51,161 bases of DNA. It comes from an uncultured Lachnospiraceae bacterium (GTDB taxonomy: Bacteria > Bacillota > Clostridia > Lachnospirales > Lachnospiraceae). Location: positions 1 through 51,161 of the forward strand of contig CAMJPM010000009.1 in NCBI GenBank assembly GCA_946407725.1, read 5' to 3'. Within the stretch, counting starts at the first letter, position 1. Each line of letters begins with the position of its first letter. The position numbers and the translations under genes are program-made. Under the pieces are notes generated by a model. It made no database searches. It had not been told where the DNA came from and saw only the letters and a program-made list of their open reading frames with translations. Below are positions 1 to 51,161 of this stretch, one piece after another.

Positions 1-194
1 CTACGCATAGTACTGATATCCTTAATCGTGAGTTGTTGAGGAGGGATCAATACTACTTTGTTGATAAGAACAATCGGACTGGTGCCACAGAACTATATTC
101 CTTATCAGAATTCTCACCACGTAATGATGAGAGAATCGGCAAGGCATATATTGTAGGTAAGTACGGGGCAATCCCTTACATGATGGAGGGATAG
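1..194 (+). CDS. AAA-family ATPase, C-terminal end (RloA/AbiLi-like), partial
   Basis: The window opens inside an ORF whose last 64 codons run to a TAG at 192-194. The tail reads STDILNRELLRRDQYYFVDK and then ends in a GKYGAIP-type motif. I associate this ending with AAA_15/RloA-type ATPases that are paired with RloB. It is four bases upstream of an RloB gene, which supports the call. In such pairs the ATPase is thought to sense phage infection or gate a toxic partner. The Walker motifs lie outside the window, so this is inference from the tail and the context. Confidence 0.65.
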   Translation, partial: THSTDILNRELLRRDQYYFVDKNNRTGATELYSLSEFSPRNDERIGKAYIVGKYGAIPYMMEG

Positions 195-198
195 AATT

Positions 199-879
199 AT
201 GGCCAGGAAAACAAATACAAGGGAACGGAAACCGTACATTATTGTCTTCTGGGAAGGTGAAAGTGAAGAAGCCTACATGAAATTTATGCGAAATGAGTTC
301 CACGAATACCTAAACCTTACTGTGAATCCGCAGAAAGGTGTATTTGAAGCAGCCAAAAAAGCTTTTAGCACATCCGGAATATACGCTGATGATACCGCAT
401 TGGTAGATGAGATATGGTTCATCTTTGACACCGAACCTGATCTTCGCAACAAATGGGATGAATACTATGCCACCATATGTCAGCTTAGAAAAAAATGCAA
501 GCGTTCAAATACCCGCCTGCTGATGACAAAAGGATGCATTGAATACTACTTCATGCTCCACTACGAACAGACAGCTCCACATATCATAAGTCCTGCAGAC
601 AAGGAGCGGGTTCTTAACGATCTGAAGAAAAAGCACTGTACAAATTATAAAAAGGGCGATACTGCTAGTATATACGAAATTGCCCGGAACTATCCTACCG
701 CTGTAAAAAACGGAATTTGGAGCCTGAAGCGGCTTGAAGATGAGGTGGAAGATATTCTGATTAAGAACGATGAACGTGATCGCAAGCTTTTCATCACTGA
801 CCAGACTTTTTCCAATGTTCATGAGGGGATTGAATATCTGAACGAACAAAAAATCAAAGCACAAGGGGGATCTTTATGA
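199..879 (+). CDS. RloB-family protein (AbiLii-like, TOPRIM-type fold)
   Basis: This 226-residue protein has the layout of the RloB family, which is found with AAA ATPases in restriction loci and in AbiL-type abortive infection. Visible family landmarks are the acidic N-terminal motif FWEGESEEAYMKF (E19-G20-E21), the FIFDTEPD motif after a hydrophobic strand (D77), and KGCIEYYFMLHY, the counterpart of the conserved 'P-C-F-E-x-W-x-x-x-H' segment. The ATG at 199 follows GGAGGG by a good distance. Only 4 nt separate it from the upstream ATPase, and its TGA overlaps the next ATG (ATGA), so the genes form one operon. The enzymatic activity is not established from sequence. A TOPRIM-like nuclease role is inference from the family. 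Confidence 0.8.
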   Translation: MARKTNTRERKPYIIVFWEGESEEAYMKFMRNEFHEYLNLTVNPQKGVFEAAKKAFSTSGIYADDTALVDEIWFIFDTEPDLRNKWDEYYATICQLRKKCKRSNTRLLMTKGCIEYYFMLHYEQTAPHIISPADKERVLNDLKKKHCTNYKKGDTASIYEIARNYPTAVKNGIWSLKRLEDEVEDILIKNDERDRKLFITDQTFSNVHEGIEYLNEQKIKAQGGSL

Positions 880-986
880 ACCACCCACGAGTATTTATAT
901 CATATTGTCATACTGTAAGCGCTAAATTTTCTGGCGGTAAGCGCAGCCGCTCAACTGTTTTCAGGTACAAGGGCATATGCCCATAA
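876..986 (+). pseudogene. TIR-domain protein, first 12 codons only, truncated
   Basis: An ATG at 876 overlaps the RloB stop (ATGA) and has GGGGGA upstream. The first 12 residues are MNHPRVFISYCH, the typical start of a TIR domain (consensus VFISYSH). After residue 12, around position 911, the similarity stops and the reading frame runs through unrelated sequence to TAA at 984-986. TIR proteins in defence operons usually cleave NAD+ or make signalling nucleotides. Here the catalytic part is absent. The break lies about 110 nt before the 3' end of the group II intron. The call rests on a short but distinctive motif and on operon context. Confidence 0.65.
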
Positions 987-1060
987 ATATACCCCGGTCT
1001 CAAAAGAGATCCGGAGCACATGGTGAGTAGATACGCCCCTTACGAGACGTATCCCTGCAC

Positions 1061-1094
1061 AGATCCGGACGTGCAGCTTTCCTGCATCCGGCTC
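1061..1094 (-). ncRNA. Group II intron domain V
   Basis: On the minus strand the 34-nt segment starts GAGCCGGATGCAGG, has a GAAA-containing loop, and returns through GCACGTCCGGATC. This fits the GAGCCG-GAAA-CGGTTC layout of bacterial domain V, the catalytic core of the ribozyme. It is 23 nt downstream of the maturase stop codon, as expected. Confidence 0.85.
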
Positions 1095-1953
1095 CCTACA
1101 AAACTTATTGTGCTCATTATCCCTCGTAGATACTGACATAAATGTGTGGTCGAGCTAACGGATATGTCTTCAACATATCGTTAAAAGCCAGCCACGTATA
1201 GCTCTTCTTTTGGCTTCTTCGGTTAATCCAGTAAAACAAGCTCCTTATAACAGAGTGCCTAAAAGCACTTAGAGCATATGAATTATCAGTAATCCCGTAG
1301 TAGTGATAGTAGCCAACAAGAATCTGATTCAACTTATCAGTTATAAGTTTGAGAGACCCGTGTCTGATGGAACTAATCAGCTGGTGCACTTCCTTGCATT
1401 TCTTCGCAAACTTCTTCTTGCTGGTTTTCCTCTTTACTCTGAACCAACCTTTGGTGCTATGTGAACAATAATGCGTGAACCCGAGAAAAGTAAATGTCTC
1501 AGGTTTCTTATCGCCACGCCTTTTGCGGTAATTCTCCGCAAATCTGCCGAATTCAATTAGTCGGCTCTTATTCTCCTCCAGTATTAGTCCAAAGTAACCC
1601 ATCCTCTGCTTAAGCCGCTCATAGAAAGCCTCTGCTTCTCCCTTATACTGAAAGCAACAAACAAAATCATCTGCATATACAACAAGTCCGCTGTATCCCC
1701 TCAGCACAGGTTGAATTCTCTCTTTAAACCACCATACCAAAACGTAGTGCATGTAGATGTTTGCAATGATTGGGGAACAAACCGAGCCCTGTCCACTGCC
1801 TTGCTCCGTGTCTTCATAGACATAGTCTTTCATAATGCCTGCTTTGAGCATACGCCACACCAGTCTTATAATGTTTGGGTCTTTAATCCGTGCTTCTATG
1901 AATTTGACTGCCCATTCATGGTCTATGTTATCGAAGAATCCTTTTATATCGGC

Positions 1954-1961
1954 ATCTAAGA
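1954..1961. repeat. IS66 target-site duplication, left copy
   Basis: ATCTAAGA here matches 4725-4732 exactly. Eight bases is the usual IS66 duplication length. Confidence 0.9.
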
Positions 1962-2006
1962 GTAACAGTCAAATCATCCGCTATCGGTTAAAATTTGCAC
2001 CACCAT

Positions 2007-3623
2007 TCAGTGGTGCTTGCGGCATTTATCAGGAAGTTCCTCTGCCCACGGCATAAGATCATCCAGTTTGCCAGGATCTATATTTCCTTTACTGTCCATA
2101 CGGTACGGTAATTCTGAAAGAAGGTGATTAAAGTATTCATAGGGTTTCAACTGATTGAGCTTGGCGCTTTCCGCCAGACTATAGCAAAAAGCACTGGCCT
2201 CAGCTCCCTTTAGCGAGTTTATAAGCATCCAGTTCTTCTTTCCAACACAGAAAGGACGGATCGCCCGTTCAGAAGCCGAATTATCTATGGGAACATTGCC
2301 GTCCCTTAAAAATACTTTCAGGTACTTTTCCTGATTAATAAAGTAGTTAAGTCCATCCAGTGTTTTGCCCTTTATATGTACATGACCTTCGGACAGCTGC
2401 TCTCTTACCCAGGCAAAGAAAGATGATACCAGAGGTTTGATATTAACCTTCCGCTTGTGAAGACGTTCACTGGCGGAAAGATCCTTAAGTTTTTCTTCTT
2501 CCTTATAGATTTGGGCAATAAGCGTTAAAGCCTGATGAGCAACCGATTGTTTATATACCTCTGGATTCTTTTTATCCATAGCTTTGCAGGCATCAGAAAA
2601 GTCCCGCCGCGCATGGGCATAGCAGTTAGCGTTAGTAAGACCCGGTACTTCTTTTTCTACCAGGTGATACTGTTGGAGACCATCTGTAACAAGGACACCG
2701 TGATAGCCTTTGTAGAATTCTTTTGGATGATCGTGATGTCTGGTTTTTTGATACTCATACAGTACGATCTGCTTATCCTTAAAGAATTCTCCCGACCGGT
2801 GAACCCACATATAACTTGTGCTTCCCGGGGGCCGGCCATCGTTAACTACCTGAGTTGGTGTTTCATCCGCCTGAACGACCGGCATTTGTAGTAGATGATA
2901 TTTCATCCGTTCCCATACCGGGCGGAAGTACTTTGAAAACGAAATAATCCAGTTTGCCATGGTCTGCCGGGAAATGGTCAGACCGTTACGGTCGAATTCC
3001 TGGGATATACGGTTTAATGGTAAGGCATTAACGTACTTGCCGTTTAGTATCGCAGATCCGAGCGAAGGAGTAACGATGCTGTTACGTATAAGATCCTTGG
3101 GACGATTTCCACGATAGAATTCATCCTGATGCATCCCTCCGGTACCAACATATACCTTGACGATATGCTCTTCAACTGTCCAGGATGCAGGTTCATAGCG
3201 GAGACGCTTATATGTCTCTTCCGGCATCTCTTTCCAGTTGCCAGCACCATAGAACTCATCGAGTTCTTCTATGGGCACGTCATGCGGACAGCGTTCGACA
3301 GGGAAGCCTTTGAGCTCCTCTTCCCGTTTACCTTTTGGTCGCTTGCGCTTATATGCCTTGACCACCTCTTCCGCCTCTGGTTCCGGAATATCAGGGTCAG
3401 ATATGGCCTCTGCCTCGTCAAAAAGAGACAACTGGCCATCAATAACATCCAGTTTTTCGGAACGACGTCCAAAGCGCTGCTGATTGGCAATACGGAGCTG
3501 TTCAACAAGATTCTCGAAATTTTCGTTTAATGTATGGATCTGATCCTGAAGTGAAAGAACTATTACACACAGTTCTTTCTGATCCATTTTCATTAAATCA
3601 TTTTCGGTATATCTGATGCCCAT
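2007..3623 (-). CDS. tnpC: IS66-family transposase (TnpC)
   Basis: The protein is about 538 residues, full length for an IS66 transposase. In order it shows an N-terminal coiled region (LQDQIHTLNENFENLVEQL), the RFGRRSEKL motif, a zinc-binding-like VERCPHDV segment, and a DDE core with QADETPTQV, VLVTDGLQQY and DNSASERAIRP. A C-terminal extension follows. I chose the ATG at 3623 over 3635 because GGAGG lies 5 nt before it. It is the last gene of the tnpA-tnpB-tnpC set, separated from tnpB by about 270 bases with no evident gene. It is intact, so the element may be mobile. Confidence 0.93.
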   Translation of the reverse strand: MGIRYTENDLMKMDQKELCVIVLSLQDQIHTLNENFENLVEQLRIANQQRFGRRSEKLDVIDGQLSLFDEAEAISDPDIPEPEAEEVVKAYKRKRPKGKREEELKGFPVERCPHDVPIEELDEFYGAGNWKEMPEETYKRLRYEPASWTVEEHIVKVYVGTGGMHQDEFYRGNRPKDLIRNSIVTPSLGSAILNGKYVNALPLNRISQEFDRNGLTISRQTMANWIISFSKYFRPVWERMKYHLLQMPVVQADETPTQVVNDGRPPGSTSYMWVHRSGEFFKDKQIVLYEYQKTRHHDHPKEFYKGYHGVLVTDGLQQYHLVEKEVPGLTNANCYAHARRDFSDACKAMDKKNPEVYKQSVAHQALTLIAQIYKEEEKLKDLSASERLHKRKVNIKPLVSSFFAWVREQLSEGHVHIKGKTLDGLNYFINQEKYLKVFLRDGNVPIDNSASERAIRPFCVGKKNWMLINSLKGAEASAFCYSLAESAKLNQLKPYEYFNHLLSELPYRMDSKGNIDPGKLDDLMPWAEELPDKCRKHH

Positions 3624-3891
3624 TGAAACCTCCATTTGCTATGGTTATTATACCGCAAACGCAGGTTTTTCGCGACTTTCAGACGTTTTACAGTTCGTCA
3701 GATTGCCTATGGCTTAAAGCGCCACAGGCAGTCGTAGAGCGATAGGAAATATAGAGTTTTCAAAGTTCAATGCAGCGGCTTAATGATGCTGTATGGCTTC
3801 CAAGGACATCCCTGAAAGCACTGTATAAGTCTCGAAAACGCTGATTTCTGTGAATTAAATGGCCTCATAAAAATCTACGTTTTGCACAAAA

Positions 3892-4248
3892 TCAGAATGA
3901 GGAAAAGGGCTGTACGTCCTGGACTTTTGGCTTTACCGGATTCAGTCCCTGCAGCAGAAGACGGTATTCATGCTTGGAAATGCTTACTGCTTCATCCGGT
4001 GTTCTGGGCCAGGAAATGCTGCCGTTCTCAAAGCGCTTATATAAAAGCAGGAATCCTGATCCTTCCCACAAAAGTGCTTTTATTCGGTCTCCACGCCGGC
4101 CGCAGAAGAGAAACAGGACATCCTTTTCAAATGGGTTCATCTGATAGTTCCCTTCAACTATCTGTGCTAAACCTGTGATACTTTTTCGGAGATCTGTATA
4201 ACCGCAGATCACTATAAACTTGGAGATCCCATGGGCTTCATAGAGCAT
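3892..4248 (-). CDS. tnpB: IS66 accessory protein TnpB
   Basis: The 118-residue product shows the TnpB (Orf2) hallmark segments YTDLRKSITGLA, DVLFLFCGRRGDRIKALLWEG and GFLLLYKRFENG. TnpB is required with TnpA for transposition of IS66 elements, though its biochemical role is unclear. Its start overlaps the end of tnpA by 11 nt, suggesting translational coupling. Full length for the family. Confidence 0.93.
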   Translation of the reverse strand: MLYEAHGISKFIVICGYTDLRKSITGLAQIVEGNYQMNPFEKDVLFLFCGRRGDRIKALLWEGSGFLLLYKRFENGSISWPRTPDEAVSISKHEYRLLLQGLNPVKPKVQDVQPFSSF

Positions 4249-4615
4249 GTGCCACCGCCTTTACCAGTTCAACTATGGACTCTGCCGGAATAGCTGATGA
4301 TATCTCCAGCATGAGCTTCCTGGTTTTAATGGTTATCGCAGGACCATCATTAAAGCGAGGAACAATCTCCTCTGCAGGAATCTCTGCAAATGCAACTGAG
4401 GGAGAACTGTTATCCGAAAGTGCTGGAGACTTGATCTCCTGGATGCTATCATAAGCGTGCTTACGGAATTTCCGGAGCCAGTAATAATAACTCTTTTCCG
4501 GAACATTGTTTTCAAGGAGCCATTGTTTTACAGTCTGTCCTTCGGGACGGGACTGGCACTGGCTGATTATATCAGCCCAATTTTTGCTGCGAACCTCATG
4601 AGTGCTTTTATCCAT
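4238..4615 (-). CDS. tnpA: IS66 accessory protein TnpA (helix-turn-helix)
   Basis: This protein of about 125 residues has a transposase-8-like N-terminal DNA-binding segment: W-A-D-I-I-S-Q-C, then G-Q-T-V-K-Q-W-L, then SYYYWLRKFRKHAY. It is the first IS66 gene, 11 nt overlapping tnpB. AGGAGG precedes the start region. I prefer the ATG at 4615, but a GTG two codons upstream is also possible. The product probably binds the element's ends. Confidence 0.85.
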   Translation of the reverse strand: MDKSTHEVRSKNWADIISQCQSRPEGQTVKQWLLENNVPEKSYYYWLRKFRKHAYDSIQEIKSPALSDNSSPSVAFAEIPAEEIVPRFNDGPAITIKTRKLMLEISSAIPAESIVELVKAVAHAL

Positions 4616-4724
4616 TGGCACACGCCTCCTTTTAGCATACTCTAAAAAACTAACTATCCTAATGAGTTTTTTAGAGTATCTCAGAAAACGTGCTATAATG
4701 GTAGGCGCATGATTTGGCAGTTAC

Positions 4725-4732
4725 ATCTAAGA
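4725..4732. repeat. IS66 target-site duplication, right copy
   Basis: ATCTAAGA matches 1954-1961. In the split gene it encodes part of the I-L-D residues preceding the RT catalytic block. Confidence 0.9.
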
Positions 4733-5706
4733 TGTGGTTGGTGCTATTCTTCTCGATCATGACGTTGAGTTTACGTAGTGCTTTATGGCAGTTTCTATTG
4801 GGACGGAATCCCATCATCTCATCATAGAAATGTGGTTCAAACACCGCTTCCAATATTCTTCTCAATGCTTCCTGCACCAGTTTGTCTTCATAACAGTAGA
4901 TGCTGAGAGGACGAGTTTTTCCATTATCTTTTGGAATCTCAACTCTTCTTGCCGGTTTGGGTCTGTATGTTTTGCTTTTCAGTCTCTCAACCAGCTCTTT
5001 GAGGTTTTCATCGAGATTCTTCTCGTAGTCCTCTTTCGTTATTCCGTCTATACCGACTGCCTTGTCTCCGTCCATCGAGGCGTTACAGTCTTTCAACATA
5101 TCGTAGTTGATAAGATGTCCGACTGATGTAAATACCATGTCTGGATTTTCAGCTGATAATTGTGCTATTCTCGCAAGTTTCGTTTCCATTACGTTTTCTA
5201 TCTCTGCGTATAGATAATGTTTCCCTCTTGATATTGTTTTGCATGGCAAAAACCGTGAGGAGCGGTTCTCTCTCGGCTTCCCTCCTGCGTTATTAGTCGC
5301 TATCAACGGTACTATCCGGCCATCCGACTGCCTGCACCCCATTTAACCTCCTTCCTTTTCTGGTTGTGCGTTATACCTCGCATTCCTTACGAGGGGAAAA
5401 CAGGCTCTCCCCAGTTGATGTACTGCCATTGTACTGCATGACTGGCTTTAGAAACGCCGCGGGAATATGTGAAATCTCGCCATGACGATAAACCCATATG
5501 TTGACTTCCGCATTTTCAGCTACGTCGTCTTCCCGGTCTAATATTTGATTTCGGCGCCAAATCGCCATGTAGCCCTACAGCCTATTGACCTGCGCTCAGC
5601 ACATTTCGTTACCTCCATGCACCGCAGGCTTTTACCGATGATGTGGCTGGCATCTTATCGGACGGGATTTACACCCGTTAAACAATACACCCTTGGCTGG
5701 GCGCAC

Positions 5707-5726
5707 TGAAAATTCAATATTTCAGC
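5707..5726. repeat. IS4-family terminal inverted repeat, left
   Basis: TGAAAATTCAATATTTCAGC, a perfect inverse match to 7189-7208. Confidence 0.9.
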
Positions 5727-5805
5727 CAATAAAAAGGCATAAATGCGATCCGCTTTGATATAATGGAATTGACAAGAAACCATGGTAAAACGGAGGATTT
5801 ATGCC

Positions 5806-7173
5806 ATGTCCATTGTATCACAGAATCAGCAAGAAGAGGAACTTTTCAACGCAATATCTGGATTCTTCAAGAAATTCAAAATTGGTGACCTGCTCCGAAA
5901 GTGTAATGCATACAAGCAGAAAGGTGTTCCTGTTCTTGACATCTTCAAGTACAAGCTGTGTAACATCTTCTCTGATAGAAGCATGTACATGCAGATGAAA
6001 ACGAAATCTTTCAAGGAATCATTTTCCAAGAACACCTTCTACCGTTTTCTCGATTCTGCAAAAACAAACTGGCTTCGTTTTACGACTCTGTTATCAAAGA
6101 AGGTAATTGATTCTTTAGAGCCACTTACCTCAGATGACCGAATCAATGCATTTATTATTGATGACAGCCTCTTTGAGAGGACAAGTTGTAAGAAGACTGA
6201 ACTTGGTGCTAAGGTATTTGACCACTGTGATCGCAGATATAAGAAGGGTTTTCGCCTTCTATCTTTGTTATGGACTGATGGCAATACGGCTGTTCCAGTC
6301 AATAGCTGCCTGCTTTCATCAACGCAGGATAAAAATGTTCTTGGTCCCGAAACATCCTTTGACGGAAGATCGCTTGCCGGTCAGAGGAGAAAGCTTTCCA
6401 GGATGAAGGGAACAAAAGCCATGATAGAACTGATAAGCAAAGCATTATCGACTGGGATCAAGGCAGAATACGTTCTCTTCGACACGTGGTTTTCTTCACC
6501 TGCTCAGCTTATCGACATCAAGCAGCTAGGTCTTTATGCCATTGCTATGATACGTAAGTCTCCTAAGATTCGCTACATCTACAACGGAGAGAAACTGAAC
6601 CTCAACAAGATCTATGGAATGAATAAAAAGCGCCGGGGCCGGAGTAAATATCTTCTGTCTGTGAACGTAGAGATAGAGAAGGATGGTATACGTATCCCAG
6701 CTAAGATCGTCTGCGTCCGCAACAAGAAAAACCGTAAGGATTGGGTTCCGTTTATCTGCACGAATCCTGAACTTTCGGAAGAAGAGATCATCCGCATATA
6801 TGGGAAACGTTGGCAGATAGAGGTGTTTTTCAAAACCTGCAAATCCATGCTTAATCTCGTAGGTGAATGCCATAGCCTTTCCTATGATGCACTTACTGCA
6901 CATGTGGCGATTGTGTTTTCCAGATATATGCTATTAGCGCTTACCGGAAGGCAAAATCAGGATCTACGGACAATGGGAGAAATATTCTTTTTCCTGACCG
7001 ATGAACTTGCGGATATCACGTTTGCGTACTCGTTCGGGATCATCCTTCAAGCGATGATCGATAGTATCCGTAAACATTTCCGGATTACTGATGAGCAGAT
7101 GCAGGAATTCATCAATGATTTTTACCTTGGTCTTCCGGAGTATATGCAAGCAGCATTGGCTAATGCGGCATAA
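5806..7173 (+). CDS. IS4-family DDE transposase
   Basis: The product is 455 residues from the ATG at 5806, which has GGAGG 7 nt upstream. The alternative start at 5782 lacks such a site. The DDE core is visible as AFIIDDSLFER, VLFDTWFSSP and YGKRWQIEVFFKTCK. The last is the Y-2-R-3-E-6-K signature of IS4-type transposases. No frameshift is present, so the protein should be functional. It sits alone between the inverted repeats. Confidence 0.92.
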   Translation: MSIVSQNQQEEELFNAISGFFKKFKIGDLLRKCNAYKQKGVPVLDIFKYKLCNIFSDRSMYMQMKTKSFKESFSKNTFYRFLDSAKTNWLRFTTLLSKKVIDSLEPLTSDDRINAFIIDDSLFERTSCKKTELGAKVFDHCDRRYKKGFRLLSLLWTDGNTAVPVNSCLLSSTQDKNVLGPETSFDGRSLAGQRRKLSRMKGTKAMIELISKALSTGIKAEYVLFDTWFSSPAQLIDIKQLGLYAIAMIRKSPKIRYIYNGEKLNLNKIYGMNKKRRGRSKYLLSVNVEIEKDGIRIPAKIVCVRNKKNRKDWVPFICTNPELSEEEIIRIYGKRWQIEVFFKTCKSMLNLVGECHSLSYDALTAHVAIVFSRYMLLALTGRQNQDLRTMGEIFFFLTDELADITFAYSFGIILQAMIDSIRKHFRITDEQMQEFINDFYLGLPEYMQAALANAA

Positions 7174-7188
7174 ATCACTATTTTGTTA

Positions 7189-7208
7189 GCTGAAATATTG
7201 AATTTTCA
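7189..7208. repeat. IS4-family terminal inverted repeat, right
   Basis: Perfect inverse match to 5707-5726. It begins 15 bases after the transposase stop codon. Confidence 0.9.
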
Positions 7209-7272
7209 AGGTGCGAGTCCCACTTTGGGTGTGGGAAGTTTTAGTAAGATATATATACAAGATTATAGTGAA

Positions 7273-8616
7273 TCAACCAAACAAGTCACTATGTTGAACA
7301 CTTCTTATCAATTCATTTTCCTCTTCTGGCTTCAACAAGTAACTGTCAAACCGATAATGTTTTGGCAACAATGAATTATATTGTCTATTCGAAACAACTT
7401 TTTTTATTGCGCTACCATGGACACCGCTATCAAATCCTACATTTCTACAAAAGGAGTAATTTGAATACACAGAATACTTGTTATTCATGATTGTATAATA
7501 GGCAATCATAAGGTCTTCAGATACATCTTCCCAACAAAATCCTTCTTTATTTCGATTGTAATAGTACATCGAATTTGGAAAAATCCTTTCAAACTCTTTC
7601 TCATCAATCCCATCTATAGTAGAAGATTCCCGTCTCCATATTATCTCCTTAAATCTAGATCTATAAAAGCCCGCACCCCACGGGCAAAAACACTTTGAAA
7701 GAAACACATCTCTACCCTCACACATATAACTAGGATTATAACTAGAAATGCTAAAAATCCGATCATCATTTTCGTAGTAATCAAATGCCTCATTCATAAA
7801 AACCAGGAATTCTTTCCGAACTTCAATATCATCTTCAATCCTTATAACCCTGTCATATTTTTCAAACGCATACATCATTCCTTGCGTTAGCGAAATAAAC
7901 GGACCCGCATTTTGTTTCCATTGGATATATTCTATTTGCAGCTCGCGATGCCTCTTTATAAATTCATTTATATAATCTCGTACTAATTCTACCCCCTTGT
8001 CAGACTGATAACGTTTCGTATTATCTTGAACAATAATAATAGGCGTTTCCTTAATCCCCTCCAGCCTGGCTATGGCCTCCAAGGTTATTTCAACTTTATC
8101 GGGACGATTGAATGCAAAAAAACATATAGCCGTCTGCCCTTTCTTTGCATTATCATCTGTTATCCGTATAAGATCCTTATAATAACGCATCGGAATTGGC
8201 GATAAGATATATTTAAAATATAGTTCCTCCAAAACGTCTTCTAACGAAACAAATGACTCATCCGCCGACAATTTAATTTGCTTCTCTATTTCGGAAAACC
8301 TATGCGTTACCGTAACAATCACCAAATCAACCCTAGTTCTATTCTCATTTGGCCTTATTACTTCAACGCCATTATACGTCTTCTCTTTTTTGTCTATTCC
8401 ATATAAAGGTAAGATTCCATCATCGATACTCCATTCAATCAGCCATTCTCCCATATCTCCGATTCCATAGATGGCATATGAACTGATCTTGTGTTCCTTT
8501 AAATAGTGACCGACGCCAACCCCCGCTCTCATTAATTCTCCGCAAAGGAACATTAATCTATTCTTGCATCTTAATACATCAGCTTTAGTGCCCCAATATT
8601 TCCTATCATCCAACAT
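7273..8616 (-). CDS. Glycosyltransferase, GT-A type, with N-terminal nucleotide-binding-like domain
   Basis: The 447-residue protein appears to have two parts. Residues about 40-130 contain SYAIYGIGDMGEWLIEW, a Rossmann-like glycine motif. This resembles sugar- or CoA-binding modules attached to glycan enzymes. From about residue 155 it resembles GT-A glycosyltransferases: AICFFAFNRPDKVEITLEA, PIIIVQDNT, and the acidic VIRIEDDIEV motif for metal and nucleotide-sugar binding. A CPWGAGFYRS segment is also present. The type resembles GlcNAc-transferase-I-like (GT13) bacterial proteins, but donor and acceptor cannot be told. It is the last gene of the minus-strand glycan cluster. No typical signal peptide is present, so it acts in the cytoplasm. 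Confidence 0.75.
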   Translation of the reverse strand: MLDDRKYWGTKADVLRCKNRLMFLCGELMRAGVGVGHYLKEHKISSYAIYGIGDMGEWLIEWSIDDGILPLYGIDKKEKTYNGVEVIRPNENRTRVDLVIVTVTHRFSEIEKQIKLSADESFVSLEDVLEELYFKYILSPIPMRYYKDLIRITDDNAKKGQTAICFFAFNRPDKVEITLEAIARLEGIKETPIIIVQDNTKRYQSDKGVELVRDYINEFIKRHRELQIEYIQWKQNAGPFISLTQGMMYAFEKYDRVIRIEDDIEVRKEFLVFMNEAFDYYENDDRIFSISSYNPSYMCEGRDVFLSKCFCPWGAGFYRSRFKEIIWRRESSTIDGIDEKEFERIFPNSMYYYNRNKEGFCWEDVSEDLMIAYYTIMNNKYSVYSNYSFCRNVGFDSGVHGSAIKKVVSNRQYNSLLPKHYRFDSYLLKPEEENELIRSVQHSDLFG

Positions 8617-8665
8617 TTAATCTATACCTTTTCGACAATATGATTTACTATTTCATTTAGGGATA

Positions 8666-9271
8666 TTATTTTTTTAGAACAAAAAAACCATTCCCGCGTT
8701 CCCATTGCTCCCAATTATCCTTAATATATTCAACCCTATATTTTGCATCAACAACGCTAAAGCCCACTTTTTCAAACAAGCCGATCCACCAATTAAGATC
8801 TTCACGAATAATATGCGTTTTATCCAATTCGTATGCCGGAACAACATACTTTTCTCCATCCCCTAAAGGAATAATAGCAAACACATTATTGCTTGCCTTG
8901 TAAATTCTTGATAACCATTCTTCAATTTCGTCATATGCGATATGCTCAAAAACATCTTTTGCGATAATCCAATCATAATGCCCATGAAATTCATTTGAAA
9001 CATACTCGCGCACACCTTCATCTACATGTTGAATAGCATATTCAGACAAATCGAAACCATATGCTTCCCTATGTAACAATCTAAAGGCCTTTACCAGATA
9101 TCCTTTTGCACACCCGAAATCCAGAATTGTCTCATTGGTAATCCCCAGATGTTCTATAATTCTAGCTGCTAATGGAATGGTTAACTCAGGTATCCATCTA
9201 TAGTTCGAATAACAACTCTTCCCTGTTTCAATTCCTCTCTCATAATAATCGCTATCATACAAATTCCTCAT
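8666..9271 (-). CDS. Class I SAM-dependent methyltransferase
   Basis: The 201-residue protein has the SAM-binding motif I TILDFGCAKGYLVKAF, an acidic motif II AYGFDLSEYAI, and a motif IV-like DWIIAKDVFEHI. This is the layout of Methyltransf_11/23 enzymes. Its start overlaps the upstream radical SAM gene by 17 nt, so the two are coupled. Within a glycan cluster it probably methylates a sugar or a lipid-linked intermediate, but the substrate is unknown. Confidence 0.85.
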   Translation of the reverse strand: MRNLYDSDYYERGIETGKSCYSNYRWIPELTIPLAARIIEHLGITNETILDFGCAKGYLVKAFRLLHREAYGFDLSEYAIQHVDEGVREYVSNEFHGHYDWIIAKDVFEHIAYDEIEEWLSRIYKASNNVFAIIPLGDGEKYVVPAYELDKTHIIREDLNWWIGLFEKVGFSVVDAKYRVEYIKDNWEQWERGNGFFVLKK

Positions 9272-10277
9272 GAGTCATCTCCTCTTCATACTGTCCAAAC
9301 TGTTCTATTCCTTTATGGTACCAATCGTCTAATAGTTTAATGTTGTCAGCAAACACACATCCATCGCACAACTCTTTTGCATTGAATCTTAAAGGAATTT
9401 TCATATCTAAAAAATCAAGTATCTCCTGTGGTTTGCATATCGCATACTGTTCTCCGAACATCATTTGATTCTCATTAAGCACAAGACTATCGCAGGGAAA
9501 TACAGTTCCACCATCAACCTCACTCAAATATGGTCTAAAATACGCCTGATGACAAACTTCAGAACACGGCTTCCCGTGTAGTTTATACTGTTGAAAGAAT
9601 CTATCATCTGCAAGTTGTTCTAGCAAATGCTTGATTTTTTTATGTTCTTCAATCAAGTCTTCTTGTCCTTTTAAACAATTAGGAAGTATTCGTATATACT
9701 TTACATTATCTGGCACAAACATCGACAAATCTCTCATTTCATCAAGTGTCTGGCCAATATATACCATTGAAGCCCCAAGAACCCCCTCTATTTTCGGAAA
9801 TTTTATACGATCTTGGTAGTTTTCTACAAAGTTCAGGCTCACACGCACCCATGAGAATAATCTCCAAATCGAATCGTCAATTCTATCTACATTAGTTCCA
9901 TTTGTGATTAGCGCAACAGAAAGATTCTGTTTTTCTTTTAACCATGCAACTAATTCTTCAAAATGTGAATAGAGTGTTGGTTCTCCACCACCAGTAATTA
10001 TTACTGCTTGTAGACCACGTGTTTTTAATTTTTCAACATAATCTTTTATTGTATCTAGTTCAATCCTATTATGTGTATCTCTCTTAGTAACACTACAATA
10101 AGGGCACCTCAAGTTGCACGCGCCTTCAGGTGATATATGCGTTGAAATGACTGTTCTGCCTGTTTGATTTTTATAAGACATCAATTCTTCTTTATGTCTC
10201 CAAAACTTAATTCCGGTTGATGTGTATTTATGCTCCTTTTCTGTCTTAATGTGATTTACTATCTCTTCATTTTTCAT
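9255..10277 (-). CDS. Radical SAM protein with SPASM-like C-terminus
   Basis: The 340-residue protein has the radical SAM cluster motif in the form CNLRCPYC at about residue 53, preceded by THISPEGA. It then shows the AVIITGGGEPTLY motif typical of the family. The C-terminal part has further cysteines (CSEVCHQAYFRPY, TVFPCDSL, CDGCVF) arranged like an auxiliary iron-sulfur (SPASM or Twitch) domain. Such enzymes modify peptides, sugars or cofactors. In this glycan context a sugar modification is plausible but not shown. It overlaps the methyltransferase gene and follows the remnants at 10337-10680. Confidence 0.85.
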   Translation of the reverse strand: MKNEEIVNHIKTEKEHKYTSTGIKFWRHKEELMSYKNQTGRTVISTHISPEGACNLRCPYCSVTKRDTHNRIELDTIKDYVEKLKTRGLQAVIITGGGEPTLYSHFEELVAWLKEKQNLSVALITNGTNVDRIDDSIWRLFSWVRVSLNFVENYQDRIKFPKIEGVLGASMVYIGQTLDEMRDLSMFVPDNVKYIRILPNCLKGQEDLIEEHKKIKHLLEQLADDRFFQQYKLHGKPCSEVCHQAYFRPYLSEVDGGTVFPCDSLVLNENQMMFGEQYAICKPQEILDFLDMKIPLRFNAKELCDGCVFADNIKLLDDWYHKGIEQFGQYEEEMTHEEFV

Positions 10278-10336
10278 GAGTAGATCACCCTCTCCTTATC
10301 AAAATACATCTGTTGTAATAACGTTTTCTATTCACA

Positions 10337-10498
10337 TTACAAGTCAACGGAATGCACTTGCTTAATGTATTCAAAAACACACTCATTAATATACTTAGTT
10401 TCATAAAAGTTCGAATAACTTCCAAAGAATCTGGATTTTTCCGTATAGCGAGTCAAAATATATGCCACAAGAAGTTTTACTGCAGAAATAATAGGTGC
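10337..10498 (-). pseudogene. C-terminal fragment of a second WcbI-like protein
   Basis: On the minus strand this stretch reads PIISAVKLLVAYILTRY, then KSRFFGSYSNFYETKYINE, ending in HSVDL and TAA. It aligns with the last 55 or so residues of the intact WcbI-like protein encoded at 13443-14312 (PILPSVKLYY, KSRFFGNYSRFDESRYISE, HSVDL). It has no start and is joined directly to a broken DegT fragment, so it is a remnant of a duplication or deletion. Confidence 0.85.
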
Positions 10499-10504
10499 AT
10501 GCTG

Positions 10505-10680
10505 ATCAGATGAATATCCAAATATTCAATTAATTGTTTTTCCAATTCGCGATGATATTTACCCTTATTGGTCAGCTAATAAGATTCCAACAGTGGTATT
10601 ATCGGCTCATAGAACTCCTCATATGGTGGCATAGATGATTTGGTTACATATATTGGCTTCTCAACACCATTATTATTCAT
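10505..10680 (-). pseudogene. DegT/DnrJ/EryC1-type aminotransferase, N-terminal remnant
   Basis: The ATG at 10680 overlaps the stop of licB (GATGAATAA). The reading frame gives IYVTKSSMPPYEEFYEPII, then LLESY, a TAG stop, and LTNKGKYHRELEKQLIEYL. This is the N-terminus of PLP-dependent sugar aminotransferases, which usually have 'ES-x-W-L-T-N-x-G'. The stop therefore replaces the conserved Trp (TGG to TAG). The rest of the enzyme, including the PLP lysine, is missing. The sequence runs into the WcbI-like fragment. Confidence 0.8.
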
Positions 10681-11617
10681 CATTATTCCCTAACAATTCT
10701 TTGTAATCTGCCGCAGCTAATATTCCAAAGGCAAGAACCGCAATCGTACAAACGATCGTAATAGGATTAAGTAAGCTATATTGCTTAAGAACAACTATAG
10801 ATATGATCACAGCCCATGCAGAATAAGAAACATTCAATGCCATAGACTTCGATGCACCTATTTGAGAAATGGCCTTATAATAAAAAAGATATGACACTGT
10901 TGCAAACAATGCTGCAATAGCAATTGTAGGAATCAAACAACCTGTATTTGAAAACAAACTTGCCGTAAATCCCCACCCTCTCATAATGGGTAGGATAACG
11001 ATTCCATAAACGATCGCGCTTGTAGTCTGGCGGATTTGAAGAGCAATCTCATCTGTAATTGCATCATCCTGAACGCTCTTTGCAATAATAACTGCTTCTA
11101 TGCCCCATCCAAATGCGCACATAAGTGCACCGAGGAAGCCCAGCCAAAAATTATTTATGTTTATTTCTGGGCTATAACTAAGTCCATATACTCCCAATAA
11201 GCTCAATATCAAAAAGATCCATCTATACCATTGCATTTTTTCTTTTAAAAAAATATATGCAAGAACCGCACCTATTGCAGGAAAAATCGCACTTGCAACC
11301 GCACCTATCGAAGCTCCCATGTTTGCAACCGCAAGAACATATCCCGTCATTCCTACAGGACCACCAATAACAGCCGCCAAGGAAACAAACCGTCCACTTT
11401 TTGTTTTAATCGCCTTTATAACTCCGGGTAAGTTGCCTCTAATTGCGTTATAAACACAGGCGCATATAGCAGAACATGCGTCATGTATAAAGGTAGATAC
11501 AAACGGAGCTAAAAATATTGCCTGCTCTCCGCTAACAAAAGGAGTCATTGAAAGAGCAACCCCGAGAATAATTGTTTCAATTGCCCATGTAATACCAGCA
11601 ATAATACCGGCTATCAT
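10673..11617 (-). CDS. licB: EamA/DMT-family transporter, LicB-like choline permease
   Basis: The 314-residue membrane protein has about ten hydrophobic segments in two EamA repeats and starts MIAGIIAGITWAIETIILG. It is similar to LicB-type choline transporters of phosphocholine loci. It directly follows the choline kinase gene (12-nt gap) and the cytidylyltransferase gene. Together the three would import choline, phosphorylate it and activate it as CDP-choline. Placement in the inner membrane is clear from hydrophobicity. The substrate is inferred mainly from neighbours. Confidence 0.8.
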   Translation of the reverse strand: MIAGIIAGITWAIETIILGVALSMTPFVSGEQAIFLAPFVSTFIHDACSAICACVYNAIRGNLPGVIKAIKTKSGRFVSLAAVIGGPVGMTGYVLAVANMGASIGAVASAIFPAIGAVLAYIFLKEKMQWYRWIFLILSLLGVYGLSYSPEININNFWLGFLGALMCAFGWGIEAVIIAKSVQDDAITDEIALQIRQTTSAIVYGIVILPIMRGWGFTASLFSNTGCLIPTIAIAALFATVSYLFYYKAISQIGASKSMALNVSYSAWAVIISIVVLKQYSLLNPITIVCTIAVLAFGILAAADYKELLGNNDE

Positions 11618-11629
11618 AGTTTCTCCTCC

Positions 11630-12544
11630 TTACTTCAATCCCCGATATACTTCAATGTTCTTTTTTAAGCGTTTGTATCTTTCATCAGCATATTCCTGCA
11701 TAAATTGTCCATCGAAAGGCACTCTTGTCAGTCCCCAAAGCGTCCACAAATAATCTACATACAATTTTGCTGCAACAAATCTCTTTTTCTCGTCTACTGA
11801 TGGAGACTTTCCATAATACTCTTTTAATAAGTCTCTATCATTATCGCTGGAATAGTTAGCTTCGATTGAAAGACACGACAGATCCCACATAGCTTCATTC
11901 ATTCCACTGTATTCCCAGTCAATCAAATACAGTCTCCCTTCACCATCAAGCACCCAGTTTCCCATCAAAGAGTCATTGTGGCACGGAACCCTATGAGGTT
12001 CACACTTTTTATCCACAGCTTCTTTAATTCTCATTACCGTCTGTTTAACTTCATCATAATCATCATAAAAGCGAACGCCGCCATCTCGAATAATGCTTTC
12101 GTACAGTTCGGCCATTTCAAACACCTCAAACCTAACTCCGGTATTTTCACCGCAAGTATGTAATTTTCGAAATATTGCTGAAGCCTGTTTAAGATTCTCA
12201 TTTTTTTTCATAACGTCCTCATTCATTTCTTGAGGATCATGAATAAACTTCATAACCTTTCTTCCATCATCGCCAAAATACAACAGTTCAGAATCAATAT
12301 TAAGTTTGCATGCAAGTTCTGTGCTTTTACGTTCATCCAAGCGATTGATCATTTTCTCTGTTCCTTCGCCCGGTATCCTTGCAAGGTATTCCTGATCATC
12401 ATTCCTTGTGACTTTGTACGAATGATTGGTCATTCCGCCAAGTCGCTGAATTTCCTTCCATTCAGCATCACCAAATACCATTTTTAATAGATCACGTATT
12501 TGTGGAATATCTGCTTCCTCAATTTCTCTTATAAGTTCGCTCAT
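11630..12544 (-). CDS. licA: Choline kinase-like phosphotransferase (LicA type)
   Basis: The 304-residue cytoplasmic protein has the aminoglycoside phosphotransferase/choline kinase fold. The nucleotide loop region reads RLGGMTNHSYKV. The catalytic loop reads VPCHNDSLMGNW, with the key Asp in H-N-D. The metal-binding segment reads YLIDWEYSGMNEAMWDL. This matches LicA, which phosphorylates choline with ATP. It lies between the cytidylyltransferase gene (22 nt upstream) and the permease gene. I see no tetranucleotide repeat tract of the kind that phase-varies licA in Haemophilus. Confidence 0.87.
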   Translation of the reverse strand: MSELIREIEEADIPQIRDLLKMVFGDAEWKEIQRLGGMTNHSYKVTRNDDQEYLARIPGEGTEKMINRLDERKSTELACKLNIDSELLYFGDDGRKVMKFIHDPQEMNEDVMKKNENLKQASAIFRKLHTCGENTGVRFEVFEMAELYESIIRDGGVRFYDDYDEVKQTVMRIKEAVDKKCEPHRVPCHNDSLMGNWVLDGEGRLYLIDWEYSGMNEAMWDLSCLSIEANYSSDNDRDLLKEYYGKSPSVDEKKRFVAAKLYVDYLWTLWGLTRVPFDGQFMQEYADERYKRLKKNIEVYRGLK

Positions 12545-12565
12545 TTTTTCTCCTCACTATGTTTA

Positions 12566-13423
12566 TTATAATAAGCCGCTATTATATTTATATTTATGAT
12601 GGCCTTTCGAACAATCAAATTCAAAACCCACTGCTTCCATCGAATCGGATTTCATGGGTTGTATATTTACAATATCTGACTCTGATATATTCAGTTCGCG
12701 AATTATTCCTTTAATGATATTTGATCTTGTGTCTGATAAATACGATTCATCAAACTCCCTCAGCTCATTTAAAGTATCAAATTCGTATATAATATGCGGA
12801 TCATATTTTCTGATTTTCATTTTTAACACATCAAGATGAGCTGCATATATTTTTTCCCATAATTTATCTCTTGTTTCCGGCAAGTTATATTCATCCTTCA
12901 ATATAGACAAAAACTTTTTTGAAAAATCGTTGCTCCAAAAAGTATGACCCATCATATACCAAGCATTATTCCCACCAATCGAAACAGAATCAATATATCC
13001 TTCCTCATCTTCTGTAATGCACCATTCATTGGTATTTCCGTCAGCATATTCAGCAGCATAATAGGATTCATCCACTTCTGATTCGAAGGGATTAATACAA
13101 AAATAGTTATCCGAGGAACATATATAACTGTTTCCAAGGCAATCCCGGACCGCCATGATGGAGCCATTGTTATTTCTAACCAGGTATTCTTGGTTATGAA
13201 TAAGTTCAACTCCATATTTAGATATAAGATACCGAAACTGATCTGATTTGTAACCTGTGATTATTATTATTTCGGGTATACCTGCTTCTTTCAACTGCTC
13301 AATCTGTCTCTCTATCATCACTTCACCTTTAACTTCAGTGAAGGCTTTGTGTTTTTCATACGATAAAGGTGCAAATCGCGAGCTGGTTCCCGCTGCCATT
13401 ATTATTGCATTATCAACTCTCAT
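12566..13423 (-). CDS. licC: Phosphocholine cytidylyltransferase-like nucleotidyltransferase (LicC type)
   Basis: From the ATG at 13423 the protein begins MRVDNAIIMAAGTSSRFAPL, the nucleotidyltransferase signature GTxSRF, followed by KHKAFTEVKGEVMIERQIEQL. A substrate loop YICSSDNYFCINPF contains an acidic metal site. This fits LicC, which makes CDP-choline from phosphocholine and CTP. The longer ORF from 13477 adds 18 residues before the signature and overlaps the upstream gene, so I prefer 13423. It is 19 nt after the WcbI-like gene and 22 nt before licA, so co-transcribed. Confidence 0.83.
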   Translation of the reverse strand: MRVDNAIIMAAGTSSRFAPLSYEKHKAFTEVKGEVMIERQIEQLKEAGIPEIIIITGYKSDQFRYLISKYGVELIHNQEYLVRNNNGSIMAVRDCLGNSYICSSDNYFCINPFESEVDESYYAAEYADGNTNEWCITEDEEGYIDSVSIGGNNAWYMMGHTFWSNDFSKKFLSILKDEYNLPETRDKLWEKIYAAHLDVLKMKIRKYDPHIIYEFDTLNELREFDESYLSDTRSNIIKGIIRELNISESDIVNIQPMKSDSMEAVGFEFDCSKGHHKYKYNSGLL

Positions 13424-13442
13424 TAGGATCCAAAAACTCCCT

Positions 13443-14312
13443 TTATTCTTCGAATTGAAGGTCCACGGAATGCGCAAGTTTTATATATTCATAAACATAC
13501 TCACTAATATACCGAGATTCATCAAATCTTGAATAATTACCAAAGAATCTAGATTTCCTTTGTTCATATGGCAGATCAAAAGATATGCCGTAATAGAGTT
13601 TTACCGAAGGAAGTATGGGCGTTGGAATACCCAAATAGCTCTCATACTCAAGGTTTTCTTCAGAATAATTGATTTCCAGCATATCCAATACATCAAATCC
13701 GATTTTTCGCATAAGATATTTGGAAGGATGTCCTGCATCCACAAACATAGGAATGCATTTGAACTTCTGTTCAATATAATCTGCTATCTTTATATCCCAG
13801 TTTTCTTCTCTACTTTTAATTTTACTCCAATCTTCATCAAACTTGTTCTTGATTATTGATTCATCGAATTTATAGGCATAATAATACTCAATATAGTCAT
13901 CTATCAAGGAATTTGATCCCAATCGTTTATAGGCTTCTTCCAAAACGCTATCTTCAAAACAGTAGTTCTCTGTTTTATCTTCATTGGTTATCAATCTTCC
14001 CAAATTCGGATACAACCACCCACCAAACCCAACAAGATTAGGGATAACGATACTAATACATTTATCTGAAAGCTTCGATAGTGTGTATTCGTCAGACAAT
14101 TTAAACCCGAACTTGTTTTCTCTACGAATGTCCTGATGAATATACACATCTGACATCGCAAGGATATCATCCCCTATTTCGCCCTTATCATTTTCATGTA
14201 TCATTGGAATGGGGATAATTTCATACCACTTATCAAATTCCGGAAAAAGTGCAAACATATCACAAAGCGCTCTTGTGTGGCAATTACCGTTTAGAACAAC
14301 TTTTTTCTTCAT
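13443..14312 (-). CDS. WcbI-like polysaccharide biosynthesis protein
   Basis: The 289-residue protein begins KKVVLNGNCHTRALCDMF, the nucleophile-region motif GNCxxRAL of WcbI, a CoA-binding putative acyltransferase for capsule modification. Further support is the SDVYIHQDIR segment and the conserved AGHPSKYLMRKIGFDVLD late motif. It is the first gene of the glycan cluster as read on the minus strand. A damaged copy of its C-terminus lies at 10337-10498. Function in acetylation of a surface polysaccharide is family inference. Confidence 0.75.
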   Translation of the reverse strand: MKKKVVLNGNCHTRALCDMFALFPEFDKWYEIIPIPMIHENDKGEIGDDILAMSDVYIHQDIRRENKFGFKLSDEYTLSKLSDKCISIVIPNLVGFGGWLYPNLGRLITNEDKTENYCFEDSVLEEAYKRLGSNSLIDDYIEYYYAYKFDESIIKNKFDEDWSKIKSREENWDIKIADYIEQKFKCIPMFVDAGHPSKYLMRKIGFDVLDMLEINYSEENLEYESYLGIPTPILPSVKLYYGISFDLPYEQRKSRFFGNYSRFDESRYISEYVYEYIKLAHSVDLQFEE

Positions 14313-14628
14313 ATCATAAAAAACTATCAGGAACTCTTTCGAGCCCGGTCTGTTTGACCTCCTTGATTAATCACAACATTTTATCATTGACATGCGCGCG
14401 GAGTACGACTAATAAGATTTCCATGCTTTTGAGTTCCTCCTGCTTCTTAAGACAGTTGAATGCGATCCAAGTACCGTACGCCTTATCGCATCGCGCCATA
14501 TGACGTAGATAGATTTCTTGCTTAGCGCAACCCCATCAAGGTCGTGGAAGACAAGCGCGCGAATACCTATGTCTATAGTATTATCCATTCGACCTTTATG
14601 TTATTCATTCCTCGAAATCATTTAATTA
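14313..14628. other. Intergenic stretch with no recognisable gene
   Basis: About 316 bases between the WcbI-like gene and the IS630 remnant. I find no convincing ORF, tRNA or strong promoter on either strand. It has several GCGCGC runs unlike its AT-rich neighbours and may be debris from a former gene. Confidence 0.5.
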
Positions 14629-14630
14629 TA

Positions 14631-15685
14631 GTAAACGACATTGTTAGATTTACTTTGAAATAATGTTTTACTTGTGGTATACTCTAATTGGAGGAGCCAC
14701 AATTATGAATAACAGAAAATATAACACGGATCCTGAACTGTTGCTAAAACAAGGTAAAGCTATTATGTCGTCATCTGATGAATCACGATTTCATTTTAGG
14801 GTCTTCGCCGTAAATATGGTTCTGTCAGGGTTTCCCGCCTCCGAGATAAGCGCTATGGCTGGAGTAAGCAAGGTGATTGTTACCGGATGGGTGAAAACAG
14901 CCGATGAGCATGGGTTTGATGCCCTAAGACCCAAAGGACACAAGGGAGCCATCCCAAAGCTAACGGATGAACAGTGTAAAAAGATTGACGCCATCCTCCA
15001 GTCGGATCCCAAAGAATACGGCTTTTCACATATCCGCCCCCAACCGTATCCCTCAAAAGGATATGAGAATACGAACGAGCGAAATGAGCTTAAAAAAAGC
15101 GCCACGAAATAGTAGTGGACGATACTGCTGTTTTGGTGTATCAGGATGAAGTACATTTCCAGATACAGACCACTGTCACCTGCGGATAGTTCAAAAAGGG
15201 AAGCGCTCCCACGGTAAAATCATTTCCCAGGCGATTCAAGACATCCTACAGTGGATTTATAATACCTGAGACAGGAGAACTGTTTGCTGCCACTCCTGAA
15301 ACATTCAACTATGAAACCACGATATCCTCAATTCGTGAGTTTTTGACATCCAAGCCACTTCCAGAAGGGAAGCATTATGTGCTTGTAATGGATAACGCTC
15401 CGTGGCATAAGAAAACCTTACGTCTTGTCGAAACAGAGAAACAGTCAGACTATGCCGATATATCCAACAAGGTGTCTTTTTTGATACTTCCCCCATATTC
15501 GCCGGATCTGAATTCTATAGAGCAAGTATGGCGAATAACCCGGAAAGAGAATACCCATAATGTTTTCTTCCCAACCTTGTCAGCGCTTAAGGAAACTGTC
15601 AATAAGGCATTTAAGGAATGGGAAACGCCCAATTATCAACTGAAGTCATTGTGTAGCTTTAAGTAAACTTATTAATGTCGTTCAC
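14631..15685 (+). mobile_element. IS630-family element, degenerate
   Basis: The ends are imperfect inverted repeats: GTAAACGACATT (left) and GTGAACGACATT (right, read inwards), with matching TTTACTT segments further in. TA dinucleotides at 14629-14630 and 15686-15687 fit the TA target duplication of IS630/Tc1 elements. The transposase inside is broken. Confidence 0.85.
14705..15666 (+). pseudogene. IS630-family transposase, frameshifted and internally deleted
   Basis: The first part (ATG at 14705, GGAGG upstream) has the N-terminal helix-turn-helix region FPASEISAMAGVSKVIVTGWVK and ends prematurely at 15112. A short central piece near 15134-15160 still reads YQDEVHFQIQ, the second catalytic-Asp region. 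The last part (about 15343-15666) has LVMDNAPWHKK and LPPYSPDLNSIEQVWR, the terminal D and E motifs of IS630 transposases. Stops and frame changes around 15112-15340 and the shortened middle show the gene is dead. Confidence 0.88.
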
Positions 15686-15786
15686 TATAGATTCCTCTCC
15701 GCCCCTTTAGACTCTATACCAGCGCTCTTGCTGATTTCATCGCTCAATTTCCTAAAAATTTCTAACCCTCTGTTTGAATCAATCTC

Positions 15787-16008
15787 TTAATATTCATCAT
15801 CCTCTATTTTGATAATAGCATGTATTATTATCTCTGCCTCCGGATCACTATCTCTGTATTTCCAATTATACGCATCTCCAAAATTCGGATAAAAATAAAT
15901 ACCATCACCAAGCCACTGTTTGTCCCCTTTTGAAATCAAAAACTTTCCCCTTTCCATTATTTTATCAGCTGCTTCTTTGTTAGTTCCATGATATCCCGTT
16001 AAATACAT
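15787..16008 (-). CDS. Small ADP-ribosyltransferase-like protein, possibly truncated
   Basis: The 73-residue protein reads YLTGYHGTNKEAADKIMERG, then SKGDKQWLGDGIYFYPNFGDAYNW. The YHGT motif and the LGDGIYF segment recall the NAD-binding core of small ADP-ribosyltransferase-fold proteins such as DUF3990. Those proteins are usually much longer, so this may be only an N-terminal piece, ending EDDEY and TAA. It lies alone between the IS630 remnant and the first Rpn gene. No antitoxin-like partner is visible. Confidence 0.5.
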   Translation of the reverse strand: MYLTGYHGTNKEAADKIMERGKFLISKGDKQWLGDGIYFYPNFGDAYNWKYRDSDPEAEIIIHAIIKIEDDEY

Positions 16009-16056
16009 AAACGTCCCCTCTATAAGCTATAACTATTTTGCACATTCACATGTTCT

Positions 16057-16076
16057 GTGCCTCTCACCCTTAAGAA
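16057..16076 (-). repeat. 3' palindrome-type repeat, copy 1 (overlaps rpn-1 stop)
   Basis: GTGCCTCTCACCCTTAAGAA on the plus strand. It overlaps the stop codon of the Rpn gene, so the gene's last codons are written in the repeat. It matches the copies at 17420, 19077, 20403 and 21036. Confidence 0.6.
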
Positions 16077-17146
16077 ACCTCCCGTTTGTTATCTGTCTTT
16101 TCCCTCCAGTATTCCTCTATAATCTTCTCTTCATCATAATCAGGAGCATATTTCCGGGCAATGGTATATATTTTTGAGATATCAATTTCACTTTCCTCAA
16201 GATCCTCTGCAATCTGAGAAACGGTTTTTCCCTTTTTGAGTTTACGGCATATCATGCTGATTAGCTGTTCTTCAGCTCCTTCTGCTTTTCCTTCTGCCAC
16301 ACCTTGCCTGTGCGCAACAACTACATCCAATTCTAAAACATGTCCGCCCATAATATCACCCACTTTCTCCTGTAGGGTCTTATACCCGGCAGTAATATTG
16401 TTCCAAATACTTGCGACAAACCTCACGATCAGACTAAGCGAATACCCAGACAATCTGCCCTCATCCACTTCATCCGAAAGTCTCACCATCAGTTTATGAT
16501 ACTTACCAACAAGCTCATTCCTGCTTTTTTCATCTTTATCAAGAATACTAAATCTGCTCTCATCATTAAAAATAAGAAATGGTATCAGAAAATATAGTCT
16601 GTTTTCAAATATAACCTTTGTATCAAAGTCTCGCACCTTATATATGGGAATGCTGTAATTGACAGATCCGCCGGGAGTTTCAATTACTATCCCTGCATCG
16701 TTTGGATCATTCTCCCTGCCTCTCAAAAGCAAAACCCCTGCATTTGGAAAACTCACGTTTAATTGAATCTTATTATTTATATTGCCATCGACGGCTATCT
16801 GAGATCCATATTCAAACATCTTTACCAGGATCGTTCCATCATATTTTCCGCTCTCACATTCTAAGTGGTATAGCTTTGATCTTCCCCTGTCGGTTATTCC
16901 AAAATGTGAATCTGTTATCTTTTTCTTATTGGAACCATCAGGGCTCTCAACAAAATGCTCGTTTCGAAGCCTTGTAACCCTTGCGTTTGTACCATAGTCC
17001 TCATGAAAAAAATAATTAACAAGCGGAATTAAAAGATCATCGCATTCCCCCTCCATTGTTCTAAATGCATCATCATAAGGAGTAAAGGAATCTAATGGAT
17101 TACCTTTGTGCCCCATCTTTTCATCAAAAGCGTTATCTTGTCTCAT
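16070..17146 (-). CDS. Rpn-family PD-(D/E)XK nuclease (putative transposase type), copy 1
   Basis: The 358-residue protein starts with the family's FTPYDDAFRTMEGECDDLLIP segment. The nuclease core shows ITDSHFGI (D79) and YHLECESGKYDG (E96, E98), fitting the PD-(D/E)XK arrangement of Rpn/PDDEXK_2 proteins. Near residue 280 comes a charged helix GKAEGAEEQL, then RKLKKGKTVSQIAEDLEES, a helix-turn-helix-like tail. Rpn proteins are DNA nucleases linked to recombination and recently to phage defence. It has GGAGGA upstream and a conserved 95-nt element at 17244-17338. The second copy (19129-20175) shares most of this layout. Confidence 0.85.
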   Translation of the reverse strand: MRQDNAFDEKMGHKGNPLDSFTPYDDAFRTMEGECDDLLIPLVNYFFHEDYGTNARVTRLRNEHFVESPDGSNKKKITDSHFGITDRGRSKLYHLECESGKYDGTILVKMFEYGSQIAVDGNINNKIQLNVSFPNAGVLLLRGRENDPNDAGIVIETPGGSVNYSIPIYKVRDFDTKVIFENRLYFLIPFLIFNDESRFSILDKDEKSRNELVGKYHKLMVRLSDEVDEGRLSGYSLSLIVRFVASIWNNITAGYKTLQEKVGDIMGGHVLELDVVVAHRQGVAEGKAEGAEEQLISMICRKLKKGKTVSQIAEDLEESEIDISKIYTIARKYAPDYDEEKIIEEYWREKTDNKREVS

Positions 17147-17243
17147 TTTCTATCCTCCTTGCACACAGTTTCAGAAACTGCGGCAAAGGGAAGAAACGGA
17201 TCAGAATCTTTGTAGAAAAAGAAGGAAAAACGTGGTAACGATT

Positions 17244-17338
17244 TCTGCTATTCTTATGCTTCTCTTGGGATCTTTGGGCGAGATGCCCGAGAGCCTAAAG
17301 CGGCAGTTCCATATTTGAGATCAGCATATGATAGCAGA
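17244..17338 (-). ncRNA. 95-nt structured element upstream of rpn-1 (copy A), putative leader
   Basis: On the minus strand it begins TCTGCTATCATATGC and ends GCATAAGAATAGCAGA. The ends can pair as TCTGCTAT/ATAGCAGA plus TATGC/GCATA. Inside are GGGCATCTCGCCC (a hairpin) and GCTCTC...GAGAAGC. Copy B at 20269-20363 has the same length and only four differences. Flanking sequence differs more. It could be a cis-acting RNA or a DNA element with inverted ends. The strand given is that of the downstream gene. Confidence 0.55.
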
Positions 17339-17356
17339 TCTATATTCAATTGTAAA
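17328..17356 (-). promoter_or_regulatory. Putative sigma-A promoter of rpn-1
   Basis: TTTACA (17351-17356) and TATCAT (17328-17333) are separated by 17 bases on the minus strand. The same boxes and spacing occur before rpn-2 (20353-20381). If used, transcription would start within the 95-nt element. Confidence 0.55.
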
Positions 17357-17419
17357 TACTGTCAATCCAATTTATATATTATCTTTTTTTACTCTGTTTA
17401 TCAGCACGTCCAAACTCCT

Positions 17420-17439
17420 AGTGCCTGGCGCTCTTAATG
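17420..17439 (-). repeat. 3' palindrome-type repeat, copy 2 (diverged)
   Basis: AGTGCCTGGCGCTCTTAATG lies 37 bases beyond the stop of the frameshifted gene. The following 40 bases resemble those after copy 3 at 19077. Confidence 0.5.
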
Positions 17440-17475
17440 GGAGTATTTGATTTTCTCCGTTCTATATTCAATCCC

Positions 17476-18155
17476 CTATACCGGAGCCAAAACATCCTTC
17501 ACTATCTTTTCTACGTCATACTCAGGAGCATATTTCTCAGCAATATTCACGATTGCCTGTATGGTAAATTCATCTTCCTCGAGTTCCTCTGCAATCTGAT
17601 ATACAGACTTGCCTTTCCTGAGTTTCTTACATATAAGCTCAATTATATGCACCTCTCTTCCTTCTTCCCTTCCGTTCCTTCTTCTCTGCTTTCCCTTCTT
17701 ACTTCCTGTATATCAAATCCATTAAAGTGTTCAAAAAGCCGGTTCATGTTGCCTCCTTCTATCTGATCTGTAAGATCAAATATTTCCTCCTCCGGAAGAT
17801 TGATCTCTCTAAGATATGCCTGGATCAGTTTCCTAAATATGATCAACACATCTCCTGGTGCTTTTCCCATATCATCAAGATAGCCAACAAGAAAAACTAG
17901 ATTCTTGAATTCCTCCACATTTCTCAACCTGTTGATCAACATGATAAATGATATATCCTCGATGTCCTCAGGTTTGACATTCTCCAGGAAATCTATCCCG
18001 GAATAGTTCCTCAAAAGCTGCGAGCAAATGCTCCCGCTATTAAAATACGTGAAAATAGCATGAGAAGTACTCACTGGAATATCCATCCTCTTCAACATTT
18101 GCTTCCTTCCACGCCTAGTATAACCGTCATAAATTAAATCATCATTAATTTCCAT
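17476..18155 (-). pseudogene. Rpn-related gene lacking the nuclease core, frameshifted
   Basis: The frame from the ATG at 18155 (or TTG at 18182) gives about 170 residues, including LINRLRNVEEFKNLVFLVGY and a C-terminal part GNMNRLFEHFNGFDIQEVRRE. It ends at 17643 in EERCI. In another frame, from about 17690, the sequence continues as HIIELICKKLRKGKSVYQIAEE to ...KIVKDVLAPV with TAG at 17476-17478. That tail is nearly the same as in rpn-2. A one-base slip in the purine-rich GAAGGAACGGAAGGGAAGAAGG tract would join the two. No DSHF/ECES nuclease motif is present. It overlaps the upstream 207-residue gene if TTG is used. Programmed frameshifting cannot be excluded. Confidence 0.65.
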
Positions 18156-18174
18156 GACGCAATCACGACTGTAA

Positions 18175-18798
18175 CTATCCAATTCTTATCAAAGAGCCAC
18201 TCTCTTCCTTTACCTTAAATAAATTATATTTTTCTATCCAAAACAACATATCTGAACATGCCAGATAATCAAAATCTCTGTCATATGTCTCATTCAAGCC
18301 AAAAGACTTTGCTCTTCCAATAACATAGGAATCATGTCCCTTATTTGTTTCAGGAAAAACAAATGCTCCTTTCCTCCAGAGGCATTTAGCAAGTTCAATT
18401 TTGCCATACTTTTGAAGTCTGGCAACTGAAAGTACAAAAAGGCATCTTGTTCCCCCTAAAAAGGCAGCCTTATAATTGGACAATAACAATTCATCAGAAA
18501 TATCTGATCTTAAATCATATACTAAGAAGCGATTTTTAAGTAATGAATATACTATACAACTACAAACCTTATGACAGTCTATAAGATTATCATCATCTGC
18601 ACCAACATCAAAAAAATGCTCTTTAATATAGATGCGACTTTCATCGTATGTTTGAAATAAAACAGCCTTATATTTTTCATCGGGAATTCTTTCAACATGG
18701 AATTTTTCTATATCATTAGGCAGCAGATCATTTAAAATTTCATCCAGAACCGGTTTTATTCCTACACTCCATAACAGATTTTGAGAGTATTTTGTCAT
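18175..18798 (-). CDS. Conserved-looking protein of unknown function (207 aa)
   Basis: I do not recognise this family. The protein is soluble, with no signal peptide or membrane helix. Notable segments are DCHKVCSCIVYSLLKNRFLVYDL around residue 75, GGTRCLFVLSVARLQKYGKIELAKC in the middle, and a charged C-terminus KVKEESGSL. The ATG at 18798 overlaps the stop of a 57-residue ORF (ATGA), and its own end may overlap the frameshifted Rpn-related gene. The three genes thus look like one operon. The AT-rich composition suggests acquired DNA. Confidence 0.6.
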   Translation of the reverse strand: MTKYSQNLLWSVGIKPVLDEILNDLLPNDIEKFHVERIPDEKYKAVLFQTYDESRIYIKEHFFDVGADDDNLIDCHKVCSCIVYSLLKNRFLVYDLRSDISDELLLSNYKAAFLGGTRCLFVLSVARLQKYGKIELAKCLWRKGAFVFPETNKGHDSYVIGRAKSFGLNETYDRDFDYLACSDMLFWIEKYNLFKVKEESGSLIRIG

Positions 18799-18968
18799 TG
18801 TATTATCTCACCTGTCTCTGAAACAAATCCTGCTTCCACCAAAGTAGTCAGCATTTCATCAATACTATCACTGGAGTTTTCTAATAACATCTGATCCGCA
18901 TGATCTTTCAGGAATTCACAATATGCATTCTCATCATCACTTCTGGTTTGACTATTATTCTCGTTCAT
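18795..18968 (-). CDS. Small acidic protein, unknown function (57 aa)
   Basis: A 57-codon ORF on the minus strand starts at ATG 18968 with AAAGGG just upstream. It begins MNENNSQTRSDDENAYCEFL and ends TGEIIQ. The TGA overlaps the ATG of the 207-residue gene by four bases, typical of translational coupling. It is rich in Asp and Glu, with a predicted helical centre (DQMLLENSSDSIDEMLTTLVE). No family is recognised. The coupling and ribosome binding site are the main reasons to believe it. Confidence 0.6.
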   Translation of the reverse strand: MNENNSQTRSDDENAYCEFLKDHADQMLLENSSDSIDEMLTTLVEAGFVSETGEIIQ

Positions 18969-19076
18969 TAATTCCCTTTCAATATACCATTATCCTAACT
19001 AACAATAAGTACTACGTTATTTCATAACTACTGCTTCAACAAAGCCTCAAAAATATCCATATCATCCTGTATTCCT

Positions 19077-19096
19077 GGTGCTTGTCACCCTTAAGA
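19077..19096 (-). repeat. 3' palindrome-type repeat, copy 3
   Basis: GGTGCTTGTCACCCTTAAGA lies 32 bases beyond the rpn-2 stop. GGTG/CACC can pair. Confidence 0.65.
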
Positions 19097-19128
19097 CTCT
19101 GATTTTTTCCGTTCTGTATTCAATCCCC

Positions 19129-20175
19129 CTACACCGGTGCCAAAACATCCTTCACTATCTTTTCTATGTCATATTCAGGGGCATATTTCTCGGCTGTATT
19201 CACAATTGACTGAATGGTAGCCTCGTCTTCTTCAAGTTCCTCTGCAATCTGAGAAACGGTTTTTCCTTTTTTGAGTTTGCGACATATCATGTTGATTAAC
19301 TGTTCTTCAGCTCCTTCTGCTTTTCCTTCTGCCTTTCCCTTAGCTTCAGCTTCTCTCCAGGCTTTTATCCACTCTAATTCCTTATACTGTCCTCCCATAA
19401 TTTCACCTACTTTCGTATTTACAGTCCCATGTCCTAATGTCATGTTATAAGCCACCCTTTCCATTGTCTCAATAATAACGCCAAGAGAAAAAAGCGGCAG
19501 TTCACCTTTTTTGTATTCACTCTCAAGCCGTCTGAATATTTCTTTATAATGCTGAACAAGATCGTTCCAGTTTCCTTCATCCTTTTCCAGCTCGTTGAGC
19601 TTATCCTTATAATTCAGGATATAAAACGGTATGAGAAAATATAGTTTTTTATTAAAAATCTCATCAAGCTCTATGTTTTTCCGCTTTATTATCGGGACGT
19701 TATACTTTATTTCCCCATCAGGAGTAATAATGTCAATCTCTGCCTTATCCGCTACGTTGTCACCTCCATTTAGAAGAAGCAATCCTGTATACGGAAACCT
19801 TATCCTGAGCTTTGTCGGTGTCCTTTCCGCTTCATCAAGAGCGATCTGTGAAACATACTCAAAAATTCTGATTAGAATAGAATTATCGAATCCACCGCTT
19901 TCGCACTCAATATGGTATTTTTTAATAACACCATTCTCTGAAATGCTGAAATGTGAGTCCGTAATCCTTTTTTGTACTGATCCATCTGTCCCTTCACTGA
20001 AGTGTTCATTCCGTAACCTTATTACTTCAGCCTCCGGGCCAAAAGATTCACCGAATAAATAGTTCACAAGGGATACAAGCAGATCATCACACGCTCCCTC
20101 CATAATCCTGAAAGCATCATCATATGGCGTAGGCGAATATAGATCGTTCGCATCAACTGGTTTCTTCTCTGTCAT
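19129..20175 (-). CDS. Rpn-family PD-(D/E)XK nuclease (putative transposase type), copy 2
   Basis: The 348-residue paralogue of the protein at 16070-17146 keeps the same order: PTPYDDAFRIMEGACDDLLV, ITDSHFSI (D73), YHIECESGGFDN (E90, E92), FLIPFYILNY, a repeated GKAEGKAEGAEEQL helix and the tail RKLKKGKTVSQIAEELEEDE. Catalytic residues appear intact. The upstream region is the second copy of the 95-nt element, with the same promoter boxes. The last 170 bases are close to those of the frameshifted gene at 17476, suggesting duplication or gene conversion. Likely role: DNA cleavage in recombination or defence. Confidence 0.85.
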   Translation of the reverse strand: MTEKKPVDANDLYSPTPYDDAFRIMEGACDDLLVSLVNYLFGESFGPEAEVIRLRNEHFSEGTDGSVQKRITDSHFSISENGVIKKYHIECESGGFDNSILIRIFEYVSQIALDEAERTPTKLRIRFPYTGLLLLNGGDNVADKAEIDIITPDGEIKYNVPIIKRKNIELDEIFNKKLYFLIPFYILNYKDKLNELEKDEGNWNDLVQHYKEIFRRLESEYKKGELPLFSLGVIIETMERVAYNMTLGHGTVNTKVGEIMGGQYKELEWIKAWREAEAKGKAEGKAEGAEEQLINMICRKLKKGKTVSQIAEELEEDEATIQSIVNTAEKYAPEYDIEKIVKDVLAPV

Positions 20176-20268
20176 CTGTTTTCCTCCTTTGCATACATTT
20201 TTGTAACTGCTGCAAAAGGTAGAAATGTATCAGAATCTCTGGAGAACAATAGAAAGATTGATCATTTA

Positions 20269-20363
20269 TCTGCTATTCTTATGCTTCTCTTGGGATTTTT
20301 GGGCGAGATGCCCGAGAGCCTAAAGCGGCAGTTCCATATTTAAGATTTGCATATGATAGCAGA
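20269..20363 (-). ncRNA. 95-nt structured element upstream of rpn-2 (copy B), putative leader
   Basis: Same length as copy A (17244-17338) with four substitutions, none in the paired ends TCTGCTAT/ATAGCAGA and TATGC/GCATA or in the GGGCATCTCGCCC hairpin. It ends 94 bases before the rpn-2 start. See copy A for the structure. Confidence 0.55.
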
Positions 20364-20381
20364 TCTGTATTCAGTTGTAAA
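20353..20381 (-). promoter_or_regulatory. Putative sigma-A promoter of rpn-2
   Basis: TTTACA (20376-20381) and TATCAT (20353-20358) with a 17-base spacer, conserved with the rpn-1 copy. Confidence 0.55.
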
Positions 20382-20402
20382 GGATCAAATCGAGTAAGTC
20401 CT

Positions 20403-20420
20403 GCATCTGTCGCCCTTAGA
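20403..20420 (-). repeat. 3' palindrome-type repeat, copy 4 (diverged)
   Basis: GCATCTGTCGCCCTTAGA lies six bases beyond the stop of the Uma2-like gene. Confidence 0.5.
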
Positions 20421-20425
20421 TATAA

Positions 20426-20977
20426 CTAAAGCGCTTCTGACAGCACCAACTTCAGGTCCGGAAATAATCCACAGGGTATTTCTTCGTCAAACGTGACCTG
20501 ATCTCCCAGTTCGCTTTCTTCCTCGTCAGAAAACCTGAATGTATTTATGGTTTTTGTTTCCGGATTTATGATCCAGTACTCCCGGACTCCCGCCATGCGG
20601 TATTTGAAAAGTTTGATACCGTAATCCAGTTTTTTGCTGGAAAGGGATACCACCTCAACCACTATATCAGGTGCGCCGTTGCAGCCTCTTTCATCAAGCT
20701 TGCTTTCATCGCACACAACTATGACATCAGGCTCAAGATAATTTCTGTTATCTCTTTTCAGAAATACTGCCACCGGGGATGAGAATACTCTGCATTTTCC
20801 ACCCTTGTCCCTGATATGATCCCGGAATTCAGCCGCCACAGCCATAACAATGGCCTGATGCAAAGTTCCGGGAGAAGCCATATCATACCACACCCCATCA
20901 ATAAGCTCTGCCCTCTCACCTTCAGGTAAAGCGTAAATATCTTCTATTGTGTATCCCTTTGTCTCTGCCGCTTCCAT
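20426..20977 (-). CDS. Uma2-family (DUF820) PD-(D/E)XK endonuclease-like protein
   Basis: The 183-residue protein has the Uma2 layout: YTIEDIYALPEGERAELIDGVWYDM at the N-terminus, SPGTLHQAIVMAVAAEF, and the restriction-type core EPDVIVV followed by GAPDIVVEVVSLSSKKLDYGIKLFKYRMAGVREYWII. The D...E-x-V...K residues of PD-(D/E)XK are visible. The family is abundant in cyanobacteria and some Firmicutes, with unknown cellular role. GGAGGA precedes the ATG. It ends in one of the island's 3' repeats. Confidence 0.85.
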   Translation of the reverse strand: MEAAETKGYTIEDIYALPEGERAELIDGVWYDMASPGTLHQAIVMAVAAEFRDHIRDKGGKCRVFSSPVAVFLKRDNRNYLEPDVIVVCDESKLDERGCNGAPDIVVEVVSLSSKKLDYGIKLFKYRMAGVREYWIINPETKTINTFRFSDEEESELGDQVTFDEEIPCGLFPDLKLVLSEAL

Positions 20978-21035
20978 ATTGCCATCCTCCTGATAGTTTT
21001 TCTTAAATCACCTTCCCTTTCAAAAACCCAACGTT

Positions 21036-21055
21036 GGTGCCTGCCACCCTTAAGA
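21036..21055 (-). repeat. 3' palindrome-type repeat, copy 5
   Basis: GGTGCCTGCCACCCTTAAGA lies two bases beyond the flaG stop codon. Confidence 0.65.
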
Positions 21056-21057
21056 CA

Positions 21058-21444
21058 CTACCTCTTCTCATCCACCAGAAGGCCTTCGATCTCCAGCATT
21101 CTCGCAAACATATCCAGGGTCTTTTCCGAGGGGATCTCCTTTACGACCTCTTTTGTATTGGAGTCCAGGATCTTTATGGCGTAACGGTTAACTTCCTCGT
21201 TGTAGCTGATCTCCACGTTGTGATCCTTTAATGTATCCTGAAGGCGTTCCATCCTTTTCTGCTTTTCGCTTTCACTCATAAATTCATCTTTTTCGGAACC
21301 GTCCTTTGCAGCTTCATCCTTGTTAACGGTAACTTCACTCACCTTCTCTACCGCCTCGGGATCCTGTTCAACAACCTGTTCCTTCGGCTTGATCTCCATT
21401 TCATTCATTCTGTAAGCACTGCTGCCAATTCCTTCGATACCCAT
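21058..21444 (-). CDS. flaG: FlaG-family flagellar protein
   Basis: From the ATG at 21444 (GGAGAG 5 nt upstream) the protein has about 128 residues. The C-terminal half has the FlaG pattern: LKDHNVEISYNEEVNRYAIKILDSNTKEVVKEIPSEKTLDMFARM. The N-terminal half is a low-complexity acidic linker. FlaG affects flagellar filament length in other bacteria. The longer ORF from 21588 lacks a good ribosome binding site and adds unrelated residues. A candidate sigma-28 promoter lies about 400 bases upstream, before a terminator-like hairpin. No other flagellar gene is in the window. Confidence 0.8.
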   Translation of the reverse strand: MGIEGIGSSAYRMNEMEIKPKEQVVEQDPEAVEKVSEVTVNKDEAAKDGSEKDEFMSESEKQKRMERLQDTLKDHNVEISYNEEVNRYAIKILDSNTKEVVKEIPSEKTLDMFARMLEIEGLLVDEKR

Positions 21445-21703
21445 AGTCTCTCCTTTCATGCCGGGGCATAAACCCGATAACCTTTTTGTTTCGTTTTCAC
21501 AACCCCGTTTTTCCCCGTGCTCCGCCATATCACATTCCCCTTTAAATGTGACTGTATAAAAAATCATGTCCACAGCGGGATCATTCACAGCAGGGCTGAC
21601 TTAATGATCCGGGCTGTTTCTTGAAAACACATAAACCGTAACCATCCGGAACATACAATGGCAAAACCGCCGGTGACGTCTTAAAAATACGGCATCGTGT
21701 AAG

Positions 21704-21729
21704 AAAAAACCTCCGTAAAAATACGAAGG
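21704..21729 (-). terminator. Rho-independent terminator-like hairpin
   Basis: On the minus strand CCTTCGTA pairs with TACGGAGG (one wobble) around a TTTT loop and is followed by TTTTTT. It would end loaP transcripts, or act as an attenuator for the flaG leader. Confidence 0.7.
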
Positions 21730-21835
21730 ATCCATCAAAAAGTATTACCGTACACCAGTCTGAAAGCACGATAAACAGCGAGTCCGTTCGCATATTTTCT
21801 AAGGCACTGTACGATTGCTGCAGCTGCCTATTATG

Positions 21836-21862
21836 ATATCGGCATTTTTACTATTTTTTATA
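21836..21862 (-). promoter_or_regulatory. Candidate sigma-28 (sigma-D) promoter
   Basis: GCCGATAT (21836-21843) matches the flagellar -10 box GCCGATAA. Fifteen bases upstream is TATA (21859-21862), one mismatch from the -35 core TAAA. The direction is towards flaG. Confidence 0.45.
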
Positions 21863-21948
21863 ACCTCTGGGAAAAATTTTACCACTTTTTGCACATATCC
21901 GTCAAACCGTTACAATTAAACGGCCTGCCGGCCTACTGAATTACAACG

Positions 21949-22719
21949 TCAAACCACAACAGTTACCTGATCCGCACTGAGCTCCAGACCGGCGGTAATG
22001 CCATTCATGGTAAAAGTGGTGTTCACGGTTCTTCTCCCGGGATTTACCGAGATCACGGTAAATTCCATACCGGCGTATATCCCGGTATCGTCTTTTACCC
22101 TGTCTCCCGGATGGATACCTATATCCGGAACAGCCCCTTGGTCTACGGGAAGCTCCTCTGCCATCCCCATTTTTACGTCTATCCAGTGAAGCGGCGGATC
22201 CCCTTCAGCCCATAGCCCGAAGCGGATCCTGCGTCTTTTCCCAAAGAGCTCCGCATCCACTATGGCTCTCCTGTGGGGAATATCCAGCTTTGAGATATGA
22301 TTTCTGTACCTCGCCAGGGGACCCACCATCTTTTCTATATAGCGGTGGTTTTTCATACGTATGTAGCTCACATGCATCACTCCGTCATCTGTTACGGATT
22401 CAAGGAATGCCTGGTCTTCTGATCCCACCGGGATAAAAAGCCGTTCGTCCTCATTTTTCTTTTCTCCCATGGAAAGGATACGTTTGAATTTCGGGATTTT
22501 TTTCAGGGAATCATAAATATGCTCCGGAGCCTCCGTCTCAATGAAGAGATACCCCGGAAACATCTTCCTGAAAATGATCTTGTTATTGCCCCCGCTGCGC
22601 CTCACTTCTTCATAAAGGGGTATGAACAGTTTCCCATAGCTCTCCCTGTCCTGCAATTCCTCTATGTAGCGCTTTATCAGCTCTTCCTCCCCGCTGCGGG
22701 CCTGTATCACATACCACAT
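21949..22719 (-). CDS. loaP: LoaP-type NusG-family transcription antiterminator
   Basis: The 256-residue protein starts with the NGN domain (MWYVIQARSGEEELIKRYIEEL, then RKMFPGYLFIE at about residue 57). It ends with a KOW domain (about residues 200-255: IHPGDRVKDDTGIYAGMEFTVISVN). It is longer than housekeeping NusG and matches LoaP, which acts on selected long operons, often for polysaccharides or antibiotics, through an RNA hairpin in the leader. It follows the hybrid kinase by 64 nt, in which there is a hairpin (22757-22785), and is probably co-transcribed with it. Its target is not shown by sequence. The glycan cluster at 7273-14312 is a candidate. Confidence 0.85.
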   Translation of the reverse strand: MWYVIQARSGEEELIKRYIEELQDRESYGKLFIPLYEEVRRSGGNNKIIFRKMFPGYLFIETEAPEHIYDSLKKIPKFKRILSMGEKKNEDERLFIPVGSEDQAFLESVTDDGVMHVSYIRMKNHRYIEKMVGPLARYRNHISKLDIPHRRAIVDAELFGKRRRIRFGLWAEGDPPLHWIDVKMGMAEELPVDQGAVPDIGIHPGDRVKDDTGIYAGMEFTVISVNPGRRTVNTTFTMNGITAGLELSADQVTVVV

Positions 22720-22756
22720 ATCCCCTACCTTGCCGCTAAAAACCTGCTTAATCTTT

Positions 22757-22785
22757 AAGAAGCCGTTTTAAGCCCCCCGCTTCTT
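22757..22785 (-). other. Hairpin between the hybrid kinase and loaP
   Basis: AAGAAGC pairs with GCTTCTT over a 15-base G-rich loop on the minus strand, starting in the kinase stop codon. There is no immediate U-run, so it is a weak terminator at best. It could be an RNA processing or regulatory site. Confidence 0.4.
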
Positions 22786-25700
22786 ATGTGAGCAGCTTTT
22801 CCATGCCGTCCCAGTCAAGAACCTTAAGCATCTTTTCAAGTGCGGCGGCCTTCTCCCCATCCTCCGGAGGGAGCCTGTACTCCTTGAGCTGTGACAGGAT
22901 CATTTCCACTGCATCATAATCCATCTGGGGAACACATTCCCTTAAGGCCTCATAGGCGCCTTTAAGCTCCTCCGGGTCGATCTCCGGACGGTCATCATCC
23001 CCGGATCCTGCGTTCATCCTTCCAAGCTTTTCTTTATATGATCTGTAATCATCTAAAAATCTGTCGGTGTTGGCTTTGATAAAGCCCATGTCCTTCTTGT
23101 TTCCGGCTTCCTCCAGCTTTTCAGCCAGAGAAGAGAGATCATTTGCGCCTATTATCCTTGCCGAGCTCTTCAATGCGTGAACCTTTACGGTATAGAGCCT
23201 TATGTCCCCCTCCTCATAGGCCTTTTCTATCACCCCGGCATTGTCTTCCATAGTATCAAGGAAGAGCTTCAGCGAGAATATGTATGAGGATACTCCTCCG
23301 GAATTCTTTATTCCGTCAGGAACGTTTATGCCCTCGGTCTCAGTGAGCCACAGCAGGTCTTCCGGCAGCTCATCCGGCTCTTCCGGCACATCGGCTGCCA
23401 CGGGCTTCATCATGATCTCCTCCGGGAGATGCTTCATTATGGCTTTTTCCAGCACAACACTGTCCACAGGCTTTGTGAGATATCCGTCAAAGCCCTTTGA
23501 CTTATAGAATTCCTCTCCCCCGGCCATGGAATTTGCCGTCAGGGCGTATACCGGAAGATCAGGATATTTCTCCCTGATCTTTCCCACGGTCTCCACACCG
23601 TCCATGCCGGGCATCATGTGGTCAAGGAGCACCACATTGAATTTTCCGTATTTCAGCTTTTCAAGGCACTCTTCACCGCTCATGGCTGTAGTCACAAAAA
23701 CTCTGGTGGCCTTTAGGAGTCCCTTTATCACATTTAAGTTCATGGGATTGTCATCCACCACGAGGACATCCGCATCCGGTGCTATAAACTGGGGCACATA
23801 GGGACCCTTTGCCCTCTCGTTCACATGCTCGTTGAAGACTCCTATGCATTTTTCATCCACTATCTTCTGGGACAGGGTGAGGATAAACTCTGATCCCTCT
23901 CCGTAAACACTCTCGCACCAGAGATTTCCACCCATAAGCTCGGAGAAACGCCTTGAAATATCAAGTCCCAGGCCGGTTCCCTGAATGGCGCTGTTCTTTT
24001 CCTCATCCAGTCTCTCATAGGCAGTGAAAAGCTTTTCCATATCCTCTTCCTTTACGCCTATACCAGTGTCCTTAACGGAAAACCTTAGATCACAGCTGTT
24101 ATCCTTTGTGCCCGTTACAGAAACTGTAAGGGTGAGACCTCCGGCAGCCGTATACTTTACTGCATTTGTGAGAAGATTGAGCACCACCTGTTTTATCTTT
24201 CCGCAGTCGCCGTAGAGACGTACAGGCAGTTTTTCATCGATCTTCACATCAAAGCTTAAGTCCTTTTCAATGCTCCGCACCCTTATCATGGAGACTAAGG
24301 AACGGAGGAGCTCCGCGCTGTCATATTCCTGTTCCACGAGATGCATTTTTCCGGATTCTATCTTTGATATGTCAAGAAGGTCATTGATGAGGCCCAGCAG
24401 GGATTCCGACGCATTCCTTATATCCAGGGCATAGTTTATGACCGACATGAAATAGCTCTTTGGTACACCCTCGGCATCCTCCCGGAGTATCATTTCATCC
24501 ATTCCCATTATGGTATTAATGGGGGTTCTGATCTCATGGGACATATTGGCAAGGAAACGTGACTTTGCGCTGTTTGCCCGTTCCGCCTCTTCCTTTGCCT
24601 TCCGGACCTCTTCATACTGCCTGCGGATTACGGTCCCGGTCATCACCCTCCACACTATAATGCCTACCAGAGCTGCAATAAGCGCTATAAGGAGGATCCG
24701 CACAGCCAGAAGCTCCTGAAGCTGCGGCTCCTTTACTATTCTGAAGGTCTGATCCTGATACACATCTCCCGTGCTTTCGTCCAGAACCGAGATGTGGAGC
24801 ACATATTCACCATAGCTTAAGCCCGTGTACTCAAGAGGCTTCAGGTCACTCTGTTCTGCAGTGATCCCGTCATCATTGCTTCCCTCCAGATACATATGTA
24901 TGAGGGGATTAGTCATGGTGTAGTCCAGGATCGCTGGAGTTATCTGGATACGCCCTGCCTCTGAAGGTATGGTATAAACACCGTCTCCGTCAGGCAGGAT
25001 TTCTCCGGCATTGCTGCAGTTTACTGATCTCACTCCGGTTATTATCCTGGCGGACTGGTCAAAATAGTGATTGATATTTACCCTGCTCACTCCGTTCCTG
25101 CAGGATATATACAGATTTCCGTCATCCGCAAGTTCGCTGAAGGAATTTGCGGTGGCCGCTCCCGTAAGACCGTTAGCTATGGTATACAGCCTGTAATCAA
25201 CCGCATTGTTATCCAGCATTTCCCGGGCCTTTATGGTATAGACCCCGTAGGAGGACAGTATCCAGAGGTTGTCGTCATCGCCATAATATATGTCAAAGTT
25301 GTTGTTATAGGGGAAGGTGTCTACATTTACTATTCTGCCATCCTTCATATATTCAATGGAGTTCGAGGTAATTATCCAGTAAACATCCCTTTTTGTGTCC
25401 TTCTTGATACGCAGGATCACATCACTTGTAAGGCCGTCCTCTCTTCCCAGCTTTCTGACCCTGTCCTTACCGATGCAATATATCCCGTCTCCGTCCGTTC
25501 CTGCATAGATCTCACCGTCTTCACCCTCCTCCACGGTTAAGAATACAGTATTGCTGATAATATCAGAATGTTCAATGGAGCGTTCGATCACTCCGTTCCT
25601 TATGATGTTTATTCCGTCATTGGTGCCGGCTATGACGGAGCCGTCAGACGCGGTCACTGTACATCTTGCGAGATTGCTGGTCATACCGTTTTCTTCGGTA

Positions 25701-27088
25701 TAGCTTGTGATCTTTCCATCCCTGCCGTAGCAAATGAGCCCCAGGTTATTTGTAAAGGTGGAAATCCAGAGGTTTTCATCATTATCCTTTGTGATGCAGC
25801 GTATCCTGGTGTTTTGCAGCATTTTTGTGAGTTCATTGCTCTGGGTCCTGCTGCCATCCAGTATATGAAGGCCGCTGTCTGTTCCCACATAGAGAAGCCC
25901 GTCCCTCATGCAGGTGGAATTTACCACTTCAGGTTTGACTCCCGCTTCTTCAGTTACATTTAAGAAGTTATTGGTGACCACCTCCATGACACCCTGCCTC
26001 GAGGATGCATACCAGAGATTTCCCTGATAATCCTCTGTCAGCATATATATTGCATTATTCATGGGAAGATTATTAAGGACATGAAAACGTTTTTTATCGT
26101 CCAGATACCCGGAAAGCTCCTGAGAACAGGCCCAGATCCTTCCGGATGCGGAAGTGATCCATTCGATATTGGCCAGGGGATCTGCCAGTATGCTTTCCAG
26201 CTTATCTTTGCTGTCTCCAAATTTCCCATGGAAGATCTCACTGCCTTCCGTGCCGTAGTAAACCATCCCGGGATTATCGGGGTCCGCAAAGATTGTATAG
26301 ATCATGGGGATCTTCAGGTCCTCATGGGTGTAAAATTCCGTCACGGTACTGTTTTCTATACAGAATACCGCACCGCTGCTGGTGTTTCCGTAGATCCTGC
26401 CGTCGGATGAGGATACCAGCCTCCATATAGTCTCGTCATTAAGCCTTTCATCCAGCAGCTGATTTAAGTTTCCCGACCCGTCAACAAAGGAGATGCCGCT
26501 GGTAGATCCGATATAAATGTTATCGTTATCATCCTCCGCAAAGGCCCTAATAGAGGATGATCTTAAGCCTTCCTTATAAGTGTAGTGTACACTGTTGATG
26601 CCGTCCATCATTACGGCACCATTATCGTTGGTGCCTACCCATATCCTTCCGCGCCTGTCCTCGAACATCACCCTTCCGCTGGTAAGGCCCCCGGAGGCAT
26701 CCATTCTCTCAAAGGTCCTGCCGTCAAAACGGATGATACCGCTATAGCCGCCGATCCAGATATACCCGTCACTAGATCCGAGTATCCAGTTTGCATCGGA
26801 GGTGGGAAGACCGTTTGTGGCATCATATATTTTGGCAGTATAACCCACGCCCTCTAACTGCCCGGATGCCGCATATCCGCCTCCGTTCTTCACTTCCCCG
26901 CCCTGTCCGGGTGCAGCTTCACCCTCCGGAGCGTCCGCTTCCCCCGCCGCCGCACCGGCTCTCTTCTCAGATGCCAAAACAAAGGCTGTATTCATAACAA
27001 CCGTTGTCATGAGCATAAGAACGGCTGTTACGATTACAGCTTTTTTCCTGATCATAGGTTTATTGTAAAATCTCCGATTATTCTTCAT
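22784..27088 (-). CDS. Hybrid histidine kinase with beta-propeller sensor, receiver and HPt domains
   Basis: The 1434-residue membrane protein has, in order: an N-terminal membrane anchor or signal (VIVTAVLMLMTTVVM); two seven-bladed propellers made of Reg_prop repeats (for example DGYIWIGGYSGIIRFDG, GRIWVGTNDNG) to about residue 690; a Y_Y_Y-like domain; and a second membrane helix near 795-815. It then has HisKA with FLANMSHEIRTPINT (His near 851) and HATPase_c (NLLTNAVKY, DTGIGV, GTGLGLDISRRF). A receiver follows (VVDDNPMN, phospho-acceptor in LLDHMMPGMDG near 1158). Last is an HPt domain (VHALKSSARIIGA, near 1304). The design suggests an extracytoplasmic ligand, probably a glycan, sensed by the propeller. 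It overlaps the HD-GYP gene by 11 nt. The output regulator is not obvious; a partner response regulator may lie elsewhere. Confidence 0.92.
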   Translation of the reverse strand: MKNNRRFYNKPMIRKKAVIVTAVLMLMTTVVMNTAFVLASEKRAGAAAGEADAPEGEAAPGQGGEVKNGGGYAASGQLEGVGYTAKIYDATNGLPTSDANWILGSSDGYIWIGGYSGIIRFDGRTFERMDASGGLTSGRVMFEDRRGRIWVGTNDNGAVMMDGINSVHYTYKEGLRSSSIRAFAEDDNDNIYIGSTSGISFVDGSGNLNQLLDERLNDETIWRLVSSSDGRIYGNTSSGAVFCIENSTVTEFYTHEDLKIPMIYTIFADPDNPGMVYYGTEGSEIFHGKFGDSKDKLESILADPLANIEWITSASGRIWACSQELSGYLDDKKRFHVLNNLPMNNAIYMLTEDYQGNLWYASSRQGVMEVVTNNFLNVTEEAGVKPEVVNSTCMRDGLLYVGTDSGLHILDGSRTQSNELTKMLQNTRIRCITKDNDENLWISTFTNNLGLICYGRDGKITSYTEENGMTSNLARCTVTASDGSVIAGTNDGINIIRNGVIERSIEHSDIISNTVFLTVEEGEDGEIYAGTDGDGIYCIGKDRVRKLGREDGLTSDVILRIKKDTKRDVYWIITSNSIEYMKDGRIVNVDTFPYNNNFDIYYGDDDNLWILSSYGVYTIKAREMLDNNAVDYRLYTIANGLTGAATANSFSELADDGNLYISCRNGVSRVNINHYFDQSARIITGVRSVNCSNAGEILPDGDGVYTIPSEAGRIQITPAILDYTMTNPLIHMYLEGSNDDGITAEQSDLKPLEYTGLSYGEYVLHISVLDESTGDVYQDQTFRIVKEPQLQELLAVRILLIALIAALVGIIVWRVMTGTVIRRQYEEVRKAKEEAERANSAKSRFLANMSHEIRTPINTIMGMDEMILREDAEGVPKSYFMSVINYALDIRNASESLLGLINDLLDISKIESGKMHLVEQEYDSAELLRSLVSMIRVRSIEKDLSFDVKIDEKLPVRLYGDCGKIKQVVLNLLTNAVKYTAAGGLTLTVSVTGTKDNSCDLRFSVKDTGIGVKEEDMEKLFTAYERLDEEKNSAIQGTGLGLDISRRFSELMGGNLWCESVYGEGSEFILTLSQKIVDEKCIGVFNEHVNERAKGPYVPQFIAPDADVLVVDDNPMNLNVIKGLLKATRVFVTTAMSGEECLEKLKYGKFNVVLLDHMMPGMDGVETVGKIREKYPDLPVYALTANSMAGGEEFYKSKGFDGYLTKPVDSVVLEKAIMKHLPEEIMMKPVAADVPEEPDELPEDLLWLTETEGINVPDGIKNSGGVSSYIFSLKLFLDTMEDNAGVIEKAYEEGDIRLYTVKVHALKSSARIIGANDLSSLAEKLEEAGNKKDMGFIKANTDRFLDDYRSYKEKLGRMNAGSGDDDRPEIDPEELKGAYEALRECVPQMDYDAVEMILSQLKEYRLPPEDGEKAAALEKMLKVLDWDGMEKLLT

Positions 27089-29210
27089 TGTACTTCTTAA
27101 GAACTGCCTTTACATCAGGCAGTGCATCCATGAATACTTCCACACATTTAGGATCAAACTGGGTACCGGCGCCTTCCCTTATCATATCCAGGGCCTTTTC
27201 CAGCGGGAAAGGCGGCTTATATACCCTGGGGGATGAAAGGGCGTCAAAAACATCCGCCACAGCCATTACCCGGGCAGACAAGGGTATCACTTCTCTGGAA
27301 AGACCTTCTGGATATCCCTTTCCGTCCCAGCGTTCGTGGTGGTAGGCCGCCATATTCCGCGCTTCCTTCAGATAGTTTTCTCCCTGAACTGTCAGAATGG
27401 CTTTTTCCAGAATCTGCTTTCCCGCAGTGGTATGGGTCTTCATTATCTCATACTCCTCCGGAGTGAGCTTCCCGGGCTTATTTAACACTGCATCGGGAAT
27501 ATGTATCTTTCCCACATCATGGAGAGGCGCTGACATCTCAACATCTGAAATATATTTGTCTGTGAGCTTTTCTTCATAGTAGCCCTTTTTCTTCAGGCCA
27601 TCCAGGATTATCCGTACATAAGCCGAGGTTTTCTGGACATGGGCTCCGGTGTCGGAATCCCTGTTTTCAACCATATCCGCCATGGTGATAATGAGCCCGT
27701 TCTGCATCTGGGAAGTGGCTTCCGCATAATAACGGACTGCCCTCATCTGTTCAGACATCCCGGATGCCATCTTATAAATGGCCTGATAAAGGGATTCAAC
27801 CTCATCATCCGTCCGGATCTCAAGATCCTTTATGGCCTTTACCTTCTTTTCCAGATCCTTCTGGTTGTCGCTTTCCTGTACAAAATCATCAGCATAGGCA
27901 GTCATGCTTCCGATGGGATAATAGAGAAAATAACGGGTGCTCCAGAGACCGTATCCAAGCACCAGAATAAAAAATCCCGAGAAAATAAGAACTGTCTTAA
28001 TAAAGAAATCCGTGGTGAAACCAGATAAGAATTCCATGGACACATCGGCTGCGGCGTAGCAAACGGTATTGCCGTTACGGTCCTTCACCGGATGATAAGC
28101 GGTTAGAACCCACCCGGAGATATCATCAGATTCCACCGGAGGGATCTCCTTTCCCTCAAACAGAGTGGGCAGATACGGTAAAAATGCCTCCTCAAACTCT
28201 ATCTTATCTCCGGGGGCTAAGGCAGGGTCATCCATGGTATCAAGATCAAATACAACATAGCAGCCGTCATGCTCAATCTTTATCACATAGAGATATTTAA
28301 CTCCCGGGGAATTATCCCTGATCCTGTAGAGAAGGTTCCTGGTCTCCATATAACCTTCGGCATCATCTCCCAGTCTCATGTATTCCCCGATCCTGTCCGC
28401 ATCAATGACACCCGCTGCAAATCTCGCGGCATTGGCTGCATTCTTCGTATATTCTTTCTTTGTATTGTCGTAGTAGATCGTAATACTGATCCAGCACATC
28501 ACAGCCGTAAGGGAAGCTGCGGCAAACAGAAGCAGCATGGTCATCCTTTTCTCCAGTGAATGCCCCCTGTTCTTATTCCTTTTGCTGAGCGCCTTCATTT
28601 CCTTCGGGGAAATGGGAACCTGATGCCACCCGAAATTCCGCATGGCAGTCTTCACTTCTTCCGGGATCATCCGGACGATGAGAAAAGCAATGAGAACGGC
28701 AATGCCCTTATCCACGGCATTCAGTCCGAAATTTACCACCATGGTGCTGAGTATATAGCTTATCCCGGTCGTTTCCTTTATGAGTTCCGAGGTGTCCGCT
28801 ACCGATTGGAACTGCGGCCCCCCTAAAAGCAGCCACTGAAAAACCGTTCCCGGAACTCCCCCCAGGAATGAAAGTAACGAAATATATCCCGTCATCCCAA
28901 GAGGTTTTTTTAAGATATTGGCGGACACGAACCAGGATGTGGCACAGGAAACAAGAACGCCGATAAGGGTATAGTATATGGAATAATGATTAAACAGGCT
29001 GCAAAAAACGCTTGTAACCACGGCGGTTAAGACACCGGGGAAAAGACCGCCGAGAGCAGCAGTCAGAATAGTTCCTATGGTATCAAGGTAAAGAGGAAGC
29101 CCGAAAAAGAAAGCAACAAAAGAAAGCCCCACGTTTACAGCTATTCCCAGTATGACAGCTATCGTCACATATATGCTGCCTCTGTTATTTCCCTTTGAAA
29201 GCTGTCCCAA
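27078..29210 (-). CDS. Membrane HD-GYP phosphodiesterase
   Basis: The 710-residue protein has an N-terminal multi-helix membrane part (to about residue 200) resembling an ECF-transporter S-component. It then has a second membrane-flanked extracytoplasmic sensor (about 225-400, with TM near 232 and 405) and a cytoplasmic HD-GYP domain. The HD-GYP signatures are all present: DSDTGAHVQKTSAYV, APLHDVGKIHIPD, HHERWDGKGYPEGL and ADVFDALSSPRVYK. It should hydrolyse cyclic-di-GMP. The start is a TTG at 29210 with GGGAGG 5 nt upstream. A strong promoter lies 33 bases further upstream. It overlaps the hybrid kinase gene, so the two are expected to be made together. Confidence 0.88.
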   Translation of the reverse strand: MGQLSKGNNRGSIYVTIAVILGIAVNVGLSFVAFFFGLPLYLDTIGTILTAALGGLFPGVLTAVVTSVFCSLFNHYSIYYTLIGVLVSCATSWFVSANILKKPLGMTGYISLLSFLGGVPGTVFQWLLLGGPQFQSVADTSELIKETTGISYILSTMVVNFGLNAVDKGIAVLIAFLIVRMIPEEVKTAMRNFGWHQVPISPKEMKALSKRNKNRGHSLEKRMTMLLLFAAASLTAVMCWISITIYYDNTKKEYTKNAANAARFAAGVIDADRIGEYMRLGDDAEGYMETRNLLYRIRDNSPGVKYLYVIKIEHDGCYVVFDLDTMDDPALAPGDKIEFEEAFLPYLPTLFEGKEIPPVESDDISGWVLTAYHPVKDRNGNTVCYAAADVSMEFLSGFTTDFFIKTVLIFSGFFILVLGYGLWSTRYFLYYPIGSMTAYADDFVQESDNQKDLEKKVKAIKDLEIRTDDEVESLYQAIYKMASGMSEQMRAVRYYAEATSQMQNGLIITMADMVENRDSDTGAHVQKTSAYVRIILDGLKKKGYYEEKLTDKYISDVEMSAPLHDVGKIHIPDAVLNKPGKLTPEEYEIMKTHTTAGKQILEKAILTVQGENYLKEARNMAAYHHERWDGKGYPEGLSREVIPLSARVMAVADVFDALSSPRVYKPPFPLEKALDMIREGAGTQFDPKCVEVFMDALPDVKAVLKKYNEE

Positions 29211-29242
29211 ATCATCCTCCCGTTGGCGTTTAACATCCCAAA

Positions 29243-29271
29243 AGTATACAATATTTATTATTTCTTTTCAA
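29243..29271 (-). promoter_or_regulatory. Sigma-A promoter of the HD-GYP operon
   Basis: TTGAAA (29266-29271) and TATACT (29243-29248) with a 17-base spacer, pointing at the HD-GYP gene. Confidence 0.75.
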
Positions 29272-29293
29272 TTAAATTTATGATATTGTATAG

Positions 29294-29542
29294 ATCATTG
29301 AATTTCATCGGAAATTCAATGATCGTACCTGGCACGTGTCTTGCTTTTTAAGACACGTGTCCCGCAGAATGCGGGATTTCCGAACGCATTTTCCGATTTT
29401 GCGTTCGGAAACCTATAAATCATTGAATTTCATCGGAAATTCAATGATCGTACCTGGCACGTGTCTTGCTTTTTTAAGACACTTGTCCCGAGGAACGCGG
29501 GATTTCCAATGCATTTTCCGATTTTGCATTCGGAAACCTGTA
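29294..29542 (+). repeat. Tandem duplicate of a 125-base multi-hairpin unit
   Basis: Unit 1 starts at 29294 and unit 2 at 29419. Each has a perfect 13-bp stem (ATCATTGAATTTC with GAAATTCAATGAT), a GTACCTGGCAC motif followed by an ACGTGTCTT/AAGACACGT stem, a short CCCGC/GCGGG stem, and a CCGAACGC/GCGTTCGG stem. The last stem changes to CCAATGC/GCATTCGG in unit 2, one compensating base-pair change plus one deletion. The array lies between the divergent HD-GYP and EAL genes. Confidence 0.85.
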
Positions 29543-29569
29543 ATTGATACGGTTCCCTAAGAGGATGAT

Positions 29570-31564
29570 ATGAGCTGGAATATGGACTATGGCCTGGCAT
29601 CACTGTTTGTACTTATTGTGATGCTGGCGTACAATATGATCCGGAAAGATCTGCCTCTCCGGAAGAATATGGCCTTTAACAGTCTGGTCATTAATGTCGT
29701 GATAGCTGACATTTTTGACATTATTTCCTCATTTGCCGAGATCAGAAGCGACTTCTTTCCTGCCTGGTTCATCACAGCCACCATAATGATCTTCTATGCC
29801 TCTCTTGCTTCCATTCCCTTTGTTTTCAATTATCTGGCTGTCTGTCTTTCAAACAGGAACAATCTTCACAGCAGGCACATGGCTATCTTTGCCCAGCCCA
29901 TGTTTATTATTTCTCAGCTTCTTATCATTACATCACCCTTTACCGGGCTGGTATTTTCCTACAGCAAGGAAACAAACCACGTCATCCATCCCTTGGGTTA
30001 TGCCATAAACACTCTTTCTGGCCTGATGCTCATAATAACCTGTGTTTACATGCATATTTACAAAGATGAGACCACCGCCATGGAACGCAGATCCCTTTAT
30101 GTGTTTACTCTTATTTCCTATATTATTGTACTTATACAGGTGACAGCCTTTCCGGATGTCCCCCTTATCTGTTCCGGTTTTACCCTTTCTGTACTGATTA
30201 TGTTTATAGCCGTACAGAATCCCGACACATACAGGGATCAGCGTATCGGGATCTTTTCCAGAGAAGGTTTTCTTGTGCTTCTGAAAGAGTATTACAGGGA
30301 AAAAGTGAAAAGCTCCATACTCTGCATAGGCTTTTCCAACTATTCAGTCATAAGGAATTCCTACGGTGAGGAAATAGTACGTCCCTTTATAAAGGAAATC
30401 GCCGGATATCTCTACCGCGAGGTCTGCTCTGATGACGTGATACCCTTCTATATCCAGGGCGGGCGTTTCCTTCTTGTAAAAAAAGGCTTTTTTGACTTTT
30501 CCGAAGAAAAGACAAGGATAGACAGCCGTTTTATGGAGACCTGGGAAATAAACGGCTTAAGCTTCCAGTTTTCTCCAGTCTACGCCTATATTTCCTCTGA
30601 CATAACCATATCGGGGATCGAAGAGATCACCTCCCTCATAGGCAAAGCCCTTTCGGACGCGGTTAAAAACGGTCCCTTCTCCTTTATTTCAGTTGATGAT
30701 GAGCTTTCACACGAAACCAGGCATGAACTGAAGATACGCAGAGCTCTGGACCGGGCGCTGAAAAACGACAGCCTGGAGGTCTGGTTTCAGCCCATTTACT
30801 GTCCGGTAAGTGACAGGATCAATTCCGCAGAGGCTCTGGTACGCATCACCGACAAGGAGCTCGGGGTCATCTACCCGGATGAGTTCATTAAGACAGCTGA
30901 AGCCAACGGAAGCATTATCAAGCTGGGACTTCAGGTTTATAAAAAGATCTGTCATTTTATCAGCACCCACGATATTAAAAAATTCGGGCTTGACTATATA
31001 GAAGTCAATCTTTCCCCAATACAGTGCATGAGCGATCATTTATCCGATGAGTTTATCGCCATAAGGAAGTCCTATGGGGTGCCCGCGGAGCTTATAAACC
31101 TTGAGATCACGGAGACAGCAGCCTCCGATTCCTCCATTGTTATGGAAAACATGCTGCGCCTCTCCAGAGACGGCTTTTCCTTCTCTCTGGATGACTACGG
31201 CACAGGCTACTCGAATATGATGAATATGCTGTCTCTTCCCTTAAGTATAATAAAGATCGACAAATCCATAGTCTGGTCATATTTTGACCAGTCCTTTGCC
31301 TTGAGCGTTGCCGCAGGCGGGGAAAGCTATTTCTCATCCCCTGATTTTGAGAACAGCCGGGACAATAATATCCTCGAGGATCTTATCCCCATGTTTCAGG
31401 CAAGGGGTCTTAAAGTCTTATGCGAGGGCGTGGAAACCAATGAAATGGTCAGGGTTTTAGGGGAGATGGGCTGCGACTACATGCAGGGATACTTCTTCTC
31501 TAAACCCATACCGGAAAACGATTTTATTGACTATGTTATAGCTAAAAACAGATACAGGATATAA
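29570..31564 (+). CDS. Membrane EAL-domain protein with degenerate GGDEF domain
   Basis: The 664-residue protein has about six N-terminal membrane helices (to about residue 215). A GGDEF-like domain follows without a GGDEF motif (the matching site reads FYIQGGRFLLV), so it is unlikely to make cyclic-di-GMP. The EAL domain has SAEALVRI, the NLSPIQ motif, LEITETAASD, SLDDYGTGYSN, IIKIDKSIV, VLCEGVETNEM and GCDYMQGYFFSKPI. These are the conserved residues of active phosphodiesterases. The ATG at 29570 has AGAGGA upstream. It lies opposite the HD-GYP gene and ends at the uraA upstream region (ATG overlap at 31564 not used). Confidence 0.88.
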   Translation: MSWNMDYGLASLFVLIVMLAYNMIRKDLPLRKNMAFNSLVINVVIADIFDIISSFAEIRSDFFPAWFITATIMIFYASLASIPFVFNYLAVCLSNRNNLHSRHMAIFAQPMFIISQLLIITSPFTGLVFSYSKETNHVIHPLGYAINTLSGLMLIITCVYMHIYKDETTAMERRSLYVFTLISYIIVLIQVTAFPDVPLICSGFTLSVLIMFIAVQNPDTYRDQRIGIFSREGFLVLLKEYYREKVKSSILCIGFSNYSVIRNSYGEEIVRPFIKEIAGYLYREVCSDDVIPFYIQGGRFLLVKKGFFDFSEEKTRIDSRFMETWEINGLSFQFSPVYAYISSDITISGIEEITSLIGKALSDAVKNGPFSFISVDDELSHETRHELKIRRALDRALKNDSLEVWFQPIYCPVSDRINSAEALVRITDKELGVIYPDEFIKTAEANGSIIKLGLQVYKKICHFISTHDIKKFGLDYIEVNLSPIQCMSDHLSDEFIAIRKSYGVPAELINLEITETAASDSSIVMENMLRLSRDGFSFSLDDYGTGYSNMMNMLSLPLSIIKIDKSIVWSYFDQSFALSVAAGGESYFSSPDFENSRDNNILEDLIPMFQARGLKVLCEGVETNEMVRVLGEMGCDYMQGYFFSKPIPENDFIDYVIAKNRYRI

Positions 31565-31584
31565 TGAAAGGAGATTTATATATC

Positions 31585-32970
31585 ATGAGTACACAAAACC
31601 CTATACCGGAGATCGGAGACCAGCCCATAAGAGACGCATCCGTCCTGGGGGCACCCAGGGTCCTTGCCTTAGGTGTCCAGCACATGTTCGCTATGTTCGG
31701 AGCCACGGTATTAGTTCCCGTGATCACCGGTCTTTCTGTTTCCACAACTCTTTTATTTGCCGGTCTCGGCACTCTTTTATTCCACCTTATCTCAAAAGGA
31801 AAAGTACCCGCCTTTCTGGGCTCTTCCTTTGCTTTTCTGGCAGGATATGCGGCCATAGCGCCAAACGGTGAAAAGGAGCTTTTGCCTTATGCCTGCTTCG
31901 GTGTGGCTGTGGCCGGTCTTTTATATCTTGTACTGGCTACGCTTTTTAAGGCTTTCGGTGCCAACCGGGTCATGAAATACTTCCCTCCCGTGGTTACAGG
32001 CCCCATTATCATTGCCATAGGCTTGAATTTAAGCCAGTCTGCCATAGATAACTGCTCCACCCACTGGTGGGTTGCCCTTGTGGCCATAGCCATTATTGTT
32101 ATCTGCAATATCTGGGGTAAGGGAATGATAAAGATAATCCCCATTATCTGCGGTGTTGTAGGCTCCTATATAGCCGCTGCCATAGCGGGGATCATTGATT
32201 TTACACCTGTTGCCGAGGCTCCCTGGATAGGCTTCCCCATAAACCCGGATGCCACCGTGTTTTCCATCTTTACCCGCGGCAATGCGGATACGGCACTGCT
32301 TATTACCTCTATCCTGACCATAGTTCCTATTGCCTTTGCAACAATGATGGAACATATCGGGGATATTTCCGCCATCTCCTCCACCGTCGGCGAAAACTTC
32401 ATAAAGGATCCGGGGCTCCACAGGACACTTACCGGTGATGGTCTCGCAACTGCCCTGGCCTCTCTTTTCGGTGCTCCCGCAAATACCACCTACGGTGAAA
32501 ACACCGGTGTCCTCACCCTTACAGAGGTCTACGATCCCATGGTTATCCGCATTGCGGCAGCAATTGCGGTTATCTGTTCCTTCTGCCCCAAGTTTTCGGC
32601 AATAATCGAGGTTATGCCCGCTGCCACCATGGGAGGCATTTCCCTGGTGCTCTATGGCATGATCTCTGCTGTGGGTGTGAGAAATATCGTGGAAACAAAG
32701 GTTGATTTCAGTAAGAGCAGAAATGTTATAATCGCAGCCCTGATCATGGTGCTTTCAATAGGAATAAACTATTCCGCCACCGGCTCCATTGCATTTCAGG
32801 CCGGAACCATGACACTTTCCTTTACAGGTCTGGCTGTAGGCTCCTTCGTGGGAATTGTGCTTAACGCCATCCTTCCCGGAAAGGACTATAACTTTGAAAA
32901 TGATGAGCCCAACTCCACAGGAGTTGAGTTTGAGATAGTTCAGGGAAAATCCTTACGGGAGAAGGAATGA
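31585..32970 (+). CDS. uraA: Uracil/xanthine permease (NCS2 family)
   Basis: This membrane protein of about 461 residues has the nucleobase-cation symporter-2 pattern. It begins RVLALGVQHMFAMFGATVLVP and carries the TM-10 region ANTTYGENTGVLTLTEVYDP, whose Glu binds nucleobase and drives proton coupling. Alternating hydrophobic segments fit 14 helices. I use the ATG at 31585, since AAAGGAG lies before it; the ORF could start seven codons earlier at 31564. It lies next to the pyrimidine genes pyrI and pyrB, which suggests uracil as substrate. Its stop directly abuts the stop of convergent pyrI. Confidence 0.88.
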   Translation: MSTQNPIPEIGDQPIRDASVLGAPRVLALGVQHMFAMFGATVLVPVITGLSVSTTLLFAGLGTLLFHLISKGKVPAFLGSSFAFLAGYAAIAPNGEKELLPYACFGVAVAGLLYLVLATLFKAFGANRVMKYFPPVVTGPIIIAIGLNLSQSAIDNCSTHWWVALVAIAIIVICNIWGKGMIKIIPIICGVVGSYIAAAIAGIIDFTPVAEAPWIGFPINPDATVFSIFTRGNADTALLITSILTIVPIAFATMMEHIGDISAISSTVGENFIKDPGLHRTLTGDGLATALASLFGAPANTTYGENTGVLTLTEVYDPMVIRIAAAIAVICSFCPKFSAIIEVMPAATMGGISLVLYGMISAVGVRNIVETKVDFSKSRNVIIAALIMVLSIGINYSATGSIAFQAGTMTLSFTGLAVGSFVGIVLNAILPGKDYNFENDEPNSTGVEFEIVQGKSLREKE

Positions 32971-33426
32971 TCATCCCTGCCGGAATTTGGTTTCACAGTA
33001 GCGGCACCTGTAGGTGCCGCTTTTTGCATCTGTCAATACAAATATCTGATCCAGCTCACGTTCCACAGATGTTATGCATCTGGGATTCTTGCAGGCTATT
33101 ACATTCTTAATTTCCTTCGGAAGCTCCATCCTCGGTCGGTCGATTATCTCTCCGTTCTGTATTATGTCAACCGTAGCCGAATGGTCAAGAAAAGCGATTA
33201 TATCCAGATCGTATTCCCGGAGAGGCATCTCCACCTTTATCATGTCCTTCCGGCCCATTTTCATGCTGATGGCATTGGTGATTATCGCCACAGCACAGTC
33301 AAGCTTGTCAAGCCCCAGATCCCGGTATATCCTCATACCGTTTCCGGGCTGTATATGGTCTATGACAAAGCCCTCTTCTATCTTTCCAACATGGAGTTTA
33401 TACTGTGCCCTTTTATTATCCGCCAT
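32971..33426 (-). CDS. pyrI: Aspartate carbamoyltransferase regulatory subunit
   Basis: The protein has about 151 residues from the ATG at 33426. It has the allosteric domain motif KIEEGFVIDHIQPGNGMRI and the zinc-binding cysteines in CKNPRCITSVE and YRCRYCETKF (C-x4-C and C-x2-C). PyrI binds nucleotides and regulates PyrB in the first committed step of pyrimidine synthesis. The extra N-terminal 15 residues from a TTG at 33471 are less typical. The gene is 51 nt after pyrB and probably co-transcribed. Its 3' end overlaps the uraA terminator. Confidence 0.9.
   Translation of the reverse strand: MADNKRAQYKLHVGKIEEGFVIDHIQPGNGMRIYRDLGLDKLDCAVAIITNAISMKMGRKDMIKVEMPLREYDLDIIAFLDHSATVDIIQNGEIIDRPRMELPKEIKNVIACKNPRCITSVERELDQIFVLTDAKSGTYRCRYCETKFRQG
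33000..33025 (+). terminator. Terminator of uraA, located inside the pyrI coding region
   Basis: AGCGGCACC pairs with GGTGCCGCT (9 bp, TGTA loop), then TTTTT. On the other strand the same bases encode part of the SGTYRCRYC zinc-site motif of PyrI. Confidence 0.8.
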
Positions 33427-33477
33427 TTCCTGTACCCTGCACCCTATATTACTTAAGTGATATTCCCACAATTATCA

Positions 33478-34410
33478 TCACTGTTTTTTTGCAGCTTCCA
33501 CTTCCAGCAACTTCAGTATCAGTGCCATCCTGATATACATACCGTACCGAACCTGTTCAAAATAGACGGCTCTCGGATCACTATCCACTTCAGTTGCGAT
33601 CTCATTTACCCTGGGAAGGGGATGAAGCACCAGCATATCCTTTCCCGCCAGCTCCATCTTCTTTTTATCCAGGATATAGAAATCCTTTAAGCGTACATAA
33701 TCCTCTTCGTTAAAAAACCTCTCCCGCTGTACCCTGGTCATGTATAGGAGATCCAGGGACGGCAGCACATCCTCCAGCTTCGTAACCTCCCTGAAGGCTA
33801 TATTGTTCTGTATTAAAAGATCATCCCTTATATAGCTTGGAAGTGTCAGCTCCCCGGGGGAAATAAATATGAATTTCACATTGGCGTATCTTACAAGAGC
33901 TCTGATCAGGGAGTGGACTGTTCTTCCGAACTTCAGATCCCCGCACATGCCCACTGTCAGATCGTCAAAATGCCCTTTCAGAGCTTTTATGGTCATAAGA
34001 TCAGTCAGGGTCTGTGTGGGATGCTGGTGTCCTCCGTCCCCTGCATTTATAACGGGAATACCTGCTTTTTCCGCTGCCACAAAGGCTGCACCCTCCTTGG
34101 GATGCCGCATTGCGCAGATATCCGCAAACTGTGAAATGACCCTTATGGTATCCGCCACAGTCTCACCTTTTGCGGCAGATGAGGAATCGGCGGAATGAAA
34201 GCCCATGGTCTTCCCGCCAAGCCTCAGCATGGCCGCTTCAAAAGACAGCCTGGTCCTGGTGCTTGGTTCATAAAACAGGGTAGCCAGTATCTTCCCGTCA
34301 CAGGCATGGGCGTACTTTTCCGGTTTCTCCATTATGTCCATAGCGATCCTCATCAGATCATCGAGTTCCGAAACCGTCAGATCCAGAGGTGACATTATAC
34401 ATCTGGGCAT
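33478..34410 (-). CDS. pyrB: Aspartate carbamoyltransferase, catalytic subunit
   Basis: The 310-residue enzyme shows the carbamoyl-phosphate loop [15 protein letters not shown], the mobile loop region [13 protein letters not shown] and HPTQTLTDL, and HPLPRVNEI near the C-terminus. It makes carbamoyl aspartate from carbamoyl phosphate and aspartate. AGGAGC precedes the ATG. It forms a pyrBI operon with the regulatory subunit. An imperfect dyad at 34434-34457 lies between it and ilvE, with no U-run. Confidence 0.96.
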
Positions 34411-34471
34411 ATGATGCTGCTCCTTATATTACAGTCACTTGCAGAACTGCAGGTGACATCTGAATGAATCT

Positions 34472-35503
34472 TTACGGGATCTCGTGTACCCATCCCTCGG
34501 GTCCTTCGATATGGCCCATCTGGATGCCGGTCAGGGTGTCATAGAGCTTCTTTGTAACAGGCCCCATCTCATCCATGCCGCTCTTTATCTCTATAACATT
34601 ACCGTGATCGGTGATCTTTCCCACGGGGCTTATCACTGCTGCAGTACCGCAAAGACCCATTTCCGCAAAATCAGGGATCTCGGAAAGCTTAACCGGTCTC
34701 TCGGTAACCTTAAGACCCAGAACATGCTCTGCCACATAGGCAATTGAGCGGCGTGTAATGGAAGGTAGAATTGAATCCGTATAGGATTTGGGAATTACCA
34801 GGTTCCCGTCATTATCCACAAGGATCACATTTGCTCCGCCTGTCTCCTCAATATAAGTCCTGCTGCCCGCATCAAGATACAGATTTTCTGCAAAACCCTC
34901 TTCATGGGCCTTAACGATAGGATAAAGGCTCATGGCGTAATTCAGCCCGGCCTTGATATTTCCCGTACCGTGGGGTGCGGCCCTGTCGTAATCACTGACC
35001 TTTATGGAAATTGGCTTTGCGCCGCCCTTGAAATAAGGTCCCACAGGCGTTACAAAGATCCTGAACTGATACTCGTCGGCGGGATTGACACCTATAACAT
35101 TGCCGGTAGCAAACATAACGGGACGGATATAGAGCGTTGCACCGCTGCCGTAGGGAGGAACCCAGTCCTCATTTGCCCTTACCACTTCCTCCACGGCTTT
35201 TAAGAACCTGTCTTCGGGGAAAGGCGGCATTTCCAGTCTGTTTGCCGAATCCACCATTCTCTTTGCATTGAGGTCGGGACGGAAGCAGACTATCCTGTTG
35301 TCCTCTGTCCTGTATGCTTTAAGTCCCTCAAAGCACTCCTGCGCATAGTGGAGCACGCCGGCATCCTCACTCATCACAATGGTGGCGTCGGTGACTATCG
35401 CACCCTCATCCCAGCTGCCGTTCTTATAATTTGAAACATAACGGTAATCCGTTTTGATATAGGTAAATCCAATGTTTGCCCAATCCAGATCTTTAACTGC
35501 CAT
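34472..35503 (-). CDS. ilvE: Branched-chain amino acid aminotransferase
   Basis: The enzyme has 343 residues from the ATG at 35503, which has GGAGGTG 8 nt upstream. It is a fold-type IV PLP enzyme of the IlvE type: YAQECFEGLKAYRTED, RPVMFATGNVIGVNP, GTGNIKAGLNYAMSL with the Schiff-base lysine, and YIEETGGANVI. It transfers amino groups between glutamate and leucine, isoleucine or valine. It lies between proA and pyrB, same strand, without an obvious shared operon signal. Confidence 0.93.
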   Translation of the reverse strand: MAVKDLDWANIGFTYIKTDYRYVSNYKNGSWDEGAIVTDATIVMSEDAGVLHYAQECFEGLKAYRTEDNRIVCFRPDLNAKRMVDSANRLEMPPFPEDRFLKAVEEVVRANEDWVPPYGSGATLYIRPVMFATGNVIGVNPADEYQFRIFVTPVGPYFKGGAKPISIKVSDYDRAAPHGTGNIKAGLNYAMSLYPIVKAHEEGFAENLYLDAGSRTYIEETGGANVILVDNDGNLVIPKSYTDSILPSITRRSIAYVAEHVLGLKVTERPVKLSEIPDFAEMGLCGTAAVISPVGKITDHGNVIEIKSGMDEMGPVTKKLYDTLTGIQMGHIEGPEGWVHEIP

Positions 35504-35600
35504 ACAATACACCTCCAATAAAAAATTCTTCCATAAACTCTACTACAATAATATTTCTAATACAAGCGTTACTTTTTTATCAAGGATGCCGCATTTATTA

Positions 35601-36860
35601 TTACGGCCTTATCTGCCCTTCACCCCGGATCTCGTACTTATATGACATAAGCTCGTTTAATCCCATCGGTCCCCTGGCGTGGATCTTCTGGGTACTTATG
35701 CCTATCTCCGCCCCGAATCCGAATTCAAATCCGTCCGTAAATCTGGTGGAAACATTGTGATATACGCAGGCTGCATCCACTTTTTTAAGAAACTCCCTGG
35801 CAGCAGCTTCATTCTCGGTGATTATACATTCCGAATGGTGGGTGGTGTATCTGTTTATATGCTCTATGGCCTCCTTAAGGGAGCCCACAGTTTTTACAGA
35901 GATAACAGGCCCTAAGTATTCCGTGCCGTAATCTTCATCTGTTGCACCCCTGACTCCGTCCCTGCGGTTCAAAATATTCTCAGTCGTCTTATCTCCTCTT
36001 ATCTCCACTTCTTTTTCGTGAAGGGCACTGTATATAAGAGGCAGCGCCTTCTCTGCAATGTCTGAATGTACCACAAGGGATTCCACCGCATTGCAGACCC
36101 CCATTCTCTGGGTCTTGCCGTTTACTATAATGGGAATGGTCTTACTCAGATCCGCATCCTTATCCACATATACATGGCAGTTTCCGGTTCCGGTCTCTAT
36201 CACGGGAACCGTACTGTTACTCACCACATTCCTTATAAGTCCCGCACCGCCTCTGGGAATAACAAGATCCAGATATTCACGCATTTTTACAAGCTGTAAA
36301 ACAGATTCATGGCTGGTATCCCGGACTAAAAGCATGGCGTCGGAAAGATCCGTCTTACCCTTTGACAGGCTCTCCCTTATTACCCCGGTTATCGCGGAAT
36401 TTGAGTTTATTGCATCGGAGCCTCCACGGAGTATACAGGCGTTTCCCGACCTGAAGGTGAGGGCAAAGGCGTCGGCAGTCACATTGGGCCTTGACTCATA
36501 GATTATTCCTATAACTCCTATTGGTACCCTTCTCTTTTCAATGACCATGCCGTTTGGTCTTTTGATGGTCTCAAGCAATGAATTATTGGGATCCGGAAGC
36601 TCTGCCACCTGCCGCATTCCCTCTGCCATCTCTCCTATCTTCTTTTCATTAAGGACAAGCCTGTCCAGCATGGCAGGACTTACACCCTTTTTTTCTGCGG
36701 CCTCCATATCCTTTTTATTTTCGGATATTATCCTCCCCGCATTTGCGGTCAGGGCCTCAGCCGCGGCTTCAAGGGCCTCTTTTTTCTCCCCGTCGCTTAA
36801 TGACGCCATAAGATACGACGCAGTCTTTGCTTTTTTTCCGATCTCATGAATACTCTCCAT
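35601..36860 (-). CDS. proA: Glutamate-5-semialdehyde dehydrogenase (gamma-glutamyl phosphate reductase)
   Basis: The 419-residue enzyme has the ProA pattern: IGVIGIIYESRPNVTADAFALTFRSGNACILRGG, VIPRGGAGLIRNVV, ETGTGNCHVYVD, and the catalytic cysteine in MGVCNAVESLVVH. It makes the second step of proline synthesis. AGGAGG precedes the start. proB is not in the window, so it is encoded elsewhere. Length is normal. Confidence 0.96.
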   Translation of the reverse strand: MESIHEIGKKAKTASYLMASLSDGEKKEALEAAAEALTANAGRIISENKKDMEAAEKKGVSPAMLDRLVLNEKKIGEMAEGMRQVAELPDPNNSLLETIKRPNGMVIEKRRVPIGVIGIIYESRPNVTADAFALTFRSGNACILRGGSDAINSNSAITGVIRESLSKGKTDLSDAMLLVRDTSHESVLQLVKMREYLDLVIPRGGAGLIRNVVSNSTVPVIETGTGNCHVYVDKDADLSKTIPIIVNGKTQRMGVCNAVESLVVHSDIAEKALPLIYSALHEKEVEIRGDKTTENILNRRDGVRGATDEDYGTEYLGPVISVKTVGSLKEAIEHINRYTTHHSECIITENEAAAREFLKKVDAACVYHNVSTRFTDGFEFGFGAEIGISTQKIHARGPMGLNELMSYKYEIRGEGQIRP

Positions 36861-36893
36861 AAAACCTCCTTCTCATCAATTATAAAAGTAACT

Positions 36894-38300
36894 CTACATG
36901 TGGATAAGTTTCCCGTTTTCATCCGAATATACCACATCAAAGACATCTCTTAAATATTCATCATAAACGACAGCATACCAGCTGCTGTTTCCTTTGATCT
37001 TTTCCTCGTCACCTATTATAACAGAAATCCCCTCCTTATTGCTTGCGGCTTCATATTCCTTCTCACTTCCGGGTAAAACTCCGGTGACAGGAGTTCCGTC
37101 CTTATAGAGCACCTCTTTGCCGTCACACCTCACGTACACCGTATTTTCTCCGTTTTCGGAGGACACGATAAACAGTGAATATCTGCTGTTTTCGGTCATA
37201 GACAGATATTCTTCTTTTTGATCCTCTATTGAAAGCAGGAAGTTTTGCCTGCAGATATTATACAATCCCTCCGTTTCATCCCATTCCCTGTCAGGATTTC
37301 CGGCAGTGATCCCCATGGAGACAAGGGTTTTCCCTATGCTTTCCGTGATCTTCTCCGCACCGGTGAAATTCGCATGTCCCAGATTTCCCATATCTGTCGT
37401 AAAATCAAAACCACAGTCCTCATATAATCCCTCTTCATTAAAATCCATATATAATAACGAGTTCTCCGCCGCAAATGAGGACATGGTCTGATATTCATCA
37501 GCACCCGTTTTATTTGAAGGGGTCTTGAACAATATGAGCTTTATATCGTTGTCTCTGCAAAGCTTAACGATCCTCAGCAGATAGTCTGTGATCACAGGTG
37601 ATAATTCGCCTGCTTTTCCGCTGTTTTTATCAAAGGGCCGGTATCCCGGGGGATCGTTTGAAAGATTCCCGTAGTTTACCGCATATCCGTGAAGTGTCAA
37701 ATAAGCATAGTCATCAAAGATCAGAATATCCTTCTCATCCAGATTATCCCATCTTTCGTGGTAACGCATAAAACGCAGCAGCAAATACAGGGGATTCAGC
37801 TCACTTTCGTATCCTGATATCTCATATACAGCTCTCAGTCTGTTCACTCCGGGTCTCATAAAATTCAGAGCCTTTTCAGACGCTGCGGCCGAGGAGTAGA
37901 GAACCTTGTCATGCCTGAAAGGAAAGGCCATAAGTGTTTCCAACGCCACCACCTTCGGATGCTGCGTTTTTAATGCTTCCTCAAGATAAAAGTAAGAAAT
38001 TGCCATATTCTGTTCGCCGCAGCCCAGAGTATAGCTCTTGTACCCGTAATCATCATAGAGCTTCTGCGTGTCTATTCCGCTTATCGCATGGCTGCTGCCA
38101 AGGAAGAGCACATCCAGGGATTCCTCCGGGAGATCATAAAAACCAAGTATCGCAGATGTGCCGGGATAACCCGAATTAATAAACTCCTTCGGTATTAAGA
38201 CCAGAGACATTATCGCCAAAACAGAACAGAACAACAGGATAAATATAAGTACCCTGAGAAAAAATGCCCTGTGTAATTTAATACAGTTAAAATCCGGCAT
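36894..38300 (-). CDS. SGNH-type (AlgX/DltD-like) membrane-anchored protein
   Basis: From the ATG at 38300 (CAGGAAG upstream) the protein has about 468 residues. It begins with one membrane anchor (FFLRVLIFILLFCSVLAIMSLVLI). The extracytoplasmic part has the SGNH-like start VLFLGSSHAISGID and the HANFTGAEKI segment near residue 310, suited to a Ser-Asp-His site. Such proteins work with MBOAT acyltransferases to acylate extracellular polymers. It overlaps the MBOAT gene by 14 nt. The polymer is unknown. The longer ORF from 38357 is less likely. Confidence 0.8.
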   Translation of the reverse strand: MPDFNCIKLHRAFFLRVLIFILLFCSVLAIMSLVLIPKEFINSGYPGTSAILGFYDLPEESLDVLFLGSSHAISGIDTQKLYDDYGYKSYTLGCGEQNMAISYFYLEEALKTQHPKVVALETLMAFPFRHDKVLYSSAAASEKALNFMRPGVNRLRAVYEISGYESELNPLYLLLRFMRYHERWDNLDEKDILIFDDYAYLTLHGYAVNYGNLSNDPPGYRPFDKNSGKAGELSPVITDYLLRIVKLCRDNDIKLILFKTPSNKTGADEYQTMSSFAAENSLLYMDFNEEGLYEDCGFDFTTDMGNLGHANFTGAEKITESIGKTLVSMGITAGNPDREWDETEGLYNICRQNFLLSIEDQKEEYLSMTENSRYSLFIVSSENGENTVYVRCDGKEVLYKDGTPVTGVLPGSEKEYEAASNKEGISVIIGDEEKIKGNSSWYAVVYDEYLRDVFDVVYSDENGKLIHM

Positions 38301-39690
38301 ATATATAACTTCCTGCTTCAAATCCTGCTCCGTATTCCCCGAATACGATACATACAAGGATTGCTCCCATGTACAATGAACCTCTTAACAGCGCAGGATA
38401 TCCGAGTATCCTTTCCCTTATATTTACGCCCTTTTCCTGCAGAAGACCCATGAGAAACAGAACTGTCCCGGACAGGATCAGAATGTTCCAGTCTGAGGTC
38501 TCAAAATTATCCATTATCAGGGAATCATTAAACAGTATCCAGGGATTGAACCGTGTCAGCATGTTCCACAGCATTTTCAGGCCCTTGCTGAGACTCTCCG
38601 CGCGAAATATGATCCAAGCTGTCATTATGAAATAATCGGTTATGAATATATTAATGATCCTCTTAAGCCTTCTGTGACCGTGAAATCCGGTAATGATCCC
38701 TATCCTTTCCCAGGTACTTTTTAACAGTTCCTCCAGGATCTCATATACACCGTGGAGCAGTCCCCAGAATATGTAGTTCAGACCGCCTCCATGCCAGATA
38801 CCGCTGACAAAAAAGGTTGCCATAAGGTTAAAATATCTCCTTATCCTGCCTTTCCTGCTGCCTCCAAGGGGAATATACACATAATCCCTTAAGAATAATG
38901 AAAGGGATATATGCCACCTTCTCCAGAAATTCTTAACGGAACCGGAAAAATAAGGCCTGCTGAAATTCTCCGGCAGGCTGATCCCGAACATCTCAGCCGA
39001 GCCCTTCGCGATACATACACAGGATGAAAAATCCGTATAGAGCTGCAGGGAATAGAGTATCCCTGCAACAAAAATATAGGTTCCTCCGTATCTTTCGATA
39101 TCCGCATATACCGTATCCACAAAGATACCTGCCCTGTCTGCTATCATAAGCTTCAGGAAAAATCCCCATGTGATCAGCATAAAGCCTTTTATTATCTTTT
39201 TTTCATCAAAGCTGTGCCCTTTACAGAGATCCTCCATTAGGGAGTATCTGGGGATAGGCCCCTGCAGGATCTGGGGGAAAAAGCTGATAAACAGTAAATA
39301 CTTAAGGTAATTCCTCTCCACATTTGTTTTCCCGCTCCTCACATCAGACAGATAGGCTATGATCTGCAGAGTAAAAAAAGAGACACCCACAGGTGCAAAT
39401 ATCGAAAGCTCCGTGATCCTTGAAAAAGTCCTGGTCAGAAGAAGGGGCAGCAGCAGCAGTACGCAAATCACAAAAAATAAGCTTCTGCTCTTATTCTTTT
39501 CCAATAAGAGGGATCCGAAATATGAGACCGTAACGATAAGAATTAATAACGGCAGTGTCCTGAAACTGATGCTTAAATAAAACAGGATGCTTCCCGAAAG
39601 AAGTATAAACCATCTGTATCTATATGGAAAAATATAGTACAGCACCAGCGCTGCTGTAAGAAAGATCAAATAATTCAGACTTATGAACAT
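38287..39690 (-). CDS. MBOAT-family O-acyltransferase (AlgI/DltB-like)
   Basis: The 467-residue integral membrane protein has the MBOAT core: RRWHISLSLFLRDYVYIPLGG, and the conserved histidine in FFVSGIWHGGGLNYIFWGLLHG. About ten hydrophobic segments are visible. The family passes acyl groups across the membrane onto polysaccharides or teichoic acids. Its ATG overlaps the rarA stop (TAATG), and the SGNH partner overlaps its 3' end, so the three genes may be co-transcribed. Confidence 0.92.
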   Translation of the reverse strand: MFISLNYLIFLTAALVLYYIFPYRYRWFILLSGSILFYLSISFRTLPLLILIVTVSYFGSLLLEKNKSRSLFFVICVLLLLPLLLTRTFSRITELSIFAPVGVSFFTLQIIAYLSDVRSGKTNVERNYLKYLLFISFFPQILQGPIPRYSLMEDLCKGHSFDEKKIIKGFMLITWGFFLKLMIADRAGIFVDTVYADIERYGGTYIFVAGILYSLQLYTDFSSCVCIAKGSAEMFGISLPENFSRPYFSGSVKNFWRRWHISLSLFLRDYVYIPLGGSRKGRIRRYFNLMATFFVSGIWHGGGLNYIFWGLLHGVYEILEELLKSTWERIGIITGFHGHRRLKRIINIFITDYFIMTAWIIFRAESLSKGLKMLWNMLTRFNPWILFNDSLIMDNFETSDWNILILSGTVLFLMGLLQEKGVNIRERILGYPALLRGSLYMGAILVCIVFGEYGAGFEAGSYIYAGF

Positions 39691-41009
39691 TATTCCAGAC
39701 CTTTAAGCTTTTTCATATGTTCCCTGATCTTTACCTCGTACCCCTCCCCGGAGGGCCTGTAAAACTCTGTTCCGTCAAGCTCGTAGGGCAGGTATTGCTG
39801 CTTTACGTAGTGGTGGGGAAAATCATGGGCGTAGAGATAGCCCTGTTCCCGTTCTTCTCCGTGGGAATCCGCATGCACATTCTGAAGATGCCTTGGAATT
39901 TGGGCAGTACTGCCGTTTTCCACCACCCTCTGTGCCTCTCCTATGGCGAGATAGGAGGCGTTGGATTTCGGAGCGGTGGCCACATAGACAGCTGCTTCGG
40001 AAAGAATTATCCTGCTCTCTGGAAGCCCTACCCGCTCCACAGCGAGAGCTGCGTTCACAGCTACCACAAGTGCCATGGGATCTGCCATTCCCACATCCTC
40101 TGCCGCACAGATCATTATGCGCCTGGCAATGAATTTTATATCCTCTCCCGCATAGAGCATCCGGGCCAGATAATATACCGCCGCATCCGGATCAGAGCCC
40201 CGCATGCTCTTTATAAAGGCTGAAATGGTGTCATAGTGGTTATCCCCGCCTTTATCATACCTTGCGGCCTTTTTCTGTATGCACTCCTCCGCAACACTTA
40301 AGGTTATATGGATAACCCCGTCGCCGGATTTTTCCGTGGTGAGGACTGCAAGCTCAATGGCGTTTAACGCTGCCCTGGCATCTCCCCCGGCTATCCTTGA
40401 CAGAAATAAAAGGGCATCCTGGTCTATCTTTGCTCCATAGGCTCCCAGGCCCTTTTCCGGGTCACTGATGGCTTTCAGGATTATATTCTTTATATTATCT
40501 TCATTTAAGGGCTTTAATTCAAAGATCAGAGATCTGGAAAGAAGGGCGCTGTTCACCTCAAAATACGGGTTCTCGGTGGTGGCACCGATCAGGATCACTG
40601 TGCCGTTCTCCACAAAGGGCAGGAGATAATCCTGCTGGGCCTTATTGAACCTGTGTATCTCATCTATAAAAAGGATGGTCTTCCTGCCGTACATCCCGGC
40701 GTCATCCTTCGCACTCTTCACCACTTCCTCCATATCCTTTTTCCCGGAAGAGGTGGCATTTATCTCCTTAAATACAGCTTTAGTGGTATTTGCTATCACA
40801 TGGGCGATGGTGGTCTTTCCGGTGCCGGGGGGTCCGTAAAATATGACGGAACTCAGCTTATCCGCCTTTATTGCGCGGCTCAGCATCTTCCCCTCACCTA
40901 AAATATGCTCCTGTCCCTCAATGTCCTCAAGGGTCTCGGGGCGAAGTCTCGCAGCCAGGGGCGATTCCTTTTTTAAGTTTTCAGATTGCATGTATTCAAA
41001 TATATCCAT
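39690..41009 (-). CDS. rarA: Replication-associated recombination protein A (MgsA/RarA) ATPase
   Basis: This AAA+ protein of about 439 residues begins [24 protein letters not shown]. It has Walker [16 protein letters not shown], Walker [12 protein letters not shown], and the sensor-type motif [14 protein letters not shown]. The C-terminal domain ([13 protein letters not shown]) is typical of RarA. RarA acts at stalled replication forks. I use the ATG at 41009, four bases after the stop of the DUF4250 gene, consistent with coupling. The TTG at 41057 gives an atypical N-terminus. Confidence 0.93.
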
Positions 41010-41013
41010 AATA

Positions 41014-41187
41014 TTATTTGAAGCTGTTACTCTCCCTGTCGTAGCTGTATCCCGCAAGGGAAAGCTTTTTTATGATCTCATCCTTATCGGCATTTATGGC
41101 CCTGCAAAGCTCCTCAAGCTCCGGGTAATTATCCCTGAGATTCGTATTGATAAAGCTTAAAAGTATAATAGGATCCTCCGGTATCAT
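41014..41187 (-). CDS. DUF4250-family small protein
   Basis: A 57-residue ORF begins MIPEDPIILLSFINTNLRDN, continues YPELEELCRAINADKDEII, and ends YDRESNSFK. This matches the DUF4250 family (D-P-I-I-L-L-S-F-I-N-T-x-L-R-D) as I recall it. The ATG has GGAGGCAGG just upstream. The TAA is four bases before the rarA start, so rarA is probably translated after it. Function is unknown. Confidence 0.85.
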   Translation of the reverse strand: MIPEDPIILLSFINTNLRDNYPELEELCRAINADKDEIIKKLSLAGYSYDRESNSFK

Positions 41188-41242
41188 ATCCTGCCTCCTC
41201 TTGTTCTATTACGGGCCTGAGCCTTCTTTCCCTGCTGTTGCA

Positions 41243-41272
41243 AACGGGGATTGCCAAAAGACAATCCCCGTT
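41243..41272 (-). terminator. Probable terminator hairpin of the secDF operon
   Basis: AACGGGGATTG pairs perfectly with CAATCCCCGTT (11 bp, 8-base loop), nine bases after the small membrane protein's stop. Only a short T-run follows, so termination may be partial. Confidence 0.6.
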
Positions 41273-41280
41273 GATCTCTT

Positions 41281-41769
41281 CTAATTTACTATTGCATTCA
41301 TCGCACCGAAGGCTCCGAAGGATACAACTCCCACAATGATTCCTGCAAGGAGTACTCCCGAAAGCACTGCCGCGGTGCTCTTCTTAAAATCCATATCCAG
41401 GATACTGGCAGCCAGCATTCCGGTCCAGGCTCCTGTACCCGGCAGCGGGATACCAACAAAGAGAGCAAGAGCCACATAGAGACCGTTCTTTGCTTTGGCT
41501 TCCAGTGCCTTTCCGCCCTTTTCACCCTTCTTCAGGCAGAAGGTGAAAAAACCGCCGATAACGGGCTTATCCTTTCCCCATTCCAGCACCCTTCTCGCAA
41601 AGAGATATATAAAGGGCACCGGCAGCATATTTCCAATAATAATAAGGATATATGCAATGACCATGTTAAAAGAAGGATCCGCCGTATGGAAGCCCACTGC
41701 AAAGGGCACTGCCCCCCTCAGCTCTATAAGAGGTATCATGGATATAACAAAAACAGTGAGATAATACAT
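41281..41769 (-). CDS. Small multi-drug export family membrane protein
   Basis: The 162-residue membrane protein has the motif PLIELRGAVPFAV near the N-terminus and GIPLPGTGAWTGMLAASIL in the second half. This is the layout of PF06695 (COG2426) proteins. It has four to five hydrophobic segments. The family name refers to export, but the substrate and function are not proven. Its ATG overlaps the secDF stop by one base (TGATG), so it is co-translated with secDF. Confidence 0.85.
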   Translation of the reverse strand: MYYLTVFVISMIPLIELRGAVPFAVGFHTADPSFNMVIAYILIIIGNMLPVPFIYLFARRVLEWGKDKPVIGGFFTFCLKKGEKGGKALEAKAKNGLYVALALFVGIPLPGTGAWTGMLAASILDMDFKKSTAAVLSGVLLAGIIVGVVSFGAFGAMNAIVN

Positions 41770-43922
41770 CAGGCCTTTTTACCCTTCCACGATGCCCAGA
41801 GGGCTGCCGCTATACATATGGATGAATAACATCCTGATATAAGTCCTACCATCATCGGCAGTGAGAACTGATAAATTGAGGAAATCCTGTACATTACAGA
41901 TGCCACCAGTATTACCAGCACACAGAGAAGGGTGGTTATGGATGTATTTATTGATCTCGCAAGTACCTGGGTCACAGATTTATCCACCAGCTCTACAATC
42001 GAGATCTTCGGGTTCATATTCCTGTTTTCCCTTATCCTGTCATATACAACGATGGTGTCGTTTATGGAATATCCGATGATAGTGAGCACAACAGCCACAA
42101 AGGAGTTTCCTATGGAAATACCGAAAAGTGAGAATGCAAAAAGCACTATGCACACATCATGGAGCAGGGCAATTATAGCCGTAATTCCCGCTGAAAGTCC
42201 GGAAAGAGCTGCAAATCTGAAGCCCACATAGAGGAGTATTCCCGCGAAAGCTATGATAATGGCGATAGCAGCATTCCTTAAGGCCTTGGCTCCCACATAG
42301 GGTTCAACCGCAAAGGTCTGGCTGGGCTCCAGCTTGTCGATATTCAGGACCTTACCGATGGCTCCGCTGGCCTTTGACTGCTCATCAGGTGTAAGGCCGG
42401 TATTTCCAGCCAGGGTAACAACAACCGTGGTTCCTGCCTGGCTCGTTGACACCTGTACCGTGGAATTCCTGTTGATGGCTCCGTTTACCGCAGATGCCAC
42501 TGCCTCAGTATCCACATCCGCATTATCTATGGTATATTCAAGTACTGTTCCTCCGGTAAACTGGGTATCCAGATTTATTCCCCGGACTGCTATTATTACT
42601 ATTCCTGCAATAAAAAGTGCTGCCGTAATACTGGCAAAAATCTTCTTGTTCTCAAAGAATTTGAGATCAGCCTTATCCTTTTTCCGGATAAAGAGCTTTT
42701 CCTTATTAAGTGCGTCATATTCCACTAGTGAAGCAAGCACAAACTTTGAAACATTTACGCCGATAAAGCAGTTTACTATAACACCAACCAGCAGCGTATA
42801 TCCGAAGGAAAGCATTGTTCCCGAACCGAATATCATAAGTACCACCGCAACTATGGCTGTGGTGATGTTTCCGTCCAAAACGGCGGTAAAGGCTTTCTGA
42901 TAACCTCTCCTGACCGCGCTTTTAACAGTTTCACCCTTCTTTAACTCCTCGGAGATACGTTCGGATATGATAACATTCGCATCCACAGCCATACCTACAG
43001 AAAGAATGATACCTGCGATACCGGGCAGTGTCAGCGTGAACTGCGGTACTGATATCGCAAGGAGCTGCAGTACTGTCTGGAGTAAAAGTGTAAGACAGGC
43101 TACAAAACCCGGAAGCCTGTAAAATCCGATCATGAACACGCATACGATAGCAAATGCGATGATACCCGCATAGATCATTACCTGCAGCGCATTCTGTCCG
43201 AGAGAAGGACTTATTGTGCTGAAGGACTTGGTTTCAAGCGCGAAAGGAAGAGCACCGGCATTGATCTTATCAGCCAGTTCCTTTGCTTCCTCGAAATTCG
43301 CCATTCCGGTGATAACTGCCTGTCCGCCGGAGATCCTTGTCTGAACAACGGGATTGCTGATCAGTGTTTCATCCATATAGATCCCCATCTGCTGTCCCAC
43401 AAGAGAGCCTGTAGCCTCTTCAAAGAGCTTTGCTCCTTCACTGTCAAAAATAAGGGACACAACGTATTCGGTCACACCGTTGTCATTCTGGGATTCAGGC
43501 TTTGCGCTTTCAACATTCTTACCCTCTACCTTTATATTTCCTGACGGATCGCGGAATGAAAGAAGTGCAGTCTCTCCCAGCTCGGCAATGGCCGTTTCGG
43601 GATTGTATTCAGCCTCGTCTGACTTCCAGGGGAAACGGACGATTATATATCTGCCGTCCTTATCTATGGTGATCTCACGGTCCGTGATCTTCTTATTATC
43701 AAGTCTTGTCTCGATAATGCTTCTGGCCGATTCCAGTTCACTGTCCGTGACCTTTTCATCCGTGGCAGGCTTGAAAACAGCCTCTACTCCACCCCGGATA
43801 TCAATACCGAAACGTATATCGGCAACCTTCTTTACCTGATCCCCTATTCCGAATACTGCCAACAGAATGAGCAGCGCAAGGATCACCAGGAAAATAAATA
43901 CGTTTGTCTTGGATGATTTCAT
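41769..43922 (-). CDS. secDF: Protein translocase subunit SecDF (fused)
   Basis: The 717-residue protein is SecD (to about residue 430) followed by SecF. SecD shows RFGIDIRGGVEAVFKP, GLISNP-type P1 domain sequence and ILSVGMAVDANVIISERISEEL. SecF shows LDTQFTGGTVLEYTID and GYSINDTIVVYDRIRENRNM. It has 12 membrane helices. SecDF uses the proton or sodium gradient to aid late steps of protein export. A strong ribosome site (TAAAGGAG) precedes the ATG. The upstream 155 bases hold a TATAAT-like box, spaced 19 from TTGTAC, as a weak promoter candidate. Confidence 0.95.
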   Translation of the reverse strand: MKSSKTNVFIFLVILALLILLAVFGIGDQVKKVADIRFGIDIRGGVEAVFKPATDEKVTDSELESARSIIETRLDNKKITDREITIDKDGRYIIVRFPWKSDEAEYNPETAIAELGETALLSFRDPSGNIKVEGKNVESAKPESQNDNGVTEYVVSLIFDSEGAKLFEEATGSLVGQQMGIYMDETLISNPVVQTRISGGQAVITGMANFEEAKELADKINAGALPFALETKSFSTISPSLGQNALQVMIYAGIIAFAIVCVFMIGFYRLPGFVACLTLLLQTVLQLLAISVPQFTLTLPGIAGIILSVGMAVDANVIISERISEELKKGETVKSAVRRGYQKAFTAVLDGNITTAIVAVVLMIFGSGTMLSFGYTLLVGVIVNCFIGVNVSKFVLASLVEYDALNKEKLFIRKKDKADLKFFENKKIFASITAALFIAGIVIIAVRGINLDTQFTGGTVLEYTIDNADVDTEAVASAVNGAINRNSTVQVSTSQAGTTVVVTLAGNTGLTPDEQSKASGAIGKVLNIDKLEPSQTFAVEPYVGAKALRNAAIAIIIAFAGILLYVGFRFAALSGLSAGITAIIALLHDVCIVLFAFSLFGISIGNSFVAVVLTIIGYSINDTIVVYDRIRENRNMNPKISIVELVDKSVTQVLARSINTSITTLLCVLVILVASVMYRISSIYQFSLPMMVGLISGCYSSICIAAALWASWKGKKA

Positions 43923-44077
43923 TTTAGTTCAGGCTCCTTTAACATACGAATTAATTCGTTTCCTATTATAATACTATGACACAATAGCCGTACAATAATA
44001 GCAAATAAGAAATCAATTTTCAAGTATGGTTTTAAAAAACTTCCAAAGACCTGTACGGATCAGCGTATATCCGGGAA

Positions 44078-44854
44078 TTAAGCGGAGTGTACAGCATCCG
44101 CCATGGATTTCACAAAAGCTCCCACATGAGCCGGGGCTTCCCTTCCATACTCTTCTATTATTCTGATTATTGCCGAACCGGTAATGGCGCCGTCTGAAAG
44201 TGCAGCCATTCCGGCTGCCTGTGTAGGATCCGAGATCCCGAATCCCACAGCACAGGGAATATCAGTATTTTCCTTTATGGTCTTTATAATAGGAGAAAGA
44301 TCCGTATCTATCCTGTCCCTCTGACCCGTGACCCCGAGACTTGACACCAGATAGATAAAGCCTTCGGCCTCCCTGGCGATCATGGCTGTACGCTGTCTGG
44401 AGGTAGGGGCAATAAGGGAAATGAGATCAACCCCCTTTTCTTTGCATATATCCGAAAACTCATCCTTTTCTTCAAAGGGCAGGTCGGGAAGTATTATGCC
44501 GTCAATTCCGATCTCGCTGCACTTGCCTATAAACCGCTCTGAACCGTACGAGTAAACCACATTGGCATAGGTCATGTAGACTAAAGGGATTTCTGTGTCC
44601 TCTCTCAGCCTTTTAGTGAGTTCAAATATCTTATCCGTGGTAATACCGTTTTTCAGAGCCCTCACATTTGCCGCCTGGATCACCGGCCCTTCAGCAGTGG
44701 GATCGGAAAAGGGTATCCCAAGCTCAATAAGATCAGCCCCGGCCTTTATGACCTCATTTACTATACTTTCGGTTGTCTCAATATCGGGATCCCCGCAGGT
44801 AATGAAGGGAATAAATGCTTTTTTATTTTCAAAGGCTTTTTTTATCCTGCTCAT
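44078..44854 (-). CDS. trpA: Tryptophan synthase alpha chain
   Basis: The 258-residue protein has FIPFITCGDPDIETT, the catalytic-Glu motif ADLIELGIPFSDPTAEGPVIQ, GIILPDLPFEEKDEF (catalytic Asp) and CAVGFGISDPTQ. It splits indole-3-glycerol phosphate to indole. It is the last gene of trpDCFBA, 12 nt after trpB, with GGGGG before its start. Downstream of trpA (44077-43923) I see no clear terminator hairpin. Confidence 0.97.
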   Translation of the reverse strand: MSRIKKAFENKKAFIPFITCGDPDIETTESIVNEVIKAGADLIELGIPFSDPTAEGPVIQAANVRALKNGITTDKIFELTKRLREDTEIPLVYMTYANVVYSYGSERFIGKCSEIGIDGIILPDLPFEEKDEFSDICKEKGVDLISLIAPTSRQRTAMIAREAEGFIYLVSSLGVTGQRDRIDTDLSPIIKTIKENTDIPCAVGFGISDPTQAAGMAALSDGAITGSAIIRIIEEYGREAPAHVGAFVKSMADAVHSA

Positions 44855-44866
44855 ATGATCCCCCTT

Positions 44867-46054
44867 TCACTCTTCTATGTTTTCGCCCCTGTAACGGGCA
44901 ATGGCAGCGCAGTCCTTGTCTCCCCTGCCGGATATGGTTATGACTATTATGCTGTCCCTGCTCATCTTTGGCGCGATCTTTATGGCATGGGATACTGCAT
45001 GTGCCGATTCTATCGCTGGTATTATTCCCTCTGTGCGGGACAGATATTCAAAGGCATTCACCGCTTCCTCATCCGTTACCGGCACATATTCTGCTCTTCC
45101 GGTATCGTGGAGAAATGCGTGTTCCGGGCCTATCCCCGGGTAATCAAGTCCGGCGGAAATGGAGTAAACCGGCGCTATCTGTCCGAATTCATCCTGACAG
45201 AAATAGGATTTCATGCCGTGGAATATCCCGGATCTTCCGGTATTAATGGTGGCTGCCGTTTCAAAGGTATCAATTCCCCGGCCCGCTGCCTCACAGCCTA
45301 TAAGCTTCACATCCCTGTCTTCTATAAAATGGTAAAAGCTCCCCATGGCATTTGATCCGCCGCCCACACAGGCTATCACGGCATCGGGAAGCCTTCCCTC
45401 CCTTTTCATGATCTCCTCTTTTATCTCCCTTGATATCACTGACTGGAAATCCCGGACGATGGTGGGAAAAGGATGGGGTCCCATTACCGAGCCTAAACAG
45501 TAGTGGGTGTCGTCTATCCTTCTGGTCCATTCCCTCATGGCCTCCGAAACCGCATCCTTCAGGGTTGCGGTTCCCGTGGTCACACTTATCACTTCAGAGC
45601 CCAGAAGCCTCATTCTGTAGACATTAAGGGCCTGACGCTTCGTATCCTCTTCTCCCATAAAGACCACACATTCCATTCCCATCAGCGCAGCGGCTGTGGC
45701 GGTTGCCACTCCGTGCTGTCCTGCGCCGGTTTCCGCGATAAGGCGGGTTTTTCCCATTTTCTTTGCTAAAAGGGCCTGCCCCAGCACATTGTTTATCTTA
45801 TGGGAGCCGGTGTGGTTAAGGTCCTCTCTCTTCAGATAGATCTTTGCCCCGCCCAGATCCTCCGTCATCTTTTTTGCAAAATAGAGCCTTGAAGGTCTCC
45901 CGGCGTATTCATTAAATAAGGTATTTAATTCCCTGTTAAAATCAGGATCCTCCTTATAGTGATCATAGGCTTTTTCCAGCTCTATTACTGCATTCATAAG
46001 GGTTTCAGGTATATACTGCCCTCCGTGGGCTCCAAATCTTCCTTTTTTCCTCAT
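44867..46054 (-). CDS. trpB: Tryptophan synthase beta chain
   Basis: The 395-residue PLP enzyme has [19 protein letters not shown] with the PLP lysine K86, [20 protein letters not shown] and [15 protein letters not shown], which hold the substrate and phosphate sites. It joins indole and serine. GGAGG precedes the ATG. About 80 bases separate it from trpF, with no visible terminator. Confidence 0.97.
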
Positions 46055-46135
46055 AAACTCTGTTCCTCCTTCAAGGCGTTGTTACTAAATCCCTGTTACC
46101 GCAGGATCTGCTCCGATCCCCTGTTCTGTGCTCCT

Positions 46136-46759
46136 TCAGTATCGTTTACGCCTTACGATCTCCATAACGGCAGTTATCTTCTCTTCGTCCTTCAGGCCCT
46201 CTGTCTCTATTCCCGAACTCAGATCCAGCCCGAAAGGCGAGATCTCCGTAAGTGCCTGTTCTATATTATCCGGCTTAAGCCCTCCTGCCAAAAAGAACGG
46301 CCTTTTTATCCCCTTTAATATGCTCCAGTCAAATACCTGCCCGCTGCCTTTCCCTGAATCTATAAGGATATGGTCTGCCGGGCTTTCTTCCATAAGCTTA
46401 AAAATTTCCCCTGTTTCTTTAAGGGATCTGTCTTTTATCTGAAATGCCTTGATGATCTCCGCACCGGTGCTGTTTTTTAAGTTTTTAATATAGTCGTTGT
46501 CTTCATGTCCGTGGAGCTGAACCATATCAATGGCTCCGCTTTTTAAGAGAGATAATATCCTGCCCTGATCACAGTCCACAAAAACCCCTACGGCTTTGAT
46601 CCGCCTGTCCAGCAGGGACCTTAACTTAAGCGCCATTTCATCTGTAACGTTCCGTTTGCTTTTTTCATAAAAAACAAAGCCCCCGTAGTCCGGAAGGGCT
46701 CTGTTTACCATAATTATATCCTCTTCCCTGAAGAGCCCGCAGAGTTTTATCCTCGTCAT
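46136..46759 (-). CDS. trpF: Phosphoribosylanthranilate isomerase
   Basis: The 207-residue TIM-barrel enzyme has IKLCGLFREEDI (catalytic Cys), YGGFVFYEKSKRNV, VDMVQLHGHED-like MVQLHGHED, and FLAGGLKPDNIEQAL with GLDLSSGIETEGLKD at the end. The first motif's FREED is slightly unusual for TrpF (normally a T/S residue follows GL). Its start overlaps the trpC stop by four bases. Confidence 0.94.
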   Translation of the reverse strand: MTRIKLCGLFREEDIIMVNRALPDYGGFVFYEKSKRNVTDEMALKLRSLLDRRIKAVGVFVDCDQGRILSLLKSGAIDMVQLHGHEDNDYIKNLKNSTGAEIIKAFQIKDRSLKETGEIFKLMEESPADHILIDSGKGSGQVFDWSILKGIKRPFFLAGGLKPDNIEQALTEISPFGLDLSSGIETEGLKDEEKITAVMEIVRRKRY

Positions 46760-47547
46760 ACCGTCAAACCCTTAAGTTCTGAAAGTTTGGTTCCTTTGTC
46801 CTCTGCCCTCATCAGCACCTCTCCGATTAGCACTGCGTCCGCGCCGATATCCTTGAGTTTTTTTACGTCCTCAGGGGTTTTTACGCCGCTCTCCGAGACA
46901 AATACCACATCCTCCGGTATCAGCTTTCTTAACCGTGCAGAATTGGAATTGTCCACAGAAAAGTCCTTTAAGTTCCTGTTGTTTACTCCTATTATCCTGG
47001 CTCCGGCTTTAAGGGCGGTCTCTGCTTCCCTTTCGTCATGAACCTCCATCAGAGCGGAGATCCCCAGCTCATCACAGATCCTGAGATATTCCTTAAGGGT
47101 ATCCTGCTCCAGGATAGCGCATATCAGAAGTACTGCCTCTGCTCCCAATGTCTTTGCCTCATGGATCATATACTCATCCACTGTGAAATCCTTACGGAGG
47201 CACGGTATCTTCACAGCTTCTGCTATTTCCCATAAATATCTGTCATCCCCCAGAAACCACTTTGGCTCTGTCAGGACCGAAATACAGTCGGCTCCTGCTT
47301 TTTCATATTCCTCTGCTATTTCCAGATAGGGAAAATCATCTGCTATGATCCCCTTGGAGGGAGATGCCTTCTTGCATTCGCAGATAAAAGAGATCCCCGG
47401 CTTCTTTAATGCCTTTTCGAAACTGAAATCCCCACGGGGCAGGTCAAAAGCCCTTTTCTTCATTTCCCCGGCAGGTATCTCTTCTTTTCTTATCTCTGTA
47501 CGTTTTTTTGCGTACTCCGATAGTTCCTTTAAAATATCCTCTCTCAT
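46756..47547 (-). CDS. trpC: Indole-3-glycerol phosphate synthase
   Basis: The 263-residue TIM barrel has [19 protein letters not shown] (catalytic Lys), [26 protein letters not shown], and [15 protein letters not shown]. It makes the indole ring of indole-glycerol phosphate. The start overlaps the trpD end by four bases, and the 3' end overlaps trpF, so translation is coupled along the operon. Confidence 0.96.
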
Positions 47548-48560
47548 CTGTTGCTGATCTCAATAAGCTTTTCCAGAGTTTTCTCCGCATCTCCGGAATC
47601 GATTATCTCTGAGGCAAGCTTAATTCCTTCTTTCATATTGTCCGCTTTGCCCCCGATATAGAGCGCAGCCCCGGCATTCATAAGAACCGCATCCCTCTTG
47701 GCTCCCTTTTCCCCTTTCAGGATATTCCAGGTGATTTCCGCGTTCACATCCGGAGTGCCGCCCTTAAGCTCACTCTTGCTGCACTTCTTAAATCCGAAAT
47801 CCTCAGGACTTATCATGTATGTTTTATACCACCCGTTATTTATCTCGCAGATCTTGGTGGCAGCGCTGACTGATATCTCATCCAGCTTGTCCATACCATA
47901 GACCACCATACCCCTCTTTACTCCCAGACTTGATAAAACCTGCGCCAGAGGCTCCACCAGATATTCATCATATACACCAAGGAGCTGCATGGAAGGAGAT
48001 GCAGGATTTGTAAGGGGTCCGAGGATATTGAATACTGTCCTGAAACCCAGCTCCTTACGTATGGCTCCCACATATTTCATAGAGGTATGGTATTTCTGTG
48101 CAAAAAAGAAACACATGCCGGCTTCCCTTAAAAGCTCCCTGCATTTATCCGGATCTTCTTCAATATTTACTCCCAGAGCCTCCAGACAGTCTGCCGTTCC
48201 GCAGCTTGAAGAAGCAGCCCTGTTGCCGTGTTTTGCAACCTTCATTCCTCCGGCTGCAGCCACTATTGCGGATGTAGTGGAAATATTGAAGCTGTGGGCG
48301 TTATCTCCGCCGGTTCCCACTATTTCGAAAACATCCATGTCGGTCTCTACCCTGGTGGCGTGATCCCTCATGGCGGCAGCGCAGCCCGCTATCTCATCCC
48401 TGGTCTCTGCCCTGGCACTTTTGGTGGAAAGAGCAGAAAGAAACGCAGCGTTCTGGGTAGGGGTCGTATTACCGCTCATTATCTCGTTCATCACGGCGTA
48501 GGCTTCATCATAACTCAGATCTTCCTTGTTAACTATCTTTACTATCGCTTCCTTGATCAT
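47544..48560 (-). CDS. trpD: Anthranilate phosphoribosyltransferase
   Basis: The 338-residue enzyme has [18 protein letters not shown] (PRPP-binding), [21 protein letters not shown] and [13 protein letters not shown]. It adds phosphoribose to anthranilate. It is the first trp gene here; trpE and trpG are not in the window. Only 59 bases lie between it and the upstream ABC ATPase gene, with no clear terminator or leader peptide, so the trp genes could be read from the ABC transporter promoter. Confidence 0.96.
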
Positions 48561-48619
48561 ACTTTACCTCCGTTTCTGTAACTGTTTTCCTCTTATAAAT
48601 ACTCCACTGTTTCTTAATA

Positions 48620-49363
48620 TCAGAGCACCTTGTCCAGAAAATCTCTGGTTCTCTTCTCCCTGGGATTTAAAAGCAGTACTCCCGGAGTCCCTTCCTCGAT
48701 AATATATCCTCCGTCCAAAAAGACTATCCTGTGCGCCACCTCTCTTGCAAAGCCCATCTCATGGGTGACTATCACCATGGTCATGCCGTCAGATGCCAGG
48801 TTTTTCATAACATTCAGCACCTCTCCCACCATTTCCGGATCCAGGGCGGAGGTAGGCTCATCAAAAAGCATGATGTCCGGCTGCATGCAAAGTGCCCTGG
48901 CAATGGCTACCCTCTGCTTCTGTCCGCCGGAAAGCTGGCTGGGAAATGCCTCCTGCTTTTCCGAAAGTCCCACCTTTTCAAGCATTCTTTCTGCTCTCTC
49001 CTTTGCTTCTGCGACGCTGCATTTTTTAAGCTCCACAGGGGCAAGGGTCATATTATCCATCACATTTAAGTTATTAAAGAGGTTGAAATGCTGGAAAACC
49101 ATGCCGATGTTTTCCCTGACTTTGTTTATGTCTGTTTCTTTTGAGGTGATATCGATGCCGTTTACAATAATACTGCCGCTGTCAACCTCCTCCAGACGGT
49201 TTAAGCATCTTAAAAAAGTGGATTTTCCGGAGCCTGAGGGTCCGATCACCACAACTACCTCTCCTTCAGACACGTCAATGGAGATATCCTTCAGTACGTC
49301 TAAGTCACCAATGGATTTTTTTAGGTTTTTAACACTGATCTTTATTTCCTTACCGTCCGACAT
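48620..49363 (-). CDS. Polar amino acid ABC transporter ATP-binding protein (GlnQ-like)
   Basis: The 247-residue ATPase has Walker [19 protein letters not shown]-loop [15 protein letters not shown], signature [16 protein letters not shown] and Walker [16 protein letters not shown]. This is the PAAT subtype for glutamine, cystine or other polar amino acids. The N-terminus is slightly longer than usual ([14 protein letters not shown]). It overlaps the permease gene by 14 nt. Substrate is not known. Confidence 0.92.
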
Positions 49364-50021
49364 TCAGTTTCCTTTCCACCATCTTGGCATTCCTGGAAAG
49401 AATAGTGATGACGAAAAGATACATTACACCGACTATTGCCCAGGTCTGGAACGACATAAAGGTATTTGCCTGAACATTCTTTGCCGTATTGACAAGCTCC
49501 GGAAAGCCTATTACAGACAGTATGGAAGTGTCCTTTAAGGTTATTATGAACTGGTTTATGATGCTGGGTATCATGGTGCGTATCGCCTGGGGCAGCACCA
49601 CCTTTCTCATGGAGACGCCATAGGGAAGCCCCAGAGACCTGGCCGCTTCCATCTGCCCTATGTCCACAGACTGTATACCCGCCCTTATGATCTCGGACAT
49701 ATACGCACCGCAGTTAAGAGCCAGACAGGCGGTACCGGCCTGCAGGGCAGTGAGTGTCATATTATGTCCGCCTATTATTGTATTTAATAGATAGGGGATA
49801 CCGAAATATATAAAAAACGCCAGCACTATCATAGGAACTCCCCTGATGATATCCACAAAGATCTGGGCTATCACATTGCATATCCGTGATTTGACCACGC
49901 TCAGGATACCGAAGAAAAGTCCTATAATGCAAGCGAAGAAAAGCCCAAGGAGCGCAAGGATAAGCGTGCGCCCCATGGCTTCCAGAAGCATCCCGCCATA
50001 TACGGTAATTATTCGAACCAT
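49350..50021 (-). CDS. Polar amino acid ABC transporter permease
   Basis: The 223-residue membrane protein belongs to the HisM/GlnP type. It has [37 protein letters not shown], the coupling motif [31 protein letters not shown] and a C-terminal helix near [17 protein letters not shown]. It overlaps the ATPase gene and is 36 nt after the solute-binding gene. Confidence 0.93.
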
Positions 50022-50057
50022 TTTTATTGTATTCCTTAAACTGACAGACGGGTATTA

Positions 50058-50837
50058 TCAACCGAGATATTTCTTTAAGATCTCGTCGTATTTTCCGTTG
50101 GCCTTTATATTCTTAAGACCCTCATTAAACATATCTACAAGCTTCTGATTGTCCTTATTGAATACTGCAAAACCATAGGCTGCAGGATCATTTCCCGTTT
50201 CAGGAAGAATAACCATGGGAAGGTTTCCGTCTTTGATATTTGCCGCCATTATAGGAGTATCATCAAAAACTGCTGCGACCTGCCCGCCGACTACCGCCTG
50301 ATACATGGTGGGCGAATCCTCAAAATAGGTAACGGTGAAGTTATACTGTCCTGAAAGGCTTTCGGCATACTCTGCGCTCATGGTGCCGGTCTTTACAGCA
50401 ACAGCCTTGCCGCTAAGGCCGTCAAGCCCTGTGATACCGGAATTTTCAGCCACAGCCATGCTCTGGTTTGCGTCATAGTACCCGTCAGAGAAGATCCATC
50501 CGAATTCTTTACGTTCATCGGTAATGGAGGCTCCTGCGATCATTCCGTCAGCCTGTCCGGCCTGGCAGGCAGCTATGGAAGCATCCCATCCAAGTATCTG
50601 TACATCATATTTGAAGCCCTGGTCCTCTGCTATAGCAGCAAGGAGATCCATGTCAATACCCACAAAATTGTTCTCGCTGTCCCTGTACTCAAAGGGCTTG
50701 AAAGATGTATCGGTGGCGATGATCCAGGTCTTTGAATCAGATGATGCCGGTGTTGATCCGCTTCCCTTTGCACCGCAGCCGACAAGGGAAACAGTCATTG
50801 CAACAGCTGCAAGTAACGCAATAATCCTCTTTTTCAT
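50058..50837 (-). CDS. Amino acid ABC transporter substrate-binding lipoprotein
   Basis: From the ATG at 50837 (GGAGGAAATTAT before it) the protein begins MKKRIIALLAAVAMTVSLVGCG, a lipoprotein signal with lipobox LVGC, so it is anchored outside the membrane. The rest is a type 3 solute-binding domain: TDTSFKPFEYRDSENNFVGIDMDLLAAIAED, and VKTGTMSAEYAESL. The longer ORF from 50876 has no ribosome site. Being first in the operon it is the likely major product. Substrate is probably a polar amino acid; tryptophan is possible from the neighbouring trp genes but not shown. Confidence 0.93.
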   Translation of the reverse strand: MKKRIIALLAAVAMTVSLVGCGAKGSGSTPASSDSKTWIIATDTSFKPFEYRDSENNFVGIDMDLLAAIAEDQGFKYDVQILGWDASIAACQAGQADGMIAGASITDERKEFGWIFSDGYYDANQSMAVAENSGITGLDGLSGKAVAVKTGTMSAEYAESLSGQYNFTVTYFEDSPTMYQAVVGGQVAAVFDDTPIMAANIKDGNLPMVILPETGNDPAAYGFAVFNKDNQKLVDMFNEGLKNIKANGKYDEILKKYLG

Positions 50838-50865
50838 ATAATTTCCTCCTCCATTAAACTCTGAG

Positions 50866-50904
50866 AGCCACGCCATTTAAGGTTCGCTTCGCGAAGGCGT
50901 GGCT
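50866..50904 (-). other. Hairpin in the 5' leader of the ABC operon
   Basis: AGCCACGCC pairs with GGCGTGGCT (9 bp) around a 21-base loop. It lies between the promoter (50940-50968) and the lipoprotein start, so it would form in the mRNA leader. Confidence 0.55.
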
Positions 50905-50939
50905 TACGTACTGTAAAGGTCATTAAATCAGACTTTAAT

Positions 50940-50968
50940 ATACTATCCTTTTAAAGGGATATAGTCAA
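50940..50968 (-). promoter_or_regulatory. Sigma-A promoter of the amino acid ABC (and possibly trp) operon
   Basis: TTGACT (50963-50968) and TAGTAT (50940-50945) with exactly 17 bases between them, about 100 bases before the lipoprotein start codon. Confidence 0.75.
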
Positions 50969-51027
50969 GTTTTCGGGCTATCAGATCAGGCAACAAATCG
51001 TTTGACCTTCCCTTCAACAGGCAGCAG

Positions 51028-51160
51028 TCAACCTTGAAGTGCATATTTATCCACCTTCCTGTATGCCAGCTCCAATAGTCCGATATTAAGCACGGCAAAT
51101 ATCAGCAAATACAGCGGCATTATTCCTATCCCGATATTCTGCTGTATTATCCCGAACACC
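51028..51160 (-). CDS. C-terminal end of a membrane protein, partial
   Basis: The minus-strand frame ends NIGIGIMPLYLLIFAVLNIG, then LLELAYRKVDKYALQG and TGA at 51028-51030. The last hydrophobic helix and short basic tail suggest a permease of the ABC-2 type or similar, but the start is outside the window. It is separated from the lipoprotein operon by that operon's promoter. Confidence 0.5.
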   Translation of the reverse strand, partial: VFGIIQQNIGIGIMPLYLLIFAVLNIGLLELAYRKVDKYALQG

Positions 51161-51161
51161 A

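Follow-up and report, generated by a model that had tools for sequence, protein, structure and literature searches.

What is the short repeated element that lies upstream of two Rpn-type genes in the genome of an uncultured Lachnospiraceae bacterium? The window, the whole stretch of DNA that was analysed, covers 51,161 nucleotides and holds two copies of it. Copy A (17244-17338) and copy B (20269-20363) differ at 4 of 95 positions, and the similarity reaches 113 nt (17244-17356 and 20269-20381), giving a direct repeat with 6 differences. The 100-nt flanks are unrelated, with ungapped identities of 26/100 and 21/100, so the surroundings have indeed diverged far more than the element, as a preliminary description of this DNA had claimed. 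The inverted ends, the GGGC/GCCC hairpin, and the TTTACA-17-TATCAT pair that it reported are also present in both copies. Since both genes concerned are on the minus strand, the element was read on that strand (Table 1). Each copy is then laid out as TTTACA, 17 nt, TATCAT, 39 nt, GGGC[AUCUC]GCCC, and AUCCC, with the gene starting about 95-100 nt past the element. When folded as RNA, both strands of copies A and B beat shuffled sequences with z values of -3.6 to -4.0.

A DNA search found no third copy in the window's own genome. The sole Rfam match up to E 10 for positions 17150-17450 was a nematode snoRNA (E 3.3). At the gathering cut-off Rfam gave two matches in the window, both to group II introns and far from the element. 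These group II intron parts are at 1022-1096 and 5444-5671 (-), accompanied by reverse-transcriptase-like fragments recognised by eye at 1117-1860 and 4671-5342. Transposase-like genes lie between the intron parts, as if the intron had been split by insertion.

Table 1. Positions in the window of the two Rpn-type genes and of the parts of the element upstream of each.
Feature	Positions	Strand	Remarks
Rpn-type gene (F1), 358 aa, downstream of copy A	16070..17146	-	homologue of 19129..20175, 49-53% identity
Right arm of outer inverted repeat, copy A	17244..17251	-	pairs with 17331-17338
Leader hairpin, copy A, GGGC[AUCUC]GCCC	17276..17288	-	starts 39 nt past the -10 box
Extended -10, copy A, TGCTATCAT	17328..17336	-	TG-N-TATNNT
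Left arm of outer inverted repeat, copy A	17331..17338	-	overlaps the -10 box; pairs with 17244-17251
-35 box TTTACA, copy A	17351..17356	-	spacing of 17 to TATNNT
Rpn-type gene (F1), 348 aa, downstream of copy B	19129..20175	-	C-terminal module in common with a PF12784 protein
Right arm of outer inverted repeat, copy B	20269..20276	-	pairs with 20356-20363
Leader hairpin, copy B	20301..20313	-	stem-loop as in the collected copies
Extended -10, copy B	20353..20361	-	TG-N-TATNNT
Left arm of outer inverted repeat, copy B	20356..20363	-	overlaps the -10 box; pairs with 20269-20276
-35 box TTTACA, copy B	20376..20381	-	promoter pattern

Rpn proteins are toxic nucleases linked to phage defence. The genes of the window, which we call type F1, resemble them at the C-terminus. 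In the product of the gene downstream of copy B, the C-terminal 64 aa share 45% of their residues (E 2e-15) with the corresponding C-terminal module in a PF12784 protein, and this F1 module is common to PF12784 and PF04754 proteins. The same gene matched TIGR01784 at just E 0.072, and the gene downstream of copy A had no Pfam or NCBIfam match. The N-terminal (nuclease) domain of the window's F1 proteins matched none of PF04754, PF12784, and TIGR01784, and a fold model of F1 spoke neither for nor against Rpn. Judged from these comparisons, the name Rpn for the F1 genes of the window appears well motivated but not proven. Two more types were considered. F2 matched TIGR01784 below its curated cut-off (E 4.2e-5 for L105 and 0.0025 for L119), and the F3 gene of genome G016 is a PF12784 member (E 6.2e-22, 78.9 bits against a cut-off of 27.4). 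With hhalign no alignment of F1 to F3 was obtained, and F2 aligned to F3 over the catalytic-type stretch with E 0.0022 at a probability of just 12.9%. The leader described below spans Rpn-type subfamilies that barely align.

Two neighbours of the element in the window may be recorded here. Between the intact Rpn-type genes is a decayed third Rpn-like gene (17473-18182, -), whose C-terminal module is in another frame with stops and whose upper part resembles by eye the PF04754 protein L153. Directly upstream of copy B, 20426-20977 (-) is a gene for a putative endonuclease of the Uma2 family (PF05685, E 3e-32).

The upstream regions of Rpn-like genes in the genus were then compared. From 109 Rpn-like protein matches (25 + 60 + 24), the 74 with an N-terminal part were used: 33 of F1, 21 of F2, and 20 of F3. 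One more (G009:C228) has its N-terminus and was omitted with its upstream sequence absent. The pattern TTTAC[A/T]-N17-TATNNT is found in 26 of the 74 (14 F1, 10 F2, and 2 F3). Each other spacing from 12 to 22 is found in five or fewer, and the reverse complements of the 74 regions gave 0 to 4 per spacing, with one at spacing 17. The strict promoter is absent upstream of the other 48, which speaks against a shared leader. All nine copies of the window's own subfamily (subfamily 1) keep TTTAC[A/T] at spacing 17 from TATNNT. Among 22 cluster representatives of the hairpin-bearing copies the promoter spacer mostly carries little information outside a TG at positions 21-22, with T in 21 and G in all 22.

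TTTACA-N14-TG-N-TATNNT matches the layout of an extended -10 promoter. The fetched sequence, 415.5 kb made up of loci picked for the element or for LoaP, has this string 16 times with TG at spacing 14, and 14 of these are elements. As controls, TG at spacing 11 occurs once and at 12, 13, 15, 16, and 17 never. A hairpin accompanies 14 of the 24 promoter matches in this sequence, and all 14 are known elements. Two F3 genes, in G015 and G007 (L184 and L198), have a TTGAAA-type -35 and an extended -10 followed by two hairpins, CGACA[AUUC]UGUCG and GGC[GUUUC]GCC; this arrangement is possibly a further variant of the leader.

A hairpin follows in 22 of the 26 promoter-bearing regions. The other four (L122, L159, L160, and L185) have the promoter but no such hairpin and are outside the set of 26 hairpin copies, which consists of the 22 regions plus G011, G006b, G006c, and G016b from covariance-model scans. 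In 24 of these 26 copies the hairpin starts 30-39 nt past the -10 box. In the remaining two (L119 and L103) it starts at 69 and 75 nt; these hairpins may differ from the common one and were excluded from alignment A4. The stems change in a compensatory manner (GGGC/GCCC, GAGC/GCUC, GGCA/UGCC, and GGCU/AGCC), and the loop keeps an (R/U)U(N)UC-like form, with RUNUC, RUUC, UUUC, GUUUC, and UUAUC recorded. The combination of extended -10, hairpin, and trailing WTYC, a rule composed after the copies had been seen, is found in 20 of the 74 upstream regions (11 F1, 6 F2, and 3 F3), in one of the 74 reverse complements, and in none of 20 shuffled sets. Formal covariation appears to give the predicted leader structure modest support. 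For nine copies, 9 of 500 shuffles reached the covariation score and 30-108 of the 500 reached the other four measures, and RNAalifold on nine subfamily-2 leaders gave three invariant pairs and no covariation. Other pairings were seen at single loci. In G032 two Rpn-type genes (L159 and L160) have the same promoter with another palindromic hairpin, CCGCATATGCGG, just before the ribosome-binding site, and in G041 a GGAACUGCCGC stretch could possibly pair with GC-rich sequence before the ribosome-binding site.

Much the same picture might come from an ordinary strong promoter whose 5' hairpin is passive or stabilises the mRNA, the unit having spread by descent and duplication of rpn without any regulatory role. 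Extended -10 promoters are commonplace, some copies in the same genome are recent duplicates, and the RNA covariation is modest. Yet the position of the hairpin and the type of its loop are kept across barely aligning subfamilies with dissimilar promoter spacers, and we consider an explanation without regulation rather unlikely.

The genus was also scanned without regard to gene context. With a covariance model built on copies A and B and one relative, 9 copies came to light in 6 of the 48 same-genus genomes scanned. With the promoter added, the model found the same 9 and three weaker matches, all in G016. All 12 have TTTAC[A/T]-N17-TATNNT, and an Rpn-type gene or remnant follows 10 of them. 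A context-blind promoter-hairpin pattern gave 22 matches in 12 of the 48 genomes, against one for the reversed pattern. This pattern was written from copies already seen, so that 20 of the 22 places were known beforehand, some of them from looking upstream of Rpn-like genes, and only two places in G040 were new. An Rpn-type gene or remnant is downstream of 20 of the 22, 17 called through homology to families whose profile support is in part weak and three by resemblance alone. On the same strand downstream are F1 genes in 12 cases, F2 genes in two, F2 remnants recognised by eye in two (G006b and G006c), and the F3 gene of G016 in one. The three called by resemblance, two in G040 and a remnant in G011, we take to be Rpn from their likeness; an 84-aa fragment in G040 had no profile match. 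The last two matches belong to a single repeat in G016 and precede a different small gene. In that genome, a copy of the element upstream of a small ORF unlike Rpn (MKKGTILAEIIEKPS...) is common to two contig ends (L101 and L099). The link to Rpn genes that the preliminary description drew from two loci therefore holds, although the window's own genes are Rpn by their C-terminal module only. Copies lying mostly away from rpn genes, the outcome it had named as fatal to its proposal, were not what either scan gave.

A stricter promoter-hairpin pattern, limited to GGGCNNNTCGCCC, turned up in 2 of 397 genomes drawn from across the family; both belong to this genus, and the sampled genomes of other genera had none. 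A pattern scan of 84,980 named genomes gave nine matches. Six are among the copies described above and stand in Lachnospiraceae records: RGIG3644 (goat rumen), RGIG3232 (goat reticulum), RUG12780 (three times), and AC3007. A copy in MAG RUI064 (L029), labelled Oscillospiraceae, is near-identical to the AC3007 element and reflects either contamination or recent transfer. Two of the nine (L027 and L030) look like chance. A family-wide covariance-model search, insensitive as the best 10 candidates per genome were scored, had one new match (G228), which is unlike the element. Phage and plasmid collections held no match to the element, nor did viral contigs with two strict patterns. A third pattern matched once in viral contigs (L225), at a place with no recognisable Rpn-like frame downstream, and this match looks like chance. 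At the level of sequence, a conserved extended -10 promoter with a predicted hairpin at a near-fixed distance is common to several Rpn-type subfamilies of one genus.

The outer inverted repeat has a narrower distribution. For the nine subfamily-1 copies the outer stem was counted over six column pairs; of the 54 cells, 38 are Watson-Crick, 10 G.T, 3 A.C, and 3 other combinations. That G.T outnumbers A.C on the gene strand would fit pairing in a single strand, in what are small numbers. Across the 26 copies, a copy's own arms outrank all arms from other clusters in just three, with a mean rank fraction of 0.35 (chance 0.5). The paired ends noted earlier hence covary in the window's subfamily but not across the 26 copies, and the repeat appears supported for subfamily 1, not family-wide. 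The unit is the extended -10 promoter with its leader hairpin, not a free 95-nt paired element. A MITE or similar inverted-repeat element was rejected, as the arms vary between genomes, the repeat is confined to part of the family, and the conserved TTTACA is outside it.

As the left arm is the -10 region, the promoter's own transcript would lack that arm, and the outer stem would form only in read-through RNA or in single-stranded DNA. A comparable arrangement protects IS10 and IS50 from read-through, where an inverted repeat spanning the promoter forms only in outside transcripts. The outer repeat of the window also spans the promoter. Unlike those of IS10 and IS50, its right arm is not at the ribosome-binding site, and not every copy of the family has the repeat.

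Several genomes have pairs of copies whose edges can be read. The pairs in G032 (a/b), G027, and G040 are 95%, 96-97%, and 95-100% (per 40 nt) identical, respectively. In all three the identity starts 17-20 nt upstream of TTTACA. Its other edge falls on the rpn stop codon, or a few nt away at most, in the G032 and G027 pairs, while both G040 copies extend past the end of their contig. From these edges the copied unit looks like promoter, leader, and gene together. In the G027 pair a 50-nt match resumes further downstream. The G032a/c duplication is larger and takes in the upstream flank. In G006 (C231 and C315; L079 and L080) the element abuts different internal pieces of an F2 gene, as if the gene had been deleted inwards from the element end.

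The common starts and the G006 junctions would suit another role for the element, as the DNA end at which the nuclease or a host recombinase recognises a mobile rpn cassette. The conserved bases are, however, accounted for by promoter geometry, no target-site duplication was noticed in two pairs read by eye, and the G027 match that resumes past the cassette does not fit such an end. The available text of PMC10327210, moreover, reports rpn regions without defined ends. We regard a mobile end as very improbable. Like the mobile or repeat candidates in the available text on a 50-genome RNA screen (PMC11109978), the element is a multicopy structured motif beside nuclease or transposase genes; unlike them, it has few copies per genome, and these keep the same orientation and place ahead of one kind of gene.

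Another known system with a leader hairpin is LoaP. Upstream of the rpn-type genes the window encodes a LoaP/NusG-like protein of 256 aa (21949-22719, -), which matched NF033641 with E 6e-31 and 107.7 bits against a cut-off of 125. According to the available text of PMC12691694, LoaP antitermination requires a leader hairpin. The hairpin here could be the antitermination hairpin of loaP-linked polysaccharide operons in which rpn is a passenger. In the window, G041, and G006 a LoaP-like gene lies upstream in the same orientation, in G032 and G046 one is directly beside F1 rpn genes, and the letters UUCG occur within subfamily-2 loops. With a LoaP-like gene adjoining the element in G041, the first relative, LoaP looked like the main reading; it loses weight in that some leader genomes gave no LoaP match and the association is not significant. 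A long LoaP-type match is found in 7 of the 16 leader genomes versus 7 of the 32 others (Fisher p 0.18), counting long matches only and excluding shorter, weaker ones in G019, G020, and G023. Eight of the 16 have no LoaP match at E 1e-10 and nine have none of the long type. The LoaP counts come from a single-sequence query and include several incomplete MAGs, and the 16 of 48 leader genomes were compiled by hand from the covariance-model, promoter, and pattern scans. What weakens the reading is that the copies in G016, G027, G007, and G021 sit in genomes without a LoaP match; G027 is 99% complete and has two leaders. One copy precedes a PF12784 rpn gene between genes resembling etfA and ptb. 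A LoaP hairpin is thus improbable as the general explanation, though LoaP is a plausible partner for the leader in some loci.

By description rather than by sequence, the element may be set beside the LoaP leader hairpin of the dfn and mln operons in Bacillus velezensis, as given in the available text of PMC12691694. Both are small hairpins in a transcribed leader, here a predicted one, and a LoaP-like gene adjoins some of the loci here. They differ in that the loop and closing pair vary here, and in that the present leader is tied to rpn-type genes instead of long biosynthetic operons and is found also in genomes without a LoaP match.

We therefore return to a promoter and cis-acting leader RNA common to Rpn-type genes, with the hairpin setting their expression, which we consider probable. 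The leader keeps its position and orientation upstream of one kind of gene, and the promoter is so placed that the predicted hairpin would be transcribed. RNA polymerase would start at the extended -10 promoter, presumably about 7 nt past TATNNT. Some 24-32 nt in, the nascent RNA would fold into a small hairpin with a (R/U)U(N)UC loop, followed by the WTYC stretch. Acting in cis and most likely recognised by a protein, this hairpin would serve as a control site that sets the expression of a toxic nuclease after initiation. As Rpn-type subfamilies that barely align have the same leader, we propose that it may join them into one regulon. In the window's subfamily the outer stem, pairing the -10 region with RNA past the hairpin, may in addition silence read-through RNA, a weaker suggestion. 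Of the two roles offered by the preliminary description, a cis-acting RNA is the best reading, and a nuclease acting on the element is shown by no finding here.

The downstream genes are like the Rpn toxin-antitoxin genes (PF04754, PF12784, and TIGR01784) of PMC10327210 in being Rpn-type with a common C-terminal module. In the available text of that paper, rpn genes are toxin-antitoxin genes with an internal antitoxin that move without defined ends, and control is by this intragenic antitoxin; here it would be by promoter and leader. The same text states that differential rpn expression without known reasons suggests additional regulation. The Rpn nuclease is described in PMC5350276. A conserved rpn leader is mentioned neither in the available text of these two papers nor in the openly accessible literature searched.

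A more far-reaching reading, which we hold to be quite improbable, makes the leader the handle of an Rpn regulon with one trans-acting reader, perhaps Rpn itself, and also the left end of a mobile cassette of promoter, leader, and rpn. In its boldest form the hairpin RNA would be a partner of the nuclease, loading or inactivating it. For the biology of these genes, a leader common to divergent Rpn-type subfamilies offers a concrete sequence with which coordinated control may be tested, and a sequence handle on the spread of Rpn-type genes as cassettes.
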